Positions 1-64,000 of a stretch of 64,000 bases of DNA are shown in pieces. The stretch is taken from positions 62,001-126,000 of the forward strand of contig NZ_JAAXCV010000022.1 in NCBI RefSeq assembly GCF_012911895.1, given 5' to 3'. Source of the stretch: Bacillus sp. RO3. GTDB lineage: Bacteria; Bacillota; Bacilli; Bacillales; Bacillaceae_B. The position numbers were made by a program, and so were the translations under genes. Below the pieces are notes generated by a model that saw only the letters and a list, made by a program, of their open reading frames with translations, ran no database searches and was not told where the DNA came from. The first letter of the stretch is position 1; each line of letters starts with the position of its first letter.

Positions 1-1
1 T

Positions 2-472
2 TCGTTCATGGCAATGGTTGTTGTGACTGGATTTATAGGAGGTCTGCTGTGGAGCGCAATTGCCTACCTTTGTTACTTCTTTTCATTTACCAAAATCGAA
101 CCTAATATCATATTTGAACCATGGGCGGTGGGTGACTGGGTGGATAAATGGATTGGCATCGTTCTTTCCATTGTAGCATATGGTGTGATATCCATTGGTG
201 TAGCCCTTATATATTATGGTGTATTACGCAGATTTAAGTCCATGTGGGTTGGTGCGGCATATGGTATAGCGTTGTATTTAGCTTTTTTTATCATTCTTAA
301 TCCACTATTCCCGAGCATCAAATCCTTAAAGTCCATTGATTATCACACCCTGATCACAACCTTTTGTTTGTATATTTTATATGGCGTCTTTATTGGATAC
401 TCCATTTCGTATGAAGAAAACGAGTTGAGACACCAGAATGAGAAAGAAAGATCAGGGGAAGTTACACATTAA
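2..472 (+). CDS. yqhR: YqhR family membrane protein (5' end outside window)
   Basis: Integral membrane protein of unknown function. The reading frame is open from base 2, so the true start lies upstream and the gene is partial; an internal ATG at 8 is probably not the start. Four hydrophobic segments are visible, at about residues 5-25, 47-72, 79-99 and 113-133 counted from that ATG, followed by a short charged tail. The assignment rests on its place directly upstream of aroQ-papA-efp, where B. subtilis has yqhR, and on the four-helix layout. No catalytic motif is seen. Confidence 0.75.
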   Translation, partial: SFMAMVVVTGFIGGLLWSAIAYLCYFFSFTKIEPNIIFEPWAVGDWVDKWIGIVLSIVAYGVISIGVALIYYGVLRRFKSMWVGAAYGIALYLAFFIILNPLFPSIKSLKSIDYHTLITTFCLYILYGVFIGYSISYEENELRHQNEKERSGEVTH

Positions 473-564
473 TGATTCCTCATTTTCAGACAATTGAGTA
501 GGTACGGGTATATGGTTTGTGTTAGAATGTTCATGATGAACATTCTTTTTTTTAGGGGTTACAT

Positions 565-1023
565 ATGATGAAAATCTTGCTTTTGAATGGTCCAAATTTA
601 AACAGGCTTGGAAAACGTGAACCCGATATCTATGGACATGTGACCCTGCCGGAACTTGAGGGAAAGCTTGCGAAGCAAGCAGAAGATGAAGGCTTCCAAC
701 TCTTCTCAGCTCAATCAAACCATGAAGGTGAATTGATTGATTATATACATAAGGCTGAAGATGAAGGGGTTGGCGGGATCATTTTGAATCCCGGTGCATT
801 CACCCATTACAGCTATGCGATAAGGGATGCTGTGGCGTCTGTCTCGGTACCTGTTGTGGAAGTGCATATTTCGAATATCCATGCCAGGGAAGCATTTAGG
901 CATCAATCTGTTGTGGCAGCTGAATCTGTTGGACAGATTGTCGGGTTTGGGCTTTTTGGTTACGATCTGGCTTTACAAGCGATCATTAAGTATATTAAGG
1001 GAGTGGAAATGGATGAAGATTGA
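565..1023 (+). CDS. aroQ: 3-dehydroquinate dehydratase, type II
   Basis: Converts 3-dehydroquinate to 3-dehydroshikimate in the shikimate pathway (cytoplasmic dodecamer in the family). The 152-residue length is typical of type II enzymes. The N-terminal LLNGPNLNRLG, the flexible-lid sequence EPDIYG carrying the catalytic Tyr, the central NPGAFTHYSYAIRDA and the EVHISNIHAREAFRHQS block with the catalytic His are all present. Tandem ATGs at 565/568 make the exact start uncertain by one codon. The 3' end overlaps the papA start by 11 bases, which suggests translational coupling. Confidence 0.96.
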   Translation: MMKILLLNGPNLNRLGKREPDIYGHVTLPELEGKLAKQAEDEGFQLFSAQSNHEGELIDYIHKAEDEGVGGIILNPGAFTHYSYAIRDAVASVSVPVVEVHISNIHAREAFRHQSVVAAESVGQIVGFGLFGYDLALQAIIKYIKGVEMDED

Positions 1024-2077
1024 TCGATTACGAGAGACTTTTACAGAACACGATATTGACGGGATTTTACTAACTAGCACATACAACCGTAGATACATGA
1101 CGAACTTTACGGGTTCATCGGGTGTCGCTCTAATTTCCAAAGAGGAAGCATTATTCATAACCGATTTCCGTTACATCGAGCAGGCGAGTGAGCAGGCTTC
1201 CGAATATGAAATTGTCCAGCATACTGGACCAATTCATGAGGAAGTAGCGAAGCAAGTGAAGAAACTCGGAATTAAAAAGTTGGGATTTGAGAAGAATTAC
1301 GTGACTTTTAGTGCGTATGACAGCTATCGTGAAGTGTTGGATGCAGAACTAGTACCGGTATCAGGACTTGTGGAAAAGTTACGCTTGATTAAGACACCTG
1401 AAGAGCTTAAGATAATTAAGGATGCGGCGGATATTGCCGATGCAGCTTTTAAGCATATATTAGATTTTATTAAACCGGGTGTGACAGAATTAGAAGTTTC
1501 CAATGAATTAGAATTTTTCATGAGAAAAGCAGGAGCGACGTCATCCTCTTTTGATATCATCGTTGCTTCAGGTAACCGCTCTGCCCTCCCTCATGGGGTG
1601 GCAAGTGATAAAGTCATCGAAAAAGGTGATTTTGTAACGTTGGATTATGGTGCATACTATAAAGGATACTGCTCCGATATGACACGTACGTTATCTGTTG
1701 GGGAACCAAGCGAGAAATTAAAAGAGATCTATGATGTAGTCCTTCAATCACAGCTTCTTGCTATGGAACAAATCAAGCCTGGAATGACAGGTAAAGAGGC
1801 AGATGCGATCGCTCGTGATTACATAACAGAGAAAGGTTATGGAGAGTATTTTGGCCATTCATTAGGACATGGAATCGGTCTTGAAGTCCATGAAGGCCCA
1901 GGGTTGTCCTCCCGCTCCGATGTGGTTCTAGAGCCTGGAATGATTGTAACGGTTGAACCAGGTGTCTATGTTCCAGGTGTAGGCGGGGTACGGATCGAAG
2001 ATGATACACTCATAACGGAAGATTCCAATGAAACATTGACACACTCTACTAAAGATCTAATCATTCTACCATTGTAG
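1013..2077 (+). CDS. papA: Xaa-Pro aminopeptidase, M24 family
   Basis: Proline-specific aminopeptidase that removes residues N-terminal to proline in peptides (yqhT/papA in B. subtilis). The protein has 354 residues. An N-terminal creatinase-like domain spans about 1-125 and the pita-bread metallopeptidase fold follows. The five metal ligands are recognisable: two Asp in LDYGAYYKGYCSDMTRT, His in HSLGHGIGLEVHE, Glu in VEPGVYVPG and Glu in VRIEDD. The start at 1013 was chosen because GGGAG lies just upstream and the sequence from MKIDRLRE aligns with the family; it lies within the aroQ 3' end. The frame stays open further upstream but only as a shadow of aroQ. Confidence 0.95.
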   Translation: MKIDRLRETFTEHDIDGILLTSTYNRRYMTNFTGSSGVALISKEEALFITDFRYIEQASEQASEYEIVQHTGPIHEEVAKQVKKLGIKKLGFEKNYVTFSAYDSYREVLDAELVPVSGLVEKLRLIKTPEELKIIKDAADIADAAFKHILDFIKPGVTELEVSNELEFFMRKAGATSSSFDIIVASGNRSALPHGVASDKVIEKGDFVTLDYGAYYKGYCSDMTRTLSVGEPSEKLKEIYDVVLQSQLLAMEQIKPGMTGKEADAIARDYITEKGYGEYFGHSLGHGIGLEVHEGPGLSSRSDVVLEPGMIVTVEPGVYVPGVGGVRIEDDTLITEDSNETLTHSTKDLIILPL

Positions 2078-2116
2078 TCCCGACTGGGGTCTACTGAATA
2101 ATAGGAGGAAATAAAC

Positions 2117-2674
2117 ATGATTTCAGTAAATGATTTTCGTACAGGATTGACCATTGAAGTAGACAACGGGATTTGGCGCGTCATTGACTTCCAACACGTT
2201 AAACCGGGTAAAGGAGCAGCATTCGTCCGCTCGAAACTTCGAAACCTGCGTACTGGTGCGATTCAGGAAAAAACGTTCCGTGCAGGTGAAAAAGTAGGGA
2301 AAGCACAAATCGATAACCGTAAAATGCAGTACCTGTATGCAAATGGTGACATGCATGTCTTCATGGACAATGAAAGCTACGACCAAATCGAACTTCCTGC
2401 TGCTTCCATCGAAGAAGAATTAAAATTCCTGAAAGAAAACATGGAAGTATCGATCATGATGTATGGTGGAGAAACGCTGGGAGTGGAACTTCCAAATTCT
2501 GTTGAATTAAAAGTTACAGAAACAGAACCTGGTATTAAAGGTGACACGGCATCTGGCGGTTCTAAACCAGCTACAGTAGAAACAGGGTTAGTGGTTAACG
2601 TTCCGTTCTTCGTCAATGAAGGCGACACGTTAATCATCAACACGACTGACGGATCATATGTATCACGTGGTTAA
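2117..2674 (+). CDS. efp: Translation elongation factor P
   Basis: Rescues ribosomes stalled at polyproline stretches by binding between the P and E sites. The 185 residues give three beta-barrel domains. The loop VKPGKGAAF places a lysine at position 32, the residue that carries a 5-aminopentanol modification in B. subtilis EF-P. The C-terminal signature [17 protein letters not shown] is intact. An AGGAGG ribosome-binding site lies 8 bases upstream. It is the last gene of the yqhR-aroQ-papA-efp run and is followed by a strong terminator. Confidence 0.98.
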
Positions 2675-2683
2675 TTAAGATGA

Positions 2684-2722
2684 AAAGCCTGAAAGGGAGT
2701 CCTCCCTTTCAGGCTTTTTTTG
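2684..2722 (+). terminator. Rho-independent terminator after efp
   Basis: Inverted repeat AAAGCCTGAAAGGGAG / CTCCCTTTCAGGCTTT with a very short loop, followed by a run of T. It closes the aroQ-papA-efp unit before spoIIIA. Confidence 0.93.
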
Positions 2723-2864
2723 GTTTCTCCGCAAATTCCACCTTTCATCTCAAAAGAGATCACTGTATATCCAGACGAGTTCGACATCCCACTGCCTAAT
2801 TCAAGCTACCTTGCCATCACTCTTCAAAACTCCCAATCTCCATACTAAAGCTTTCTACTCTTCT

Positions 2865-2893
2865 GTCATAATCTTAACTCACTAGAATACATT
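2865..2893 (+). promoter_or_regulatory. Candidate sigma-E promoter of the spoIIIA operon
   Basis: GTCATAAT at 2865-2872 and AATACATT at 2886-2893 are separated by 13 bases. This resembles the sigma-E pattern (-35 ending ATATT, -10 CATACAnT). A second -10-like element, CATACATT, lies at 2935-2942 without a matching -35. Sigma-E control of spoIIIA is established in B. subtilis; the assignment here is inference from sequence. The rest of 2723-2973 holds nothing recognisable, and no yqhV-like gene is present. Confidence 0.45.
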
Positions 2894-2973
2894 GTATTAT
2901 CGGGAAGCATGTCCGAAGGATTCATTTTGGCGCCCATACATTCCAAAGTGGAACAAGACTAGGAGGTACCAGC

Positions 2974-3897
2974 ATGGAAGAAGTTCTAGCCTTACTACCC
3001 AATACTATTTCTGATAAAGTCCTGACCCTTCCACAAGATTTAATTGAACGAATAGAAGAGATCAGGGTTCGTACCAACCGTGTGCTGGAGGTCACAGCAA
3101 GGGGGAAGCCGTATTTTCTTTCGTATATCGTCACAGGGGAAGATAGTGAACAATTCATCAACAAACTATCACGACACTCTTTTTATACATTGGAAGAAGA
3201 ACTGAAAAGGGGCTATATCACGATCGAAGGCGGACACAGAGTCGGGCTTGCCGGAAAGGTGATATTAGAAAATGGAGTGGTGAAAGGTATCCGGAATTTG
3301 TCTTCATTCAATATACGGATTGCGAGGCAGAAGGTCGGAATTGCTCAATCCATTTTTCCGTATGTTTATCATGACCGCTGGAAGCATACGATGCTCATCG
3401 GTGCCCCTCAAACAGGGAAAACAACATTGCTAAGGGACCTTGCCCGTATGATTTCAACAGGAGTGCCGGAAAAAAATATCCCCCCGTTTAAAGTGGGGAT
3501 CGTGGACGAACGATCCGAAATAGCAGGATGTGTGAACGGGATCCCCCAGCTTTTGTTCGGTCCCAGGGTGGATGTGCTGGATGCGTGCCCCAAAGCGGAA
3601 GGAATGATGATGCTGATCCGATCGATGAGTCCGGATGTCCTGATCGTTGATGAAATTGGACGCGTGGAAGACGGTCAAGCTATTCAGGAAGCCATTAATG
3701 CCGGTATCACCCTTGTCATGACGACTCACGGATCTGCCTTTCATGAGGTTGCGAAACGACCTGTCATAAAGGACATCGTAAACCTGCAAACAATCGAGCG
3801 GTTTATTGAATTAAGGAGAGGCGATGATCCCGGCAAGGTTCACGAAGTGTGGGATGAACATGGACAATCTCTTCTGAAAAAAGTGAGTGTGAGGTAA
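2974..3897 (+). CDS. spoIIIAA: Stage III sporulation protein AA, secretion-type ATPase
   Basis: ATPase of the SpoIIIA-SpoIIQ channel (feeding tube) between mother cell and forespore, related to type II/IV secretion ATPases. The protein has 307 residues. Walker A is GAPQTGKTT near residue 143, a Walker B-like VLIVDEIG lies near residue 225, and the MTTHGSA segment follows. AGGAGGT lies 6 bases before the ATG. It begins an eight-gene operon in the canonical order AA to AH, expressed in the mother cell after engulfment starts. Confidence 0.97.
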   Translation: MEEVLALLPNTISDKVLTLPQDLIERIEEIRVRTNRVLEVTARGKPYFLSYIVTGEDSEQFINKLSRHSFYTLEEELKRGYITIEGGHRVGLAGKVILENGVVKGIRNLSSFNIRIARQKVGIAQSIFPYVYHDRWKHTMLIGAPQTGKTTLLRDLARMISTGVPEKNIPPFKVGIVDERSEIAGCVNGIPQLLFGPRVDVLDACPKAEGMMMLIRSMSPDVLIVDEIGRVEDGQAIQEAINAGITLVMTTHGSAFHEVAKRPVIKDIVNLQTIERFIELRRGDDPGKVHEVWDEHGQSLLKKVSVR

Positions 3898-4413
3898 ATG
3901 ATTAAACTAGTTGGTGCTGTTTTCATCCTCCTGGCCACCTCCTGGGCAGGGTTTGAAGCGTCTAAATATTTGACCGAAAGACCGAAGCAGCTTCGGTTGT
4001 TGAAGGTGGCCCTTCAGTCATTGGAGGCGGAAATCACATATAGTCATACCCCATTACATGAAGCGACGAGAAAGATATCCAAGCAGCTGCAAAAACCCGT
4101 TTCGTGGTTTTTTGAAACGTTCTCGAAAAGATTAACCGAGAAGGAAATATCGGTAAAGAAAGCATGGGAAGAAAGTCTGGATGATATTTGGAAGTTAACC
4201 GCTTTTAAAGCAGGAGAATATGAGATCTTGAAACAATTTGGGGAAAACCTTGGCAGGCACGACATGTTGACGCAGCAAAAGCATATACAACTGGCTCTAA
4301 AGCACCTCGAGCGAGAGGAATCGGAAGCAGTAGAGAAACAGAGAAAATATGAAAAAATGACAAAAAGTTTAGGTTTCTTGTCAGGCCTATTGCTGATCAT
4401 CCTATTACTTTGA
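3898..4413 (+). CDS. spoIIIAB: Stage III sporulation protein AB
   Basis: 171-residue inner-membrane component of the SpoIIIA complex, related to type II secretion GspF-like platform proteins. Hydrophobic segments at both ends (about residues 2-18 and 155-171) flank a mostly helical charged middle. The ATG follows the spoIIIAA stop codon with no spacer, so translation is probably coupled. Position and length match B. subtilis SpoIIIAB. A gap of about 75 bases follows before spoIIIAC. Confidence 0.94.
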   Translation: MIKLVGAVFILLATSWAGFEASKYLTERPKQLRLLKVALQSLEAEITYSHTPLHEATRKISKQLQKPVSWFFETFSKRLTEKEISVKKAWEESLDDIWKLTAFKAGEYEILKQFGENLGRHDMLTQQKHIQLALKHLEREESEAVEKQRKYEKMTKSLGFLSGLLLIILLL

Positions 4414-4488
4414 TTATATTGAGGTCATTCGTTTGTAAATACCGGTCGCTTACGAGAACGGCTTTTAGAAATCAGGAGGGAAACGATT

Positions 4489-4695
4489 ATGGGAATTGAT
4501 GTGGATATTATATTCAAAATTGCAGGGGTAGGGATCGTAGTGGCCTTTTTGCATACGATATTGGATCAGGTCGGGAAGAAGGAGTATGCCCAGTGGGTTA
4601 CCTTGTTTGGATTTATCTATATCCTGTTTATGGTGGCTTCCATTGTCGATGATCTGTTTCAAAAGATTAAATCTGTCTTCTTGTATCAAGGATAG
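4489..4695 (+). CDS. spoIIIAC: Stage III sporulation protein AC
   Basis: Small 68-residue membrane protein with two predicted helices (about 6-25 and 34-56) joined by a short polar loop containing KKEYAQW. It is part of the mother-cell membrane platform of the SpoIIIA channel. An AGGAGGGAAACG ribosome-binding site precedes the ATG. It lies between spoIIIAB and spoIIIAD as in B. subtilis. Confidence 0.95.
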   Translation: MGIDVDIIFKIAGVGIVVAFLHTILDQVGKKEYAQWVTLFGFIYILFMVASIVDDLFQKIKSVFLYQG

Positions 4696-4707
4696 GGGGC
4701 GTGCGCG

Positions 4708-5100
4708 ATTGAAATCATCCAAATTGTCGGTATAGCACTGGTCGCCACTTTTCTGGCTTTAATCGTGAAAGAGCAGAAACCGAATTTTGCTTTTTTGCTA
4801 ATTGTGTTCGTAGGATGTTCGATTTTCTTATTCCTGATCGATCAGATTTACTCCATCATTCATATGATTGAGAAACTGGCCGCAAATGCCAATGTGAACA
4901 TGGTGTATGTAGAAACCATTCTGAAAATTATCGGCATCGCCTACATAGCTGAATTCGCTTCTCACATTACGAAAGATGCCGGACAAGGTGCACTTGCTGC
5001 AAAGGTTGAATTGGCAGGGAAGATCTTGATCTTAGCAATGGCTGTACCCATTTTGACCGTGATTATTGAAACCATTATCAACATGATACCGACTGGATAA
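4708..5100 (+). CDS. spoIIIAD: Stage III sporulation protein AD, apparent AUU start
   Basis: Membrane component of the SpoIIIA channel, 130 residues if translation begins at the ATT at 4708 (the B. subtilis protein, from memory, is about 133). The spoIIIAC stop TAG at 4693 lies in the same frame. No ATG, GTG or TTG occurs between it and the family N-terminus (here IEIIQIVGIALVATFLALIV). GGGGG ends 8 bases before the ATT, good ribosome-binding spacing. The first conventional start, GTG at 4765, would remove the conserved first membrane helix. Three to four hydrophobic segments are present. Confidence 0.85.
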   Translation: MEIIQIVGIALVATFLALIVKEQKPNFAFLLIVFVGCSIFLFLIDQIYSIIHMIEKLAANANVNMVYVETILKIIGIAYIAEFASHITKDAGQGALAAKVELAGKILILAMAVPILTVIIETIINMIPTG

Positions 5101-5125
5101 GCGAAACGTTAAGAGGTGGAAAAAT

Positions 5126-6325
5126 TTGTTGCCATACTATCGGATATTCGTCATAGCACTCGTGATTTTTTTCATAGGAGCATCCAGTGGACAAGCAGAA
5201 GACGGAGACAAACAGAATCCCGCCGATCCCACTATTCAACAGCAGGTGATCGATCAGCAACTGGACAGGTTGGGGGTCGAAGAATTAAAGGGGTTCTGGA
5301 ACGACATCGTGGATCAGTACGGAGGCTATCTTCCTGAGAGTCAAAAAGGCAGCCTGATTGATTTTATAAAAGGGGATAAAGAATTCTCCTTTAAGGCATG
5401 GTTCAGCGGGATATTCAAATTTGCCTTCCAGGAGCTTGTCATGAATGGAAAGCTTTTAGGAACACTGATCATGCTCACGATTTTCAGTATGTTTCTTCAA
5501 TCCCTGCAGAATGCATTCGAAGGAGGGAGTGTAAGCAAGGTTGCATACAGTATTGTGTTCATGGTGCTGATCATCATTGCTCTAAATAGTTTTCATGTGG
5601 CAATTGATTACACCAGGGATGCCATTTCCACCATGGTCCATTTCATCATCGCCCTTATTCCCCTTCTGCTTGCCCTGATTGCTGCTTCTGGAGGGATCGC
5701 ATCTGCAGCCTTCTTCCATCCCGTGATTATTTTTTTAATGAATACAAGTGGTCTGTTAATCCAGAATGTTGTGCTGCCTCTTCTATTCCTGGCTGCCCTC
5801 TTAAGTATTGTCAGTACCCTTTCCAGCCACTATAAAGTGACGCAGCTCGCACAGCTGCTTCGAACGTGGAGCATCGGGTTGTTGGGAGCGTTCATGACCG
5901 TATTCCTTGGCGTCATATCTGTTCAAGGTGCAACCGCAGCAGTGACAGATGGAATCACGATTCGAACAGCAAAATTTGTGACAGGGAACTTTGTGCCTAT
6001 TATCGGGAGGATGTTCACAGATGCGACTGATACGGTGATCAGCGCCTCTGTCCTATTGAAAAATACAGTGGGAATAGCCGGTGTGGCCATTGTCCTCATT
6101 ATTGCAGCCTTTCCAGCGATCAAAATCCTCATGATTGCGTTTATATATAAATTAGCCGCTGCCCTTCTTCAGCCATTGGGCGGAGGGCCTGTGATCGAAT
6201 GCCTCGACATTATTGCAAAGAGTGTAATCTATGTCTTTGCTGCACTGGCCATCGTATCCTTCATGTTTTTCTTAAGTCTTACAGTCATCATAGCTGCGGG
6301 AAATATCACGATGATGATGAGATAG
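5126..6325 (+). CDS. spoIIIAE: Stage III sporulation protein AE
   Basis: Large polytopic membrane protein of the SpoIIIA channel, 399 residues. The N-terminal hydrophobic stretch ending in GASSGQA looks like a signal peptide. A roughly 80-residue soluble segment follows, then about seven hydrophobic helices from residue 105 to the end. The start is TTG at 5126 with GAGGTGG 7 bases upstream. It is the longest gene of the operon, as in B. subtilis. Confidence 0.95.
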   Translation: MLPYYRIFVIALVIFFIGASSGQAEDGDKQNPADPTIQQQVIDQQLDRLGVEELKGFWNDIVDQYGGYLPESQKGSLIDFIKGDKEFSFKAWFSGIFKFAFQELVMNGKLLGTLIMLTIFSMFLQSLQNAFEGGSVSKVAYSIVFMVLIIIALNSFHVAIDYTRDAISTMVHFIIALIPLLLALIAASGGIASAAFFHPVIIFLMNTSGLLIQNVVLPLLFLAALLSIVSTLSSHYKVTQLAQLLRTWSIGLLGAFMTVFLGVISVQGATAAVTDGITIRTAKFVTGNFVPIIGRMFTDATDTVISASVLLKNTVGIAGVAIVLIIAAFPAIKILMIAFIYKLAAALLQPLGGGPVIECLDIIAKSVIYVFAALAIVSFMFFLSLTVIIAAGNITMMMR

Positions 6326-6343
6326 GGGGGAGGGAGTACCGTC

Positions 6344-6964
6344 ATGTCATTTCTTACCGAATGGATTACTAATATTATCATTTTTGTGCTCTTAGCCACT
6401 GTCATTGACATGCTTCTTCCCAGTTCCAACATGCAAAAATACGCAAAAATCGTGACCGGCTTATTGTTGATCACCATCATTTTGACTCCTTTATTTAAAT
6501 TAATGTCCACTGATATAGAAGGAATGATCACATCAATGAATTTAAAGGGGGATTCTCAGAATAATTCTGTGGGAAATTTAATAGAATTGAAGAAAAAAGA
6601 AATACAAGCCTCACAACGTGCATATATTTTAGAACAAATGGCTGTCCAGATGAAACAGCAGGCGGAAAAGGAGATGATGGATGAGCACGGAAAATTCATT
6701 GAGACGATAGTAGTAAAGGCTGATGATTTGGAGAATGTCCCGGACAGCATCACAGAAGTGACAGTGATAGTGAAAGAGAAGCAAGATAACACCACGATTG
6801 AAACCATTCAAAACGTGGAGATCGATACGGGAGCTGAACCGAGAAAGAATATGAAACCTGATGAGAGTGTGTCCCAAATGACCTCCTTACTTGCAGAGAA
6901 ATGGAATCTTACACCAGACAAAATAATCATTACAGTTGAAGGGGGGGCTGGCAATGAACTTTAA
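6344..6964 (+). CDS. spoIIIAF: Stage III sporulation protein AF
   Basis: 206-residue protein with two N-terminal membrane helices (about 6-24 and 33-52) and a soluble C-terminal domain. In the family this domain has the ring-building motif fold shared with secretion-system ring proteins. The C-terminus overlaps the spoIIIAG start by 11 bases. AGGGAG precedes the ATG. Order and topology match B. subtilis SpoIIIAF. Confidence 0.93.
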   Translation: MSFLTEWITNIIIFVLLATVIDMLLPSSNMQKYAKIVTGLLLITIILTPLFKLMSTDIEGMITSMNLKGDSQNNSVGNLIELKKKEIQASQRAYILEQMAVQMKQQAEKEMMDEHGKFIETIVVKADDLENVPDSITEVTVIVKEKQDNTTIETIQNVEIDTGAEPRKNMKPDESVSQMTSLLAEKWNLTPDKIIITVEGGAGNEL

Positions 6965-7607
6965 TAAGGGTCCGCTTAATGCCTTGAAGGAATGGTTGTC
7001 AAAAGAAAACGCCCATTCACCGCCAAAGGATAAAAAGGGGAAGAAGTTTCAGTATTTTCTCATCGTATTGCTATTAGGTGTCGCATTTATGCTTATCAGT
7101 GATCTTTGGAGCAGTAGTGAGGGACTAGAAGTTTCTAAATCTGTGGACGAAGTTGCACCTGAAGAAATCGCGACATTCGGGTCCAGCCATAAGGAGTCGG
7201 ATGGATCCATGGGGGGATATGAAGATCAATATGAGAATCAATTGAAGGAAGCGCTGGATCAAATAGTCGGGGTCGGGGAAGTGCATGTTGTCGTCAACGT
7301 AGAAGCAACTGAGGCAAAAATATACGAAAAGAATGACAAGACCCAGTCCCAGAGGACGTCTGAGGAAGATAAGCAAGGTGGAAAAAGGTCCATAGAGGAC
7401 AAATCACAAGAAGAAGAAATGGTCATCGTTATGGATGGAAACAAAGAAGTTCCCATCGTGAAGGAAACTAAAAAACCTAAAGTGAGCGGTGTCCTTGTAG
7501 TAGCTAAAGGGGCCGATAATATACAAATCAAAAAATGGATCATAGAGGCTGTTACCCGTGCATTGGATGTACCTAGTCACAGGGTATCGGTACTGCCCAA
7601 AAAATAA
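6954..7607 (+). CDS. spoIIIAG: Stage III sporulation protein AG
   Basis: Bitopic channel protein of 217 residues: a cytoplasmic basic N-terminus, one membrane helix at about 35-52 (FLIVLLLGVAFMLI), then an extracytoplasmic domain. In B. subtilis SpoIIIAG this domain forms a 30-subunit ring. The start at 6954 was chosen over the upstream TTG at 6936 because GGGGGGG lies just before it. It overlaps the spoIIIAF stop. Confidence 0.95.
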   Translation: MNFNKGPLNALKEWLSKENAHSPPKDKKGKKFQYFLIVLLLGVAFMLISDLWSSSEGLEVSKSVDEVAPEEIATFGSSHKESDGSMGGYEDQYENQLKEALDQIVGVGEVHVVVNVEATEAKIYEKNDKTQSQRTSEEDKQGGKRSIEDKSQEEEMVIVMDGNKEVPIVKETKKPKVSGVLVVAKGADNIQIKKWIIEAVTRALDVPSHRVSVLPKK

Positions 7608-7621
7608 GGGGGAAATGATAG

Positions 7622-8176
7622 ATGTTACTTAAAAAACAAACGGTGTGGTTATTAACGATGTTGAGTCTTGTGATTGTGCTTTCAGTGTATTACATTACAT
7701 CTCCAACCCAGCAAGTGACGGATATGGCATACGAAGAAAAGGAAGGTAAAGAGCAGGCAAAGGACGGGGAGAAAGCAACGATGTCCGGAACGGAAATGGA
7801 AGTCGTTACCGACGCTGCCGGTAATGAAATGTTTGAAGCTTTAAGAATTGAAGTATTGGATCAGCGGGAACAGCTTCGTGAGGAATTGGAAGCGAAAGTA
7901 GCCAATGCCGATGTATCAGCTGAGGATAAGAGTGCAGCCTACGAAGAAATGGAAAACTTACGAGAGTTGGCTATGACTGAATCCGTATTGGAAACGATGA
8001 TTAAGACAATGGGATATAAAGATGCGTTAGTCAGAGCGAACGGGGAGAACATCCGTATTACCGTGAAATCCGATAAAGAGCACTCAACGGCAGATGCCAA
8101 TGAAATCATCCGCCTTGTCATGAGCGAAGTGGGACAAATGAAACCTGTAGCAGTAGAGTTCCAGCCTTCAAACTAA
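7622..8176 (+). CDS. spoIIIAH: Stage III sporulation protein AH
   Basis: Mother-cell membrane protein whose extracytoplasmic domain binds forespore SpoIIQ to make the intercellular channel. It has 184 residues, with one N-terminal helix (about 7-26), an acidic low-complexity linker and a C-terminal YscJ-like domain. GGGGGAAATGAT precedes the ATG. It is the last gene of the spoIIIA operon and is followed by a terminator. Confidence 0.96.
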   Translation: MLLKKQTVWLLTMLSLVIVLSVYYITSPTQQVTDMAYEEKEGKEQAKDGEKATMSGTEMEVVTDAAGNEMFEALRIEVLDQREQLREELEAKVANADVSAEDKSAAYEEMENLRELAMTESVLETMIKTMGYKDALVRANGENIRITVKSDKEHSTADANEIIRLVMSEVGQMKPVAVEFQPSN

Positions 8177-8184
8177 CCTGAATA

Positions 8185-8220
8185 AACACCACCGGAGGAG
8201 TCCTTCCGGTGGTGTTTTTA
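8185..8220 (+). terminator. Rho-independent terminator after spoIIIAH
   Basis: Stem AACACCACCGGA / TCCGGTGGTGTT, 12 perfect pairs with an 8-base loop, followed by TTTA. It separates spoIIIA from accBC. Confidence 0.92.
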
Positions 8221-8368
8221 CGTTGAAGACGCAATCAAAAGAGACTCCTTTTGATATACCCATCAACAATCAGATAAAAATCTCCTCTATTATTTTATTT
8301 TTTACCTGAAAAGGTCTAGAATAGAGAGTAGGATTGTATGCGCTTTATAGATTGGCAGTAATCGCATA

Positions 8369-8417
8369 TTGAATTTATACGTGGTATTATCGTATGATAT
8401 TAGTAGCTAGTCATAAT
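8369..8417 (+). promoter_or_regulatory. accBC promoter with FapR-like operator
   Basis: TTGAAT (8369-8374) and TATGAT (8393-8398) are separated by 18 bases, a sigma-A-type pair. Directly downstream, ATTAGTAGCTAGTCATAAT at 8399-8417 is close to the FapR operator as I recall it (ATTAGTACCTAGTCTTAAT), with two differences. FapR represses lipid-synthesis genes and is released by malonyl-CoA, the product of acetyl-CoA carboxylase. The position over the likely transcription start fits a repressor site. No search was run. Confidence 0.5.
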
Positions 8418-8446
8418 TTTTTAAAACTATAAGAGGGGTGTCAAAC

Positions 8447-8947
8447 GTGTTAAAAATCCAAGAAATCCGCGAAATAATCAAACTCGTAGATCAATCCAGT
8501 GTTGATGAGTTTACATACGAGCATGATGGTTCAAAAATAAAGCTGAAAAAGAATAATGGTGTAACTGTTACCGCACAACCACAAGCCGTTCAGGCGGTAG
8601 AAGAAAAGAAACCTGCAGCGGTGCCCGAGGCTCCTGCTCCTGTACAGGCTCCGTCTGTAAGTGCAGATGAAAAGCCAACTGCTGAACCAAAAGCAGAGGA
8701 TTCAAACTTACATAAAATCACGTCTCCAATGGTAGGGACGTTCTATCAATCATCTTCACCGGAAGCCGGCCCATACGTTAAGGTGGGAGATAAGGTGGAT
8801 GAAAGTTCTGTCGTATGCATCGTAGAAGCGATGAAGTTGTTTAATGAGATCGAAGCAGAAGTCAAAGGTGAAATAGCTGAAATCTTGGTAAAAGACGGTC
8901 AACTAGTTGAATATGGACAGCCGTTATTCTTGGTCAAACCTGAATAA
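8447..8947 (+). CDS. accB: Acetyl-CoA carboxylase biotin carboxyl carrier protein
   Basis: Carries biotin between biotin carboxylase and carboxyltransferase in the first step of fatty-acid synthesis. It has 166 residues: an N-terminal helical segment, a flexible Pro/Ala/Glu-rich linker (about 45-85) and a biotinyl domain whose target lysine lies in [10 protein letters not shown]. The start is GTG at 8447, because AAGAGGGG ends 8 bases earlier and MLKIQEI matches the family start. An in-frame GTG at 8438 overlaps the ribosome-binding site itself. Confidence 0.96.
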
Positions 8948-8961
8948 GGAGCGAAATAGAT

Positions 8962-10314
8962 ATGATAAAAAAGGTATTAATCGCCAATCGAGGAGAAATT
9001 GCGGTACGTATCATTCGGGCATGCCGGGATTTAGGTATCGAGAGTGTAGCCGTTTATTCTGAAGCAGATAAAGAAGCTCTTCATGTTCAATTAGCTGATG
9101 AGGCTTATTGTATCGGGCCGACTGCCTCAAAGGACAGTTACTTGAACTTCACCAACATCATCAGCGTGGCAAAACTGACCGATTGTGATGCCATTCACCC
9201 AGGTTATGGATTTTTAGCCGAAAACTCAGACTTTGCAGAGTTATGCCGCGAATGCAACATCACTTTCATTGGTCCTTCTCCAGAGGCCATTTCAAAGATG
9301 GGGACGAAGGACGTGGCACGTGAGACCATGAGGGAAGCGGGCGTTCCTATCGTTCCAGGTTCAAAAGGAATCGTAAAAGATGCAGAGGATGCTGTGCAGC
9401 TTGCAGAATCCATGGGCTATCCTGTCATCATCAAAGCGACTGCAGGCGGTGGAGGAAAAGGGATCCGTGTTGCAAGAAGCGAAGAAGAGCTGATAAAAGG
9501 GGTCACCATCACTCAACAGGAAGCCATGACGGCTTTCGGAAACCCTGGTGTATACATTGAAAAATTCATCGAAGATTTCCGACATGTGGAAATCCAGGTG
9601 CTAGCTGATAATTTTGGTAATGTCATCCATCTCGGCGAGCGTGATTGTACCATTCAGCGTCGTCTTCAAAAATTGATCGAAGAAACGCCTTCGCCTGCAT
9701 TAACAGAGGAAAATCGTGTTAAAATGGGAGAGGCAGCAGTTAAAGCGGCCAAAGCGGTTGATTATACTGGTGCAGGCACGGTAGAATTTATATATGATTA
9801 CATCAATCAATCGTTCTACTTTATGGAAATGAATACCCGGATTCAAGTAGAACATCCTGTCACAGAACAGGTAACAGGGGTTGACTTGATCAAGGAACAA
9901 ATTCTCGTTGCTTCAGGGGAAAAGCTTTCTCTCACACAGGAAGAAGTGACATTCACTGGCTGGGCTATTGAATGTCGTATCAATGCAGAGAATCCTGAGA
10001 AGAATTTCATGCCATCAGCTGGACGGATCGAAATGTATCTTCCACCAGGCGGTATTGGCGTAAGAGTCGACTCAGCTGCATATCCTGGTTATATGATCCC
10101 TCCATATTATGATAGTATGATCGCTAAAGTGATCACCTATGGAGCGACACGGGAAGAAGCCATTTCAAGAATGAAGCGTGCCCTGAGTGAATTCGTGGTT
10201 GAGGGTATACACACAACCATCCCGTTCCATCTGAAATTATTAGAACATGAAACCTTTGTTGGTGGAGAGTTTAATACGAAATTCCTAGAGAAATACGAAG
10301 TAATGAAATCCTAG
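8962..10314 (+). CDS. accC: Acetyl-CoA carboxylase, biotin carboxylase subunit
   Basis: ATP-dependent carboxylation of biotin on AccB. The 450-residue length is normal. The N-terminal [13 protein letters not shown], the ATP-grasp glycine loop GGGGKGIRV, the catalytic [14 protein letters not shown] and the C-terminal domain are all present. It lies 14 bases after accB. No alpha subunit dedicated to propionyl-CoA carboxylase is present in this window, so this subunit may also serve MmdA (gene at 47.8 kb); that is inference. Confidence 0.97.
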
Positions 10315-10337
10315 TGTGAATTCAGGAGGTGCCTTAC

Positions 10338-10748
10338 ATGGCGGAAAATCAAAACCTTTTACAAATGTCTCACGGTAAAGACGGCCTTGGGAAGATTGAA
10401 ATCGCACCTGAAGTGATTGAAGTGATTGCAGGTATTGCTGCTTCAGAGGTTGAAGGCGTATCACAAATGCGTGGCAACTTCGCTACAGGTGTTGTTGAGC
10501 GTCTCGGAAAGAAAAACCACGGTAAAGGTGTAAAAGTGGAGCTGGCCGAGGAAGGTATCATCGTGGATGTGTACTGCATCATGAAATTCGGTGTAGCGAT
10601 TCCGACAGTCGCTCAAAAAATCCAGGACAACATCCGTCAAGCCCTATTGAACATGACTGCTTTAGAAGCAGACGAAGTAAATGTTCATATCGTTGGCGTT
10701 CAATTCGAAAACCAAAAATTCGAAGCTGAAATTGAAGAAGAAATGTAA
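10338..10748 (+). CDS. yqhY: Asp23/Gls24 family protein YqhY
   Basis: 136-residue cytoplasmic protein of the Asp23 (DUF322) family, linked in B. subtilis to control of acetyl-CoA carboxylase and always found beside accBC. Conserved features include IEIAPEVIEVIAGIAASEVEGV and the central VDVYCIMKFGV. The start is ATG at 10338 with AGGAGGT 7 bases upstream; a GTG further upstream overlaps that site. It is third in the accBC-yqhY operon and a terminator follows. Confidence 0.93.
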   Translation: MAENQNLLQMSHGKDGLGKIEIAPEVIEVIAGIAASEVEGVSQMRGNFATGVVERLGKKNHGKGVKVELAEEGIIVDVYCIMKFGVAIPTVAQKIQDNIRQALLNMTALEADEVNVHIVGVQFENQKFEAEIEEEM

Positions 10749-10756
10749 TGGTATTG

Positions 10757-10786
10757 GGGACGGTCCTTTCGGGGGCCGTTTTTTTG
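10757..10786 (+). terminator. Rho-independent terminator after yqhY
   Basis: Stem ACGGTCC / GGGCCGT (one G-U pair) followed by seven T. It closes the accB-accC-yqhY operon. Confidence 0.85.
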
Positions 10787-10911
10787 TTGGACTCGAACAG
10801 TGGAATAAAGAAGATCGTATACAAAGCGCATTTACAAAGTGAGTTCTTAAATATATAGGGAAGATTATACAACTTGATAAGATATGGATGGATGCGGATA
10901 ATTAAAGCTAT

Positions 10912-11015
10912 CAGTTGATAAAAAAACCATCGAAGTCGATAAAAAATAAAGTAAAGTCGATAAAATATAGACTAAAGTCGATAGAAAACGATCAAAGTCG
11001 ATAAAACAAGCTTCA
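10912..11015. repeat. Tandem array, five A-rich units of 20-21 bp
   Basis: Five consecutive units, starting at 10912, 10933, 10954, 10975 and 10995, each 20 or 21 bases. The last four begin AAGTCGATA and all run into an A-tract. The period equals about two turns of B-DNA, so A-tracts are helically phased and the DNA may be curved. A second array of the same period but different core lies at 19519-19623. No coding potential is seen. Confidence 0.85.
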
Positions 11016-11101
11016 CAATCAATGATAACAAGAATTTCATGTTGATTTTGGAGGTAGCTGTATATTCTAACGCTTCTTAACTATGAGGGAACATTGACCA
11101 A

Positions 11102-11410
11102 GCCGCCTTTTCGGCCACTTCGCCTTATGCATGTCGCCTCTGGCAAAGCCCCTCCGCTATTCGATTGTCCAGCTCCGGCGGGTAGTCCCTCGAGGTCATT
11201 TATGAAAAATCCCCAAAGGCAAAGAACGCCTTCAGGGATTTCCCATAAATGCTTGTCGGGCCTGACCAACCCACCTCCGCTTTTCGATTGTCCAGCTCCG
11301 GCGGGTAGCCCCTCGAGGTCATAAGTCAAATCTGCCAAAAAGGCAAAAAGCCGCCTTTTGGCAGCTTCGTCTTATGCTTGTCGGGCCTGACCACCCCCCC
11401 TTCGCTTTTC
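11102..11410. repeat. Interspersed repeat, two full copies and one partial copy
   Basis: Copies at about 11167-11285 and 11287-11409 share GTCCAGCTCCGGCGGGTAG, CCCTCGAGGTCAT, a palindromic centre and CTTGTCGGGCCTGACCA. A 3' half copy lies at about 11102-11165. The centre differs between copies but keeps self-complementarity. The same family appears in inverted orientation at 33375-33591 and 50529-50774. Open frames through it are artefacts of the palindromes. The stretch 11016-11101 and the remainder up to nusB hold nothing else recognisable. Confidence 0.85.
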
Positions 11411-11511
11411 TTTCAGAATATTGATTTTTTTACATAGGCGTGCGTATTGCCCTTGGTTTGTGCTATTATCAAAGGTATGAAAATTGATGGATTAAAAGGA
11501 GTAAATATAAG

Positions 11512-11898
11512 ATGAAGAGAAGAGTTGCTCGTGAAAAGGCCTTACAAGCGTTATTTCAAATAGATATGAGTGGAATTGAACCGGATGTGGCGTTGACCAA
11601 TGTTCTGGAGGAAGAAGAGAAAATGGATGCATATCTTCAACAACTTGTTCTTGGCTTTATTGAAAATCAGGAACGCATCGACGGTCTCATCCGTGAAAAC
11701 CTGGAGAAATGGTCTTTTGACCGCCTGGCGAAAGTAGATCGGAACATTTTGCGACTGGGAGTGTTTGAACTGCTGTATGTGGAAGATGTTCCGAGCAAGG
11801 TAGCGATTAATGAAGCTGTTGAAATTGCCAAGATCTTTGGGGATGATCAATCCAGTAAATTTATCAATGGACTTCTGTCCAAGGTAAGTCAATCTTAA
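11512..11898 (+). CDS. nusB: Transcription antitermination factor NusB
   Basis: Binds boxA RNA with NusE (S10) to promote antitermination of rRNA transcription. The 128 residues are all-helical, with the characteristic RRVAREKALQALFQID at the N-terminus, AKVDRNILRLGVFELLY and VAINEAVEIAKIFGD near the C-terminus. AAAGGAG precedes the ATG. It begins the nusB-folD-xseA-xseB-ispA group. Confidence 0.97.
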   Translation: MKRRVAREKALQALFQIDMSGIEPDVALTNVLEEEEKMDAYLQQLVLGFIENQERIDGLIRENLEKWSFDRLAKVDRNILRLGVFELLYVEDVPSKVAINEAVEIAKIFGDDQSSKFINGLLSKVSQS

Positions 11899-11919
11899 CA
11901 ATGTTAGGGGGCGCGTGGA

Positions 11920-12786
11920 ATGTCAGCTTCCATAATTGATGGCAAACTCATTGCGAATTATTATCGGGAACAATTAAAGAGTCAGGTTGAAAAGCTGAAA
12001 AAACATGAGGTCACTCCGGGATTAGCAGTAATCCTGGTCGGTGATAACCATGCCTCTCACTCCTATGTGAAGATGAAGAGGAAAGCATGCAGCAATCTGG
12101 GGATCCATTCAGAGCTCTATGAATATGAGTCCAGTTTAACCCAAGAAGAACTCCTGAATAAAATCGAGGAGCTAAACGAACAAAGCCATATTCATGGGAT
12201 CCTCGTTCAACTGCCTTTACCTGAACATATCAATCCTATCACTGTGATTGAAACCATATCTCCTTCAAAAGATGTGGACGGGTTCCATCCTGTTTCCATC
12301 GGTAAAATGGTAACGAATCAAGATACCTTCTATTCCTGTACGCCACTTGGGATCATGAAGATGCTTGAATATGAAAACATTTCCATAGAAGGTAAGCATG
12401 TCGTAATATTAGGCAGAAGTAATATTGTCGGTAAACCGGCCGGTCAATTATTCTTGAACCGAAATGCGACGGTAACGTACTGTCATTCTAAGACTCAAGA
12501 CATGTCGTTCTTCACAAAACAGGCTGATATCATCGTGTCTGCCGTAGGGAAGGCAAATTTAATCGGCCCGGAAGATATCAAACCGGGAGCGATTGTCATT
12601 GACGTCGGGATGAACCGTGATGAGGACGGTTCACTTTGTGGGGACGTGCATTTTCCATCTGTAAAGGAAAAGGCAGGCAGAATCACACCTGTTCCTGGAG
12701 GTGTAGGTCCCATGACCATTACAATGCTCTTGTATAACACAGTGAAATCTGCGGAATGGACCGTCATGAATCGCCAAAATGGATAA
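11920..12786 (+). CDS. folD: Methylenetetrahydrofolate dehydrogenase/cyclohydrolase
   Basis: Bifunctional enzyme interconverting 5,10-methylene- and 10-formyl-tetrahydrofolate with NADP. It has 288 residues. YVKMKRKAC carries the catalytic lysine, LVQLPLPEHI and DVDGFHP form the active site, GRSNIVGKPAGQL is the nucleotide-binding loop, and PVPGGVGPMTITML closes the domain. GGGGGCG precedes the ATG, 21 bases after nusB. Confidence 0.97.
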   Translation: MSASIIDGKLIANYYREQLKSQVEKLKKHEVTPGLAVILVGDNHASHSYVKMKRKACSNLGIHSELYEYESSLTQEELLNKIEELNEQSHIHGILVQLPLPEHINPITVIETISPSKDVDGFHPVSIGKMVTNQDTFYSCTPLGIMKMLEYENISIEGKHVVILGRSNIVGKPAGQLFLNRNATVTYCHSKTQDMSFFTKQADIIVSAVGKANLIGPEDIKPGAIVIDVGMNRDEDGSLCGDVHFPSVKEKAGRITPVPGGVGPMTITMLLYNTVKSAEWTVMNRQNG

Positions 12787-12813
12787 AAAATAGTACACTA
12801 TAGATAACATAAA

Positions 12814-12847
12814 TCGGAAGGGACGGCTAATCGCTGGTCCCTTTCCG
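12814..12847 (+). other. Hairpin between folD and xseA
   Basis: CGGAAGGGAC and GTCCCTTTCCG form a 10-pair stem around a 14-base loop, with no T run afterwards. It could be a weak terminator, an RNA-processing site or an mRNA-stability element within the operon. Function is not evident from sequence. Confidence 0.5.
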
Positions 12848-12902
12848 TATTCCTACATATAAATGCTATGATAAATTGCAAGGAACAAAGGAGTCATGGA
12901 GC

Positions 12903-14255
12903 ATGGAACTCGATCAATCCCGGTATTTAACGGTACAAGCTCTGACAAAGTACATAAAGCGCAAATTCGATAAAGATCCCCATTTATCAAATTTATTCGT
13001 TCGCGGTGAAATCTCCAATTTTAAAAGGCATTCAAGTGGACATATGTATTTCACTTTAAAGGATGAGAAGGCACGGATCTTGTCAGTTATGTTCTCAAGT
13101 AACAACCAATCCCTGAAATTCATGCCTGAAAATGGGATGAATGTGTTAATCAGGGGAGATATCTCCGTGTACGAATCAGGGGGACAATATCAGATTTATG
13201 TAAAGGAAATGCAGCCTGATGGAATCGGTGAGCTTTATCTAGCTTATGAACAGTTGAAAGAAAAACTTGATAAAGCCGGCTACTTCGAGCAAGGCCGCAA
13301 ACGGTTCATCCCAAAGTTCCCGAATAGGATTGCTGTGGTCACCTCCCCGACTGGAGCAGCCATCAGAGACATTATCACCACCATTAAAAGGAGATATCCG
13401 ATTGGTGAAATTCTTGTCTTTCCCGCATTAGTGCAAGGAGAACAAGCGGGAGGATCGATTGCGGGAGCAATAAGAAAGGCAAATGACCTCGGGGATATCG
13501 ACGTAATGATCATCGGTCGTGGAGGCGGTTCGATAGAAGAATTATGGGCCTTTAATGAAGAAATTGTAGCGGATGCCATCTTTGAGTCCCGGATTCCTGT
13601 CATTTCTGCAGTCGGACATGAAACAGATTTTACGATTGCCGATTTTGTTGCCGATCTTAGAGCACCGACCCCGACGGCAGCCGGTGAATTAGCGGTGCCG
13701 CATATTGAAGATCTCCTTGAGAGAATCATGAATCGTAAATTAAGGCTGATTAAATCGTTCAAAACCAAGCTTCAAAGGGAACGAAGCCGACTTGATCATT
13801 TAACGAAGTCCTATGCTTTAAGGAATCCACGTAACCTGTATCAACAAAAAATAGAAACGGTTGATCGGCTGACCGATCAATTGGAGAAAACGATAAGCCT
13901 GCATGTGAAACAAAACAGGGATCAATTGAAGGGACTTCATTCAAGGCTTCAACGCGTGCATCCTTCTCAACTTATAACTATACAACAAGAGAGAGTCTCT
14001 TTTATGAAGTCCAGGTTGGACAAACAATTCAAGCAGGTTTTGAAAGAAAAGAACAATCGCTTTCGATCTTCCCTGTCCACCCTGCACGCCCTTAGTCCAT
14101 TAAAGATCATGGACAGGGGATATAGCCTGGTTTATCAGGATGAAGGCACATTAATGAAATCAGCTAAGCAGGTCAAGGCTGGTGATCGCCTCGAGGTTAA
14201 TGTGAAAGATGGAAAAATATATTGTGAAGTTGAATCCGTTGAGGAGCGTGAATAG
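12903..14255 (+). CDS. xseA: Exodeoxyribonuclease VII large subunit
   Basis: Catalytic subunit of exonuclease VII, which degrades single-stranded DNA to oligonucleotides. It has 450 residues: an N-terminal OB-fold (about 5-100, containing GEISNFKRHSSGHMYFTLKD), a nuclease core with GRGGGSIEELWAFN and VGHETDFTIADF, then a long coiled coil and C-terminal tail. The start at 12903 was chosen because AAAGGAG lies 9 bases upstream and MELDQSRYLTVQALTKYIKRK aligns with the family. Confidence 0.97.
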   Translation: MELDQSRYLTVQALTKYIKRKFDKDPHLSNLFVRGEISNFKRHSSGHMYFTLKDEKARILSVMFSSNNQSLKFMPENGMNVLIRGDISVYESGGQYQIYVKEMQPDGIGELYLAYEQLKEKLDKAGYFEQGRKRFIPKFPNRIAVVTSPTGAAIRDIITTIKRRYPIGEILVFPALVQGEQAGGSIAGAIRKANDLGDIDVMIIGRGGGSIEELWAFNEEIVADAIFESRIPVISAVGHETDFTIADFVADLRAPTPTAAGELAVPHIEDLLERIMNRKLRLIKSFKTKLQRERSRLDHLTKSYALRNPRNLYQQKIETVDRLTDQLEKTISLHVKQNRDQLKGLHSRLQRVHPSQLITIQQERVSFMKSRLDKQFKQVLKEKNNRFRSSLSTLHALSPLKIMDRGYSLVYQDEGTLMKSAKQVKAGDRLEVNVKDGKIYCEVESVEERE

Positions 14256-14256
14256 T

Positions 14257-14490
14257 ATGGCAAAATCTAAAGAAGAGCTATCATTTGAAACGGCTATGGA
14301 GCAGCTGGAAGAAATAGTGGAGAAATTGGAAGAAGGAGAAGTCCCTTTAGAAAAAGCTCTGGAATTTTACCAAAAAGGGATGGATTTATCGAAATATTGT
14401 CACGATACTCTGCAAAAAGCTGAGAATCAATTGACGAAAATGATGACAGATGAAGGGGAAAAAGCCTTCGATCTGGCTGAGGAGGAATAA
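14257..14490 (+). CDS. xseB: Exodeoxyribonuclease VII small subunit
   Basis: 77-residue helical partner of XseA, wrapping the coiled coil of the large subunit. It carries the family signature LSFETAMEQLEEIVEKLEEGE and PLEKALEFYQKGM. The start ATG at 14257 comes one base after the xseA stop, and GAGGAGCG upstream lies inside xseA. The 3' end contains the AGGAGG that serves ispA. Confidence 0.96.
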   Translation: MAKSKEELSFETAMEQLEEIVEKLEEGEVPLEKALEFYQKGMDLSKYCHDTLQKAENQLTKMMTDEGEKAFDLAEEE

Positions 14491-14493
14491 AGG

Positions 14494-15384
14494 GTGAATC
14501 CTCACTTTGGTCTGAAAGAATTTCAACAAGAGCATTCAGAACGGATTATCCGTCATATGATCGAGAACGTAGAGAAAATCTCTATGCCACCCATTTTGAA
14601 GCAAGCCATGATTTATTCTTTAGAGGCAGGGGGAAAAAGAATTCGTCCCATTCTTGTCCTGGCAACCATCAAAGCTTTTGACAAAGATCCATTGCTGGGA
14701 TTGAACACGGCTTCGGCACTGGAAATGATCCATACCTATTCCTTGATTCACGACGATCTTCCCGCAATGGACGATGACGATTTAAGAAGAGGGAAGCCCA
14801 CCAATCATAAAATATTTGGAGAAGCCATGGCCATTTTGGCAGGGGATGGTTTACTGACGTACAGTTTTCAACTGATCTCAGAGGACAAGAACCTTACCAG
14901 TGATATGAAGATGAGGCTTATCAGTCTTCTGGCAAAATGTGCTGGACCTGAAGGCATGGTTGGAGGGCAGGTAGCCGATATCGAAGGAGAAAATAAGCAA
15001 CTTACGGTTCAAGAGCTTGAAAGCATTCATGTCCGTAAAACCGGTAAGCTGCTTATATTCAGCGTTTTATCAGGCGGAATCATTTCCGGGGCGTCGAACG
15101 ACCAACTGGCATTACTTGAGCAATTTGCCCATCATATCGGCATCGCCTTTCAGATTCAGGATGATATTCTGGATATCGAAGGCTCCGAAGAAATAATTGG
15201 AAAGCCGGTGGGTAGCGATGATTCTAACCAAAAGAGTACATATCCGGGTCTCTTATCAGTATCGGGGGCTAAGGAAAAGCTTCACTTCCACTTGGACGAA
15301 GCATTATCCTCACTTCATCAACTGCCCATTGATTCCAGTCTTCTTACTGAAATCGCCCATTTAATCGTTGTCCGGAATCATTAG
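14494..15384 (+). CDS. ispA: Farnesyl diphosphate synthase
   Basis: Condenses dimethylallyl and isopentenyl diphosphate to farnesyl diphosphate. It has 296 residues with both aspartate-rich motifs, DDLPAMDDDD near residue 86 and QIQDDILD near residue 223, plus GGKRIRP at the substrate site. The start is GTG at 14494, 8 bases after AGGAGG. It lies directly upstream of the OLE RNA, the arrangement known for OLE loci (isoprenoid genes on both sides). Confidence 0.96.
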   Translation: MNPHFGLKEFQQEHSERIIRHMIENVEKISMPPILKQAMIYSLEAGGKRIRPILVLATIKAFDKDPLLGLNTASALEMIHTYSLIHDDLPAMDDDDLRRGKPTNHKIFGEAMAILAGDGLLTYSFQLISEDKNLTSDMKMRLISLLAKCAGPEGMVGGQVADIEGENKQLTVQELESIHVRKTGKLLIFSVLSGGIISGASNDQLALLEQFAHHIGIAFQIQDDILDIEGSEEIIGKPVGSDDSNQKSTYPGLLSVSGAKEKLHFHLDEALSSLHQLPIDSSLLTEIAHLIVVRNH

Positions 15385-15396
15385 AACATTCTATGT

Positions 15397-15437
15397 TTGA
15401 GCAAATTATTTAACATATGTTATAATAGGCTTATAAT
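15397..15437 (+). promoter_or_regulatory. Promoter(s) of OLE RNA
   Basis: Two overlapping sigma-A-type pairs are seen: TTGAGC (15397-15402) with TATAAT (15421-15426), spacing 18, and TTAACA (15410-15415) with TATAAT (15432-15437), spacing 16. Either would start transcription at about 15433-15444, just before the conserved OLE region. Both -10 boxes are perfect matches, so independent transcription in addition to read-through from ispA is likely. Confidence 0.6.
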
Positions 15438-15439
15438 GA

Positions 15440-16010
15440 AATATTGGGTGGTGCAGTATTCTAGTCAGTCCACCAATCCTGAAGGTGGGCCTAAAAATCC
15501 ACTAAAGGGCACATCGATGAAGTTCCTGGAATTGGCTTGAGGCGCCCAGCTTTGGGTCATATCTGGGAGTAAGGCTTGAGGGCGATCCACAATGGCATGT
15601 GGGCGTTGACCCTTAAGCCGCGGAGGCTTTGTTTCTTATGCTGGCATAAGCATATGCAATAAGAACAAAGTATGAACCTGCGATGTGACGATTCACTAGC
15701 AGCGTAGCCTGCCTTGAGTGAAGAGAGAGGGGATTATGGTTACAAGGTACACATCAGTTGGCCATTGATATGTGCTTTTTCGCCCATATGAAATCCTCTT
15801 TGCAAAAGAGGCTAAGGATTGTGTTAAGGACTGTTGAGGAAAACTCCTAGACTGTTCATATTTGGACATATAAAGAGGATTATAGTGCGGACTAAGTGGT
15901 AATCCAGTCTAGCTTGTGGTGACGCGGCTAAGTCGGGTTTAATGGGAAACCGCCGGTATGGCAACATCCGGTACCCGATTGGGAAAACCTACTGGACCTA
16001 AGCTGCAATT
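15440..16010 (+). ncRNA. ole: OLE RNA (ornate, large, extremophilic)
   Basis: About 570 bases with no open frame, between ispA and oapA-dxs, the established context of OLE RNA. Its ends can pair: TGCAG (15452) with CTGCA (16003) and GTCCA (15468) with TGGAC (15993). Internal helices include CCACC/GGTGG (about 15471-15488), CTTTGTTTCTTAT with ATAAGAACAAAG (15627-15670), CCTCTTT/AAAGAGG (about 15795-15811) and TCGGGT/ACCCGA (15933-15978). In B. halodurans OLE forms a membrane ribonucleoprotein with OapA and affects cold, alcohol and magnesium tolerance. Exact ends are uncertain by tens of bases. Confidence 0.85.
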
Positions 16011-16084
16011 TTTACTCTTTATATGACCATCCAATTACATAGTGATAACTATTTACACGATAGAAATGGTGTGTTTAAACGATA

Positions 16085-16708
16085 ATGAATGAAACAATGA
16101 AAAACTCAATAAAGTGGAGTGTCAGCATTGCCGTTATCACATTTGTGTTAGCGGCTATTTTTTCAGTTACATCCAATATGGTTTTAAATGGGGTCGCATG
16201 GTATGCAGGGCTGGTCGTTGTACTCATCATCGTCTTCATCGGAATTTTCTTCGATATGCTGGGGATTGCTGCAACAGCCGCCGATGAAACACCTTTTCAT
16301 TCCATGGCGGCCAAAAAGGTGTACGGTGCCCGTTATTCCATTAAAATCGTCCGGAACGCCGATAAATTCGCCAGCTTCTGTAACGATGTCATCGGTGATA
16401 TTTCAGGGATTATAAGTGGTACTGCGTCAGCAATTGTCATTATTCAACTGACCATCTCTTTTCAACTTGAGGGAGGATCTTTAAAGGAATATATTGTAAG
16501 CGTTACACTGACAAGTTTCATCGCTTCCTTGACCGTAGGAGGCAAAGCACTTGGAAAAACGTTTGCTATCACCTATTCTAAGGATATAATATTTAGAGTT
16601 GGTAAAGTTCTACAATTTGTCGAAGATCGATTTCATATTGTGTTGATGAAAGACAAAAAAGATAAAACAAAGAAAAAACGTTACAAGCGAGCGAAACAAA
16701 ATATTTAG
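16085..16708 (+). CDS. oapA: OLE-associated protein OapA, membrane protein
   Basis: 207-residue polytopic membrane protein that binds OLE RNA and brings it to the membrane in the known system. Hydrophobic segments lie at about 11-31, 37-57, 106-126 and 137-155. The conserved FDMLGIAATAADETPFHSMA follows the second, and DVIGDISGIISG precedes the third. The C-terminus is strongly basic (KDKKDKTKKKRYKRAK), suited to RNA contact. No strong ribosome-binding site precedes the ATG (only GGTGTG), unlike its neighbours. It lies 75 bases after OLE and 21 before dxs. Confidence 0.88.
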   Translation: MNETMKNSIKWSVSIAVITFVLAAIFSVTSNMVLNGVAWYAGLVVVLIIVFIGIFFDMLGIAATAADETPFHSMAAKKVYGARYSIKIVRNADKFASFCNDVIGDISGIISGTASAIVIIQLTISFQLEGGSLKEYIVSVTLTSFIASLTVGGKALGKTFAITYSKDIIFRVGKVLQFVEDRFHIVLMKDKKDKTKKKRYKRAKQNI

Positions 16709-16729
16709 TGATGAAAGTGAGTGGACCCC

Positions 16730-18622
16730 ATGGATTTATTATCAATAAAGGAGCCTTCTTTTCTTAAAAATATGACGAATGAAGAACTGGAAGAGCTCAG
16801 TCAAGAGATTCGCCATTTCTTAATAGAGAATCTATCTAAGACTGGCGGTCATATTGGTCCAAATTTAGGGGTGGTCGAATTAACCGTAGCCCTTCATAAG
16901 CATTTCACAAGCCCAAAAGATAAAATCCTTTGGGATGTAGGTCATCAATCATATGTTCATAAAATCCTGACCGGTCGTGCCTGTCAGTTTGATACATTGC
17001 GACAGTATAAAGGGTTATGCGGATTTCCTAAACGAAATGAGAGCGCGCATGATGTATGGGAAACGGGTCACAGCTCTACTTCACTCTCTGCAGCCATGGG
17101 AATGGCCATTGCCAGGGATGTCAAAAAAGAAGATTCATTTATCATTCCTGTCATCGGGGATGGAGCCTTGACAGGTGGTATGGCTCTCGAAGCACTCAAC
17201 CACATTGGTCATGAAAAGAAAGATATGATTGTTGTATTAAATGACAATGAAATGTCCATCGCTCCAAATGTAGGTGCCCTGCACAGTGTTCTTGGCCGCC
17301 TGAGAACCGCCGGGAAATATAATTGGGTCAAGGATGAAATGGAGTACATCCTGAAACGGATCCCGGCTGTGGGAGGCAAATTGGCAAGTACTGCCGAGCG
17401 GGTCAAGGACAGCCTGAAGTATTTATTTGTTTCAGGGATGTTCTTTGAGGAGCTGGGATTCACCTATCTTGGACCGATTGACGGACACGATTATCATGAT
17501 CTATCCGAAAATATCCAATATGCGAAGAAAACCAAAGGCCCCGTCCTTTTGCACGTCATTACAAAAAAGGGAAAAGGATATCATCCGGCAGAATCAGATA
17601 AGAAGGGCACATGGCATGGTACGGGTCCCTATAAGATTGATACGGGAGATTTGATCAAACCTATAAACGCGCCGCCTTCCTGGAGCGGTCTTGTAAGTGA
17701 GACCGTCAGAAAGATTGCCCGTGAAGATGAAAGGGTTGTCGCGATTACCCCGGCCATGCCGGTTGGATCAAAGCTCCTTGGCTTCGCCGAAGAATTTCCG
17801 GACCGGATGTTTGATGTAGGAATTGCCGAACAGCATGCAACCACCGTTGCGGCTGGCCTGGCTACTCAAGATATGAAGCCTTTTCTTGCCATTTATTCAA
17901 CATTCCTGCAACGAGCTTATGATCAGGTAGTACATGATATCTGCAGGCAGAATCTCAATGTGTTCATCGGGATTGACCGTGCAGGACTAGTCGGAGCCGA
18001 TGGGGAAACACATCAAGGAGTATTTGATATTGCTTTTTTAAGGCATTTACCGAATATGGTGCTTATGATGCCGAAAGACGAAAATGAAGGTCAGCACCTT
18101 GTCAAGACGGCTCTTGAATATAATGACGGTCCGATTGCACTCCGCTATCCCCGTGGAAACGGGTATGGGGTACCGATGGATTCGGAGCTGAAAGCCATCC
18201 CTATCGGAACATGGGAAGTGTTAAAGCAGGGGAAAGATGCGGCAATCCTTACATTTGGTACGACGATTCCAATGGCAATGGAAGCAGCTGCAGAGCTTGA
18301 AAAGCAAGGTCTTTCTGTACGGGTCGTCAATGCGAGGTTCATTAAACCCATGGACGAAATGATGCTGAAGAGTATCCTTGAAGAAGAAATGCCTGTATTA
18401 ACGATCGAAGAGGCAGTTCTTCAAGGCGGGTTCGGTAGCGGTGTTCTAGAGTTTGCACAAGAGCATGGATTCCATAACGCCGTGATTGACCGCATCGGGA
18501 TCCCTGACTATTTCATTGAGCACGGCAGCGTGAAAGAATTATTGAACGAAATCGGCATGACAAAAGACAATGTCGTTGACCGTATCTTAACCATTACACC
18601 AAAAAAACAAAAAAGGGCTTAA
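16730..18622 (+). CDS. dxs: 1-deoxy-D-xylulose-5-phosphate synthase
   Basis: First enzyme of the methylerythritol phosphate route to isoprenoids; joins pyruvate and glyceraldehyde-3-phosphate using thiamine diphosphate. It has 630 residues. TPP-binding [14 protein letters not shown] with downstream NDNEMSI, the transketolase signature DVGIAEQH and a C-terminal transketolase domain are present. The start at 16730 ([15 protein letters not shown]) matches B. subtilis Dxs; an in-frame GTG at 16721 is less likely. Isoprenoid genes ispA and dxs flank OLE/oapA. Confidence 0.97.
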
Positions 18623-18624
18623 TA

Positions 18625-19458
18625 ATGAAAGTAAAAAAACAACGCGTAGATGTACTCCTCGTAGAACGGGGATTAATTGATACAAGAGAAAAAGCAAAAC
18701 GAGCTGTCATGGCTGGTCTGGTCTACTCCAATGAAGTAAGATTGGACAAGCCTGGAGAAAAAGTGAGTGAGGATATCCCGCTGACGATGAAAGGGAAAGG
18801 AATCCCCTACGTGAGCCGTGGTGGGCTGAAATTGGAAAAGGCCCTGAAGGTTTTCCATGTAGACGTAAACGGCAAGGTCATGATCGATATCGGTGCGTCT
18901 ACTGGAGGGTTCACCGATTGCGCCCTCCAAAATGGAGCTAAGATGTCTTATGCTCTAGATGTAGGGTACAATCAGCTGGCCTGGAAACTCAGACAGGATG
19001 AACGGGTGGTGGTGATGGAAAGAACCAACTTCCGTTATGTCACACCAGCTGATCTCGCTGGGGAGATGCCAAGTTTTGCATCCATCGATGTGTCCTTTAT
19101 ATCCCTTTCCCTGATCCTGCCAGTCCTGAAGACACTGTTAGTGCCCGGGGGAGACTGTATTGCCTTAATCAAGCCGCAGTTCGAAGCCGGTAAGGATCAA
19201 GTCGGGAAAAAAGGAATTGTGAGGGATCCGTCGGTTCACAAGATGGTGATCGAGAAGATCATGACACTTGCTACTAGAGAAGGTTATCATATCGCCGGCC
19301 TTTCGTTTTCCCCTATCACAGGTGGAGACGGGAATATCGAATTTCTAATACACCTGAAATGGTCAGGTGATGAAGGTGATGGGGATTCCCTTTCAAGCAT
19401 CAATCCTGATGAAGTAATCGAGGAAGCCCATAATCAGTTAAAAGCCAATACTCAATAA
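18625..19458 (+). CDS. yqxC: TlyA family rRNA methyltransferase (YqxC)
   Basis: 277-residue protein with an N-terminal S4 RNA-binding domain (about 5-65) and a Rossmann FtsJ-like methyltransferase domain with SAM-binding MIDIGASTGGFTDCALQ and catalytic-region SIDVSFISL. Members methylate 23S and/or 16S rRNA 2'-OH groups; the older name is hemolysin A. It begins 2 bases after the dxs stop and is followed by a terminator. Confidence 0.93.
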   Translation: MKVKKQRVDVLLVERGLIDTREKAKRAVMAGLVYSNEVRLDKPGEKVSEDIPLTMKGKGIPYVSRGGLKLEKALKVFHVDVNGKVMIDIGASTGGFTDCALQNGAKMSYALDVGYNQLAWKLRQDERVVVMERTNFRYVTPADLAGEMPSFASIDVSFISLSLILPVLKTLLVPGGDCIALIKPQFEAGKDQVGKKGIVRDPSVHKMVIEKIMTLATREGYHIAGLSFSPITGGDGNIEFLIHLKWSGDEGDGDSLSSINPDEVIEEAHNQLKANTQ

Positions 19459-19462
19459 GGGA

Positions 19463-19495
19463 AAAGCTGCTCTTCTTTTGAAGGGTGGCTTTTTG
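19463..19495 (+). terminator. Rho-independent terminator after yqxC
   Basis: A 12-pair stem AAGCTGCTCTTC / GAAGGGTGGCTT with several G-U pairs, then TTTTT. It ends the nusB-to-yqxC gene run. Confidence 0.75.
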
Positions 19496-19518
19496 TTAAT
19501 GTGGAAAGGGAGGTGGGA

Positions 19519-19623
19519 AGATTTTTGAAAATAAAATATGAGAATTGAAAATAAATGTATGATTTTTGAAATGATAGTAGGATATTTGAAAAAAAGGTGT
19601 TGAGAATTGAAAATATAGATCCG
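19519..19623. repeat. Second tandem array, five units of 20-22 bp
   Basis: Units start at about 19519, 19541, 19562, 19582 and 19603. Each contains TTGAAA followed by an A/T-rich tail, and two units share AGAATTGAAAATA. The period matches the array at 10912-11015 although the core differs (TTGAAA here, TCGATA there). Phased A-tracts again suggest curvature. From 19624 to 19849 nothing further is recognisable. Confidence 0.7.
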
Positions 19624-19849
19624 AAACATCCAAATTTTCTGTCCGATCCTACCGATTCAGAGATGGAACGCATCACTTTTTCTCCATTTTCATGAAAATG
19701 CCTCAATCTTTCATATTATTCCAATGGTTCACTGCTTAATGCCCCGGTCATAAGCTGATTTGGCCCAAAAGTCGAAGAACGTCTATTTTCAGTCAATCCA
19801 ACTTAAACTTGTCGCTTCCTGAACAAGCTGCCTTCACTTTTCTTTTTTA

Positions 19850-19878
19850 TTGTACTTCCATACAAAATAGGCTAACAT
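19850..19878 (+). promoter_or_regulatory. ahrC promoter
   Basis: TTGTAC (19850-19855) and TAACAT (19873-19878) with a 17-base spacer, about 50 bases before the ahrC start. Confidence 0.5.
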
Positions 19879-19933
19879 AAGCGTAGAGGTATATTTATAC
19901 AGGTTTTAATCGAAAGTAAGAGGTGTATGTTCT

Positions 19934-20386
19934 ATGATGAACAAAGGACAAAGACATATCAAAATAAGGGAAATCATTACGAATAGAGACGTGGAAACGC
20001 AGGATGAATTGGTGGAGAGTCTTAAGAATGCAGGTTTCAATGTGACCCAGGCAACTGTGTCAAGGGATATCAAAGAACTGCATCTGGTTAAAGTTCCGTT
20101 AATGGACGGCCGATACAAGTATAGTTTGCCTGCTGATCAGCGCTTTAATCCTCTTCAAAAACTTAAGCGGACCCTGACCGATTCGTTTGTTAAAGTCGAC
20201 CAGGCAGGGCATATGCTCGTGATGAAAACTCTACCTGGTAATGCCAATGCCATTGGTGCATTAATCGATAATTTAGATTGGGAAGAGATACTTGGAACCA
20301 TATGTGGAGATGATACTTGCTTGATCATCTGCCGCACGGAAGAAGAAACAAAGATTGTTGCAGAACGATTTTTAGATATGTTGTAA
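19934..20386 (+). CDS. ahrC: Arginine repressor AhrC/ArgR
   Basis: Hexameric arginine-responsive regulator that represses arginine synthesis and activates catabolism. It has 150 residues: an N-terminal winged helix with recognition segment [20 protein letters not shown], and a C-terminal oligomerisation/arginine-binding domain with [13 protein letters not shown] and [14 protein letters not shown]. Tandem ATGs at 19934/19937; the first has better spacing (8 bases) from GAGGTG. A likely target, the ARG-box before artP, lies in the same window. Confidence 0.97.
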
Positions 20387-20496
20387 AAAAACAAATACAT
20401 TAACGGGCTGATTCAATTTCAGCCCTTCATACAAAATCCAATAGGAAGCTTTTCTATATCTTTAGGAAAAGTTCCTTTTTATTTGAGGTGAGCGTT

Positions 20497-22206
20497 TTGC
20501 TACAAGAACTATCAATCAAAAATTTCGCCATCATCGATTCCCTTTCCCTTACGTTTGAAGAAGGTTTGACTGTGTTGTCCGGTGAGACAGGAGCTGGGAA
20601 GTCCATTATCATTGATGCCATTCATTTATTAGTAGGTGGAAGGGGATCCTCGGAATTCGTTCGGCATGGGGAGAAGAAGGCTGAAATTGAAGGGTTATTT
20701 ATTCTTGATAATGAAACTCATCCTTGCTATGAGAAGGCGGAGAATTTCGGGATCGATATTGAAGAAGGCATGATCATCCTTCGCAGGGATATCTCAAGCG
20801 GAGGGAAAAGTGTATGTAGAATCAACGGGAAGCTCGTGACAATCGCGATCCTGAGGGAAATCGGAGCTTCCCTTATTGATATTCATGGGCAGCATGAGCA
20901 TCAGGAACTTATGAATGAAAGCCTGCATCTTTCTTTGCTGGATCAATTCGGGGGAAAAGAGATTGCTTCCGGTCTCTCGAGTTATGGGGAAGTGTATAAA
21001 GAATACCTCTCGATCTATAAGCAGCTATCAAGACTCAATGAGAATGAGCAGGAGATGGCACATCGATTGGATCTTATTCAGTTTCAGCTGAAAGAAATTC
21101 TTGATGCAAATCTGCAGATAAATGAAGATGAGGAGCTTTTGGAAGAGAAAAGAAAGCTGATGAACTTCGAAAAACTTTTTGAAGCTCTGCAGACTTCCTA
21201 CGACAGTATTCAGGGAGAGAGGAAAGGGTTGGACTGGACAGGCCTTGCCATGAGTCACCTTGAGACAGCTGCAGAGGTGGATTCTCAATATGAAAAAACC
21301 CTGGAATCGGTTTCGAATGCTTTCTATATGCTTGAAGATGCTGCTCACCAAGTGAGGGGAGAGTTAGACCAACTGGAATTTGAGCCGAATCGTTTAGATC
21401 TTATTGAGGCAAGACTGAACGAAATCAATGGTTTAAAGAGAAAGTATGGATCTTCTGTAGAAGAAATTTTGACTTATAGTTCAAAGATTGAAGAAGAAAT
21501 AGAAACCATCATGAACAAAGATTCCCATGTGGAACATCTGCAGAGTAAATTGCAGTCACTCGAGAAAGACTTATCATTAGAGGCTAAAAACCTCACCCAG
21601 ACAAGAAAGCGCTGGGCAAAAAAATTAACTGTAAGCATTCACGAGCAATTGAAACAGCTATACATGGATAAAACGAAATTCGAAGTTCGTTTTGTGAAAA
21701 GTGGGGAAAATGAATCGTTTTCCTTTCAACATTTTAAAAAGGATGGCTGGGATACCGTGGAATTTTACATATCAACCAATCCTGGTGAGCCCTTGAAGCC
21801 ATTATCCAAAGTTGCATCAGGTGGAGAACTTTCACGTATTATGTTAGCCATGAAGACGATTTTTTCTAAACATCAGGGAATTACTTCTATTATATTTGAT
21901 GAAGTGGATACAGGAGTTAGCGGAAGAGTCGCACAGGCGATAGCTGAAAAAATCTATCAGGTAGCCATTCATTCCCAAGTGATGTGTATTTCTCATTTGC
22001 CTCAAGTAGCTGCCATGGCAGATTGTCACTTGTTTATTTCAAAAAAGCTTTCTGGTGGCAGGACGAGCACAATGGTAAAGCGACTTCAGGAGAAGGAGAA
22101 AATCCAAGAGATCTCCCGAATGATATCAGGAGTGGAAATAACAGATTTAACACTGGAACACGCAAAGGAATTGTTACAGTTAGCAGGATCCATAAAAGAA
22201 TCATGA
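20497..22206 (+). CDS. recN: DNA repair protein RecN
   Basis: SMC-like ATPase that acts early at DNA double-strand breaks. It has 569 residues: Walker A GETGAGKS near residue 30, a long coiled-coil middle (about 165-360), ABC signature SGGELSR and Walker B IIFDEVDTGVSG. The start is TTG at 20497 because GAGGTG ends 6 bases before it and MLQELSIKNFAIID matches the family start; an in-frame GTG at 20488 overlaps the ribosome-binding site. It follows ahrC as in B. subtilis. Confidence 0.96.
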   Translation: MLQELSIKNFAIIDSLSLTFEEGLTVLSGETGAGKSIIIDAIHLLVGGRGSSEFVRHGEKKAEIEGLFILDNETHPCYEKAENFGIDIEEGMIILRRDISSGGKSVCRINGKLVTIAILREIGASLIDIHGQHEHQELMNESLHLSLLDQFGGKEIASGLSSYGEVYKEYLSIYKQLSRLNENEQEMAHRLDLIQFQLKEILDANLQINEDEELLEEKRKLMNFEKLFEALQTSYDSIQGERKGLDWTGLAMSHLETAAEVDSQYEKTLESVSNAFYMLEDAAHQVRGELDQLEFEPNRLDLIEARLNEINGLKRKYGSSVEEILTYSSKIEEEIETIMNKDSHVEHLQSKLQSLEKDLSLEAKNLTQTRKRWAKKLTVSIHEQLKQLYMDKTKFEVRFVKSGENESFSFQHFKKDGWDTVEFYISTNPGEPLKPLSKVASGGELSRIMLAMKTIFSKHQGITSIIFDEVDTGVSGRVAQAIAEKIYQVAIHSQVMCISHLPQVAAMADCHLFISKKLSGGRTSTMVKRLQEKEKIQEISRMISGVEITDLTLEHAKELLQLAGSIKES

Positions 22207-22236
22207 AAAGCTATCCAATTGGGGTAGCTTTTTTTC
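22206..22236 (+). terminator. Rho-independent terminator after recN
   Basis: Stem AAAAGCTATCC / GGGTAGCTTTT (one terminal mismatch possible) plus T run; it overlaps the last base of the recN stop codon. Confidence 0.88.
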
Positions 22237-22246
22237 ATGATTACCA

Positions 22247-22277
22247 GTTATAAATGTGGCTTTTAAAGGCAAAATTA
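22247..22277 (+). promoter_or_regulatory. Candidate forespore (sigma-F/G) promoter of spoIVB
   Basis: GTTATA (22247-22252), a 15-base spacer and GGCAAAATTA (22268-22277) resemble the sigma-F/sigma-G pattern, one mismatch in the -10. B. subtilis spoIVB is transcribed by these factors. Inference from sequence only. Confidence 0.4.
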
Positions 22278-22331
22278 AGACTGTAGCCAATAGTTAGTGT
22301 GTGTGGATTAGAAGCGAGGAGAGTGAATATA

Positions 22332-23621
22332 TTGAGTTTAGATTGGTTAAGGAAATGTCTGGGTGGAATTCTCCTTGTTTCGCTTTGTCTTATTGGTTTT
22401 TACGAACCGGTTCAACAACTTATCAATACACCGAACTCTGTAAGGGTAATGGAAGGGGATCAAGTTGCTCTCCCTAAGGCTGCATCCGTTACGGCGATGG
22501 GTTCGTCTAATAATCAGCATGTTCAATTAAAAGAAGAAGCGGGTCAGCTCTCCATTCAAGGAAGTTCTGTAGGTAAGGAAGAGGTTGTCTTTGAATTAGC
22601 TGGATTACCCATTAAGAAAGTCGATGTAGAGGTACTGAAAGATTTCAAAGTGATCCCGGGTGGTCAATCCATCGGGGTAAAGTTAAATACAGTCGGGGTG
22701 TTAGTCGTAGGCCATCATCTGGTGGAAACGGATTCGGGTAAGTTGTCACCCGGAGAAAAAGCCGGAATTCAAGTAGGGGACATGATAACAGAGATAAATG
22801 GTAAGAAGATTGAGGAGCTTGCCGATGTTGCGCCTTTTGTCCAGAAGGCAGGGGAAGAATCCGAATCTCTTGACGTTGTGATAAAGCGTGAACAGAAGAC
22901 TGTAAAGACTCAATTGCTTCCACTAAAAGAAAAAGGGGAAAATAACTACAAATTAGGCTTGTATATACGTGATTCTGCAGCGGGCATAGGTACAATGACG
23001 TTCTATGATCCCAGTTCCAAGAAATATGGTGCCCTTGGCCACGTCATTTCTGACATGGATACAAAGAAACCGATTGTGGTTGAAAACGGTGAAATCGTTC
23101 ACTCAGAAGTAACGTCCATCCAAAAGGGGACAGACGGTAAACCGGGAGAAAAATTAGCCAGGTTTTCATCTGACAGAAATGTTATTGGAAATATCACTCG
23201 CAACAGTCCATTTGGCATCTTTGGTGAATTGAATCAGTCCATCGATAACGATTTGATGAATAAACCCATGCCGATTGCTCTATCCCATCAGGTGAAGGAA
23301 GGACCTGCCAAGATATTGACAGTGGTGGATGGGAAAGATGTTGAAATGTACGATATTGAAATTGTCAGCACCATTCCACAGAAATATCCGGCAACAAAAG
23401 GGATGGTTCTCAAAGTGACAGATCCAAAGCTGCTGGAGAAAACAGGTGGAATTGTTCAAGGCATGAGTGGAAGTCCAATCATTCAAAACGGGAAAGTCAT
23501 CGGTGCTGTTACACATGTTTTTGTAAATGACCCCACGAGCGGATATGGGGTACACATCGAATGGATGTTGAGTGAAGCTGGAATCGATATTTACAAAAAA
23601 AATCATAACCGAGCCAGTTAA
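22332..23621 (+). CDS. spoIVB: SpoIVB serine peptidase
   Basis: Forespore-secreted serine protease that triggers activation of pro-sigma-K in the mother cell by cleaving SpoIVFA. It has 429 residues: an N-terminal membrane anchor (about 8-25), a PDZ domain (about 110-195, [16 protein letters not shown]), and an S55 protease domain with GHVISD (His) and [12 protein letters not shown] (Ser). The start is TTG at 22332, with GAGGAGAG 9 bases upstream; in-frame GTGs at 22299 and 22323 lie before or at the ribosome-binding site. It lies directly upstream of spo0A. Confidence 0.95.
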
Positions 23622-23629
23622 AAGGAATG

Positions 23630-23677
23630 AACCCTCTCTAAAGTACCTATTCGGTGCTTGTAGGAGGGTTTTTTTAG
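23630..23677 (+). terminator. Rho-independent terminator after spoIVB
   Basis: Outer stem AACCCTC / GAGGGTT with inner GTACC / GGTGC pairing, followed by seven T. Confidence 0.88.
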
Positions 23678-23743
23678 TGACGCTTGGCTGAATGTCTATA
23701 TACGTTTGCCAAAAAGCACATACTCTTGGTAAAATAAAGATTA

Positions 23744-23885
23744 TTCGACAAACAAGCTTCGGAATATCGAATAGGGTCGAAATACAAAGAAAACTTTAGA
23801 AAATCAAAGAAAAGATAATATTTTTCATGTTTTTTTCAAAAATAAAAGGAATTTAGGTTGCATTGTCGAAAAAGTAATTTAGAAT
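23744..23885 (+). promoter_or_regulatory. spo0A promoter region with Spo0A boxes
   Basis: TTGTCGAA, a perfect 0A box, occurs at 23863-23870 on the plus strand and at 23744-23751 on the minus strand (read as TTCGACAA). GGGTCGAA at 23775-23782 is a weaker copy. TTGCAT (23858-23863) and TAGAAT (23880-23885) with 16-base spacing could be a vegetative promoter, and AAAGGAATTT at about 23845-23854 resembles a sigma-H -35. Autoregulation of spo0A is established in B. subtilis; positions here are inference. Confidence 0.6.
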
Positions 23886-23930
23886 AAAAATAAAGAGATG
23901 AATTAAAATGGATTGAGGAGGAAACCTGTA

Positions 23931-24710
23931 GTGAAATCGATAAAAGTATGTGTGGTGGATGATAACCGTGAACTAACGTCATTATTGGAAGACTACATTG
24001 CTTCACAAGCAGATATGGAAGTGGTAGGAATCGCTCATAATGGCCAAGATTGTTTAGATTTGTTGGAAGAAGTGTATCCGGATGTCCTGGTTTTGGATAT
24101 AATCATGCCTCATTTGGACGGACTTGCAGTGCTCGAACGACTTCGTGAAAAAAAGAGCATCCCTAATGTCATCATGCTGACTGCTTTTGGTCAAGAAGAT
24201 GTAACGAAGAAAGCCGTCGATCTAGGAGCTTCGTACTTTATCCTAAAGCCATTTGATATGGAAAATCTCGTGAGTCACATCAGACAAGTCAGCGGTAAAA
24301 CCAACTCAATCATCAAAAAACCTTCCTCATCCAGAATGAATACAGAGCAGAAACCAAGAAATTTAGATGCGAGCATCACCAGTATCATCCACGAGATTGG
24401 CGTCCCTGCACATATTAAAGGCTATTTATATTTAAGAGAAGCGATTTCAATGGTTTATAACGATATCGAACTACTTGGATCGATCACCAAGGTTCTTTAC
24501 CCGGATATTGCCAAAAAATACAACACAACAGCATCCAGAGTGGAACGGGCCATTCGCCACGCAATTGAAGTGGCATGGAGCAGAGGAAATATCGATTCCA
24601 TTTCTTCTCTGTTTGGATACACAGTAAGTATGTCAAAGGCAAAGCCAACAAACTCAGAATTCATCGCCATGGTCGCTGATAAGCTTCGCTTAGAACATAT
24701 GGCTTCATGA
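23931..24710 (+). CDS. spo0A: Sporulation master response regulator Spo0A
   Basis: Phosphorelay response regulator that commits the cell to sporulation. It has 259 residues. The receiver domain spans about 1-120 with acidic pocket DD at 10-11, phosphoacceptor Asp56 in VLDIIMP and Lys in FILKPFD. A Ser/Lys-rich linker follows, then the DNA-binding domain with [19 protein letters not shown] and SSLFGYTVS, very close to B. subtilis. The start is GTG at 23931 with GAGGAGG 9 bases upstream; an in-frame TTG at 23913 precedes that site and is unlikely. Confidence 0.98.
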
Positions 24711-24761
24711 AAGGGTAAGGACTAATGCTGCCATCATATTTAATTGAATAATACAATGGTA

Positions 24762-24799
24762 AAACCCTACGGGCCGAAGTGGATGCGTAGGGTTTTTTT
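24762..24799 (+). terminator. Rho-independent terminator after spo0A
   Basis: Perfect 10-pair stem AAACCCTACG / CGTAGGGTTT with a 14-base loop and a T run. Confidence 0.93.
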
Positions 24800-24943
24800 G
24801 ATGAAGCATGAACATGGTCATGTCACCGGTTTCTCAGTAACAATCGCCCCTTTTTTTCAAAAGTGGGAGTACGCCCTTGCGGCTTGTCCATTCATACATA
24901 AGATATCATGTAACGAAAAAGCAGCAAAAAGGGAGGTGAGACA

Positions 24944-25102
24944 ATGGGATGCTTCCATGATAGAGATGATGATTTCAGAGTTCCTGTAAGAGCCTTTATT
25001 AGAGGAGAAGATTTTTGCAGAGCTGTACGCCGTTGTGACAGAGACGATGTAAGAGGGATTGAAGATCGTCGTCGCCGCAGAAGAAGATGTTGTTGGTTTT
25101 AA
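24944..25102 (+). CDS. Small Arg/Cys-rich protein, unknown function
   Basis: 52-residue frame with a strong ribosome-binding site (GGGAGGTGAG, 3 to 6 bases before the ATG) and its own terminator immediately after. Composition is extreme: an Asp/Arg-rich body (MGCFHDRDDDF), seven consecutive Arg near the end, then CCWF. Cysteines are at 3, 25, 31, 49 and 50. No membrane segment or signal peptide. CATACATA at 24893 resembles a sigma-E -10 but no -35 is evident. It could be a small spore or coat-associated protein; not recognised as a named family. Confidence 0.6.
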   Translation: MGCFHDRDDDFRVPVRAFIRGEDFCRAVRRCDRDDVRGIEDRRRRRRRCCWF

Positions 25103-25126
25103 TAGTTGTCATCCTTACGATTGAAC

Positions 25127-25157
25127 AAAAAATCCTGAGCTTCTCAGGATTTTTTTT
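25127..25157 (+). terminator. Rho-independent terminator after the small Arg/Cys-rich gene
   Basis: Perfect 11-pair stem AAAATCCTGAG / CTCAGGATTTT, 3-base loop, then T run. Confidence 0.93.
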
Positions 25158-25282
25158 AAAAAGGTTCATTCTTTGAGGAGACATGAAATAAGTATATAAT
25201 GGGAGTAGACAGCCATTTCATGGAGATTCCATAGAGAAGGTACATATTGAATCGGATTATTCTAAGAAAAGGGAGTGCACAC

Positions 25283-26017
25283 ATGACATTAATCTTTGCA
25301 CACCGCGGGTCGGCCGGTACACACCCGGAAAATACAATGGAAGCATTTTATGAAGCTGAAAGAGTAGGGGCAGACGGTATTGAATTGGATGTTCAGCTGA
25401 CACAAGATGGTGAAATCGTCGTGATACATGATGAAACGGTTGACCGTACCACAAATGGGAAAGGGTTTGTTAAAGACTACAGGCTTATCGACATTCAAAA
25501 GCTGCAAGCCAATTATAAATTTAAAAGTAAATTATTTAAAAAAAATCGCGTCCCCTCTTTAAGGGAGGTATTCGAGTGGTTGAAGGGCAATGATTTACTT
25601 TGTAACATTGAGCTGAAAAACAGCATTATGGATTATGAAGGCTTGGAAGAAAAAGTGATTCAATTAATCAGGGAGTTCGGATATGAGAACCGTATCATTA
25701 TTTCTTCATTTAATCATTACTCGATTGTGGCATGCTACCGATTGGAGCCGGCAGTTGAAATTGCACCTTTGTACTCATCAGGTTTATATATGCCTTGGAT
25801 TTACGCACAATCCATCAGGGCGAAAGCGATACATCCGAATGTAAAGGCTGCCCCCGATTACATCATTGAAGAATCCTTGAGAAATGGTATAGCTGTCAGA
25901 CCCTATACGGTAAATAAGATTAACCAGATGGAGAGATTGATGAAAATAGGGTGTTCAGCATTTGTAACGGACTTTCCTGAAAGAGCAGTGAAGTTAAGGG
26001 AACATAAAAGAAGCTAG
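25283..26017 (+). CDS. yqiK: Glycerophosphodiester phosphodiesterase (YqiK)
   Basis: Hydrolyses glycerophosphodiesters to glycerol-3-phosphate and an alcohol. The 244 residues form a TIM barrel, with the GDPD signature AHRGSAGTHPENTMEAF, metal and catalytic residues in GIELDVQLTQDGEIVVIHD, and ELK further on. No signal peptide, so a cytosolic role is likely. The start is ATG at 25283 with AAAGGGAG upstream; the frame extends to 25247 without a ribosome-binding site. B. subtilis yqiK occupies the same place. Confidence 0.93.
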   Translation: MTLIFAHRGSAGTHPENTMEAFYEAERVGADGIELDVQLTQDGEIVVIHDETVDRTTNGKGFVKDYRLIDIQKLQANYKFKSKLFKKNRVPSLREVFEWLKGNDLLCNIELKNSIMDYEGLEEKVIQLIREFGYENRIIISSFNHYSIVACYRLEPAVEIAPLYSSGLYMPWIYAQSIRAKAIHPNVKAAPDYIIEESLRNGIAVRPYTVNKINQMERLMKIGCSAFVTDFPERAVKLREHKRS

Positions 26018-26044
26018 CGCAGGGACACTGCGCTAGCTTCTTTT
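26010..26044. terminator. Bidirectional terminator between yqiK and yqzF
   Basis: Perfect 13-pair stem GAAGCTAGCGCAG / CTGCGCTAGCTTC with a 5-base loop and T runs on both outer sides (TTTT on plus, TTTTA on minus). It serves the convergent genes yqiK and yqzF and overlaps the yqiK stop codon. Confidence 0.92.
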
Positions 26045-26272
26045 AGTGAATCGGGACTGTACTTTATTCCGTTTTCGGTCACGGTGCAGGACGAAACCGG
26101 CAATAAAACCGAGACCGCAAATAAAGAAAAGAAATCCTATTACAAATTGCAGCCATAAATAAGGTATGGGAGACTGTAGAATCCCGAATAACATATCTCT
26201 CATCAATTTAATCCCTAGTGCGGCCATGGCACCAGGAACCAACATAATAATAAGGGCAATAAGACGAATCAT
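26033..26272 (-). CDS. yqzF: DUF2627 family membrane protein YqzF
   Basis: 79-residue membrane protein of unknown function with two hydrophobic helices (about 3-20 and 35-60) and a basic tail HRDRKRNKVQSRF. The start at 26272 (MIRLIAL) was chosen because AAAGGAG lies 11 bases before it on the minus strand; an in-frame upstream ATG at 26320 would add 16 polar residues and lacks such a site. B. subtilis yqzF sits in the same place between yqiK and bkdR. Confidence 0.82.
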   Translation of the reverse strand: MIRLIALIIMLVPGAMAALGIKLMRDMLFGILQSPIPYLWLQFVIGFLFFICGLGFIAGFVLHRDRKRNKVQSRFTKRS

Positions 26273-26402
26273 AAGGTTAAGAACTCCTTTTTTATTTCCA
26301 TACTCAAATTCTAACTCCATCTAGAAAATTGTCAAGCTTCATAAAGTAGTGTAACATGATGGATGTGAAGAAAATTGCAGGTAAGTATAGTCGGGGTGAA
26401 GA

Positions 26403-28475
26403 ATGTTGCAAGAAGTCTTAATTGTCGGCGGCGGCAAAGGTGGAACGGCCATCTTAAGAATCCTGAACGAAGCTTCCGTAATGAAAGTGATCGGGGTGGC
26501 GGATCTGAATGAGAACGCTTCAGGAATCTTGTTGGCTAAAGAACATGGAATACCAACAGGTACCGAGTGGGAGGAATTTCTGGATGATTCGGTAGATATC
26601 GTTATTGAAGTGACTGGTGACCAAAAGGTGTTTGAGGATATCAGGGAAAAACGTGGGAAGAATACGGTCATTATCCCCGGTAGTGTCGCCTTCCTGATTT
26701 CCAAGCTTCTTGAAGAAAAGGAAGATCTCATTCATCAACTTACGAGTGAATCGTTTAAAAGAGATCTCATTTTCAATTCTACAGACGATGGAATGGTAGG
26801 GATAGATATTCAGGGCAATGTGATGCTCTACAATAAAAGTGCAGAGCGAATGATTGGGATGGATCAGGATGCTGTTGTGGGGATGCATATTTCAGATGTG
26901 ATTCCCGAAAGTAAACTTACGACTACGATTGAGACGAGAAGAACAGAAGTCAATCAGGAAGTCGTCTTGAATAATGGGCTGAAAATTATTTCCAATCGCA
27001 TTCCCATGATAACGGATCAGGACGAAATCATAGGTGCGTTTTCTGTATTTAAAGATATCACAGAGGTTGTAAACCTTGCAGAAGAAATAACCAACCTTAA
27101 AGAAATCCAGACCATGCTTGAAGCCATCATCCATTCCAGTGACGATGCAATATCCGTTGTAGATGAAGAGGGGAAAGGGATATTGATTAATCCTGCCTAT
27201 ACAAGAATCACCGGGCTCTCAGAGGAAGAAGTCATTGGTAAACCTGCGACGGCAGACATTTCTGAAGGAGAAAGCATCCACTTGAAAGTACTACAGACGA
27301 GAAGAGCAATCAGGGGAACACGGATGCGAGTAGGACCGAAGCGGAAAGAGGTTATCGTAAATGTTGCCCCGATTATCGTGAACGGTAAGCTTAAAGGAAG
27401 TGTAGGGGTCATTCATGATATGTCTGAAATACAGTCTCTCACTCAGGAATTGGACCGTGCAAGAAGGATCATCCGCACGCTTGAAGCGAAGTATATGTTT
27501 GAAGATATCATAGGGGATTCTGAGGAAATGATGATTGCGGTGGAACAGGCGAAACTGGGTGCTAAAACTCCTGCGACCGTTCTTCTCCGGGGGGAGTCCG
27601 GAACGGGCAAGGAATTATTTGCACACGCCATACATAATGCCAGTAACCGAAAGTTCAATAAATTCCTCCGCGTCAATTGTGCTGCGTTATCAGAAAGTTT
27701 ATTGGAAAGTGAATTGTTTGGATATGAGGAAGGGGCTTTTTCAGGAGCGAAGCGAGGCGGTAAGAGGGGCTTGTTTGAAGAGGCGAATAATGGGAGTATC
27801 TTTTTGGATGAAATTGGAGAACTGAGTGCCAATACTCAAGCGAAGTTGCTCCGGGTCCTGCAGGAAAACGAAATCGTCCGGGTAGGAGGGACGAAATCAA
27901 TTCAAATCAATGTACGGGTCATTGCGGCTACAAATGTCAACCTGGAAAAAGGGATTGCTGACGGGTCATTCAGAGAAGATCTTTACTACAGGCTGAATCG
28001 AATGCCTATCCAGATTCCTCCATTACGTCATCGTAAATCTGACATTCCCCTTATTTCAGAAGCTCTGATTACGAAGATCAATCAGGACTATGGCAGAAAT
28101 GTTGAAGGGGTAACAGAAGAAGCGATGAGTAAATTAATGAACTATCACTGGCCTGGTAATGTGAGGGAGCTTGAAAATGTGTTAGGCAGGGCCATTATCT
28201 TTATGAACTACAGTGAGGTTAAGATTGATAGCAAGCACTTGCCTCAACTGGAGAATGTATCGAAGCGAAGTGTTCAGACAGTTTCTTCTGAATCGCCGGA
28301 CACAATAAATGATTTGGCAACCCAGGTTGAACAATATGAAAAAAAGATAATCCTGAAGGTTTTAGAGCAGAATAATGGTAACAAAACTGCAGCTGCCAAA
28401 ACACTAAATATATCGGTGCGAAATCTGTATTATAAAATTGAAAAATATAACATTGAAATAAATAGCATGAAATAA
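26403..28475 (+). CDS. bkdR: Sigma-54-dependent activator BkdR
   Basis: Activator of the SigL-dependent bkd operon, responding to branched-chain amino acids. It has 690 residues: an N-terminal Rossmann-like sensor (VGGGKGGTA at about 8-16), two PAS domains (about 120-230 and 240-345), a sigma-54 AAA+ domain (Walker A GESGTGKE, sigma-contact loop GAFSGA where many members have GAFTGA, DEIGELS Walker B) and a C-terminal Fis-type helix-turn-helix ([20 protein letters not shown]). It lies immediately upstream of its target promoter. Confidence 0.95.
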
Positions 28476-28544
28476 TTTGCGCAGTGTGAAATATCTTGCA
28501 TGCTCGAACACGTGATAATAAAGCGGTTTCAATGGTTTGAAAGT

Positions 28545-28561
28545 TGGCACGGTTCTTGCAT
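28545..28561 (+). promoter_or_regulatory. Sigma-54 (SigL) promoter of the bkd operon
   Basis: TGGCAC at 28545-28550 and TTGCAT at 28556-28561 with 5 bases between: an exact match to the -24/-12 consensus. Transcription should begin near 28573, about 40 bases before ptb. BkdR enhancer sites probably lie in the bkdR 3' end or the 70 bases after it; none could be defined. Confidence 0.92.
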
Positions 28562-28613
28562 GTGTTTTATTGGGGACCAAATATCAAACAATAAAGGGGT
28601 TGAATCGACATAC

Positions 28614-29522
28614 ATGAATCTACAATCTTTAGTGGAAAAAGCAACCCATATAGAAAACTCCACTGTAGCGGTTGCAGCTGCAGAAGATAGAGAAGTACTG
28701 GGGGCTGTCTCAATGGCAGTTGAAAAAAACATGGCCGAATTTTTATTGTTTGGCGATAAAGAAGAAATCTCCTCTCTTATTGAAGAGGTCGCACCTCAGC
28801 TTCGATCACATAGCAGTATCAAAATCATACACGCGTTCTCTTCACAAAAAGCAGCTGAATTAGCTGTAAAGGCTGTCAAGGAAAATGAAGCGGGTGCATT
28901 AATGAAAGGGAATGTTCCGACTGCTGTTATATTAAAGGCAGTGTTAAACAAAGAATGGGGCCTTCGTACAGGTAATGTCTTATCACATGTGGCAGCCTTC
29001 GAAGTGGGAGGATTCGATAAGTTAACATTCGTAACGGATGCAGCAATGAATATCTCGCCTGATTTACAGCAAAAAGCTCAAATTATTGAGAATGCTGTCG
29101 AGGTCGCCCGGTCAATCGGTGTAAACAATCCAAAGGTCGCTCCCATCGCAGCTGTTGAAGTGGTGAATCCAGCCATGCAAGCAACTGTGGATGCCGCCTC
29201 TCTCACAATGATGAATCAAAGAGGGCAGATCAAGAATTGTACAGTTGATGGTCCTTTAGCGCTTGACAATGCAGTGTCTCCGCATGCTGCTGAACATAAG
29301 GGCATTAAGGGTGACGTAGCAGGACAAGCGGATATCCTGCTCGTACCGAATATTGAAACGGGCAATGCTCTTTACAAGTCTTTGATCTACTTTGCCAAGG
29401 CTAAAGTAGGTGCCGTCATTGCCGGAGCAAAAGCACCAATCGTATTAACATCCAGGGCAGACAGTGCAGAAAGTAAATTATATTCTTTGGCGCTGGCTAT
29501 ATGCTCTGCTTCAAATAAATAA
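28614..29522 (+). CDS. ptb: Phosphate butyryltransferase
   Basis: Converts branched-chain acyl-CoA and phosphate to acyl-phosphate; with Buk it yields ATP and branched-chain acids. The 302 residues are typical. VLMKGNVPT-like ALMKGNVPTAVILKAVLN, CTVDGPLALDNAVS and the C-terminal ITGAKAPI-like region (IAGAKAPIVLTSRADS) are present. The start ATG at 28614 lies downstream of the sigma-54 promoter; the frame is open further upstream but that part lies over the promoter. AAAGGGG is 14 bases before the ATG, an unusually long spacing. Confidence 0.95.
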   Translation: MNLQSLVEKATHIENSTVAVAAAEDREVLGAVSMAVEKNMAEFLLFGDKEEISSLIEEVAPQLRSHSSIKIIHAFSSQKAAELAVKAVKENEAGALMKGNVPTAVILKAVLNKEWGLRTGNVLSHVAAFEVGGFDKLTFVTDAAMNISPDLQQKAQIIENAVEVARSIGVNNPKVAPIAAVEVVNPAMQATVDAASLTMMNQRGQIKNCTVDGPLALDNAVSPHAAEHKGIKGDVAGQADILLVPNIETGNALYKSLIYFAKAKVGAVIAGAKAPIVLTSRADSAESKLYSLALAICSASNK

Positions 29523-29562
29523 GAGTACTAATCAAACTTAACTAGCTCAGGGGGAAATGATA

Positions 29563-30660
29563 ATGAAAATATTCAGCTATATGGAAAAATATGATTATGA
29601 ACAATTGGTATTTTGTCAGGATGAAGCATCAGGCTTAAAAGCGATCATCGCCATCCACGACACGACACTTGGACCTGCCCTAGGCGGTACCCGTATGTGG
29701 ACATACGAGTCTGAAGAAGCGGCAATTGAAGATGCTCTTCGCCTTGCAAAAGGCATGACGTACAAAAATGCTGCAGCAGGACTTAACTTAGGTGGAGGGA
29801 AGACCGTTATCATCGGTGACCCTCGTAAAGATAAGAATGAAGAAATGTTCCGTGCTTTTGGTCGATACATTCAAGGGCTAAATGGACGTTATATCACAGC
29901 AGAAGATGTAGGTACAACAGTGGCTGATATGGACCTGATCCATGAAGAAACCGATTATGTAACAGGAATTTCACCAGCATTTGGTTCTTCAGGTAACCCA
30001 TCCCCAGTGACTGCCTATGGGGTATACCGTGGGATCAAAGCTGCAGCTAAAGAAGCATTCGGCACAGACTCACTTGAAGGGAAGACGATTGCCGTTCAAG
30101 GAATCGGAAATGTTGCATACAACATGTGCCGTCACCTCCACGAAGAAGGAGCAAATCTGATCGTAACAGATATAAATAAAGAAGCAGTTCAACGCGCTGT
30201 TGATGAATTCGGAGCAAAAGCTGTAGATATCAACGAGATTTACAGTGTTGATTGTGATATCTTTGCGCCTTGTGCATTGGGAGCCATCATTAATGACGAA
30301 ACGATTCCACAGCTTAAAGCAAAAGTGATCGCGGGAGCTGCGAATAATCAACTGAAAGAAACTCGTCACGGAGACGCGATCCATGAAATGGGTATCGTTT
30401 ACGCACCTGACTATGTCATCAATGCAGGTGGAGTTATAAACGTGGCAGATGAATTATACGGTTACAATAGTGAAAGAGCGATGAAGAAAGTAGAGCAAGT
30501 GTACAACAACGTTGAGCGTGTAATCGAAATCGCGAAGCGCGATAACGTGCCAACATACGTAGCTGCTGACCGCATGGCAGAAGAAAGAATTGAAAAAATG
30601 CGCCGTTCTAGAAGTCAATTCCTGCAAAACGGACAACATATTCTTAGCAGACGTGGATAA
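29563..30660 (+). CDS. bcd: Leucine/branched-chain amino-acid dehydrogenase
   Basis: NAD-dependent oxidative deamination of leucine, isoleucine and valine to 2-keto acids, feeding the Bkd complex. It has 365 residues and resembles B. subtilis Bcd over most of its length. The catalytic Lys lies in [12 protein letters not shown], the dinucleotide fold is [11 protein letters not shown], and [15 protein letters not shown] is present. ATGATAATG at 29557 gives two candidates; 29563 has better spacing (about 8 bases) from CAGGGGGAA. Confidence 0.97.
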
Positions 30661-30668
30661 TTAGAAGA

Positions 30669-30707
30669 GATAACGCTTTACTTTGACTAAAAGTGGAGCG
30701 TTTCTTC
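30669..30707 (+). terminator. Weak terminator-like hairpin between bcd and buk
   Basis: AACGCTTTACTTT pairs with AAAGTGGAGCGTT (13 pairs, two G-U), then TTCTTCC rather than a clean T run. It may attenuate or mark an mRNA end within the operon. Confidence 0.4.
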
Positions 30708-30808
30708 CCTGTTAAAGCGAACACAGAAAGACAAAGGGGTTATCTATCATAGGGGAAATTTCTACGAACAAACATTACAATATAGCTACCCAAATGGAGG
30801 TAACAACA

Positions 30809-31915
30809 GTGCACGAAAACAAACATCGAATATTAGTCATTAATCCCGGTTCGACATCGACCAAAATTGGTGTCTTCGATGATGATCGTTCTATCTTTGA
30901 AAAGACGATCCGTCATGATGTAGAAAGGATTAATGATTTTCCAACGATCATCGATCAATATGAATTCAGAAAGAATACCATTCTTCAGGCTCTGGATGAA
31001 GAGGGGATTAACATCTCTAAGCTCAGCGCAGTTTGTGGCCGAGGGGGCTTGTTAAGACCAATCGAAGGTGGTACTTACTTAGTGAACGATGACATGCTGA
31101 AGGATCTTAAAGAAGGATATTCTGGTCAGCATGCGTCGAATCTGGGGGGCATATTAGCATTTGAAATTGCCTCTGGATTAAATATTCCTTCTTATATTGT
31201 CGATCCTGTCGTAGTGGATGAACTGCAATCATTAGCAAGGGTTTCCGGATTTTCTCTCATTGAAAGAAAGAGTATTTTCCATGCTTTGAATCAAAAAGCG
31301 GTGGCAAGAAGAGTAGCAAAGCAGATAGGAAAAAAATATGAAGACTTAAACCTGATCATCACCCACATGGGTGGGGGAATTACCGTTGGTGCCCACCGAA
31401 ATGGCAAAGTCGTCGACGTGAACAATGGTCTACATGGTGACGGACCTTTCAGCCCTGAAAGAGCAGGTACCGTTCCAGCTGGAGATTTAGTGGACTTATG
31501 TTTCTCAGGTGATTATTATCGGGATGAAATTATGAAGAAACTGGTTGGTCAAGGTGGTCTGGTCGGCTATCTGGGCACAAACGATGCGGTGAAAGTAGAG
31601 AAAATGATTGAAAATGGGGACGAAAATGCCAAAGCAATATACGAAGCGATGGCCTATCAAATCGCGAAGGAAATCGGCTCAGCCAGTGCTGTCCTGAATG
31701 GAAAGGTAGACGCCATTGTCTTAACAGGTGGACTTGCTTACGGTAAACAGTTTGTGAAAGCGATAAGTGATCGAATCAACTGGATAGCAGATGTTGTGAT
31801 CCAACCGGGAGAAAATGAACTGCAAGCTCTTGCTGAAGGGGCTTTAAGGGTATTGCGAAAAGAAGAAACCTATAAAGTATACCCAGGTGAAGTAAAAAAA
31901 GAAGCGAGAGTATAA
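30809..31915 (+). CDS. buk: Butyrate kinase
   Basis: Transfers phosphate from acyl-phosphate to ADP, completing the Ptb-Buk route to branched-chain acids. It has 368 residues. Acetate/butyrate-kinase signatures [27 protein letters not shown] and [11 protein letters not shown] are present. The start is GTG at 30809, since TGGAGGT ends 7 bases before it; an in-frame ATG at 30794 would place the ribosome-binding site inside the gene. Confidence 0.95.
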
Positions 31916-31934
31916 GAGCAAGGAGGACTCAAGA

Positions 31935-33359
31935 TTGGCAGAAGAATATGATTTAGTCGTGCTAGGGGGAGGTACTGGTGGTTATGTAGCCGCCATTCGT
32001 GCCTCTCAACTTGGATTAAAAACAGCAATCGTTGAAAAAGGAAAACTGGGAGGGACATGCTTACACAAAGGATGCATCCCGAGTAAAGCCCTTCTTCGGA
32101 GTGCTGAAGTATACGCAACAGCTAAACACAGTGAAGACTTTGGGGTGAAAATCAACGGCGTAGAACTTGATTTCACAAAAGTCCAAGACAGAAAAGACCG
32201 GATTGTCGAGCAGCTTCATAAAGGTGTTCAACACCTGATGAAACAGGGGAAGATCGATGTATTTGAAGGGCTTGGACGAATTCTCGGACCGTCGATCTTT
32301 TCACCGATGCCGGGTACCATTTCTGTTGAAATGAACAACGGAGAAGAGAACGCCATGTTAATTCCTAAGAACGTAATCATCGCAACAGGTTCAAGACCTC
32401 GTTCTTTACCAGGTCTTGATATCGATGGTGAGTTCGTATTATCTTCAGATGAAGCGCTTTCACTTGAATCACTGCCGAAATCGATCATCATCGTTGGGGG
32501 TGGTGTCATCGGTATCGAGTGGGCCTCTATGCTGTCAGATTTTGATGTGGATGTAACGGTTGTGGAATACGCGGATAAGATCGTACCTACGGAGGATCAT
32601 GAAATTTCCAAAGAAATGCAGCGCTTAATGAAGAAAAAAGGCGTCAAGATCGTGACAAGTGCAAAAGTGCTTCCTGAATCACTTGAGAAAAGTGAGGGGA
32701 ACGTAACGATTAAAGCGGAGCACAAAGGAGAAGAAAAGTCCTTTACTGCTGATAAGATTCTTGTGTCTGTCGGTAGACAAGCGAATGTTGAAGGCATAGG
32801 TATAGAAAACACAGATATTAAAGTGGAAAAGGGATTCATCGAAGTGAATGAGTTCTTCCAAACGAAGGAATCTCATATATACGCAATTGGCGATGTGATT
32901 GGGGGTCTCCAACTAGCCCATGTCGCTTCTCACGAGGGTATTACGGCGGTAGAGCATGTGGCGAATGAAAACCCTCATCCGATTGACTACTCACTCATTT
33001 CGAAGTGCATATACAGCAACCCCGAAATAGCAAGTGTGGGAATCACAGAACAGGAAGCGAAAGATAAAGGCTATAACCTTAAAATCGGGAAATTCAGCTT
33101 CAGAGCAATAGGAAAAGCACTTGTTTACGGAGAATCGGATGGCTTTGTCAAGATCGTTGCCGATAAAGACACGGATGACATCCTTGGTGTGCACATGATT
33201 GGTCCTCACGTTACTGATATGATATCAGAAGCTGGACTTGCTAAAGTATTAGATGCGACTCCGTGGGAAATCGCGCACACCATCCACCCCCATCCATCCC
33301 TTTCAGAAGCCATCGGGGAAGCAGCGTTGGCAGTAGATGGTAAGGCGATTCATTCTTAA
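31935..33359 (+). CDS. lpdV: Dihydrolipoyl dehydrogenase of the Bkd complex
   Basis: E3 subunit: reoxidises dihydrolipoamide of BkdB with FAD and NAD. It has 474 residues. FAD-binding VLGGGTGGYVAAIRA, redox disulfide GGTCLHKGCIPSK, NAD-binding IVGGGVIGIEWA, and the C-terminal active-site HPHPSLSEA are present. TTG start with AGGAGG upstream. Between its stop and bkdAA lie two interspersed-repeat copies. Confidence 0.96.
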   Translation: MAEEYDLVVLGGGTGGYVAAIRASQLGLKTAIVEKGKLGGTCLHKGCIPSKALLRSAEVYATAKHSEDFGVKINGVELDFTKVQDRKDRIVEQLHKGVQHLMKQGKIDVFEGLGRILGPSIFSPMPGTISVEMNNGEENAMLIPKNVIIATGSRPRSLPGLDIDGEFVLSSDEALSLESLPKSIIIVGGGVIGIEWASMLSDFDVDVTVVEYADKIVPTEDHEISKEMQRLMKKKGVKIVTSAKVLPESLEKSEGNVTIKAEHKGEEKSFTADKILVSVGRQANVEGIGIENTDIKVEKGFIEVNEFFQTKESHIYAIGDVIGGLQLAHVASHEGITAVEHVANENPHPIDYSLISKCIYSNPEIASVGITEQEAKDKGYNLKIGKFSFRAIGKALVYGESDGFVKIVADKDTDDILGVHMIGPHVTDMISEAGLAKVLDATPWEIAHTIHPHPSLSEAIGEAALAVDGKAIHS

Positions 33360-33374
33360 AAAGGCGAATCCTGT

Positions 33375-33591
33375 ACTGGCCCGACAAGCACAATGGGGAA
33401 ATCCCAAAAGGCGTACTTTGCCTTATGGGAATTATCCATTGTGACCTCGAGGGACAAGGAGGCACAGCTGGACAGAAAAGCGAAGCCGACTGCACTGGCC
33501 CGACAAGCACAATGGGGAAATCCCAAAAGGCGTACTTTGCCTTTGGGAATTATCCATTGTGACCTCGAGGGACAAGGAGGCACAGCTGGAC
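33375..33591. repeat. Interspersed repeat, two tandem copies inside the bkd operon
   Basis: Copy 1 (33375-33473) and copy 2 (33494-33591) are nearly identical over 98-99 bases, differing by a one-base indel. Each runs GGCCCGACAAGC, a palindromic centre (GGGGAAATCCC... GGCGTACTTTGCC... GGGAATTATCC), GTGACCTCGAGGG and CAGCTGGAC. This is the family of 11102-11410 in inverted orientation. A further hairpin, AAAGGCAGAG/CTCTGCCTTT (33618-33642), lies just before bkdAA and lacks a T run. Confidence 0.88.
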
Positions 33592-33670
33592 AAATATCCA
33601 ATGAAATTCAATATAAAAGGCAGAGACTTTCTCTGCCTTTCCAACCATTAGATTGTGTAGGAGGTAATTA

Positions 33671-34672
33671 ATGATGGCAGAAAATCGTCATGAAGCGTTA
33701 GGGCTTTCCAATGAGAAAGTATTAGAAATGTATGAAACCATGCTGCTTGCCAGAAAGATCGATGAGCGCATGTGGTTACTGAACCGTTCAGGTAAAATTC
33801 CGTTCGTTATTTCATGTCAGGGTCAGGAAGCAGCTCAGGTGGGTGCTGCCTTCGCTTTGGATCGTGAGAAGGATTATGTACTCCCATACTACCGTGACAT
33901 GGGTGTAGTACTGACATTCGGAATGACAGCCAAGGAATTAATGTTATCAGGCTTTGCGAAAGCAGAAGATCCTAACTCAGGCGGACGTCAAATGCCTGGT
34001 CACTTTGGACAAAAGAAAAACAATATCGTAACGGGATCTTCTCCAGTAACGACCCAAGTGCCCCACGCTGTTGGGATTGCCTTAGCGGGAAAAATGGAAA
34101 AGAAAGATGTTGTTACGTTTGTGACATTCGGTGAAGGATCCTCCAATCAGGGAGACTTCCATGAAGGAGCAAACTTCGCAGGTGTACATAAGCTTCCTGT
34201 CATTTTTATGTGTGAAAACAATAAATATGCGATTTCAGTTCCCATCGAAAAACAATTGGCTTGTGAGAAAGTGTCAGACCGTGCGATCGGATATGGAATG
34301 CCTGGAATCACAGTTGATGGGAATGACCCGATCGAAGTATATAAAGCTGTGAAAGAAGCAGCGGATCGCGGCCGTCGTGGAGAAGGTCCTACCCTTGTTG
34401 AAACGGTTTCTTATCGTTTAACTCCTCATTCCTCGGATGATGATGACCGCAGCTATCGTTCTCCGGATGAAGTGGCTAAAGCGAAAACGAATGATCCGAT
34501 CATCACGTTTGGTGCTTATCTGAAAGAAACCGGCGTCATGAATGATGATATCGAGAAAGAAATCAATGATCGTATTATGAAGCTCGTGAACGAAGCAACG
34601 GATTATGCAGAGAACGCTCCATATGCTGAAGCAGAATCAGCGATGAAGTATGTTTATGCAGAAGAGAAGTAA
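33671..34672 (+). CDS. bkdAA: Branched-chain keto-acid dehydrogenase E1 alpha
   Basis: Thiamine-dependent decarboxylase component, alpha chain, of the branched-chain 2-oxoacid dehydrogenase. It has 333 residues. The TPP/Mg motif is GEGSSNQGDFHEGANF with downstream ENNKYAIS, and the conserved loop YRLTPHSSDDDD is present. TAGGAGGT lies 6 bases before the ATG; a second ATG at 33674 is equally plausible. It makes precursors for iso and anteiso fatty acids. Confidence 0.96.
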   Translation: MMAENRHEALGLSNEKVLEMYETMLLARKIDERMWLLNRSGKIPFVISCQGQEAAQVGAAFALDREKDYVLPYYRDMGVVLTFGMTAKELMLSGFAKAEDPNSGGRQMPGHFGQKKNNIVTGSSPVTTQVPHAVGIALAGKMEKKDVVTFVTFGEGSSNQGDFHEGANFAGVHKLPVIFMCENNKYAISVPIEKQLACEKVSDRAIGYGMPGITVDGNDPIEVYKAVKEAADRGRRGEGPTLVETVSYRLTPHSSDDDDRSYRSPDEVAKAKTNDPIITFGAYLKETGVMNDDIEKEINDRIMKLVNEATDYAENAPYAEAESAMKYVYAEEK

Positions 34673-34686
34673 GGGGGAATTCAATC

Positions 34687-35670
34687 ATGCCAGTAATTTC
34701 ATATATTGATGCCGTAACGATGGCAATAAGAGAAGAAATGGAACGTGACGAGAAAGTATTCGTTCTCGGAGAAGACGTCGGGAAAAAAGGTGGAGTATTT
34801 AAGGCGACTCACGGATTATACGATCAATTCGGTGAGGATCGTGTCCTGGATACACCTCTCGCTGAATCGGCTATCGCCGGGGTTGGAATCGGAGCAGCCA
34901 TGTATGGTATGAGGCCGATCGCCGAAATGCAGTTTGCTGATTTCATCATGCCTGCAGTCAACCAAATCATTTCAGAGGCAGCACGTATCCGCTATCGTTC
35001 AAACAATGACTGGAGCTGTCCAATGGTTATCCGTGCTCCTTATGGTGGAGGAGTACATGGAGCTCTTTATCACTCTCAATCCGTAGAAGCGGTTTTCGCC
35101 AATCAGCCAGGATTGAAAATTGTTATGCCTTCCACACCGTATGATGTGAAAGGCTTATTGAAAGCAGCTATCCGAGACGAAGACCCGGTATTATTCTTTG
35201 AACACAAACGTGCGTACCGGTTAATCAAAGGTGAAGTGCCTGAGGATGATTACACGCTTCCAATCGGCAAAGCAGATGTGAAGCGTGAAGGAGAAGATAT
35301 CACTGTCATCACATACGGATTATGTGTTCATTTTGCCCTTCAAGCGGCTGAAAAGCTAGCTCAAGATGGGATTGAAGCACACATCCTGGATTTACGTACG
35401 ATTTATCCATTAGATAAAGAGGCAATCATTGAAGCGGCATCTAAAACAGGAAAAGTTCTTCTTGTAACAGAGGATAATAAAGAAGGAAGCATCATGGGTG
35501 AGGTATCTGCCATTATTGCCGAAAACTGTTTATTTGAGCTTGATGCTCCTGTGAAACGTTTAGCTGGTCCGGACGTACCTGCTATGCCATATGCGCCTAC
35601 AATGGAAAAATACTTTATGATCAACCCGGACAAAGTAGAAAAAGCAATGCGTGAGCTCGCAGAATTTTAG
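34687..35670 (+). CDS. bkdAB: Branched-chain keto-acid dehydrogenase E1 beta
   Basis: Beta chain of the E1 heterotetramer, 327 residues. The transketolase pyrimidine-binding domain is N-terminal (LGEDVGKKGGVFKAT, DTPLAESAIAG) and the transketolase C-terminal domain follows (ILDLRTIYPLD, GPDVPAMPYAP). It starts 14 bases after bkdAA with AAGGGGGAATTC upstream. Confidence 0.97.
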   Translation: MPVISYIDAVTMAIREEMERDEKVFVLGEDVGKKGGVFKATHGLYDQFGEDRVLDTPLAESAIAGVGIGAAMYGMRPIAEMQFADFIMPAVNQIISEAARIRYRSNNDWSCPMVIRAPYGGGVHGALYHSQSVEAVFANQPGLKIVMPSTPYDVKGLLKAAIRDEDPVLFFEHKRAYRLIKGEVPEDDYTLPIGKADVKREGEDITVITYGLCVHFALQAAEKLAQDGIEAHILDLRTIYPLDKEAIIEAASKTGKVLLVTEDNKEGSIMGEVSAIIAENCLFELDAPVKRLAGPDVPAMPYAPTMEKYFMINPDKVEKAMRELAEF

Positions 35671-35715
35671 TCACAGTGAATATCAATTAAACGAAACAGT
35701 AAGGAGGGTTCCTCA

Positions 35716-37035
35716 TTGGGTATTGAAAATATGAAAATGCCTCAGCTAGGGGAAAGTGTTACAGAAGGTACAATTAGTAAATGGCTGGTGTCCCCTGGTG
35801 ATACCGTCAACAAATATGATCCAATTGCAGAAGTGCAAACGGATAAAGTGAATGCAGAAGTACCATCATCGTTTACAGGTACCATTAAAGAATTGATTGC
35901 TGAAGAGGGAGACACTCTTGAAGTCGGCGAAATCATCTGCTCCATTGAAGTGGAAGGTGGCGGCTCTGCACCTGCTGAACAATCTCCGAAAGAAGAACCT
36001 GAAAAGGCATCGAAAGAATCACAGCAATCTGCACCAAATAAGAAGTCAACAAATAAAGATAGCGGAAATAAAGCAAGGTATTCTCCGGCAGTATTAAAAC
36101 TATCTCAAGAACATGACATTGATCTGAACCAAGTGGAAGGCACAGGGAACGGCGGCCGCATCACTCGTAAGGATCTTAAGAAAATCATTGAATCAGGTTC
36201 TATTCCGAAGGCAGGAGATACTCCTGAAGCTAAGGCTGAAACACCGGCTCCACAACAAGCCCCTGTGAAAGAGGCGGCTCCGGAACAGCCAGCTAAGCCA
36301 TCGGCACCTGCAGTCAATGTTCCTGTCGTACCTGGTGATATCGAAATTCCGGTTTCAGGTATCAGGAAAGCCATTGCTTCCAACATGGTTCGCAGTAAGC
36401 ATGAAGCGCCGCATGCCTGGACGATGATGGAAGTGGATGTAACCAATCTCGTTGACTACAGAAATTCACTAAAGACAGAGTTCAAGCAGCGTGAAGGGTT
36501 TAACCTGACATTCTTCGCTTTCTTCGTGAAAGCTGTGGCACAGGCCCTTAAAGAATATCCACAAATCAATTCCATGTGGGCAGGGGATAAGATTGTACAG
36601 AAAAAAGATATCAATCTTTCCATCGCTGTAGCAACTGACGATGCGTTATATGTTCCTGTGATCAAAAATGCTGATGAAAAAACGATCAAAGGAATCGCAC
36701 GGGAAATCACCGAGCTTGCAGGAAAGGTCCGCAGTGGTAAGTTAACTTCTCAGGATATGCAGGGAGGCACATTTACGGTAAATAACACAGGGTCTTTTGG
36801 TTCGGTACAATCCATGGGTATTATCAATTATCCCCAAGCCGCCATTCTTCAAGTGGAATCAATCGTCAAACGTCCAGTTGTTATGAATAATGGTATGATT
36901 GCCGTCCGAGATATGGTCAACCTATGTATGTCCCTTGATCACCGCGTACTGGATGGATTAGTATGTGGAAGATTTTTACAGCGTGTAAAAGAAATTCTAG
37001 AAAACACATCAAAAGAAAATACATCTGTTTATTAA
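35716..37035 (+). CDS. bkdB: Branched-chain keto-acid dehydrogenase E2 (lipoamide acyltransferase)
   Basis: Core acyltransferase of the Bkd complex, 439 residues. The lipoyl domain spans about 1-78 with target lysine in QTDKVNAEV. A charged linker, the peripheral-subunit-binding domain (about 117-153, SPAVLKLSQEHDIDL), a Pro/Ala-rich linker, and the catalytic domain ending in DHRVLDG follow. TTG start at 35716, 8 bases after AAGGAGGG. It is the last gene of the operon, followed by a strong terminator. Confidence 0.96.
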   Translation: MGIENMKMPQLGESVTEGTISKWLVSPGDTVNKYDPIAEVQTDKVNAEVPSSFTGTIKELIAEEGDTLEVGEIICSIEVEGGGSAPAEQSPKEEPEKASKESQQSAPNKKSTNKDSGNKARYSPAVLKLSQEHDIDLNQVEGTGNGGRITRKDLKKIIESGSIPKAGDTPEAKAETPAPQQAPVKEAAPEQPAKPSAPAVNVPVVPGDIEIPVSGIRKAIASNMVRSKHEAPHAWTMMEVDVTNLVDYRNSLKTEFKQREGFNLTFFAFFVKAVAQALKEYPQINSMWAGDKIVQKKDINLSIAVATDDALYVPVIKNADEKTIKGIAREITELAGKVRSGKLTSQDMQGGTFTVNNTGSFGSVQSMGIINYPQAAILQVESIVKRPVVMNNGMIAVRDMVNLCMSLDHRVLDGLVCGRFLQRVKEILENTSKENTSVY

Positions 37036-37036
37036 G

Positions 37037-37077
37037 AAAAATAAGGACTGACCAGGGGTGGTTAGTCCTTATTTTTA
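37037..37077 (+). terminator. Rho-independent terminator after bkdB
   Basis: Stem AAAAATAAGGACTGACC / GGTTAGTCCTTATTTTT with a 6-base loop (one G-U pair). It ends the ptb-to-bkdB operon. Confidence 0.93.
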
Positions 37078-37156
37078 GTTCGATGAGAATGGGAGGCCTC
37101 TCAGGACCCATTCATTGGAAGAAAGTGCTTTCTTCATTACTCATTCTACAGATAGA

Positions 37157-37185
37157 TTGAAGTGATGCGGTTTTTTTTATATACT
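37157..37185 (+). promoter_or_regulatory. mutA promoter
   Basis: TTGAAG (37157-37162) and TATACT (37180-37185) with a 17-base spacer. The start point would be about 60 bases upstream of the cre site, so CcpA bound there would block elongation. Confidence 0.45.
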
Positions 37186-37251
37186 AAAATAGCATTAGTA
37201 TAAACATTTTGAATTTTCTATGAGCGTTCTTGAAAATGATTTATGCAAATA

Positions 37252-37265
37252 TGTAAACGATTACA
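37252..37265 (+). promoter_or_regulatory. Catabolite response element (cre) before mutA
   Basis: TGTAAACGATTACA matches the cre consensus TGWAANCGNTNWCA at every position and is nearly palindromic. It lies 27 bases before the mutA ATG. Predicts CcpA repression of methylmalonyl-CoA mutase genes on preferred sugars. Confidence 0.75.
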
Positions 37266-37291
37266 ATCATGCGCGTTGAAAGAGGGGTACT

Positions 37292-39079
37292 ATGAAGCTT
37301 ACTGATATGAAAGATCAATCATTCACGCCTTTAACACTTGCAGACTGGCAGGATGCTGCCGAAAAGGCATTAAAGGGAAGGGAAATCCATACTTTACATA
37401 CAAAAACCTACGAAAATATTGAGCTCAAACCGTTATACACAAAAAAAGATTTGCCTGTAGTAGATCGAGTCGGTGCCTATATTCCGAATGCAGAGGGGAA
37501 GCTGGAGCCGGGTCCAAAATGGTTCATCGCTCAAATGATAAGAAGGACTTCATGGGAAGAACTCACTTCAGCAGTGAAGGAGGCACTATCCCGGGGACAA
37601 AACTGTCTTTCATTCTCTGCAAGGAGATTAGACTTTACCAATGGATTCGAAACATTTATGAAGCATTTCATTGGTATGGACATGCCTGTTTTTTCCCTTG
37701 AAAAAGAGGCTGTCTACTCGTTGCAACGGTTGATGGGTATTCCAGAAATGTCGGGAATCAAAGGAGTAATAGGCTTTGATCCGCTATCTGAAATCCGGGA
37801 AGACGGTTTGGAAGACTGGTTGGGGCTGGTAGAGGAGGCAGATCAACACCTGCCAAGCCTGAAGACCATTCTGATCAATACTGCACCTTACCATAATAAA
37901 GGAGCCAGTGCCACACAGGAATTGGCCTATGCCCTTTGCGAAGGGGTTGCCTATATTGAAGCACTTCAACAAAAAGGGTGGACTGTTGAAAAGATTGCAG
38001 GTAAGATGCACTTCCATTTTGCTGTAGGCAGTCAATTCTTTATGGAAATGGCCAAAATCAGAGCCTTTAAGAGATTGTGGCAACAGGTTTTAGCTTCCTA
38101 TGGACTTTCAGAGCAAGTAAGAGCTAAATCTGTCAGTTGCAGTGTGGAAACCTCCCGACTTAACAAATCGGCCATTGATCCGTATGTCAATATGCTTCGC
38201 TCTGGTGGTGAAGCGTTTTCTGCCATACTGGCAGGAATCGATTATCTTATCGTTGATCCTTTTGATGATGTGCATGGGGAAGTCAATCCCCTTTCAGAAA
38301 GAATTGCCCGAAATACCCAACTGATCCTTGGTGAAGAAGCCCACTTGGATAAAGTGGTTGATCCAGGAGGCGGGTCTTTCTATGTTGAGTGGTTATCTGA
38401 GGAAGTAGGAAAGCTTGCGTGGAAGGAGTTTCAACAGGTTGAAGCGGAAGGCGGCATGATAGTCTGTCTTAAAAATGGTTCGATCGAGGAAAAGATAGAA
38501 AGGGTAAAGGACTGCCGCATTCAGGATCTGGCCCGTCGAAAAAACTCCATGATCGGAACGAATATCTATTCAAATCTTGAGGAAACCTTTAAAGCCGCAG
38601 CACCAACAAAACATGAGCGATTGTCCCTTCCTTTTGAAAGATTAAGAGAAAGGGCATCTAGGTTGGCAGGTAAACCAACGGCAGGGCTAATCGGATTAGG
38701 CGAATTGAAATCCCATAAGCCACGTGCTGATTTTGTGAAAGGGGTTTTATCAACAGGCGGCATTCACGCACTTCAGAGTAAAGAGTGTTTCTCTAAAGAA
38801 GATGTTCTCCAATTTGTAGAAGAAACCCGCTTCCCGTACTATGTGGTTTGTGGGGCTGATGGAGAGTATCTCGATAAATTATCCATGATTTTAGAATCCA
38901 TCCTCCAAATAGATTCTGACAGTGTGGTCGACATAGCAGGGAGTATCCCTGAAAAAAACAGAGCTGATTGGGCCCGGATGGGATTGAATGGATCCATTTA
39001 TTCTAAACAGAACTTACTTGAAAAACTGGATGAATTATTAACCATCTGGGAGGAGGGGAAAGACAGTGAAGAAGCCTGA
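37292..39079 (+). CDS. mutA: Methylmalonyl-CoA mutase small subunit
   Basis: Non-catalytic chain of the heterodimeric B12-dependent mutase. It has 595 residues: a TIM-barrel mutase domain (about 20-440) and a degenerate cobalamin-domain-like C-terminus lacking the DxHxxG cobalt-ligand motif, as expected for the small subunit. GAGGGG precedes the ATG. Its 3' end overlaps mutB by 14 bases. B. subtilis 168 has no mutAB at this place (from memory), so this is an added catabolic operon. Confidence 0.93.
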
Positions 39080-41222
39080 CTGGCAACATATCAACCCGTA
39101 TTCGAATGAAGAAAGACCGAGGAAGGTTTCCTTGTCGGAAGAAACGTACGAGACGAATGAAAAGATCATGATAAAATCTCTTTATTCTGAGGAAGACACA
39201 ACTCATCTTACTCACAGAGAAGATCTACCTGGTCTCGCTCCATTCACAAGGGGACCTTATCCGACGATGTATGTGAATCGTCCGTGGACAGTAAGGCAAT
39301 ATGCTGGGTTTTCGACTGCAGAAGAAAGCAATGCTTTCTATAGGAGGAACTTAAGTATGGGACAGAAAGGACTGTCCGTAGCTTTTGATTTAGCCACCCA
39401 CCGTGGATATGACTCTGATCATCCAAGGGTTGTAGGAGATGTAGGGAAAGCGGGAGTGGCCATTGACTCCATTCTGGACATGAAAATTCTCTTTGACGGC
39501 ATTCCTCTCGATCAGATGTCTGTATCCATGACCATGAACGGTGCCGTGCTGCCCATTCTAGCCTTTTACATCGTGACAGCAGAGGAGCAGGGCGTTTCCC
39601 AGGAAAAGCTGTCCGGTACAATCCAAAATGATATTTTGAAAGAATACATGGTACGGAATACATATATCTACCCGCCTGAAACATCCATGAAAATCATTGC
39701 GGATATTTTCGAGTATACGTCCACTCATATGCCTAAGTTTAATAGTATCAGTATTTCAGGGTATCACATGCAAGAAGCTGGAGCACCTGCTGATATTGAG
39801 CTTGCCTATACGTTGGCAGATGGTCTTGAGTATGTCAGGACCGGGCTCAAGGCTGGGATCGACATCGATTCCTTTGCACCGAGACTTTCATTCTTCTGGG
39901 CCATTGGCATGAATTATTTTATGGAAGTGGCCAAGATGAGGGCTGCAAGGAGAATCTGGGCGAAAATGATGAAGACGTTCCATCCTCAGAATCCTAAATC
40001 AATGGCGTTAAGAACCCATTCCCAGACGTCCGGATGGAGTTTGACGGAGCAGGATCCGTATAATAATGTCATTCGTACCCTGCTAGAAGCCCATGCAGCG
40101 GCGATGGGCCACACGCAATCTCTTCATACAAATGCCTTGGATGAAGCGATTGCGCTTCCGACAGACTTTTCTGCCAGAATCGCCCGTAACACACAGCTGT
40201 ATCTTCAAGAAGAAACAGGTATTACGAAAGTGATCGACCCATGGGCTGGCTCCCATTATGTAGAGACGTTAACAGATCAACTGATGGAAAAGGCATGGGC
40301 GCATATTGAAGAAATAGAAGAATTGGGTGGCATGACAAAGGCGATTGAAACGGGCCTACCAAAGATGCGCATCGAGGAAGCGGCTGCCAGAAGACAAGCG
40401 ATGATCGATTCAGGGGATGAGTCCATCATCGGGGTGAACAAATACCGCCTTGAAAAGGAAGATCCGATTGATACGCTGGACATCGACAATACGATTGTAA
40501 GACAAAAGCAGATTGAGCGGATTCAAACGCTTAGAGAGGAAAGGAATGAAAGGAGGGTCATTGAAACCCTTGAAGCTTTGACTCACGCTGCTGAGACAGG
40601 GGAAGGAAACCTCCTTGAAAAAGCAGTTGAGGCAGCAAGGGCACGCGCCACTTTAGGAGAAATCTCCGATGCGATAGAAAAAGTATCAGGAAGACATAAA
40701 GCAACGATACGCAGTATAAGCGGGGTGTACAGCTCGAATTTTTCAAATGAGCAGGAAATCAATATCGTAAAAGAGATGACGGAAGAATTTTTAGAAAATG
40801 AAGGAAGAAGACCCCGAATTCTTATAGCGAAGATGGGACAAGACGGACATGACAGGGGAGCCAAAGTCATCAGTACGGCATTTGCCGATCTTGGATTTGA
40901 TGTGGACATCGGACCGTTGTTCCAAACGCCTGAAGAAACAGCTCTTCAAGCAGTTGAAAATGATGTACATGTCATCGGTGTAAGTTCATTGGCCGCAGGT
41001 CATAAAACGCTTCTGCCCCAATTAATAAGGGAACTGAAGAAACTCGGCAGGGAAGACATCCTGGTTGTCATTGGTGGAGTGATTCCCGCCAAGGACTATG
41101 ACTTCCTATTAAACAACGGTGCCTCGGCCGTCTTTGGTCCAGGAACGATCATTCCCGTGGCTGCACAAAAGGTGATAAAAGAAATTTATGAAGTGCTGGG
41201 CTATGAGGAAGTGGCTGAATAA
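39066..41222 (+). CDS. mutB: Methylmalonyl-CoA mutase large subunit
   Basis: Catalytic chain interconverting (R)-methylmalonyl-CoA and succinyl-CoA with adenosylcobalamin. It has 718 residues. The substrate-binding barrel is N-terminal ([20 protein letters not shown]), and the C-terminal B12 domain carries the cobalt-ligand His in [14 protein letters not shown] start at 39066 with GGAGGAGGGG upstream, overlapping the mutA end. The stop overlaps the first base of meaB. Confidence 0.96.
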
Positions 41223-42259
41223 TGACTGAGCATCAGCCGGAAAGAAAGAAGCGGTTTGTTAAAAAGAAAAAAGAACCTGTTTCCATAAGTGGATTAAAAA
41301 ACGGGATCCTGAATGGAGACCGCAGCTATTTAGCGAAAGCCATCACGCTGATTGAAAGCAATGCAGAAGAGCATTATGCATTGGGGCAGGAACTGCTGCA
41401 GGAGCTTCTGCCCCATACGGGTAAAAGCTTCCGGATCGGGATCACAGGTGTTCCGGGTGCAGGGAAAAGTACTTTTATCGAACAGTTCGGGGAAATGTTA
41501 TGTGAGGAAGGGCTCCGTGTAGCGGTCCTTGCCATCGACCCCAGCTCCTCCATTTCCGGGGGAAGCATATTGGGGGATAAAACAAGGATGGAACAGTTAT
41601 CCAAGAACCCCCTTGCTTTTGTCAGACCCTCCCCGACCGCAGGAACCCTTGGCGGGGTCCATCGAAAAACCAATGAAACCCTCCTCTTATGTGAAGCAGC
41701 AGGGTACGACCTCATCATCATCGAAACAGTCGGGGTTGGACAAAGTGAAGTCATGGTAAGGCAGATGGTCGACTTCTTCCTGTTGCTCGTCATCACCGGC
41801 GCCGGGGATGAGCTGCAAGGAATGAAAAAAGGAATCATGGAGCTTGCCGACGCCTTGCTTGTGAATAAAGCCGATGGAGAGAATAAGCCACTCGCTGAGA
41901 AAACCAAAAGAGAGCTCAACCAGATTCTTCACTTCCTGGCTCCGGCAACAAAAGGCTGGAGTTCCGAAGCATATACCTGTTCTGCTTTGAAAAATGAAGG
42001 ATTGAAAGAAATATGGGATGTGGTTAAACAGTTCGAAAAGCAAACCAAGGCACAAGGTGTCTTTGAGGAGAGACGACTCTTTCAAAAGCAGGAATGGTTC
42101 CATACCATGTTGAAAGAAAGGATTCTCTCGGACTTCTTTTTTCATAAAGACATTAAGTCCTCCCTTCCCGGTGTGGAAAATCGGGTGAAAACAGGGGACT
42201 TCACGACTTCCCAGGCAGTGGAGGAATTGTTGAAACGATATAAAGAATCAATGTATTGA
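41222..42259 (+). CDS. meaB: Methylmalonyl-CoA mutase-associated GTPase MeaB
   Basis: G3E-type GTPase chaperone that gates B12 loading and protects MutAB from inactivation (older name ArgK). It has 345 residues. Walker A is GVPGAGKST near residue 77; [29 protein letters not shown] and VNKAD (G4-like) follow. The one-base overlap with mutB (TAATG) indicates coupling. Confidence 0.95.
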   Translation: MTEHQPERKKRFVKKKKEPVSISGLKNGILNGDRSYLAKAITLIESNAEEHYALGQELLQELLPHTGKSFRIGITGVPGAGKSTFIEQFGEMLCEEGLRVAVLAIDPSSSISGGSILGDKTRMEQLSKNPLAFVRPSPTAGTLGGVHRKTNETLLLCEAAGYDLIIIETVGVGQSEVMVRQMVDFFLLLVITGAGDELQGMKKGIMELADALLVNKADGENKPLAEKTKRELNQILHFLAPATKGWSSEAYTCSALKNEGLKEIWDVVKQFEKQTKAQGVFEERRLFQKQEWFHTMLKERILSDFFFHKDIKSSLPGVENRVKTGDFTTSQAVEELLKRYKESMY

Positions 42260-42278
42260 CAGGAAGAATCAATTTTAA

Positions 42279-42308
42279 TTGAAAGATATGGTTTGAAATT
42301 GGTATGAT
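42279..42308 (+). promoter_or_regulatory. brxB promoter
   Basis: TTGAAA (42279-42284) and TATGAT (42303-42308) with an 18-base spacer, about 70 bases before brxB. Confidence 0.5.
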
Positions 42309-42375
42309 AGGGGTACATCTAATCCCTTCAATTTATGGAGAATGATTAAGTCATCGATAAAAGGAGAGTTCAAAC

Positions 42376-42813
42376 ATGGATATAGATTTCAATTTGCTAA
42401 TGAATGATGTTGTCCGTCAGGCACGTCAGGAAATCGAAACAGCTGGTTATACCCAGCTGACAACAGAGGAAGAAGTAGATCAAGCTTTCTCAAAAGAAGG
42501 TACGACACTTGTGATGATCAATTCTGTATGTGGTTGTGCAGGAGGGATTGCACGTCCAGCAGCAGCCCATTCCATTCATTTCGATAAACGTCCGGATCAG
42601 CTTGTAACAGTTTTCGCCGGACAGGATAAAGAAGCCACTGCGAAAGCGCGCAGCTACTTCACCGGCTACCCTCCATCTTCACCGTCCTTCGCTTTATTGA
42701 AAGACGGAAAGCTTTTGACGATGGTTGAAAGACACGAAATTGAAGGTCATGACCCAATGTCTGTAGTGAACAAACTGCAATCTTACTTCGATCAGTATTG
42801 TGAAGAAGTATAA
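42376..42813 (+). CDS. brxB: Bacilliredoxin BrxB (YqiW)
   Basis: Thiol-disulfide protein that removes bacillithiol from S-bacillithiolated proteins. It has 145 residues, with a thioredoxin-like fold (DUF1094) and the CGC active site in [23 protein letters not shown] precedes the ATG. It has its own promoter and terminator, standing between mutAB-meaB and artPQR. Confidence 0.95.
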
Positions 42814-42819
42814 GTGAAA

Positions 42820-42880
42820 TAAAGAGCCTGTCAGGTTCCTCTCTGTATTCATGAGAGAACCTAGACGGGCTCTTTTTTTA
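42820..42880 (+). terminator. Rho-independent terminator after brxB
   Basis: Outer stem AAAGAGCC / GGGCTCTTT and inner AGGTTC / GAACCT, followed by a T run. The stretch 42881-43038 beyond it holds only AT-rich sequence. Confidence 0.88.
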
Positions 42881-43038
42881 TATTGTCATAAGGAAAGGTG
42901 GATGATAGAGTGTATGGAAATATGCATAATAGTTGTATATTGTAGAATGCTCTCAGTTCATAAAAGCAGAAGATCCCATTGATGTAAACTCGAAAATTTT
43001 CAGAATAAAGAGATATTTACTAATAATAATAAAAAGTA

Positions 43039-43066
43039 TTGCATAATAATTCACCTCTGTTAAAAT
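43039..43066 (+). promoter_or_regulatory. artP promoter with ARG-box
   Basis: TTGCAT (43039-43044) and TAAAAT (43061-43066), spacing 16, form a promoter. Over the -35 lies TGCATAATAATTCA (43040-43053), which fits the AhrC/ArgR half-site pair TGAAT-N4-ATTCA with one mismatch. This predicts arginine-dependent repression of the transporter by AhrC. Confidence 0.55.
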
Positions 43067-43130
43067 ACGAATATAGTAATTGATATGCAAAATATATTAT
43101 ATTTATACAAAACTTCTAGGAGGAACGAAA

Positions 43131-43958
43131 ATGAAAAAGCTATTATCTTTTCTTTTATTAATGATTGTTTCTGCTTCCCTGGCTGCTTGTGGTGCTGGTG
43201 AAGAAGCAGATACCGCTTTAGGAGAATCCAAGAAATTAATCATGGGTACGTCTGCGGACTATAAACCATTTGAATATGTGGACACTGCCCACAGTGATGA
43301 AATCATTGGGTACGACATTGACTTAGCCAATATGCTGGCAAAAGAAATGGGACATGAAATCGAAATCAAGGATATGGAATTCAGTGGATTGATCTCAGCC
43401 CTTAAGACTGGTCAGGTGGACTTCGTATTATCGGCCATGACCCCAACTCCAGAGCGACAAAAGAATGTGGACTTCAGTGACGTTTACTACACGGCACAAG
43501 ATATGATCATCTCCACTACAGAGGCTGGGATTCAAAGTGAAAAGGATCTTGACGGGAAAACCGTAGGCGTTCAACTGGGATCCATCCAACAGGATGCAGC
43601 TGAGGAACTTTCGAAATCAATCCAACTAAAGGTTGATACACGTGACCGTATCCCTGAATTGATACAGGATCTTCAAAATGGGCGTTTTGATGCCATCATC
43701 ATTGAAAACACTGTGGCAAACGGCTATCTGGATAAACATGATGAGCTTCAAGGACATACGATGAATGTGGATGAAGAGGAGGCAGGTTCAGCCGTTGCGC
43801 TTCCTAAGAACAGTGAGCTTACAAGTGAATTCAATGCAGCTTTAAAGAAGCTCAAAGAAAATGGTGAGTTGGAGAAACTTGCTGAAAAGTGGTTTGACGG
43901 AGAACAGTTGTGTAGTGAAGGACTAACCTCTCATTCGGTTAGTCCTTCCCATTTATAG
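43131..43958 (+). CDS. artP: Arginine ABC transporter substrate-binding lipoprotein
   Basis: Extracellular lipoprotein that binds arginine (yqiX/artP). It has 275 residues: signal peptide with lipobox SLAAC (Cys19), then a family-3 solute-binding fold (LIMGTSADYKPFEY, LSAMTPTPERQKNVDFS, VGVQLGSIQ). The start ATG at 43131 follows AGGAGG. The usual end WF.GE is followed here by about 20 extra residues (QLCSEGLTSHSVSPSHL) encoded by a stem-loop, likely a lost stop codon. TAGTGA occurs in another frame at 43914. Confidence 0.93.
   Translation: MKKLLSFLLLMIVSASLAACGAGEEADTALGESKKLIMGTSADYKPFEYVDTAHSDEIIGYDIDLANMLAKEMGHEIEIKDMEFSGLISALKTGQVDFVLSAMTPTPERQKNVDFSDVYYTAQDMIISTTEAGIQSEKDLDGKTVGVQLGSIQQDAAEELSKSIQLKVDTRDRIPELIQDLQNGRFDAIIIENTVANGYLDKHDELQGHTMNVDEEEAGSAVALPKNSELTSEFNAALKKLKENGELEKLAEKWFDGEQLCSEGLTSHSVSPSHL
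43921..43949 (+). other. Stem-loop at the artP-artQ junction
   Basis: AAGGACTAACC and GGTTAGTCCTT form a perfect 11-pair stem around an 8-base loop, without a T run. Such hairpins after binding-protein genes commonly stabilise the upstream mRNA and raise its level over the permease gene. Here it lies inside the coding sequence. Confidence 0.7.
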
Positions 43959-43988
43959 AAACAATCATACGCTTGGAGGAGACTGAAA

Positions 43989-44648
43989 ATGCCGCTGGAT
44001 TTTGAACAACTGGTTCCTTCCATTCCCTTTATTCTGGAAGGGTTGAAGGTCACACTGAAAATTGTAGGGCTGTCAGGGGTACTTGGATTTGCTTTCGGTA
44101 TCGCTCTTGCCCTTTGTAAAATAAGTTCCATTAAACCGTTGATATTGCTTGCAGACATTTATACATCGATTTTTCGGGGGACGCCTTTGGTCCTTCAATT
44201 AATGATTATCTTTTATGGTTCACCCCAGCTTTTTGGAACACAGATTGAACCGCATACAGCAGCCATTCTGTCATTTTCTCTTAATTCGGCTGCTTATATA
44301 TCAGAAATCATCCGTGCGGGAATCAATGCAGTGGAAAAAGGCCAAAAGGAAGCGGCAATGGCTCTCGGGGTGCCGTATCCATTGATGATGAAAGATGTGA
44401 TCCTGCCCCAGGCGATTAAAAATATCCTGCCTGCACTGATGAATGAATTCATTACCCTGACTAAGGAATCTGCCATCGTTACCGTCATCGGAGCTGCCGA
44501 TGTCATGAGACGGTCGTATATGGTCGGCAGTGATTTGTATTCCTTTTTCGAACCTCTTCTTTTTGCAGGACTGATCTATTATGTTCTTGTCATGGTTCTG
44601 ACCTTATTAGGAAAAGTCGTGGAAGGGAGACTGCGTACAAATGATTAA
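43989..44648 (+). CDS. artQ: Arginine ABC transporter permease
   Basis: Polar amino-acid permease (HisM family), 219 residues with about five membrane helices. The EAA loop [28 protein letters not shown], which contacts the ATPase, is complete. GGAGGAG precedes the ATG. The 3' end overlaps artR by 8 bases. B. subtilis equivalent yqiY. Confidence 0.95.
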
Positions 44649-45357
44649 AGCAGAAAAAATTACGAAATCATTCGGAAAACTTTCGGTGTTGAAAGGGATC
44701 GATTTCTCAGTAAAAAAGGGGGAGGTTGTCGCATTGATCGGACCTTCAGGCTCAGGTAAATCGACCTTGCTCCGCTGTCTGAATCAATTAGAAGAACCCT
44801 CTACAGGTGATATATACTTTGAAGATGAACTTGTCAACGGGAAGAACATCAGTAGGGTGAGACAGGACGTAGGCATGGTATTCCAACATTTTCACCTCTT
44901 TCCACATATGACCGCCTTAGAAAACGTGATATATGCTCCAGTGAAAGTGAAGGGTCTAAATAGAGCAGACGCTAAAAAACTGGGGACGGACCTCATGATG
45001 AAGGTCGGCTTAAAAGAAAAGAGCAGCGAATTCCCTGCCCGTTTATCAGGTGGTCAAAAGCAGCGTGTGGCGATTGCCAGAGCGCTTGCCATGGAACCGA
45101 AAGTGATGCTGTTTGATGAACCGACTTCAGCCCTGGATCCGGAAATGGTGAAAGAGGTCCTTGAAGTCATGAAATCTCTTGCTCATACGGGAATGACGAT
45201 GATCATCGTGACTCATGAAATGGGGTTCGCCAGAGAGGTGGCAGACCGGGTCTTGTTCATGGATGATGGAAAAATCGTGGAAGAAGGAGAGCCGCTTTCG
45301 TTCTTCTCCAACCCGCAAAGCGATCGTGGGAAGGAATTTCTTGAAAAAATAGTGTGA
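44641..45357 (+). CDS. artR: Arginine ABC transporter ATP-binding protein
   Basis: ATPase of the arginine importer, 238 residues: Walker [11 protein letters not shown]-loop [12 protein letters not shown], signature [15 protein letters not shown], Walker [13 protein letters not shown], and switch His in VTHEMGF. B. subtilis equivalent yqiZ. A terminator follows directly. Confidence 0.96.
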
Positions 45358-45363
45358 AAGCTG

Positions 45364-45398
45364 GAGGATGAACGGATCTCTCGTTCATCCTTTTTTTA
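45364..45398 (+). terminator. Rho-independent terminator after artR
   Basis: Stem AGGATGAACG / CGTTCATCCT, 7-base loop, then seven T. Confidence 0.92.
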
Positions 45399-45460
45399 TG
45401 TTCCAGGGAATTATGGTATTCTATAGAAGCTAAACTTGAAAGAGTTAGGAGAAAAAAAGA

Positions 45461-46447
45461 ATGTTTCGAATCGGTTATCGAACACTTAAGACTGGGATTG
45501 GCACAGCAGCGGCAATCAGCATTGCACAGTGGTTTCAACTGGATAACTTTGTATCTGCCGGGATCTTGACGATTCTGTGCATTCAAAATACAAAGAAGAA
45601 ATCGGTAAACGCATCTTGGAGCCGTTTCCTGGCATGCGTGATCGCCATGCTCATTTCTGCCGTGTTCTTTGAGTTTCTGTCCTATCATCCTGCCATCATA
45701 GGATTATTGTTACTCGTGTTCATTCCGATCACCGTTGCCTTGAACATCAAGGAAGGAATCGTCACCAGTTCCGTTATTATTCTACATATTTATTCAGCAG
45801 GGAACGTCACCCTGGGACTTTTTCAAAATGAACTCGGGATCATCGTGATCGGAATCGGGATTGCTCTTCTTATGAACCTCTATATGCCGAGTGTCGATAA
45901 ACAAATGATTGAGTATCAAGAGAGGATCGAAGCAAATTTTTATAAGATGTTCTGCGAGATGATCAATTATTTACGAACCCATGACAGCCAGTGGGATGGC
46001 AAGGAAATAACAGAAACAGAACAATTGCTTAAAGAGGCGAAGACGATTGCATTTAAAGATGTTGAGAACCACTTTTTACGGGACGAGAACTTATACTATT
46101 TGTATTTTAAAATGAGGGAGAAGCAATTTGAAATTCTCCAGCGAATTCTGCCCATTGCCACCTCCATATCGTTCACAGTGGAGCAGGGACAGCGCATTGC
46201 CGAGTTTCTCGAAGAGCTTAGCGAACATATTCATCCGGGGAATACGGCTCTGTTTTACTTGAAGAAATTGTACGACATGAAAGTGGAGTTTGAGCAAATG
46301 GATTTACCAAAGACGAGGGAAGAATTTGAGACCCGTGCCGCCCTTTATCAGTTCGTTCAGGAAATGGAGCAATACCTCCTGCTGAAAAGCTCATTTAAAG
46401 GTATAAAGAAGGATGAAAATGAAGCAAGAGAAGTAAACTACACCTAA
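45461..46447 (+). CDS. yqjA: Aromatic acid exporter family protein YqjA
   Basis: Membrane protein of the ArAE_1 (DUF939) family, 328 residues. The N-terminal half has about four to six hydrophobic helices (15-35, 55-90, 95-150); the C-terminal half (about 150-328) is a soluble helical domain. The substrate is unknown. TTAGGAG lies 9 bases before the ATG. It is the first of a pair with yqjB, 20 bases apart. Confidence 0.88.
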   Translation: MFRIGYRTLKTGIGTAAAISIAQWFQLDNFVSAGILTILCIQNTKKKSVNASWSRFLACVIAMLISAVFFEFLSYHPAIIGLLLLVFIPITVALNIKEGIVTSSVIILHIYSAGNVTLGLFQNELGIIVIGIGIALLMNLYMPSVDKQMIEYQERIEANFYKMFCEMINYLRTHDSQWDGKEITETEQLLKEAKTIAFKDVENHFLRDENLYYLYFKMREKQFEILQRILPIATSISFTVEQGQRIAEFLEELSEHIHPGNTALFYLKKLYDMKVEFEQMDLPKTREEFETRAALYQFVQEMEQYLLLKSSFKGIKKDENEAREVNYT

Positions 46448-46467
46448 AACATGAAAAAGGTGATAGG

Positions 46468-46971
46468 ATGCGTCTGCTTCTTGCTCTTATATTGTTCGCC
46501 TCTCCAATCTGGCCCCTGGGAAGGAACCCGGTTCCGGGAGATCCGTTTATCATCGTGAATAAGGAGAACAATCAACTGGCTTATATTGATGATGGTGAAA
46601 TCAAGGGAACCTTCCCGGTGGCGACGGGGAAAACCATGAACCTCACTCCTGAAGGCTTGTTCAATGTCACGGTTAAAGCGAAAAACCCTTATTATCGTAA
46701 AAAGGATATTCCAGGGGGAGACCCAAGGAATCCACTAGGAACAAGGTGGATCGGATTTGATGCAGAAGGGACGGACGGAAGGATATACGGGATCCACGGG
46801 ACAAATCAACCTACCAGTATAGGAAGGTACCTCTCAAACGGATGCATACGTATGAATAACCAACATGTAGAATCCCTGTTCGATGGAGTCCCCTTGGGAA
46901 CCAAGGTGCTCGTTGTAAAAACGAAGAAAAGCTTCAATCAACTCGGGAGTGAACATGGGGCATTAAAATAA
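46468..46971 (+). CDS. yqjB: L,D-transpeptidase YqjB (YkuD domain)
   Basis: Putative cell-wall L,D-transpeptidase, 167 residues. A short N-terminal hydrophobic signal (about 1-17) directs export. The YkuD domain spans about 25-155 with YGIHGTNQPTSIG and the catalytic SNGCIRM (His/Cys). Proline-rich residues between signal and domain replace a LysM domain, which is absent. AAAAAGGTGATAGG precedes the ATG. Confidence 0.92.
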   Translation: MRLLLALILFASPIWPLGRNPVPGDPFIIVNKENNQLAYIDDGEIKGTFPVATGKTMNLTPEGLFNVTVKAKNPYYRKKDIPGGDPRNPLGTRWIGFDAEGTDGRIYGIHGTNQPTSIGRYLSNGCIRMNNQHVESLFDGVPLGTKVLVVKTKKSFNQLGSEHGALK

Positions 46972-47021
46972 GGGGCAATGCTCTCAGCTGAAGCCCTGCC
47001 TTCTCTCAACATTCGAAAGCC

Positions 47022-47074
47022 AAAAAAAAAGGATCTGCTCGTCGACATGGTCGAAAAGCAGATCCTTTTTTTTG
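47022..47074. terminator. Bidirectional terminator between yqjB and prli42
   Basis: Perfect stem AAAAAAAAGGATCTGCT / AGCAGATCCTTTTTTTT with an 18-base loop. A and T runs at both ends suit termination of convergent yqjB (plus) and prli42 (minus). Confidence 0.9.
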
Positions 47075-47077
47075 TTA

Positions 47078-47173
47078 CTATAGTAAGAAAGTCAGACCGG
47101 CCATGATCGTCGAGGCAATCATGGCAAACAGCATGACAAATACCATTATTTTTTGAATTTTTTTATTACCCAT
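47078..47173 (-). CDS. prli42: Prli42-like stressosome miniprotein
   Basis: 31-residue single-pass membrane peptide: basic start (MGNKKIQK) and one hydrophobic helix (IMVFVMLFAMIASTIMAGLTFLL) to the end. Size, layout and basic-plus-helix pattern match Prli42, the Listeria membrane miniprotein that anchors the stressosome to the membrane; homologues occur across Firmicutes. On the minus strand, TGGAG lies 7 bases before the ATG and a terminator lies just past the stop. Identification by pattern, not alignment. Confidence 0.75.
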   Translation of the reverse strand: MGNKKIQKIMVFVMLFAMIASTIMAGLTFLL

Positions 47174-47361
47174 TGTATCGCTCCATTCTCCCACCTTAGC
47201 ATGAGATGATTTTCTACTCTATTTTATCGTGAATAGTGAGAGAAGACAACCATCCCGATAAAAGAAAACGCTTTATTTATTCGGCTGAATAGGAGGAAAT
47301 TCGACAACATGTATGGAATACTATATGGGTGGAACATGTAAACAACAGGGGGATGATAGGG

Positions 47362-47781
47362 ATGAAAAAGGTAGATCATATTGGAATAGCAGTATCATCG
47401 ATAGAAAATGTGCTTCCATTTTACAAAGATACTCTTGGCCTTTCCCTTGCTAAGATTGAAGAAGTCGGTAATCAAGGGGTGAAGGTAGCATTTATGGATG
47501 GTGGAAATATTAAGCTTGAGTTACTTGAACCACTACATAATGAAAGCCCGATTGCCACGTTCATCGAAAAGAAGGGCGAAGGCATTCACCATATTGCCTT
47601 TGGTGTTGAAGGAATTGAAGAACGAATCAAGGAACTCCAAACCAAAGGCGTCAGGATGATCAACGAAACACCAAAAACGGGAGCTGGAGGAGCTGCCGTT
47701 GCTTTCTTGCATCCTAAATCTGCTCACGGGGTATTATATGAGCTTTGTGATAAATCAAACATCAAGGGGGAGTTATCATAA
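47362..47781 (+). CDS. mce: Methylmalonyl-CoA epimerase
   Basis: Interconverts (S)- and (R)-methylmalonyl-CoA, linking carboxylase MmdA to mutase MutAB. It has 139 residues, vicinal-oxygen-chelate fold, with metal ligands in KKVDHIGIAV, VKLELLEP-like IKLELLEP and GIHHIAFGV, plus VLYELCD. The start ATG at 47362 was chosen over in-frame 47329 and 47353 for spacing from GGGGG. The stop overlaps the first base of mmdA. Confidence 0.95.
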   Translation: MKKVDHIGIAVSSIENVLPFYKDTLGLSLAKIEEVGNQGVKVAFMDGGNIKLELLEPLHNESPIATFIEKKGEGIHHIAFGVEGIEERIKELQTKGVRMINETPKTGAGGAAVAFLHPKSAHGVLYELCDKSNIKGELS

Positions 47782-49328
47782 TGGATATTTATGAAAAGAT
47801 CAATGAACTTTATGACAAGAGACGGGAAGTGGAACTCGGCGGGGGAGATGAAAAGATAGATAAGCAACACGAAAAAGGGAAACTTACCGCAAGAGAAAGA
47901 ATCGATCTTTTAGTGGATCCAGGCAGCTTCGTTGAATTGAATCCATTTATCGAACATCGCTGTTCAGACTTTGGCCTCGATGGGGTTCAGGGGCCAGGGG
48001 ACGGGGTTGTAACGGGCTATGGAAAAGTCGATGGGAAACCAATCTACTTATTTTCTCAGGATTTTACGGTATTTGGCGGTGCTCTTGGGGAAATGCATGC
48101 CAAGAAAATTTCTCATGTCATGGACCTTGCCGTGAAAAACGGTGCCCCTTTTATCGGACTGAATGATTCCGGCGGCGCAAGAATCCAGGAAGGGGTCGTT
48201 TCCCTCGATGGATACGGTCATATTTTTTATCGGAATTCCATCTATTCAGGAGTCATTCCTCAAATTTCCATCATTATGGGACCTTGCGCAGGAGGGGCAG
48301 TCTATTCACCTGCCATCACGGATTTCGTATTTATGGTGGACGATACAAGTCAAATGTTCATCACAGGACCTAAAGTCATCGAGACTGTCACAGGTGAGAA
48401 GATAAGCTCTGAAGATTTAGGGGGAGCCAAGGTTCATAACTCCATCAGCGGGAACGCCCATTTTCGGGGGAAAACAGAAGAAGAAGTTCTCTTTGATGTT
48501 CGTAGATTATTATCCTACCTGCCGCAAAATAATGAAGAGAAGCCTCCGCGTATTGAGGTGGAGGAAGAAGATGATTATCGTGCAAATGTAACGGACCTGA
48601 TCCCATTCGATGCCATCCGTCCATACGACGTTCGTATCGTCATCAATGAAATCGTGGATGAAGGGAGTTTCATGGAAGTTCAAAAAGAATTCGCAAAAAA
48701 TATCGTCGTAGGATTGGCCCGCATGAAAGGGGAGGTTGTCGGTCTTGTCTGTAACCAGCCTAAATTCATGGCAGGGGGACTCGACATCGATTCATCCGAC
48801 AAAGCCGCCCGCTTTATCCGATTCTGTGATTCATTCAACATCCCACTGATCACCTTTGAGGACGTTACCGGATTCTTCCCTGGCATTAAGCAGGAACATG
48901 GGGGAATCATCCGCCACGGTGCTAAAATCCTGTATGCTTATTCAGAAGCCACGGTACCAAAAATGACGGTAATCTTACGAAAAGCTTATGGAGGAGCATA
49001 TGTTGCCCTTAATAGTAAGTCCATCGGGGCGGATTTGGTATTCGCATGGCCGAATGCGGAGATTGCCGTCATGGGACCTCAGGGAGCGGCAAATATCATT
49101 TTTGCGAGAGAAATAGCCGGAAGTGACAATCCTGAACAGCTCCGTGAGCAGAAAATAGAAGAGTACCGTGAGAAATTTGCGAATCCATATGTAGCCGCGT
49201 CCCGGGGAATGGTGGATGATGTCATCGATCCTCGTGAAACCCGCATTAAATTGATTCAAGGACTTGAAATGATGAGAAACAAACGGGAAGACAGACCGAA
49301 GAAAAAACACGGAAATATTCCATTATAG
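47781..49328 (+). CDS. mmdA: Acyl-CoA carboxylase carboxyltransferase subunit (propionyl/methylmalonyl)
   Basis: Carboxyltransferase of propionyl-CoA carboxylase type (yqjD in B. subtilis), 515 residues in two crotonase-like halves. Acyl-CoA-binding GGALGEMHAKKI and GLNDSGGARIQEG, and biotin-side GFFPGIKQEHGGIIRHGAK with AYGGAYVALNSKSIGADL are present. It probably uses the AccC biotin carboxylase and AccB or another carrier, since no dedicated alpha subunit lies nearby; that is inference. Coupled to mce by a one-base overlap (TAATG). Confidence 0.93.
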   Translation: MDIYEKINELYDKRREVELGGGDEKIDKQHEKGKLTARERIDLLVDPGSFVELNPFIEHRCSDFGLDGVQGPGDGVVTGYGKVDGKPIYLFSQDFTVFGGALGEMHAKKISHVMDLAVKNGAPFIGLNDSGGARIQEGVVSLDGYGHIFYRNSIYSGVIPQISIIMGPCAGGAVYSPAITDFVFMVDDTSQMFITGPKVIETVTGEKISSEDLGGAKVHNSISGNAHFRGKTEEEVLFDVRRLLSYLPQNNEEKPPRIEVEEEDDYRANVTDLIPFDAIRPYDVRIVINEIVDEGSFMEVQKEFAKNIVVGLARMKGEVVGLVCNQPKFMAGGLDIDSSDKAARFIRFCDSFNIPLITFEDVTGFFPGIKQEHGGIIRHGAKILYAYSEATVPKMTVILRKAYGGAYVALNSKSIGADLVFAWPNAEIAVMGPQGAANIIFAREIAGSDNPEQLREQKIEEYREKFANPYVAASRGMVDDVIDPRETRIKLIQGLEMMRNKREDRPKKKHGNIPL

Positions 49329-49340
49329 GAGCGGTCATAT

Positions 49341-49369
49341 TTGTTGAACCTCGTTATTCACGCTATACT
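49341..49369 (+). promoter_or_regulatory. Promoter of the M20 peptidase gene
   Basis: TTGTTG (49341-49346) and TATACT (49364-49369) with a 17-base spacer, about 36 bases before the gene. Confidence 0.5.
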
Positions 49370-49404
49370 AGAGGAGTGAATACATATTTGTGGAGGTCTG
49401 TTAG

Positions 49405-50529
49405 ATGATTAATCATGAACGTTTACTGAATGAATTCCTGGAATTGGTCCAAATCGATTCGGAAACGAAAGAAGAAGCCGAAATCTCGAAAGTCTTAAAA
49501 CAAAAATTCTCTGATCTTGGTGTGGATGTGTTTGAAGATGACACCATGGGGGAAACCGGGCATGGTGCCGGTAATCTGATTTGTACGCTTAAAGGGAATA
49601 AAGAAGGCGTCGATACAATCTACTTTACTTCCCATATGGATACGGTCGTTCCTGCGAAAGGAGTCAAACCGACACTTAAAGAGGATGGTTATGTATACTC
49701 TGACGGTACGACGATTCTTGGGGCCGATGATAAGGCGGGGCTTGCGACGATGCTTGAATCCGTTCGTGTTCTTAAAGAAAACGATATCCCGCACGGTGAC
49801 ATTCAGTTCATCATTACAGTTGGGGAAGAGTCCGGATTAGTCGGAGCGAAAGCACTGGATCCTTCTCTGGTAAAAGCGAAATACGGTTTCGCCCTTGATA
49901 GTGATGGAAAAGTAGGAAACATCATCGTGGCTGCACCTACTCAAGCAAAAGTAAGAGCGACGATCTATGGGAAGACCGCACATGCCGGTGTTGCTCCTGA
50001 AAAAGGCGTTTCTGCGATCACCATTGCTGCGAAAGCCATTTCCAAGATGCCACTTGGCCGTATCGACGAAGAAACAACAGCTAATATTGGGCGCTTCGAA
50101 GGTGGAAAAGCAACCAATATCGTTTGTGAACAAGCAGATATCCTGGCAGAAGCACGCTCACTGGTCCCAGAAAAAATGGAAGCCCAAGTAGAAAAGATGA
50201 AAACTGCATTCGAATCTGTTGCAGAAGAAATGGGTGGAAAAGCAGAAGTTGAAGTACAGGTGATGTATCCTGGCTTCAAGTTCAAAGACGGTGACGAAGT
50301 TGTGGAAGTAGCGAAACGTGCGGCGAAGAAGATCGGACGCCCAAGCGAGCTTCTTACAAGCGGCGGTGGAAGCGATGCAAACGTAATCGCAGGCTTTGGA
50401 GTGCCGACTGTCAATCTGGCAGTAGGATATGAAGAAATCCATACGAAGAACGAAAGAATGCCAGTCGAAGAACTGAACAAACTCTCTGAAATGGTTGTAG
50501 CCATCATCCAGGAAGTAGCAGGGGAATAG
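49405..50529 (+). CDS. yqjE: M20 family peptidase, tripeptidase T-like (YqjE)
   Basis: Zinc aminopeptidase of the PepT/M20 family, 374 residues. Metal-binding SHMDTVVPAKG, GADDKAGLATML and VGEESGLVGAK (catalytic Glu pair) are present. The dimerisation domain is in the middle and GGGSDANVIAGFG lies near the C-terminus. Substrate not known beyond the family. TGGAGGTC precedes the ATG. Its stop is followed within a few bases by the interspersed repeats. Confidence 0.92.
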   Translation: MINHERLLNEFLELVQIDSETKEEAEISKVLKQKFSDLGVDVFEDDTMGETGHGAGNLICTLKGNKEGVDTIYFTSHMDTVVPAKGVKPTLKEDGYVYSDGTTILGADDKAGLATMLESVRVLKENDIPHGDIQFIITVGEESGLVGAKALDPSLVKAKYGFALDSDGKVGNIIVAAPTQAKVRATIYGKTAHAGVAPEKGVSAITIAAKAISKMPLGRIDEETTANIGRFEGGKATNIVCEQADILAEARSLVPEKMEAQVEKMKTAFESVAEEMGGKAEVEVQVMYPGFKFKDGDEVVEVAKRAAKKIGRPSELLTSGGGSDANVIAGFGVPTVNLAVGYEEIHTKNERMPVEELNKLSEMVVAIIQEVAGE

Positions 50530-50774
50530 AAAAGCGGAAGGGGCTCGCCCTGGGGCGACAGGCATAAGCTGAATCGACCGGAAAGGCGTTCTTTGCCTTT
50601 TTGGTCGATATAGCTTATGACCCCGAGCCCCAAGCCCCTGGAGCTAGACAAAAAGAAAAGCGGAAGGGGCTCGCCCTGGGGCGACAGGCATAAGCTGAAT
50701 CGACCGGAAAGGCGTTCTTTGCCTTTTTGGTCCATATAGATATGACCTCTAGAACCTAGCCGCAGAAGCTGGAC
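50529..50774. repeat. Interspersed repeat, two tandem copies
   Basis: Copy 1 (about 50529-50649) and copy 2 (about 50656-50774) both start AAAAGCGGAAGGGGCTCGCC, continue through GGGGCGACAGGCATAAGC, a palindromic centre GGCGTTCTTTGCC, GCTTATGACC and end CTGGAGCTAGAC or GAAGCTGGAC. Copy 2 is diverged in its last 40 bases. Same family as at 11102-11410 and 33375-33591. The remaining bases up to 50927 contain no gene. Confidence 0.87.
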
Positions 50775-50927
50775 ACAGGGTATCAGCCATAGAAACAAAT
50801 GTCCACAAACAAAGGGGATTCCTTTGTTCGTGGGCGTTTTCTTATTCCGAAACCAACACCAAATCCTTTCGGAATATGGTACATTTGTAGTATACATAAG
50901 AGAATGTTTGAGAGGGGATATTTTGCT

Positions 50928-51398
50928 ATGCCGAAAGTCGTTGTGTTTCATGCAGGAAAGGAAGAGTATTGTTTACCGATTGAGAACGTAGTATCGATTG
51001 AAAGAGTGGAAGAAGTAAGATCCATCCCACATCTGCCTTCATATGTACTGGGGCTTGTCAAGGTGAGGGGAGAGCTGATCCCGGCTCTGGATTTAGCCGA
51101 TATCCTATACAACACTTCTGTAGAGAATGCTGCCGGGATGTTTCTTCTTGTCGTTCACACACAAACGATGCAGGTTGGCCTGGTCGTAAAGGGAGCTAAA
51201 GAGATCCTTGAAGTTTCTGCAGATTCGTTCACGAATGTCGGATTACTCGCCTATTCCAAAACAAACTACTTTTCAGGTATCATCAACCTTGATGACTCGA
51301 TGATCACTCAGATCGACCCTGATGTTTTAGTTGGGAGCCTGGAAGGTATAAAAGAAATAAAAGATTACGTGAACGAGCAAAAATCACTTCAAAACTAG
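50928..51398 (+). CDS. CheW-like domain protein
   Basis: 156-residue stand-alone CheW domain: VVVFHAGKEEYCLPIENVVSIER, then GLVKVRGELIPALDL and QVGLVVKGAKEILEV. CheW proteins couple chemoreceptors to the CheA kinase at the membrane. No other chemotaxis gene lies in this window, so the partner is unknown; it could be a second coupling protein or serve a different CheA-like kinase. The ATG at 50928 has AGAGGGG 10 bases upstream; the frame runs further upstream without a start signal. Confidence 0.85.
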   Translation: MPKVVVFHAGKEEYCLPIENVVSIERVEEVRSIPHLPSYVLGLVKVRGELIPALDLADILYNTSVENAAGMFLLVVHTQTMQVGLVVKGAKEILEVSADSFTNVGLLAYSKTNYFSGIINLDDSMITQIDPDVLVGSLEGIKEIKDYVNEQKSLQN

Positions 51399-51420
51399 AC
51401 TAAGAAAGACGCGATTGATC

Positions 51421-52674
51421 ATGAACTCACATTATCCCAAAAACGGACGAGTGATTCTACATGTTGATATGAATAGCTTTTATGCCTCGGTTGAAATGGC
51501 TTTTGATCCAACCTTGAAGGGCAAACCATTGGCTATTGCGGGGAATCCCGAAGAGAGACGGGGCATTATCGTCACATGCAGCTACGAAGCAAGAAGCTTT
51601 GGGGTGAAGACGACGATGCCTCTTTGGGAAGCCAGGAAGCTGTGTCCAAAGCTAATCATCATGCCCCCTAATTTTGACCGCTACCGCGCTGCTTCAAAGG
51701 GAATGTTCGATATCCTCAGGCAATATTCAGATTTAGTTGAACCTGTTTCCATTGATGAAGGCTATGTGGATATCACGGATTCTCGTGAGAAGGGCACTCC
51801 ACTTCAAATTGCTTCACACATCCAATCTCAGATCAAAGGGCAGCTCGACCTCCCTTGCAGCATCGGGGTTGCCCCCAATAAGTTCCTTGCTAAAACCGCT
51901 TCAGATATGAAGAAGCCCATGGGAATCACCGTCCTGAGAAAGCGTGATATCCCTCTGAAGCTGTGGCCCCTCCCGGTTATTGAAATGCATGGCATTGGAC
52001 AGAAGACAGCGGAGAAGCTGCATTCGTTCGGCATCCATACCTGCCATGATCTTGCCCATGCCAATGATGTCCAACTGAAATCACTCCTTGGAATCAATGG
52101 TCTGCGACTGAAGGAGCGTGCCAATGGAATCGACAGGAGACATGTAAATCCGGATTCGATCTATGACTATAAAAGTGTTGGGAATTCCACTACATTGCCG
52201 AAGGATACAACCAATCAACACGAGCTTTTAACGATCGTTGAAAAGCTCTGTGCCAAAGTTTCTTCACGCCTTCAACAGAAAGACGTGCTGGGAATGACAA
52301 TTCAGCTCATGATTCGGGATAAGTTCAGGAAAACCATTACGAGAAGCAAGAAGCTTGAGAACCCAATTTATAAAAAAGAAGATCTCTATCACTACGCTAA
52401 AGAGCTATTGTTAAAACACTGGGATGGGGACCCCGTACGACTTTTAGGGGTGACGGCTCAGGATATTGTGGAAAAAAGTGAAGCAACCGAACAGCTGGAC
52501 TTATTTTCTTATAAAAAAGCGGCCGAAAAGGAACCGCTCTACAAAGTAGTATCTCAGCTTCAGGATAAGTTTGGGAAGGACTCCATCTCCCAGGGAATGA
52601 AAGCGAAAAACAAGAAAAAATCTTTTGACTCAAAACAGGATACAAGCTTCAACAAAGATTTTTTAAGGGAATGA
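51421..52674 (+). CDS. dinB: Y-family DNA polymerase IV (YqjH/PolY1)
   Basis: Error-prone translesion polymerase, 417 residues. Palm motifs HVDMNSFYASVE and SIDEGYVDIT carry the catalytic carboxylates; GVAPNKFLAKTASDMKKP and the helix-hairpin-helix GIGQKTAEKLHSFGI follow. QLDLFSY near residue 362 is a sliding-clamp-binding motif. An in-frame TTG at 51415 could also start it; the ribosome-binding site is weak for both. No LexA box was found upstream. Confidence 0.94.
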   Translation: MNSHYPKNGRVILHVDMNSFYASVEMAFDPTLKGKPLAIAGNPEERRGIIVTCSYEARSFGVKTTMPLWEARKLCPKLIIMPPNFDRYRAASKGMFDILRQYSDLVEPVSIDEGYVDITDSREKGTPLQIASHIQSQIKGQLDLPCSIGVAPNKFLAKTASDMKKPMGITVLRKRDIPLKLWPLPVIEMHGIGQKTAEKLHSFGIHTCHDLAHANDVQLKSLLGINGLRLKERANGIDRRHVNPDSIYDYKSVGNSTTLPKDTTNQHELLTIVEKLCAKVSSRLQQKDVLGMTIQLMIRDKFRKTITRSKKLENPIYKKEDLYHYAKELLLKHWDGDPVRLLGVTAQDIVEKSEATEQLDLFSYKKAAEKEPLYKVVSQLQDKFGKDSISQGMKAKNKKKSFDSKQDTSFNKDFLRE

Positions 52675-52755
52675 CTTGGGAGAAAGTGGACATCTTAAGA
52701 CAGATCATACGACACTCAATCGGATTATTTGCATCACTTTTATATTCTTGTTAGA

Positions 52756-52784
52756 TTGAAAGAGAGCGCTAAAACAGATAATAG
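52756..52784 (+). promoter_or_regulatory. gndA promoter
   Basis: TTGAAA (52756-52761) and TAATAG (52779-52784) with a 17-base spacer. The spacer contains AGAGAGCGCTAAAA, too poor a match for a confident cre. Confidence 0.45.
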
Positions 52785-52882
52785 CAACAATTGGATTCAT
52801 TTTCTATTATGAGCCAAGCATGCCATATTCGATTTGAAAGTGAATGATAAGAGGTCATTATAAATGAAAGGAAGTCGATTAT

Positions 52883-54292
52883 ATGTCTCAACAACAAATA
52901 GGTGTCATTGGTTTAGCTGTAATGGGCAAAAACCTGGCATGGAATATTGAAAGCAGAGGATACTCTGTCTCTGTATTCAACCGTTCCCGTGAGAAGACGG
53001 ATGAGATGGTAAGTGAATCCCAAGGGAAGAATGTGGTTCCTACATATACAATAGAAGAGTTCGTCCATTCCCTTGAAAAACCAAGGAAAATCCTACTTAT
53101 GGTTAAAGCAGGAAATGCAACAGATGCGACGATCGAACAATTGAAGCCTTACCTTGAAAAAGGGGATATCCTGATTGATGGCGGTAATACGTTCTTCGAA
53201 GATACCCGTCGACGCAATCAGGAATTAAGCGATCTTGGTATTCATTTCATCGGTACAGGAGTATCCGGTGGAGAAGAAGGTGCTCTTACCGGCCCTTCCA
53301 TCATGCCTGGTGGACAGAAAGAAGCGTACGATCTTGTTGCTCCTATCCTGAAAGACATCGCAGCGAAAGTGAATGGCGACCCTTGCACCACGTATATCGG
53401 TCCTGACGGTGCAGGCCATTATGTGAAAATGGTTCATAACGGCATTGAGTACGGAGATATGCAGCTGATTGCCGAATCCTACTTCCTGATGAAGAATGTT
53501 CTCGGCTTAAGTGCAGATGAGCTGCATGAGGTATTTGCCGATTGGAATAAAGGAGAGCTTGATAGCTATCTGATCGAAATCACGGCTGACATCTTCACGA
53601 AGAAAGATGAAGAAACAGGCAAGCCTATGGTCGATGTCATCCTCGACAAAGCAGGCCAAAAAGGTACTGGAAAGTGGACGAGCCAGAGTGCACTGGATCT
53701 GGGCGTTTCCTTGCCAATTATCACAGAATCTGTCTTCGCCAGATTCATCTCGGCCATTAAAGACGAACGTGTGAAAGCAAGCAAAATGTTAAAGGGGCCT
53801 GATACAACATCATTCCAGGGGGACAAAAAAGCGCTGGTTGAATCCATCCGTAAAGCCCTTTACATGAGTAAGATTTGTTCCTATGCACAAGGCTTTGCCC
53901 AGATGCGCTCAGCTTCTGACGAGTACAAATGGGATCTCCAATACGGGGATATCGCCATGATCTTCCGAGGGGGCTGCATCATCCGAGCACAATTCCTTCA
54001 GAAGATCAAAGAAGCGTATGACCGTGAATCGAATCTTTCAAACCTGTTATTGGATCCATATTTCAAAGAAATCGTGGAAAGCTATCAATATGCACTTCGT
54101 GAAGTCATCAGTGTAGCCGTACAAAACGGTGTACCCGTACCAGGATTCTCAGCGGCCCTGTCTTACTATGACAGCTACCGCACAGAAACCCTGCCTGCAA
54201 ACCTGATTCAGGCTCAACGTGACTACTTCGGTGCCCATACGTATGAGCGAGTGGATAAAGAAGGTACGTTCCATACTGAATGGACGAAATAA
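52883..54292 (+). CDS. gndA: 6-phosphogluconate dehydrogenase, decarboxylating
   Basis: NADP-dependent oxidative decarboxylation of 6-phosphogluconate to ribulose-5-phosphate in the oxidative pentose phosphate pathway. It has 469 residues. N-terminal Rossmann [14 protein letters not shown] with NRSREKTDE (basic residue after NR suits NADP), substrate-binding [16 protein letters not shown], catalytic [13 protein letters not shown] and KGTGKWTS are present. B. subtilis yqjI/gndA lies at the same place. Terminator follows. Confidence 0.96.
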
Positions 54293-54298
54293 TTAAAT

Positions 54299-54340
54299 GA
54301 AAATGCCCCTCTCCATAAGGAGAGGGGCATTTTGATTTTC
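54299..54340 (+). terminator. Rho-independent terminator after gndA
   Basis: Perfect 15-pair stem AAAATGCCCCTCTCC / GGAGAGGGGCATTTT with loop ATAA, then GATTTTC. Confidence 0.92.
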
Positions 54341-54527
54341 AATGAATGAGAAGAGAAATTGAAAGAAAGTTTTCACCTGGGGATTGTCCAATATGGAGAT
54401 GTTTGGAATAATTAGTATGTTAAAGAGTGGAAGAGTATCCGGAAATTCACTAAAAAAAGCTGCCAAATCTACCCGGACAGAAGCTGAATTCATTGGGATA
54501 CGGATGACACACATTGGAGGAATGAAG

Positions 54528-55154
54528 ATGAAAGAAAATCTGCAAAAGGTGCTGCAAGTAATGAAACTGGGAGAAAAGTTAAAGAGTGAACTAAGGCACA
54601 GCTGGCTGTCAAATGGCAGACAGGAAAGTGTTGCGGAGCATACGTGGCGGGTTTCTTTGATGGCCATGCTGCTGGAGCCTTACTTAACGAAAGAAATGGA
54701 TACGGCGAAACTATTGAAAATGATCATCATCCACGATTTGGTGGAAGCAGAAGCAAAGGACATTCCAGCTTTTGATACGTTGGACAATGAAGAATTAAAG
54801 AAGGAAAAAGAATTGAATGAAAGGAGGGCCATAGAGAGGATCAAGGAAATGCTGGATGCTACCTCAGGAGAAGAAATTTTTTCATTATGGGTTGAGTTTG
54901 AACGAAAGGAAACGTTTGAGGCGAAGGTTGCCAATGCTCTGGACAAGCTTGAAGCCCAGATCCAGCATAATGAGGCAGACATTGGAACGTGGCTGGATAT
55001 CGAATACCGTATGAGCTTTATGATGGATAAACATACGGAGTTTGACCCTGTCCTGTTTCAGTTAAAAGGATTGATCGAGGAGGAAGCAGAAGAAAAATTG
55101 CGCAACTCAGGAATTCACGTCGATGAAATCAAGAGGGAGCTAAGTAACATTTAA
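54528..55154 (+). CDS. HD domain metal-dependent phosphohydrolase
   Basis: 208-residue protein of the HDDC2/YfbR-like group (5'-deoxynucleotidase-like). Metal-binding His in ESVAEHTWRVS, HD pair in IIIHDLVEAEAKDI, and a later conserved ALDKLEAQIQHN are visible. Substrate cannot be told from sequence. The start at 54528 has TTGGAGG 7 bases before it; in-frame ATGs from 54384 and 54522 lack such spacing. First of three plus-strand accessory genes. Confidence 0.8.
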   Translation: MKENLQKVLQVMKLGEKLKSELRHSWLSNGRQESVAEHTWRVSLMAMLLEPYLTKEMDTAKLLKMIIIHDLVEAEAKDIPAFDTLDNEELKKEKELNERRAIERIKEMLDATSGEEIFSLWVEFERKETFEAKVANALDKLEAQIQHNEADIGTWLDIEYRMSFMMDKHTEFDPVLFQLKGLIEEEAEEKLRNSGIHVDEIKRELSNI

Positions 55155-55186
55155 TAAAAGAAGCTTTAAGGCCAGGAGTGATGTTA

Positions 55187-55747
55187 GTGCAGACCATTGA
55201 AATAAGAAGACCGCGGATAGAAGACCAGGAAGAGCTGAATCAATTCTTTACTACTGTCATTAAGGATACCTTCGACAAAGAAGGGTTATCGGATTTGGTT
55301 GATGACATCGACTCTGAAATTGCAAGCAAGGACCACTATTTACAGAGTGACTTGGACAGTGAAGGAGTGGAGAGGTACTTTTTAATCGCTTGGGAGAAAG
55401 GTGGAGACAGGATCCTCGGCACCATTGAATATGGTCCATCCAGTGACCTGATAAACAACTGCACAGATGGGGCGTTAAAGGAGGTGTATGAGATCGGAAC
55501 GGTATTTGTGCATCCAGACTATCAAGGGCGTGGAATAGGGACGATACTACTGAATGTCATGTTTCTTACGTTCCTCAATAGGGGAATCGAGACTTTTTGT
55601 TTGGATAGTGGATACTCGAATGCCCAGAATCTGTGGATGAAAAAGTTTGGAAAGCCTGATTACTGTCTTAGACATTATTGGGGTGAAGGATCTGATCATA
55701 TGATTTGGAAGAAATCATTGAAGGATACACCCATCATCTTTTACTAG
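55187..55747 (+). CDS. GNAT family N-acetyltransferase
   Basis: 186-residue acetyl-CoA-dependent acyltransferase. The CoA-binding motif A is VHPDYQGRGIGTILL near residue 108, preceded by beta strand EVYEIGTVFV. Acceptor unknown. GTG at 55187 was chosen for its 9-base distance from GGAG; an ATG at 55181 is only 3 bases from it and less likely. Confidence 0.82.
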   Translation: MQTIEIRRPRIEDQEELNQFFTTVIKDTFDKEGLSDLVDDIDSEIASKDHYLQSDLDSEGVERYFLIAWEKGGDRILGTIEYGPSSDLINNCTDGALKEVYEIGTVFVHPDYQGRGIGTILLNVMFLTFLNRGIETFCLDSGYSNAQNLWMKKFGKPDYCLRHYWGEGSDHMIWKKSLKDTPIIFY

Positions 55748-55872
55748 AATATCAGCAGCTCGTGTTGAAGCACTTTAGGTAAGAATCTATATCTTCATTT
55801 TTTTAAAAATAAATGACTCAAATCTGTTTTATGTATATTAAAAGAGCGTATAAAAAGGGTGGTATAACGATC

Positions 55873-56430
55873 ATGCCAAGGCTAGTAATTATGACTGTCG
55901 GTAAAACCCATAGCGGTAAAACAACATTTGCCAATAAACTGGAATCACAATTGGCCAACTCTGTTGTGATTGATCAGGATAATCATGCTGAATTCCTCAA
56001 CACGTTTTATAGAAAACTACTCTCAAAGAAAGGTTCAAATTCTCTTAAGTATGATGTCAGCAGAACGATCCTGGAACATGCCCTGAATGATACTTCATTT
56101 CACATCATTCTTTGCAATTCAAACCTCAGTAGAAGCGGCAGGCTGAAGTTATTGGAGGAATTCCATCAAATGGGATTAACGACTGTCCTCGTTCACTTTG
56201 ACCTTCCGGAACGAATTCTTCAAGAGAGAATCGCCACCAGTAATCGAAGTACAGTCATTTTCAGGAGTGCCACTACATTTGAAGAGGTTCTGAGCCGGCA
56301 GCAGAATCGTTCATTCTACAAAGACTCTGCTGCACCGGTAGCAGGGGAAGCAGACCATCTATTTGTCATCCGGCATTCTGACGATGTGCAGGCTGTCATT
56401 GGACAGGTCTTAGACGTTTCATCAGGATAA
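55873..56430 (+). CDS. P-loop kinase-like ATP-binding protein (AAA_33 type)
   Basis: 185-residue nucleotide-binding protein with an N-terminal Walker A, GKTHSGKTT at about 10-18, a conserved VVIDQDN segment, HIILCNSNLSRSGR (lid-like arginines) and VLVHFDLPERILQERI. The layout resembles small polynucleotide or zeta-toxin-like kinases; the substrate is unknown. ATG at 55873 with AAGGGTGG 10 bases upstream. Confidence 0.7.
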   Translation: MPRLVIMTVGKTHSGKTTFANKLESQLANSVVIDQDNHAEFLNTFYRKLLSKKGSNSLKYDVSRTILEHALNDTSFHIILCNSNLSRSGRLKLLEEFHQMGLTTVLVHFDLPERILQERIATSNRSTVIFRSATTFEEVLSRQQNRSFYKDSAAPVAGEADHLFVIRHSDDVQAVIGQVLDVSSG

Positions 56431-56505
56431 ATTATCGCTATTTCCATTCATCCCTTGTGAGAAACAAGGCATCCTCCCAAAAGGGTGCCTCAATCCCTCA
56501 CTTGT

Positions 56506-57612
56506 TTATTTCACCTGCCCCGTATTGACCAATTGCATCTTTATATCAAGGTTGATATCCAGTTCTGGATAAACATCATCCCAATTGATCTTCTTCCAAT
56601 CCTCATAAGTCAGTTTGTTTCTAACGTAGCCTCCGATGCCTATCGGGTCCACTTTCAATTCTTTGGTCAGTGCGATCAACTCTTTGGATTTTTTCATTAA
56701 ATAGTCATTGATTTCTTTTTCCATTTTCTTCTGTGCCTTCTCTGAGTCTGTTTGTTCGTCTCTGGTATATTCAAGGACACTTCCTTCAAGCTCGATCGAT
56801 ATATCGATAGACGTTGGCTTATGGTCTTGTATCTTTACATCCATTTTATACTTCGTTTTTTTGTAATCAAACATTAATTGATCAGGGAAGACATGCTCTT
56901 CATCAGGTGGAGCAATTTCAAAGCTGAATGTCCCTTTGGGTGTTTCTTTACGCAAGGCAAACAGTATACCTGAAAGAGTGGGTGAAAGATGATGAATATA
57001 CTGGTCATCTTTAAAGAGTGCGTATCCATCAATCGCGATACTTTGTTCCCTTATTTTATAATAAGGCATGATGGGATCGATACCATCATCATAATAATCT
57101 CTGATAAATTGATAGGTGTTATAGTTTACCTTTTCATTTTCACTATCCAATTTTTCTAGAAACGTACGCAAGTAAAGGGAGCTGTTTGTTCCTTCCGTCG
57201 GTTGATACTCCAACAACTCTCGGGCCGTTCCCTCTGCTACGGCAAAATAGACCCTCGGTCCTAAGCTTGGGTCGCGCATATAAGTATCCAATATATTCTT
57301 GATTCCGACCTTTGCTAAATGTTCCCCAAACAATGATACGGAAATCTGTCCACTGACAAATTTCATATTCGACCGGTGATTTAAACGAATTCTGGAATCC
57401 TTACTGGATTTTGCATTGACTGTCAGTATTTTGTTTTGATATACCCCCTGCTTTGTAACATTAGGATAATTGACTGTAACCGTAAGAGGATGCTCCCTAT
57501 CGTCAGAAAGGTCGTAGCCTACGGCATCCAGCATCGCCAGCTTATCGATAATGTTCTTTTCGCACCCTGAAAGAAAAAAAACAAGGGCAACCAGTCCATA
57601 CACTAATTTCAT
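56506..57612 (-). CDS. gerKC: Ger(x)C family spore germination lipoprotein
   Basis: C subunit of a germinant receptor of the GerA family, 368 residues. Signal peptide ends in the lipobox LSGC (Cys17); the rest is the extracellular GerC domain. It sits in the spore inner membrane with the A and B subunits. Its 5' end overlaps the B gene by 4 bases. Which germinant it responds to cannot be told; the symbol gives the nearest naming type only. Confidence 0.85.
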   Translation of the reverse strand: MKLVYGLVALVFFLSGCEKNIIDKLAMLDAVGYDLSDDREHPLTVTVNYPNVTKQGVYQNKILTVNAKSSKDSRIRLNHRSNMKFVSGQISVSLFGEHLAKVGIKNILDTYMRDPSLGPRVYFAVAEGTARELLEYQPTEGTNSSLYLRTFLEKLDSENEKVNYNTYQFIRDYYDDGIDPIMPYYKIREQSIAIDGYALFKDDQYIHHLSPTLSGILFALRKETPKGTFSFEIAPPDEEHVFPDQLMFDYKKTKYKMDVKIQDHKPTSIDISIELEGSVLEYTRDEQTDSEKAQKKMEKEINDYLMKKSKELIALTKELKVDPIGIGGYVRNKLTYEDWKKINWDDVYPELDINLDIKMQLVNTGQVK

Positions 57613-58688
57613 AATGTCACCTTTTTCTGCTTAACCTTATGGAGGCCAATGAAAGCAATCAGCATAATCGGTAGTAGAATAGCAATTCCAATATCTAAAT
57701 AAGTCAACCATTCCAGCCATTGATCCACTTCCCTGATAATATCGGGAATGAATGATATAAGTGTTCCAATCATCAGCAGGGAGAAACTGATGAAATTGGA
57801 TTTGAGTTTTGGAAATGAGTGTGAGATTAACTCTTTACTCGCCCATAAGTACATGACTACCGTGATTAAGACTTTTAAAGCGAAAAGAGTGAATATCAGG
57901 TTTTCCACACGCTCAACAAATGGGAACTTCACATATTCGATCAAGGTGATGACTGGAAATAGATCATTGAGCAAGTATTCAAAGCTGAAGAATCCGTAGC
58001 AGACAAAACTTACTGAAATATAGATGAAGGACGTAATGGTATTTCCAAGGAATACTCCTTTTATAAAGTTTTTCTGTACGTAGGGAATGAGAAACAAACT
58101 TAATTCAAATCCGAGAAAAGCAGCAAAAACGTTTAATCCACCTTTTAGGAGATCTTTTTCCCCTTCCATTATAAATGTTGTCATACGAGTGAAACTGAAT
58201 TCCGAAAGGTGAAAAGTGAGTAGAAGCATCGTCCAAATGGTCAAGAAAAAAAGAAGTACATTTGCCTTTCCGATTTCATAAATACATCCTCTCAGTAAGA
58301 AAAAACTCAATAGGAAGAACATCCCTACAAAGATGATGGATGGTGTATCCCTGAAAAACAACATTTTTAACATTAAGATATACTTTTTTGTCACTAATGT
58401 AGCCAGCAGGGTAAAAACCACGCTAATAAAAAGATAGAGAGGTACAAAGAGCCACTTTGGAAAAACATTCTCTATAATGATAAAAATGGACTGTCCTTTA
58501 CCCCATTTATATACCAGCCCGATTGTTAGAATGTTGAGCATGACGATTCCAACTAAAAAGAACAGTCCGATCCATCCGTTTGTGCCAAAGGCTTCTGCAG
58601 ATAACCTGGGGATACTGAACAGAGTGACCCCTGATTGAATCATGTATATGAGTAATGCAACTTGAAAGGGATGGAGTTTTTCCTTCAT
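57609..58688 (-). CDS. gerKB: GerAB/ArcD/ProY family spore germination transporter-like protein
   Basis: B subunit of the germinant receptor, 359 residues with about ten hydrophobic helices and an APC-type transporter fold; in known receptors this subunit binds the germinant. The family start HPFQVALLIYMIQSGVTLFSIPR is recognisable. It lies 10 bases downstream of the A gene. Confidence 0.88.
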   Translation of the reverse strand: MKEKLHPFQVALLIYMIQSGVTLFSIPRLSAEAFGTNGWIGLFFLVGIVMLNILTIGLVYKWGKGQSIFIIIENVFPKWLFVPLYLFISVVFTLLATLVTKKYILMLKMLFFRDTPSIIFVGMFFLLSFFLLRGCIYEIGKANVLLFFLTIWTMLLLTFHLSEFSFTRMTTFIMEGEKDLLKGGLNVFAAFLGFELSLFLIPYVQKNFIKGVFLGNTITSFIYISVSFVCYGFFSFEYLLNDLFPVITLIEYVKFPFVERVENLIFTLFALKVLITVVMYLWASKELISHSFPKLKSNFISFSLLMIGTLISFIPDIIREVDQWLEWLTYLDIGIAILLPIMLIAFIGLHKVKQKKVTL

Positions 58689-58698
58689 GAAGGATCGC

Positions 58699-60195
58699 CT
58701 ACTTTTTCATCTTATTTATATCTTCATTACTAGTTCTCACCTGTTCCGGGCGGTCCTTGATGAACATGAATGGGGCCCTGAATATAGTGTCCAGCCAATC
58801 ATTGAAGAAGGTCGGAGAGAATGGAATCATATAGGGGGTCTTTAAGGATGTTAGGGAGGTCAAGTGTATGATTAATATCCCAAGCCCAAACACCAATCCC
58901 ATATTTCCCCATAACCCTGCCAATATAATGAAAGAAAATCGGACGATCCGAATCGACGCACTCATTACGTAGCTCGGTATGACAAAAGATGAGATTGCTG
59001 AAACAGCAACAGCAATGATCAATATATTACTCGTAATCCCCGCTTCCACTGCTGCCTGTCCTATGACGATTCCCCCTACGATCCCAATCGTTTGCCCAAT
59101 TTTAGTAGGCAGCCGTGCACCTGCTTCCCTTAGAAGTTCGATGACCAATTCGAGAAATATGGCTTCGATCAATGGTGGAAAGGGTACCTTGCTGCGGGAT
59201 TCAATCAGGCTTGGCAGCAACTCCTGGGGAACCATTTCATAATGGAAGGTGGTAATGGATACATAAAGGGCTGTTAATGCAACCGTTATAACAAAAGCAA
59301 ACATCCGCAATAATCGGATAAATGTGCCGGTTATCCACCTTTGACTGTAATCATCAACGGATTGGAAGAAATCAAAGAAGCTGACCGGTGCACAAAAGAC
59401 ATAAGGACTTCCATCTACAATCCCGACAATTCTGCCTCCCAGTAGTTTAGAAGCCGCCACGTCCGGCCTTTCAGTCGTGAAAAATTGAGGAAAGGGAGAG
59501 AGTGGTTGATCATCAATCATCTGTACAAGGATGTTCGTATCAAGAATATCTCTGTACTCAATATCCTCAATTCGGTCTTTTAAGAGCTTCAACTCCTCTT
59601 CTGGCGCAATATCTTTAAGGTACATCAACGTAATCGGTGTTTTGGTGATTTCACCGGCGCTCAAGCTGACGGCTTTTAAGTGAGAACTTTTCACTCTTTT
59701 TCGAATGAGGGAAATATTTACATCCTGAGACTCGATAAATGCCTCGTGTGGACCTAAAATGATAGACTCTGTTTCAGATTCATCAATATTCCGCATTTCC
59801 CCGCCATTTGCTTTTAGTGAATAAACCCGGTTTTCAAAACGAAGGACAACATCTCCATTTAGAACGGAAATCACGGCTTGTTTATTTGAAGAAACTTCTG
59901 TTAATTGCGAGGACTCTATTTCACGATGCACCTCACACGTTTCTCCTTTATTTAACCAATTCAATAATTCTTCTTTTATGATTTGCTTATCTACAAGGTT
60001 GTCGAAATAGATGAATTCGATCCCCTTGTCCTTAAAGTGGCGATGTTGAATATCCGCACAGTCCTTAAACTGTGCAAAAATATGTTTGAAATCCAGTGGT
60101 TGGTTATCTAGTTCCGGTGGAGAGACTGGATGCCTGCTTTGAGCGGGTTTTTCATCTTTCACTATAAGATTCTTTATGAACGATCGTAATGGCAT
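58699..60195 (-). CDS. gerKA: GerA-type spore germination protein A subunit
   Basis: A subunit of the germinant receptor, 498 residues: a soluble N-terminal domain (about 1-280, with LKDIAPEEELKLLKDRI and GGRIVGIVDGSP) and a C-terminal membrane domain with four to five helices (EAIFLELVIELLREAG near 340). The start at 60195 was chosen over ATG 60201 because GAGGA lies about 6 bases before it. First gene of the operon, behind a sigma-G-like promoter. Confidence 0.92.
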   Translation of the reverse strand: MPLRSFIKNLIVKDEKPAQSRHPVSPPELDNQPLDFKHIFAQFKDCADIQHRHFKDKGIEFIYFDNLVDKQIIKEELLNWLNKGETCEVHREIESSQLTEVSSNKQAVISVLNGDVVLRFENRVYSLKANGGEMRNIDESETESIILGPHEAFIESQDVNISLIRKRVKSSHLKAVSLSAGEITKTPITLMYLKDIAPEEELKLLKDRIEDIEYRDILDTNILVQMIDDQPLSPFPQFFTTERPDVAASKLLGGRIVGIVDGSPYVFCAPVSFFDFFQSVDDYSQRWITGTFIRLLRMFAFVITVALTALYVSITTFHYEMVPQELLPSLIESRSKVPFPPLIEAIFLELVIELLREAGARLPTKIGQTIGIVGGIVIGQAAVEAGITSNILIIAVAVSAISSFVIPSYVMSASIRIVRFSFIILAGLWGNMGLVFGLGILIIHLTSLTSLKTPYMIPFSPTFFNDWLDTIFRAPFMFIKDRPEQVRTSNEDINKMKK

Positions 60196-60225
60196 GGTCA
60201 TTCCTCATTTAATAACAGTTGGTGG

Positions 60226-60254
60226 TATTTTTTCCAAAGCAGACATAATTATTC
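60226..60254 (-). promoter_or_regulatory. Candidate sigma-G promoter of the ger operon
   Basis: On the minus strand GAATA (60254-60250) and GGAAAAAATA (60235-60226) are separated by 14 bases. The -35 fits GHATR, and the -10 fits the forespore pattern GGNRANAMTW at every position. Germinant receptor operons are sigma-G-dependent in B. subtilis. Confidence 0.5.
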
Positions 60255-60314
60255 TTGGCATGATGGCTTCCTTTCCTTAATAAAGTTAAGTAGAAGTAGA
60301 AAGGGGTAGATTCT

Positions 60315-61151
60315 ATGGGATTTGAAGAAATTACACCCTGGCAGGAGCATGAATTTTGGTTGGGGATATTAAAAGACCATGCCTATTTTATCCGTGATTA
60401 CTTAAGCCCTGCTGAAGTCAAATGGGTGAATCAGGCTGAATATTATATCGAGTGGTTTGGAAACGTCGAGGAGGAAATGGTGAAAATCCCAAGGGATCTT
60501 CCTCCTTCAGCTCCTGAAATGATTCAGCTTTCAGAATGGGCACAGGATGTTTCCTACCAATATTATTCCTTCGAAGGTCATCTCCTGCATTTAAGACTAT
60601 ACAATCAGGTGAATTTAAATTTGTCTCCGAGCTATATGAATGGAACGTTGACAGAAAACCGGGAGTATTTACGAATATTAAAAAGTTATACGAAAGGAAA
60701 GGAGTATCAGGCCCTTTCGCTTGTGAATTTAATGGATATGTGGCTTGATGACCAACGGGGACACGCAGCCCTTCTGGTTGATACGTTGGACAGTGCAGAA
60801 ATTGACCTGATTGAAAAGGGGAACGCCCTGATGGTCCAATTTTCTCAGTTCATGGTGAAAAATGATATGTTCAAAGGATATTTAAACTTTACACAGCCCG
60901 GTTTCCCTGCCCAAATCCGATTTGCAGAAGATGTTTCAGTACAGGTTGTTGCATTTACCAAGCTGGTCGAGGAAGTATTGCAAATGTATGTGAAAGATGA
61001 GGTTTTGAATAATACCACACTCCGTTTTCTTGAGCATCACTTCCCTGAAGCCTGTTATTTCATGAAAAAGCTTTCATATTATGCTCCAGGGATTCACTAC
61101 CCTGACTGTAAGCTGACTAAACCTACATTACGGAATGACGAAGATGCTTGA
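60315..61151 (+). CDS. DUF2935 domain protein
   Basis: 278-residue all-helical protein with two repeats of the DUF2935 type. N-terminal WQEHEFWLGILKDHAYFIRD carries a conserved Glu/His pair and EGHLLHLRLYNQ follows; the second half has LMDMWLDDQRGHAALLVD. The paired E..H helices suggest a metal-binding, ferritin-like bundle (family knowledge), function unknown. AAAGGGG precedes the ATG. Transcribed divergently from the ger operon. Confidence 0.8.
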   Translation: MGFEEITPWQEHEFWLGILKDHAYFIRDYLSPAEVKWVNQAEYYIEWFGNVEEEMVKIPRDLPPSAPEMIQLSEWAQDVSYQYYSFEGHLLHLRLYNQVNLNLSPSYMNGTLTENREYLRILKSYTKGKEYQALSLVNLMDMWLDDQRGHAALLVDTLDSAEIDLIEKGNALMVQFSQFMVKNDMFKGYLNFTQPGFPAQIRFAEDVSVQVVAFTKLVEEVLQMYVKDEVLNNTTLRFLEHHFPEACYFMKKLSYYAPGIHYPDCKLTKPTLRNDEDA

Positions 61152-61308
61152 GGGATGTATCTTCAAGTTTTTAGATCTGAAGGAAGTATAGCATTGCCTG
61201 TGTACCCACTCACTCAAGTGGGATTGTACAATGGAAAGTAGAAGGAAAGGCAAAAAAATATAGGGAAACGAACCTTTTATCAGATGGTGATTCGCTCTCT
61301 AATACCAA

Positions 61309-61345
61309 AACAAAAAGCGACTCCTATAAACTAGGGAGTCGCTTT
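61309..61345 (-). terminator. Terminator after the cyclase-family gene
   Basis: Stem AAAGCGACTCC / GGAGTCGCTTT with a 10-base loop; read on the minus strand it ends in a T run. It closes the zwf-cyclase unit. The stretch 61152-61308 shows no feature. Confidence 0.88.
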
Positions 61346-61352
61346 CAAATTA

Positions 61353-61973
61353 CTAACCGATGAGTTCATCAAATAATAGTACACGTGCCGGCGATGCGTC
61401 TGTGTTCTCGATCTTCAGCGGGGCTGCCACCATGAAGTATGGTCCTGCTTCAATATCCTTTAATTGAAGTCCTTCCATGATGATGACGCCGCTTCCCATT
61501 AAACTCCGGTGTGTAGGATGACCTTCCTGGGCTCTTTCGATACCAAGTGAATCGATCCCGACTCCGGCGATCTTCTTTTCGGCAAGATGAGCTGCTGCAT
61601 CTTCTGCCACATAGATGAATTCAAAATTGAACTCAGTGTCCCATGAATTCTTCGTTTTAAGAAGGATGAAATCATTTTCTTCGATTTCCAAGCCTTCTAT
61701 ATCTTTTAGAGTTATTTTTTCATCGGCTCCTGTCAAATCGAATACTTTAACCGGGCGAACAAGTTGTTCGATGCCGATGGTTTCTATGGTTTCACCATCA
61801 TTGATCATGTGAAGGGGGGCATCGACATGTGTTCCTGTATGAACATCCATTGAGATGCGGGATTCGGTTACATGGCCATTTGTATTCGTCTCGATCGTTG
61901 GTTGTTTTTCAGGCTTATTTTTATAAACTGGCATTCCATTAAAGATTGGGGCTGTCACATCATATATTTTCAT
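61353..61973 (-). CDS. Cyclase family protein (kynurenine formamidase-like)
   Basis: 206-residue metal-dependent hydrolase of the cyclase family. The signature HTGTHVDAPLHM binds the metal pair, and GVGIDSLGIE and the PxxAxP-like ASPARV end are present. Members act as arylformamidases or polyketide/isatin-type hydrolases; no tryptophan-degradation gene is nearby, so the substrate is open. The start at 61973 is 10 bases after GGAAGG; a GTG at 61982 is too close. It lies 16 bases after zwf and is probably cotranscribed. Confidence 0.88.
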   Translation of the reverse strand: MKIYDVTAPIFNGMPVYKNKPEKQPTIETNTNGHVTESRISMDVHTGTHVDAPLHMINDGETIETIGIEQLVRPVKVFDLTGADEKITLKDIEGLEIEENDFILLKTKNSWDTEFNFEFIYVAEDAAAHLAEKKIAGVGIDSLGIERAQEGHPTHRSLMGSGVIIMEGLQLKDIEAGPYFMVAAPLKIENTDASPARVLLFDELIG

Positions 61974-61989
61974 TGTTAGCACACCTTCC

Positions 61990-63498
61990 TTAGCATTGGT
62001 CTACGTCCAGGTTCTCAATTGGCCACCAGGAGAAGCCGTCTTTGGCAAGCAGGCTGTCGGCGGCTTGCGGACCCATTGATCCTGCTTCATAGTTCGGGAA
62101 CTCACCGTCCCGTGTATGCTCCCATACTTCGGAAATCTTATCGACGAATGCCCAGGACAGCTTCACTTCATCCCAGTGAGTGAAATTGGTTGCATCTCCG
62201 CGCAGACAGTCGAATAATAACTTTTCGTAGGCTTCTGGAGTGTTCATTCCATCGATACTGTTGTTGGCAAAGTTCAACTTTACTGGCGTCGTTTCGATGC
62301 TCTCACCGGATTTCTTCACATTGAGGTGAAGGGTGATTCCTTCTTCAGGCTGGATGTGGATCACCAATAAATTCGGGGCCATCGGCTTATCCGGGTTATA
62401 GTACAGATTCATCGGAATATCCTTGAATTGGATGACGATTTTCGTTGACTTTGTTTCCATTCTCTTTCCAGTCCGGATATAGAATGGAACCCCTGCCCAA
62501 CGGAAGTTATCTATCACCAATTTCCCTGCCACATACGTTTCCGTATTGGATTGATCGTCCACATTTTCAGCTTCACGGTAGCCCGGTACATCCTGTTGAC
62601 CAACCATCCCGGGACCATATTGGCCACGAACGAAATAATCTTTCACTTCATCTTTTTCAAGAGGGCGAAGTGATCGTAATACACGTACCTTTTCACTTCG
62701 GATTTCGTCAGTCGTCAATTTAATTGGTGGTTCCATGGCCAGTAATGCGACCATTTGTAGCAGATGGTTCTGGACCATATCACGGAGAGCCCCACTCTTT
62801 TCATAGTAACGTCCCCGGTCTTCAACACCCAGCTCTTCAGAGGAAGTGACCTGGATGTTTGAGATGTAGCGGTTGTTCCACAGTGGTTCGAACATGGCAT
62901 TGGCAAAACGGATGACTTCGATGTTTTGAACCATTTCTTTCCCAAGATAGTGATCGATTCGGTAAATCTGGTCTTCAGAGAACGACTCACGGATTTGGCT
63001 GTTCAGTTTTTCAGCTGAAGGAAGATCGTGACCAAATGGCTTTTCAATGACCAGTCTCTGGAATCCGTTCGTATCGGTTACACCTTGATCCTTCAGTTGT
63101 TGTGTAATCGTACCGAAGAACTCAGGAGCCATGGCCAGATAGAAAATGCGGTTCCCTTCCAGGTCATATGTTTCATCCAGTTCGTCTGATAGGTTTTTCA
63201 GCGCTTTATATGACTCGCTGTTTGATACATCATTCGGTTGATAGTAGAAATGAGAGACAAACTCATCAATGTTTTCGTTGCTGCCTAACGCATTATGTAC
63301 CGATGTTTTGACGTGTTCTTGAAACTCTTCATTGGACCATTCCCGTCGCGCCACTCCGACAACGGCAAAGCGCTTCGAAATCTTCCCTTTACGGAATAAA
63401 TGATAAAGAGATGGATAGAGTTTTCTTTTGGCTAAATCACCAGTCGCTCCAAAAATCGTAATGAGAGATGCTGGTGTTGTTGATTTATTCAATGTCAT
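61990..63498 (-). CDS. zwf: Glucose-6-phosphate 1-dehydrogenase
   Basis: First enzyme of the oxidative pentose phosphate pathway, making NADPH and 6-phosphogluconolactone. It has 502 residues. NADP-binding FGATGDLAKRKLYPSLY, EKPFGHD, catalytic RIDHYLGKEMVQN and IRTGKRM are present. B. subtilis zwf is likewise on the opposite strand next to gndA; here about 7 kb of accessory genes separates the two. Confidence 0.97.
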   Translation of the reverse strand: MTLNKSTTPASLITIFGATGDLAKRKLYPSLYHLFRKGKISKRFAVVGVARREWSNEEFQEHVKTSVHNALGSNENIDEFVSHFYYQPNDVSNSESYKALKNLSDELDETYDLEGNRIFYLAMAPEFFGTITQQLKDQGVTDTNGFQRLVIEKPFGHDLPSAEKLNSQIRESFSEDQIYRIDHYLGKEMVQNIEVIRFANAMFEPLWNNRYISNIQVTSSEELGVEDRGRYYEKSGALRDMVQNHLLQMVALLAMEPPIKLTTDEIRSEKVRVLRSLRPLEKDEVKDYFVRGQYGPGMVGQQDVPGYREAENVDDQSNTETYVAGKLVIDNFRWAGVPFYIRTGKRMETKSTKIVIQFKDIPMNLYYNPDKPMAPNLLVIHIQPEEGITLHLNVKKSGESIETTPVKLNFANNSIDGMNTPEAYEKLLFDCLRGDATNFTHWDEVKLSWAFVDKISEVWEHTRDGEFPNYEAGSMGPQAADSLLAKDGFSWWPIENLDVDQC

Positions 63499-63568
63499 GA
63501 CCTCACTTTATCTTGTTGCTAGCTATTTACCCTGTGTCTTCTTATTTAATAACCTATACAATTACTTA

Positions 63569-63644
63569 ATTTTAAAGATTAGTGGTGGATTTAGCAACTT
63601 ATATGCTGATGACTTTTCACCTTGAAAATATGAAAGCGTTTTAC
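63569..63644 (-). promoter_or_regulatory. zwf promoter region with a cre-like site
   Basis: On the minus strand TTGCTA (63597-63592) and TAAAAT (63574-63569), spacer 17, form a promoter. TGAAAGCGTTTTAC at 63631-63644 keeps the TGAAANCGNT half of a cre but not the 3' CA. The intergenic region 63499-63806 between zwf and rnz holds no other recognisable element and no gene. Confidence 0.4.
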
Positions 63645-63806
63645 CGGGAATCTCTCCCTCATTATGGTGGCTTTATTTTTCATTCTTATAACTCATTTGT
63701 GCATCACCTGCATTCAACGGGCAACAAAAACGAAGGGATGAAAAGGTAAAGAAGGATTGAATGTGCTAAAATAAAGGCAGTATGGCTCATTTTGGGAGTG
63801 AACAAG

Positions 63807-64000
63807 TTGGAATTATTATTTTTAGGAACAGGGGCAGGGGTACCTGCTAAACTGAGGAATGTAACCAGTATTGCGTTGAAGTTATTGGAAGAACGTGGTG
63901 CTGTCTGGCTTTTTGACTGTGGAGAGGCGACACAGCATCAAATTTTACATACGAGCTTGAAGCCGAGACGGATTGAAAAGATTTTTATCACCCACTTACA
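63807..64000 (+). CDS. rnz: Ribonuclease Z (3' end outside window)
   Basis: tRNA 3'-end processing endonuclease of the metallo-beta-lactamase fold; only about 64 residues are in the window. [36 protein letters not shown] and the beginning of the FITHLH metal motif are present and nearly identical to B. subtilis Rnz. TTG start at 63807 with GGGAG 8 bases upstream. B. subtilis rnz (yqjK) follows zwf in the same divergent arrangement. Confidence 0.95.

Follow-up and report, generated by a model that had tools for sequence, protein, structure and literature searches.

The closest described system is the OLE RNA of Halalkalibacterium halodurans. There, according to PMC9723947, ole has its own promoter, belongs to a larger operon and presumably reaches its length of about 630 nt by posttranscriptional processing. 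From the published H. halodurans work, full-length OLE would be expected to form a membrane ribonucleoprotein with the proteins OapA, OapB and OapC. The GGCC loop L9.3 is described as an OLE dimer bridge in PMC12286853, and Mg2+ exporters of the MpfA/CNNM-CBS-CorC type are proposed as OLE replacements in PMC11332333. The second body of work with a bearing on this locus concerns transcription in Bacillus: in B. subtilis RNA polymerase outruns the ribosomes, a situation called runaway transcription in a study that concerns Rho (PMC13323073).

The window, that is, the whole 64,000-nucleotide stretch analysed here, carries a genuine, ordinary full-length member of this known RNA between ispA and dxs (Table 1). 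The sequence-only reading had assigned the region to OLE and proposed a covariance search with the Rfam model as a check. That search was run (cmscan) and bears the assignment out: the match covers both ends of the model, its score lies far above the gathering score of 50, and OLE is the sole Rfam family at gathering score in the whole window. The same reading described a gene-free stretch of about 570 bases beginning at 15440. Its location and lack of reading frames hold good, since the 700-base gap between ispA and oapA contains no ORF of at least 60 aa on either strand and is mostly taken up by the OLE match; the RNA itself is longer, at about 615 nt, and the proposed start came 8 bases late. 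The GGCC within OLE is probably the self-complementary dimer-bridge loop L9.3. The oapA start lies 38 bases past the end of the OLE match.

Table 1. Features of the OLE locus, in positions of the window
Feature	Position	Strand	Basis
ispA (farnesyl diphosphate synthase), upstream neighbour	14494..15384	+	NCBIfam FPPsyn, E 6.6e-126
Candidate OLE promoter, TTGAGC-18-TATAAT	15397..15426	+	consensus scan, second-best score
Overlapping promoter match, TTAACA-16-TATAAT, higher score	15410-15437	+	consensus scan
OLE RNA, full length	15432..16046	+	Rfam RF01071, 533.7 bits, E 1.1e-153, model 1-616/616
GGCC, loop of a long hairpin in OLE	15760..15763	+	matches GGCC in the consensus of the model
oapA, 207 aa membrane protein with basic tail	16085..16708	+	position; identity to OapA-type proteins
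Hairpin GCCGTTATCAC-ATTT-GTGTTAGCGGC, oapA codons 16-24	16130..16155	+	dG, shuffles, codon freeze, pattern spread
T-tract TATTTTTTC, directly after the hairpin	16156..16164	+	sequence; similar tails in OLE-bearing and OLE-less loci
dxs, downstream neighbour	16721..18622	+	TIGR00204, E 8.1e-293

Upstream of nusB, the window also holds five AGTCGATAAAA-like units at 10913-11029, spaced 20-21 bases or about two helical turns apart, which are possibly phased protein-binding sites. Two more direct-repeat families occupy the same gap before nusB (11144-11410; 83 nt at 80% and 37 nt at 92%, spacing about 124).

The basic-tailed membrane protein that the sequence-only reading saw after the RNA, and took for the partner OapA, is indeed encoded there. 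Its tail is rich in lysine, and it shares 45-71% identity and 34 invariant positions with 12 OapA-type proteins from elsewhere in the Bacillota. It resembles the CNNM domain PF01595 weakly (E 0.0012; 19 bits, under the Pfam cut-off of 28.4), and a search of PDB sequences gave no match at E<=1. The protein is 100% identical to OapA of Rossellomorea sp. AcN35-11, an identity by which the window's organism is assigned to Rossellomorea. This genus comprises mesophilic, often marine bacilli, which agrees with the host that had been suggested from the DNA alone. The window's genome also contains oapB, which matches PDB 7k9b, 'OLE-associated protein B', at E 2.5e-31 and lies between genes that I take, by eye, to be map and infA, and an OapC/YbxF-like gene (identified by a Pfam L7Ae match and by its position) beside what is presumably rpsL. 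Elsewhere in the genus, the OapA match of G016 (L116) spans one in-frame TGA, probably in the variable C-terminal tail.

Both OLE and oapA are present in 33 of 36 Rossellomorea genomes, and the same three (G011, G012 and G013) lack the two together. A family-level scan comprised only the same 36 genomes, and the order level was used instead: OLE was found in 224 of 397 genomes and 83 of 129 genera, under stricter filters by which weak matches can be lost. Membership in the family is therefore no news in itself, and the use for comparative structure work that had been expected of this copy is modest. In a three-protein tree, G011-G013 form one clade (support 100; adjoining branches 87 and 100) nested inside OLE-bearing Rossellomorea. 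Their gene order nusB-folD-xseA-xseB-ispA-dxs-tlyA is intact, their ispA-dxs gaps measure 343-349 bases, and no OLE was found in this region at E<=1. The gaps hold broken pieces of oapA: a 44-nt piece at 93% identity (E 5e-15 in G011), then further collinear pieces. OapB and OapC are retained. In G011 the gap between tlyA and argR is about 2.2 kb (L110, 8112-10302), compared with about 0.5 kb in the window.

Do MpfA-type exporters replace OLE where it has been lost? Each of the three OLE-less Rossellomorea encodes 6 CorC_HlyC proteins, compared with 2-4 in the 33 that bear OLE, which resembles what the replacement proposal would predict. However, a hand tally over the order sample, in which seven genera contain both states, shows the OLE-less members up in 3, equal in 2 and down in 2. 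The sign is thus mixed despite the striking Rossellomorea result, and I reject compensation by MpfA as a general rule; the replacement idea is weakened accordingly. The OLE-less Rossellomorea (L120, L126, L132) have two MpfA-like genes in tandem, which fell into groups of their own when 45 proteins of 12 genomes were clustered.

Codons 16-27 of oapA (16130-16164) contain a feature that the sequence-only reading had missed, a hairpin of the general form GCCGTTATCAC-NNNN-GTGTTAGCGGC followed directly by a T-tract. The 26-mer has a dG of -12.9 kcal/mol and is more stable than shuffled sequence (z -4.5 over 44 nt, -2.65 over 71 nt, where a longer stem encloses it). Across 14 genes of the window, which make up 13,185 bases of coding sequence, no second hairpin of this strength is followed by a T-tract. 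A stable G+C-rich hairpin and then a T-tract is characteristic of an intrinsic terminator, and the T-tract makes this hairpin terminator-like, so that the element looks like a transcription stop signal. The stem holds a G-U wobble and a fixed 1x1 mismatch, and the latter is taken to be the reason why a consensus terminator scan passed it over. Of 37 sequences, all 23 loci of the Bacillaceae type have the hairpin some 45 bases after the oapA start (L060 being recognised in a later alignment), and it was not found in the remaining 14, from Paenactinomyces, Clostridia and MAGs. It is also present in 25 of 25 OLE-bearing loci of a second, overlapping set, 660-748 bp after the 5' element of OLE. 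No Rfam family matches the hairpin in the window or in the 8 OLE-less loci scanned. The Rfam matches obtained in OLE-less loci are taken as chance.

The codons that encode the hairpin are constrained beyond the protein. From 77 oapA genes, 52 distinct, 39 were retained that are at most 93% identical to each other, and among these the mean same-codon probability is 0.91 at the 12 hairpin codons and 0.45 at the 169 others; none of 20,000 resamplings reached the hairpin value. Codons 16, 17, 18, 21 and 23 are each a single codon in all 39 genes (GCC, GTT, ATC, GTG and GCG), and codon 22 is TTA in 38, whereas the 62 four-fold codons elsewhere in oapA average 0.33 with a maximum of 0.55. Two observations count against a termination reading: codon 19, at the loop, varies (0.48), and the freeze extends to some codons ahead of the hairpin, codon 9 among them (ATA in 35 of 35).

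The hairpin is not confined to genomes with OLE. Allowing up to 2 mismatches, the pattern is present in 267 of the 397 genomes and its reversed control in none of them. The 267 comprise 211 of 224 with OLE and 56 of 173 without, each with one copy except G333, which has two. Twenty OLE-less loci (L208-L227) were chosen by the pattern at this threshold; 19 of them have it between ispA and dxs, with no match to the window's OapA. The exception is G201 (L225), whose match lies away from ispA-dxs and was dropped from the OLE-less alignment and promoter test; this 2-mismatch copy (L225, 2983-3008) also has a T-rich tail. Among 16 OLE-less clade representatives, hand-picked from 30, the fraction that agrees with the most frequent base is 0.44 upstream, 0.92 across the hairpin, 0.81 over the next 10 bases and 0.44 beyond, with an invariance that is partly built in because 11 of the 16 were pattern-selected; L110, L184, L186, L188 and L192 were found without the pattern. 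The tail on the dxs side, non-coding in all 16, has 5-7 T in 9 positions against a background T fraction of 0.32. The stem hardly varies, and the 16 representatives show one-sided changes only, so there is no compensatory pair change to prove the fold.

Remnants of oapA itself also persist. In twelve OLE-less genomes of six other genera ispA still adjoins dxs, across gaps of 98-563 bases with no Rfam match at E<=0.1. The oapA body matches at E<=0.01 in 10 of the 12 gaps (shuffled-gap control, 4 matches in 240 queries, best E 0.003). The other two, L183 and L191, have gaps of 98 and 102 bases; they align solely in the final part ahead of dxs and are left out of the oapA fossils, the compared region having run past the oapA start to the dxs ribosome site. 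The stretch around codons 16-27 is retained in 9 of the 12, the exceptions being L182, L183 and L191. In the fossils L178 and L192 the stem letters are kept with no good T-tract, which again counts against termination.

A plain terminator offers a comparison. The terminator of tlyA in the window is stronger than the oapA hairpin (-15.8), but at up to 4 mismatches only L031 among 21 Rossellomorea loci has a copy, and the OapA of L031 equals that of the window; none of 31 further loci has one, whereas the oapA hairpin occurs in all 52, a set in which 17 loci were pattern-selected and from which loci with fewer than 60 bases after tlyA fell out. The primary sequence of the oapA hairpin, the 1x1 mismatch included, is thus kept more than a plain terminator needs.

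Upstream of OLE, a consensus match just past ispA is a candidate promoter, overlapped by a higher-scoring one (Table 1). The best promoter match upstream of OLE begins TTGAG in 15 of 25 OLE-bearing loci, a count made without a shuffle control, and the -35 box of the best match upstream of the hairpin begins in the same way in 18 of 30 OLE-less loci. In the latter, the promoter score reaches p<=0.05 upstream of the hairpin in 15 of 30, compared with 3 of 30 between hairpin and dxs, and the distance from -10 box to stem is 19-211 nt.

The reading I prefer, and regard as probable, is that the transcription unit of OLE has its terminator within oapA, so that oapA and dxs would rely on read-through. 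Besides the varying loop codon, the frozen codons ahead of the stem and the fossils with poor T-tracts, several results weigh against it: the invariant stem with its strict sequence, the longer stem that encloses the hairpin in the 71-nt fold, the absence of the pattern at 2 mismatches from 13 of the 224 OLE-bearing genomes and of the hairpin from the 14 Paenactinomyces, Clostridia and MAG loci, the three of 12 OLE-less gaps that kept no hairpin, and a promoter that is a consensus match only. That the hairpin is instead a by-product of coding for the OapA N-terminus or of codon preference, with the OLE-less copies as young remnants, draws on the good conservation of the peptide AVITxVLAA in Bacillaceae-type OapA. 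It is nonetheless extremely unlikely. The four-fold codons elsewhere in the gene vary, and coding does not force the hairpin: in the five of the 13 pattern-less OLE-bearing genomes whose oapA was examined, a similar peptide is written in other codons with no comparable terminator. The contrast between hairpin and flanks in OLE-less loci speaks against it too, to the extent that pattern selection of 11 of the 16 representatives does not favour that contrast. A distinctly improbable alternative is a DNA operator, at which a repressor or activator of the OLE/dxs region would bind the inverted repeat and no RNA structure would be involved. Strict sequence conservation and the near-universal single copy would suit such a site. 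However, the T-rich tail stays on the dxs side even where nothing is coded, the wobble and fixed mismatch spoil a DNA repeat and suit an RNA hairpin, and the site lies hundreds of base pairs downstream of the OLE 5' element in every OLE-bearing locus of the second set.

Closer to termination is a regulated attenuator, in which a leader or bound factor would set termination against read-through into oapA and dxs, or into dxs alone in OLE-less species. The usual order of promoter, leader, terminator and gene is found in the OLE-less loci, and conservation at the level of sequence, together with the fixed mismatch, suggests recognition by something. In OLE-bearing loci, the leader together with the 5' arm is slightly more stable than its shuffled versions, with z at or below -1.3 in 8 of 18, but overall there is no clear antiterminator signal (mean z +0.42 over 16 OLE-less and -0.68 over 18 OLE-bearing loci, lowest -2.0), and the leaders of the OLE-less representatives are not conserved. 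On OLE, the best site for the 5' arm lies near 486-507 in 7 loci and at other places in the remaining 11 of the 18; no meaning is attached to this uncontrolled count. I consider an attenuator rather unlikely. The promoter and hairpin of OLE-less genomes could also be read as a gene for a small trans-acting RNA of about 45-240 nt with a conserved 3' hairpin, and the promoter matches upstream, with their recurrent TTGAG start, are what this would require; yet conservation is lacking in the stretch from promoter to hairpin, and the 8 loci scanned have no Rfam match at the hairpin, which leaves this reading very unlikely.

Under intragenic termination, transcription would start from the promoter just downstream of ispA and proceed through OLE, and most transcripts would stop at the intrinsic terminator in oapA codons 16-27. 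The precursor would end near 16163, at about 730 nt, and its 3' end would then be trimmed; both termination at the hairpin and this route of processing are deduced from the arrangement of the DNA. Read-through and the upstream operon would supply oapA and dxs, and termination within the gene would keep OLE in large excess over the mRNA of its partner. Loss of OLE and oapA would tend to leave promoter and terminator in place between ispA and dxs. Since polymerase outruns the ribosomes in B. subtilis, termination near the start of a gene is plausible. A wider proposal is tentative, and I hold it somewhat short of an even judgement: upstream of dxs, a sequence-specific RNA element some 36 nt long, with no Rfam match, may act in its own right, apart from OLE and OapA. 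The OLE-bearing Bacillaceae would have it written into oapA, where it would end the OLE transcript and set the OLE:OapA:Dxs ratio, and in OLE-less lineages the locus would have collapsed to promoter and element, still controlling dxs.

If the hairpin does terminate, it would explain the 3' end of OLE, so far 'presumably posttranscriptionally processed' in PMC9723947, and also how OLE could outnumber its partner mRNA. Silent codon changes would then alter the ratio of RNA to protein while neither product is touched. In OLE-less lineages, dead oapA pieces or a bare hairpin between ispA and dxs mark former OLE loci, and such fossils make OLE loss and compensation testable species by species.

The word 'terminator' is absent from the OLE papers PMC12265935, PMC11332333, PMC9723947, PMC12054373 and PMC12286853, the five searched for it; an earlier description of the terminator elsewhere is possible. 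In PMC10898510, its mentions concern the ykoY riboswitch, methods and references. Literature searches for an OLE or dxs terminator gave nothing recognised as such, judged from the listings, and the stem arm searched as text retrieved five papers, all unrelated by title.

Compared with the OLE system of H. halodurans, the locus described here has the same full-length fold, an adjoining oapA, and oapB and OapC genes; it differs in its host, which is of a mesophilic-type genus. The promoter reported there (PMC9723947) has its counterpart here in a consensus match. Compared with the intrinsic (Rho-independent) terminators and attenuators of Bacillus, the oapA hairpin has the same G+C-rich stem and following T-tract, and premature termination within a gene would fit B. 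subtilis runaway transcription as set out in PMC13323073, which is about Rho. Unlike those terminators, it lies within a coding region, and unlike the tlyA control its exact sequence is kept across genera. The OLE copy is one of hundreds, and the hairpin embedded in oapA is the new part.
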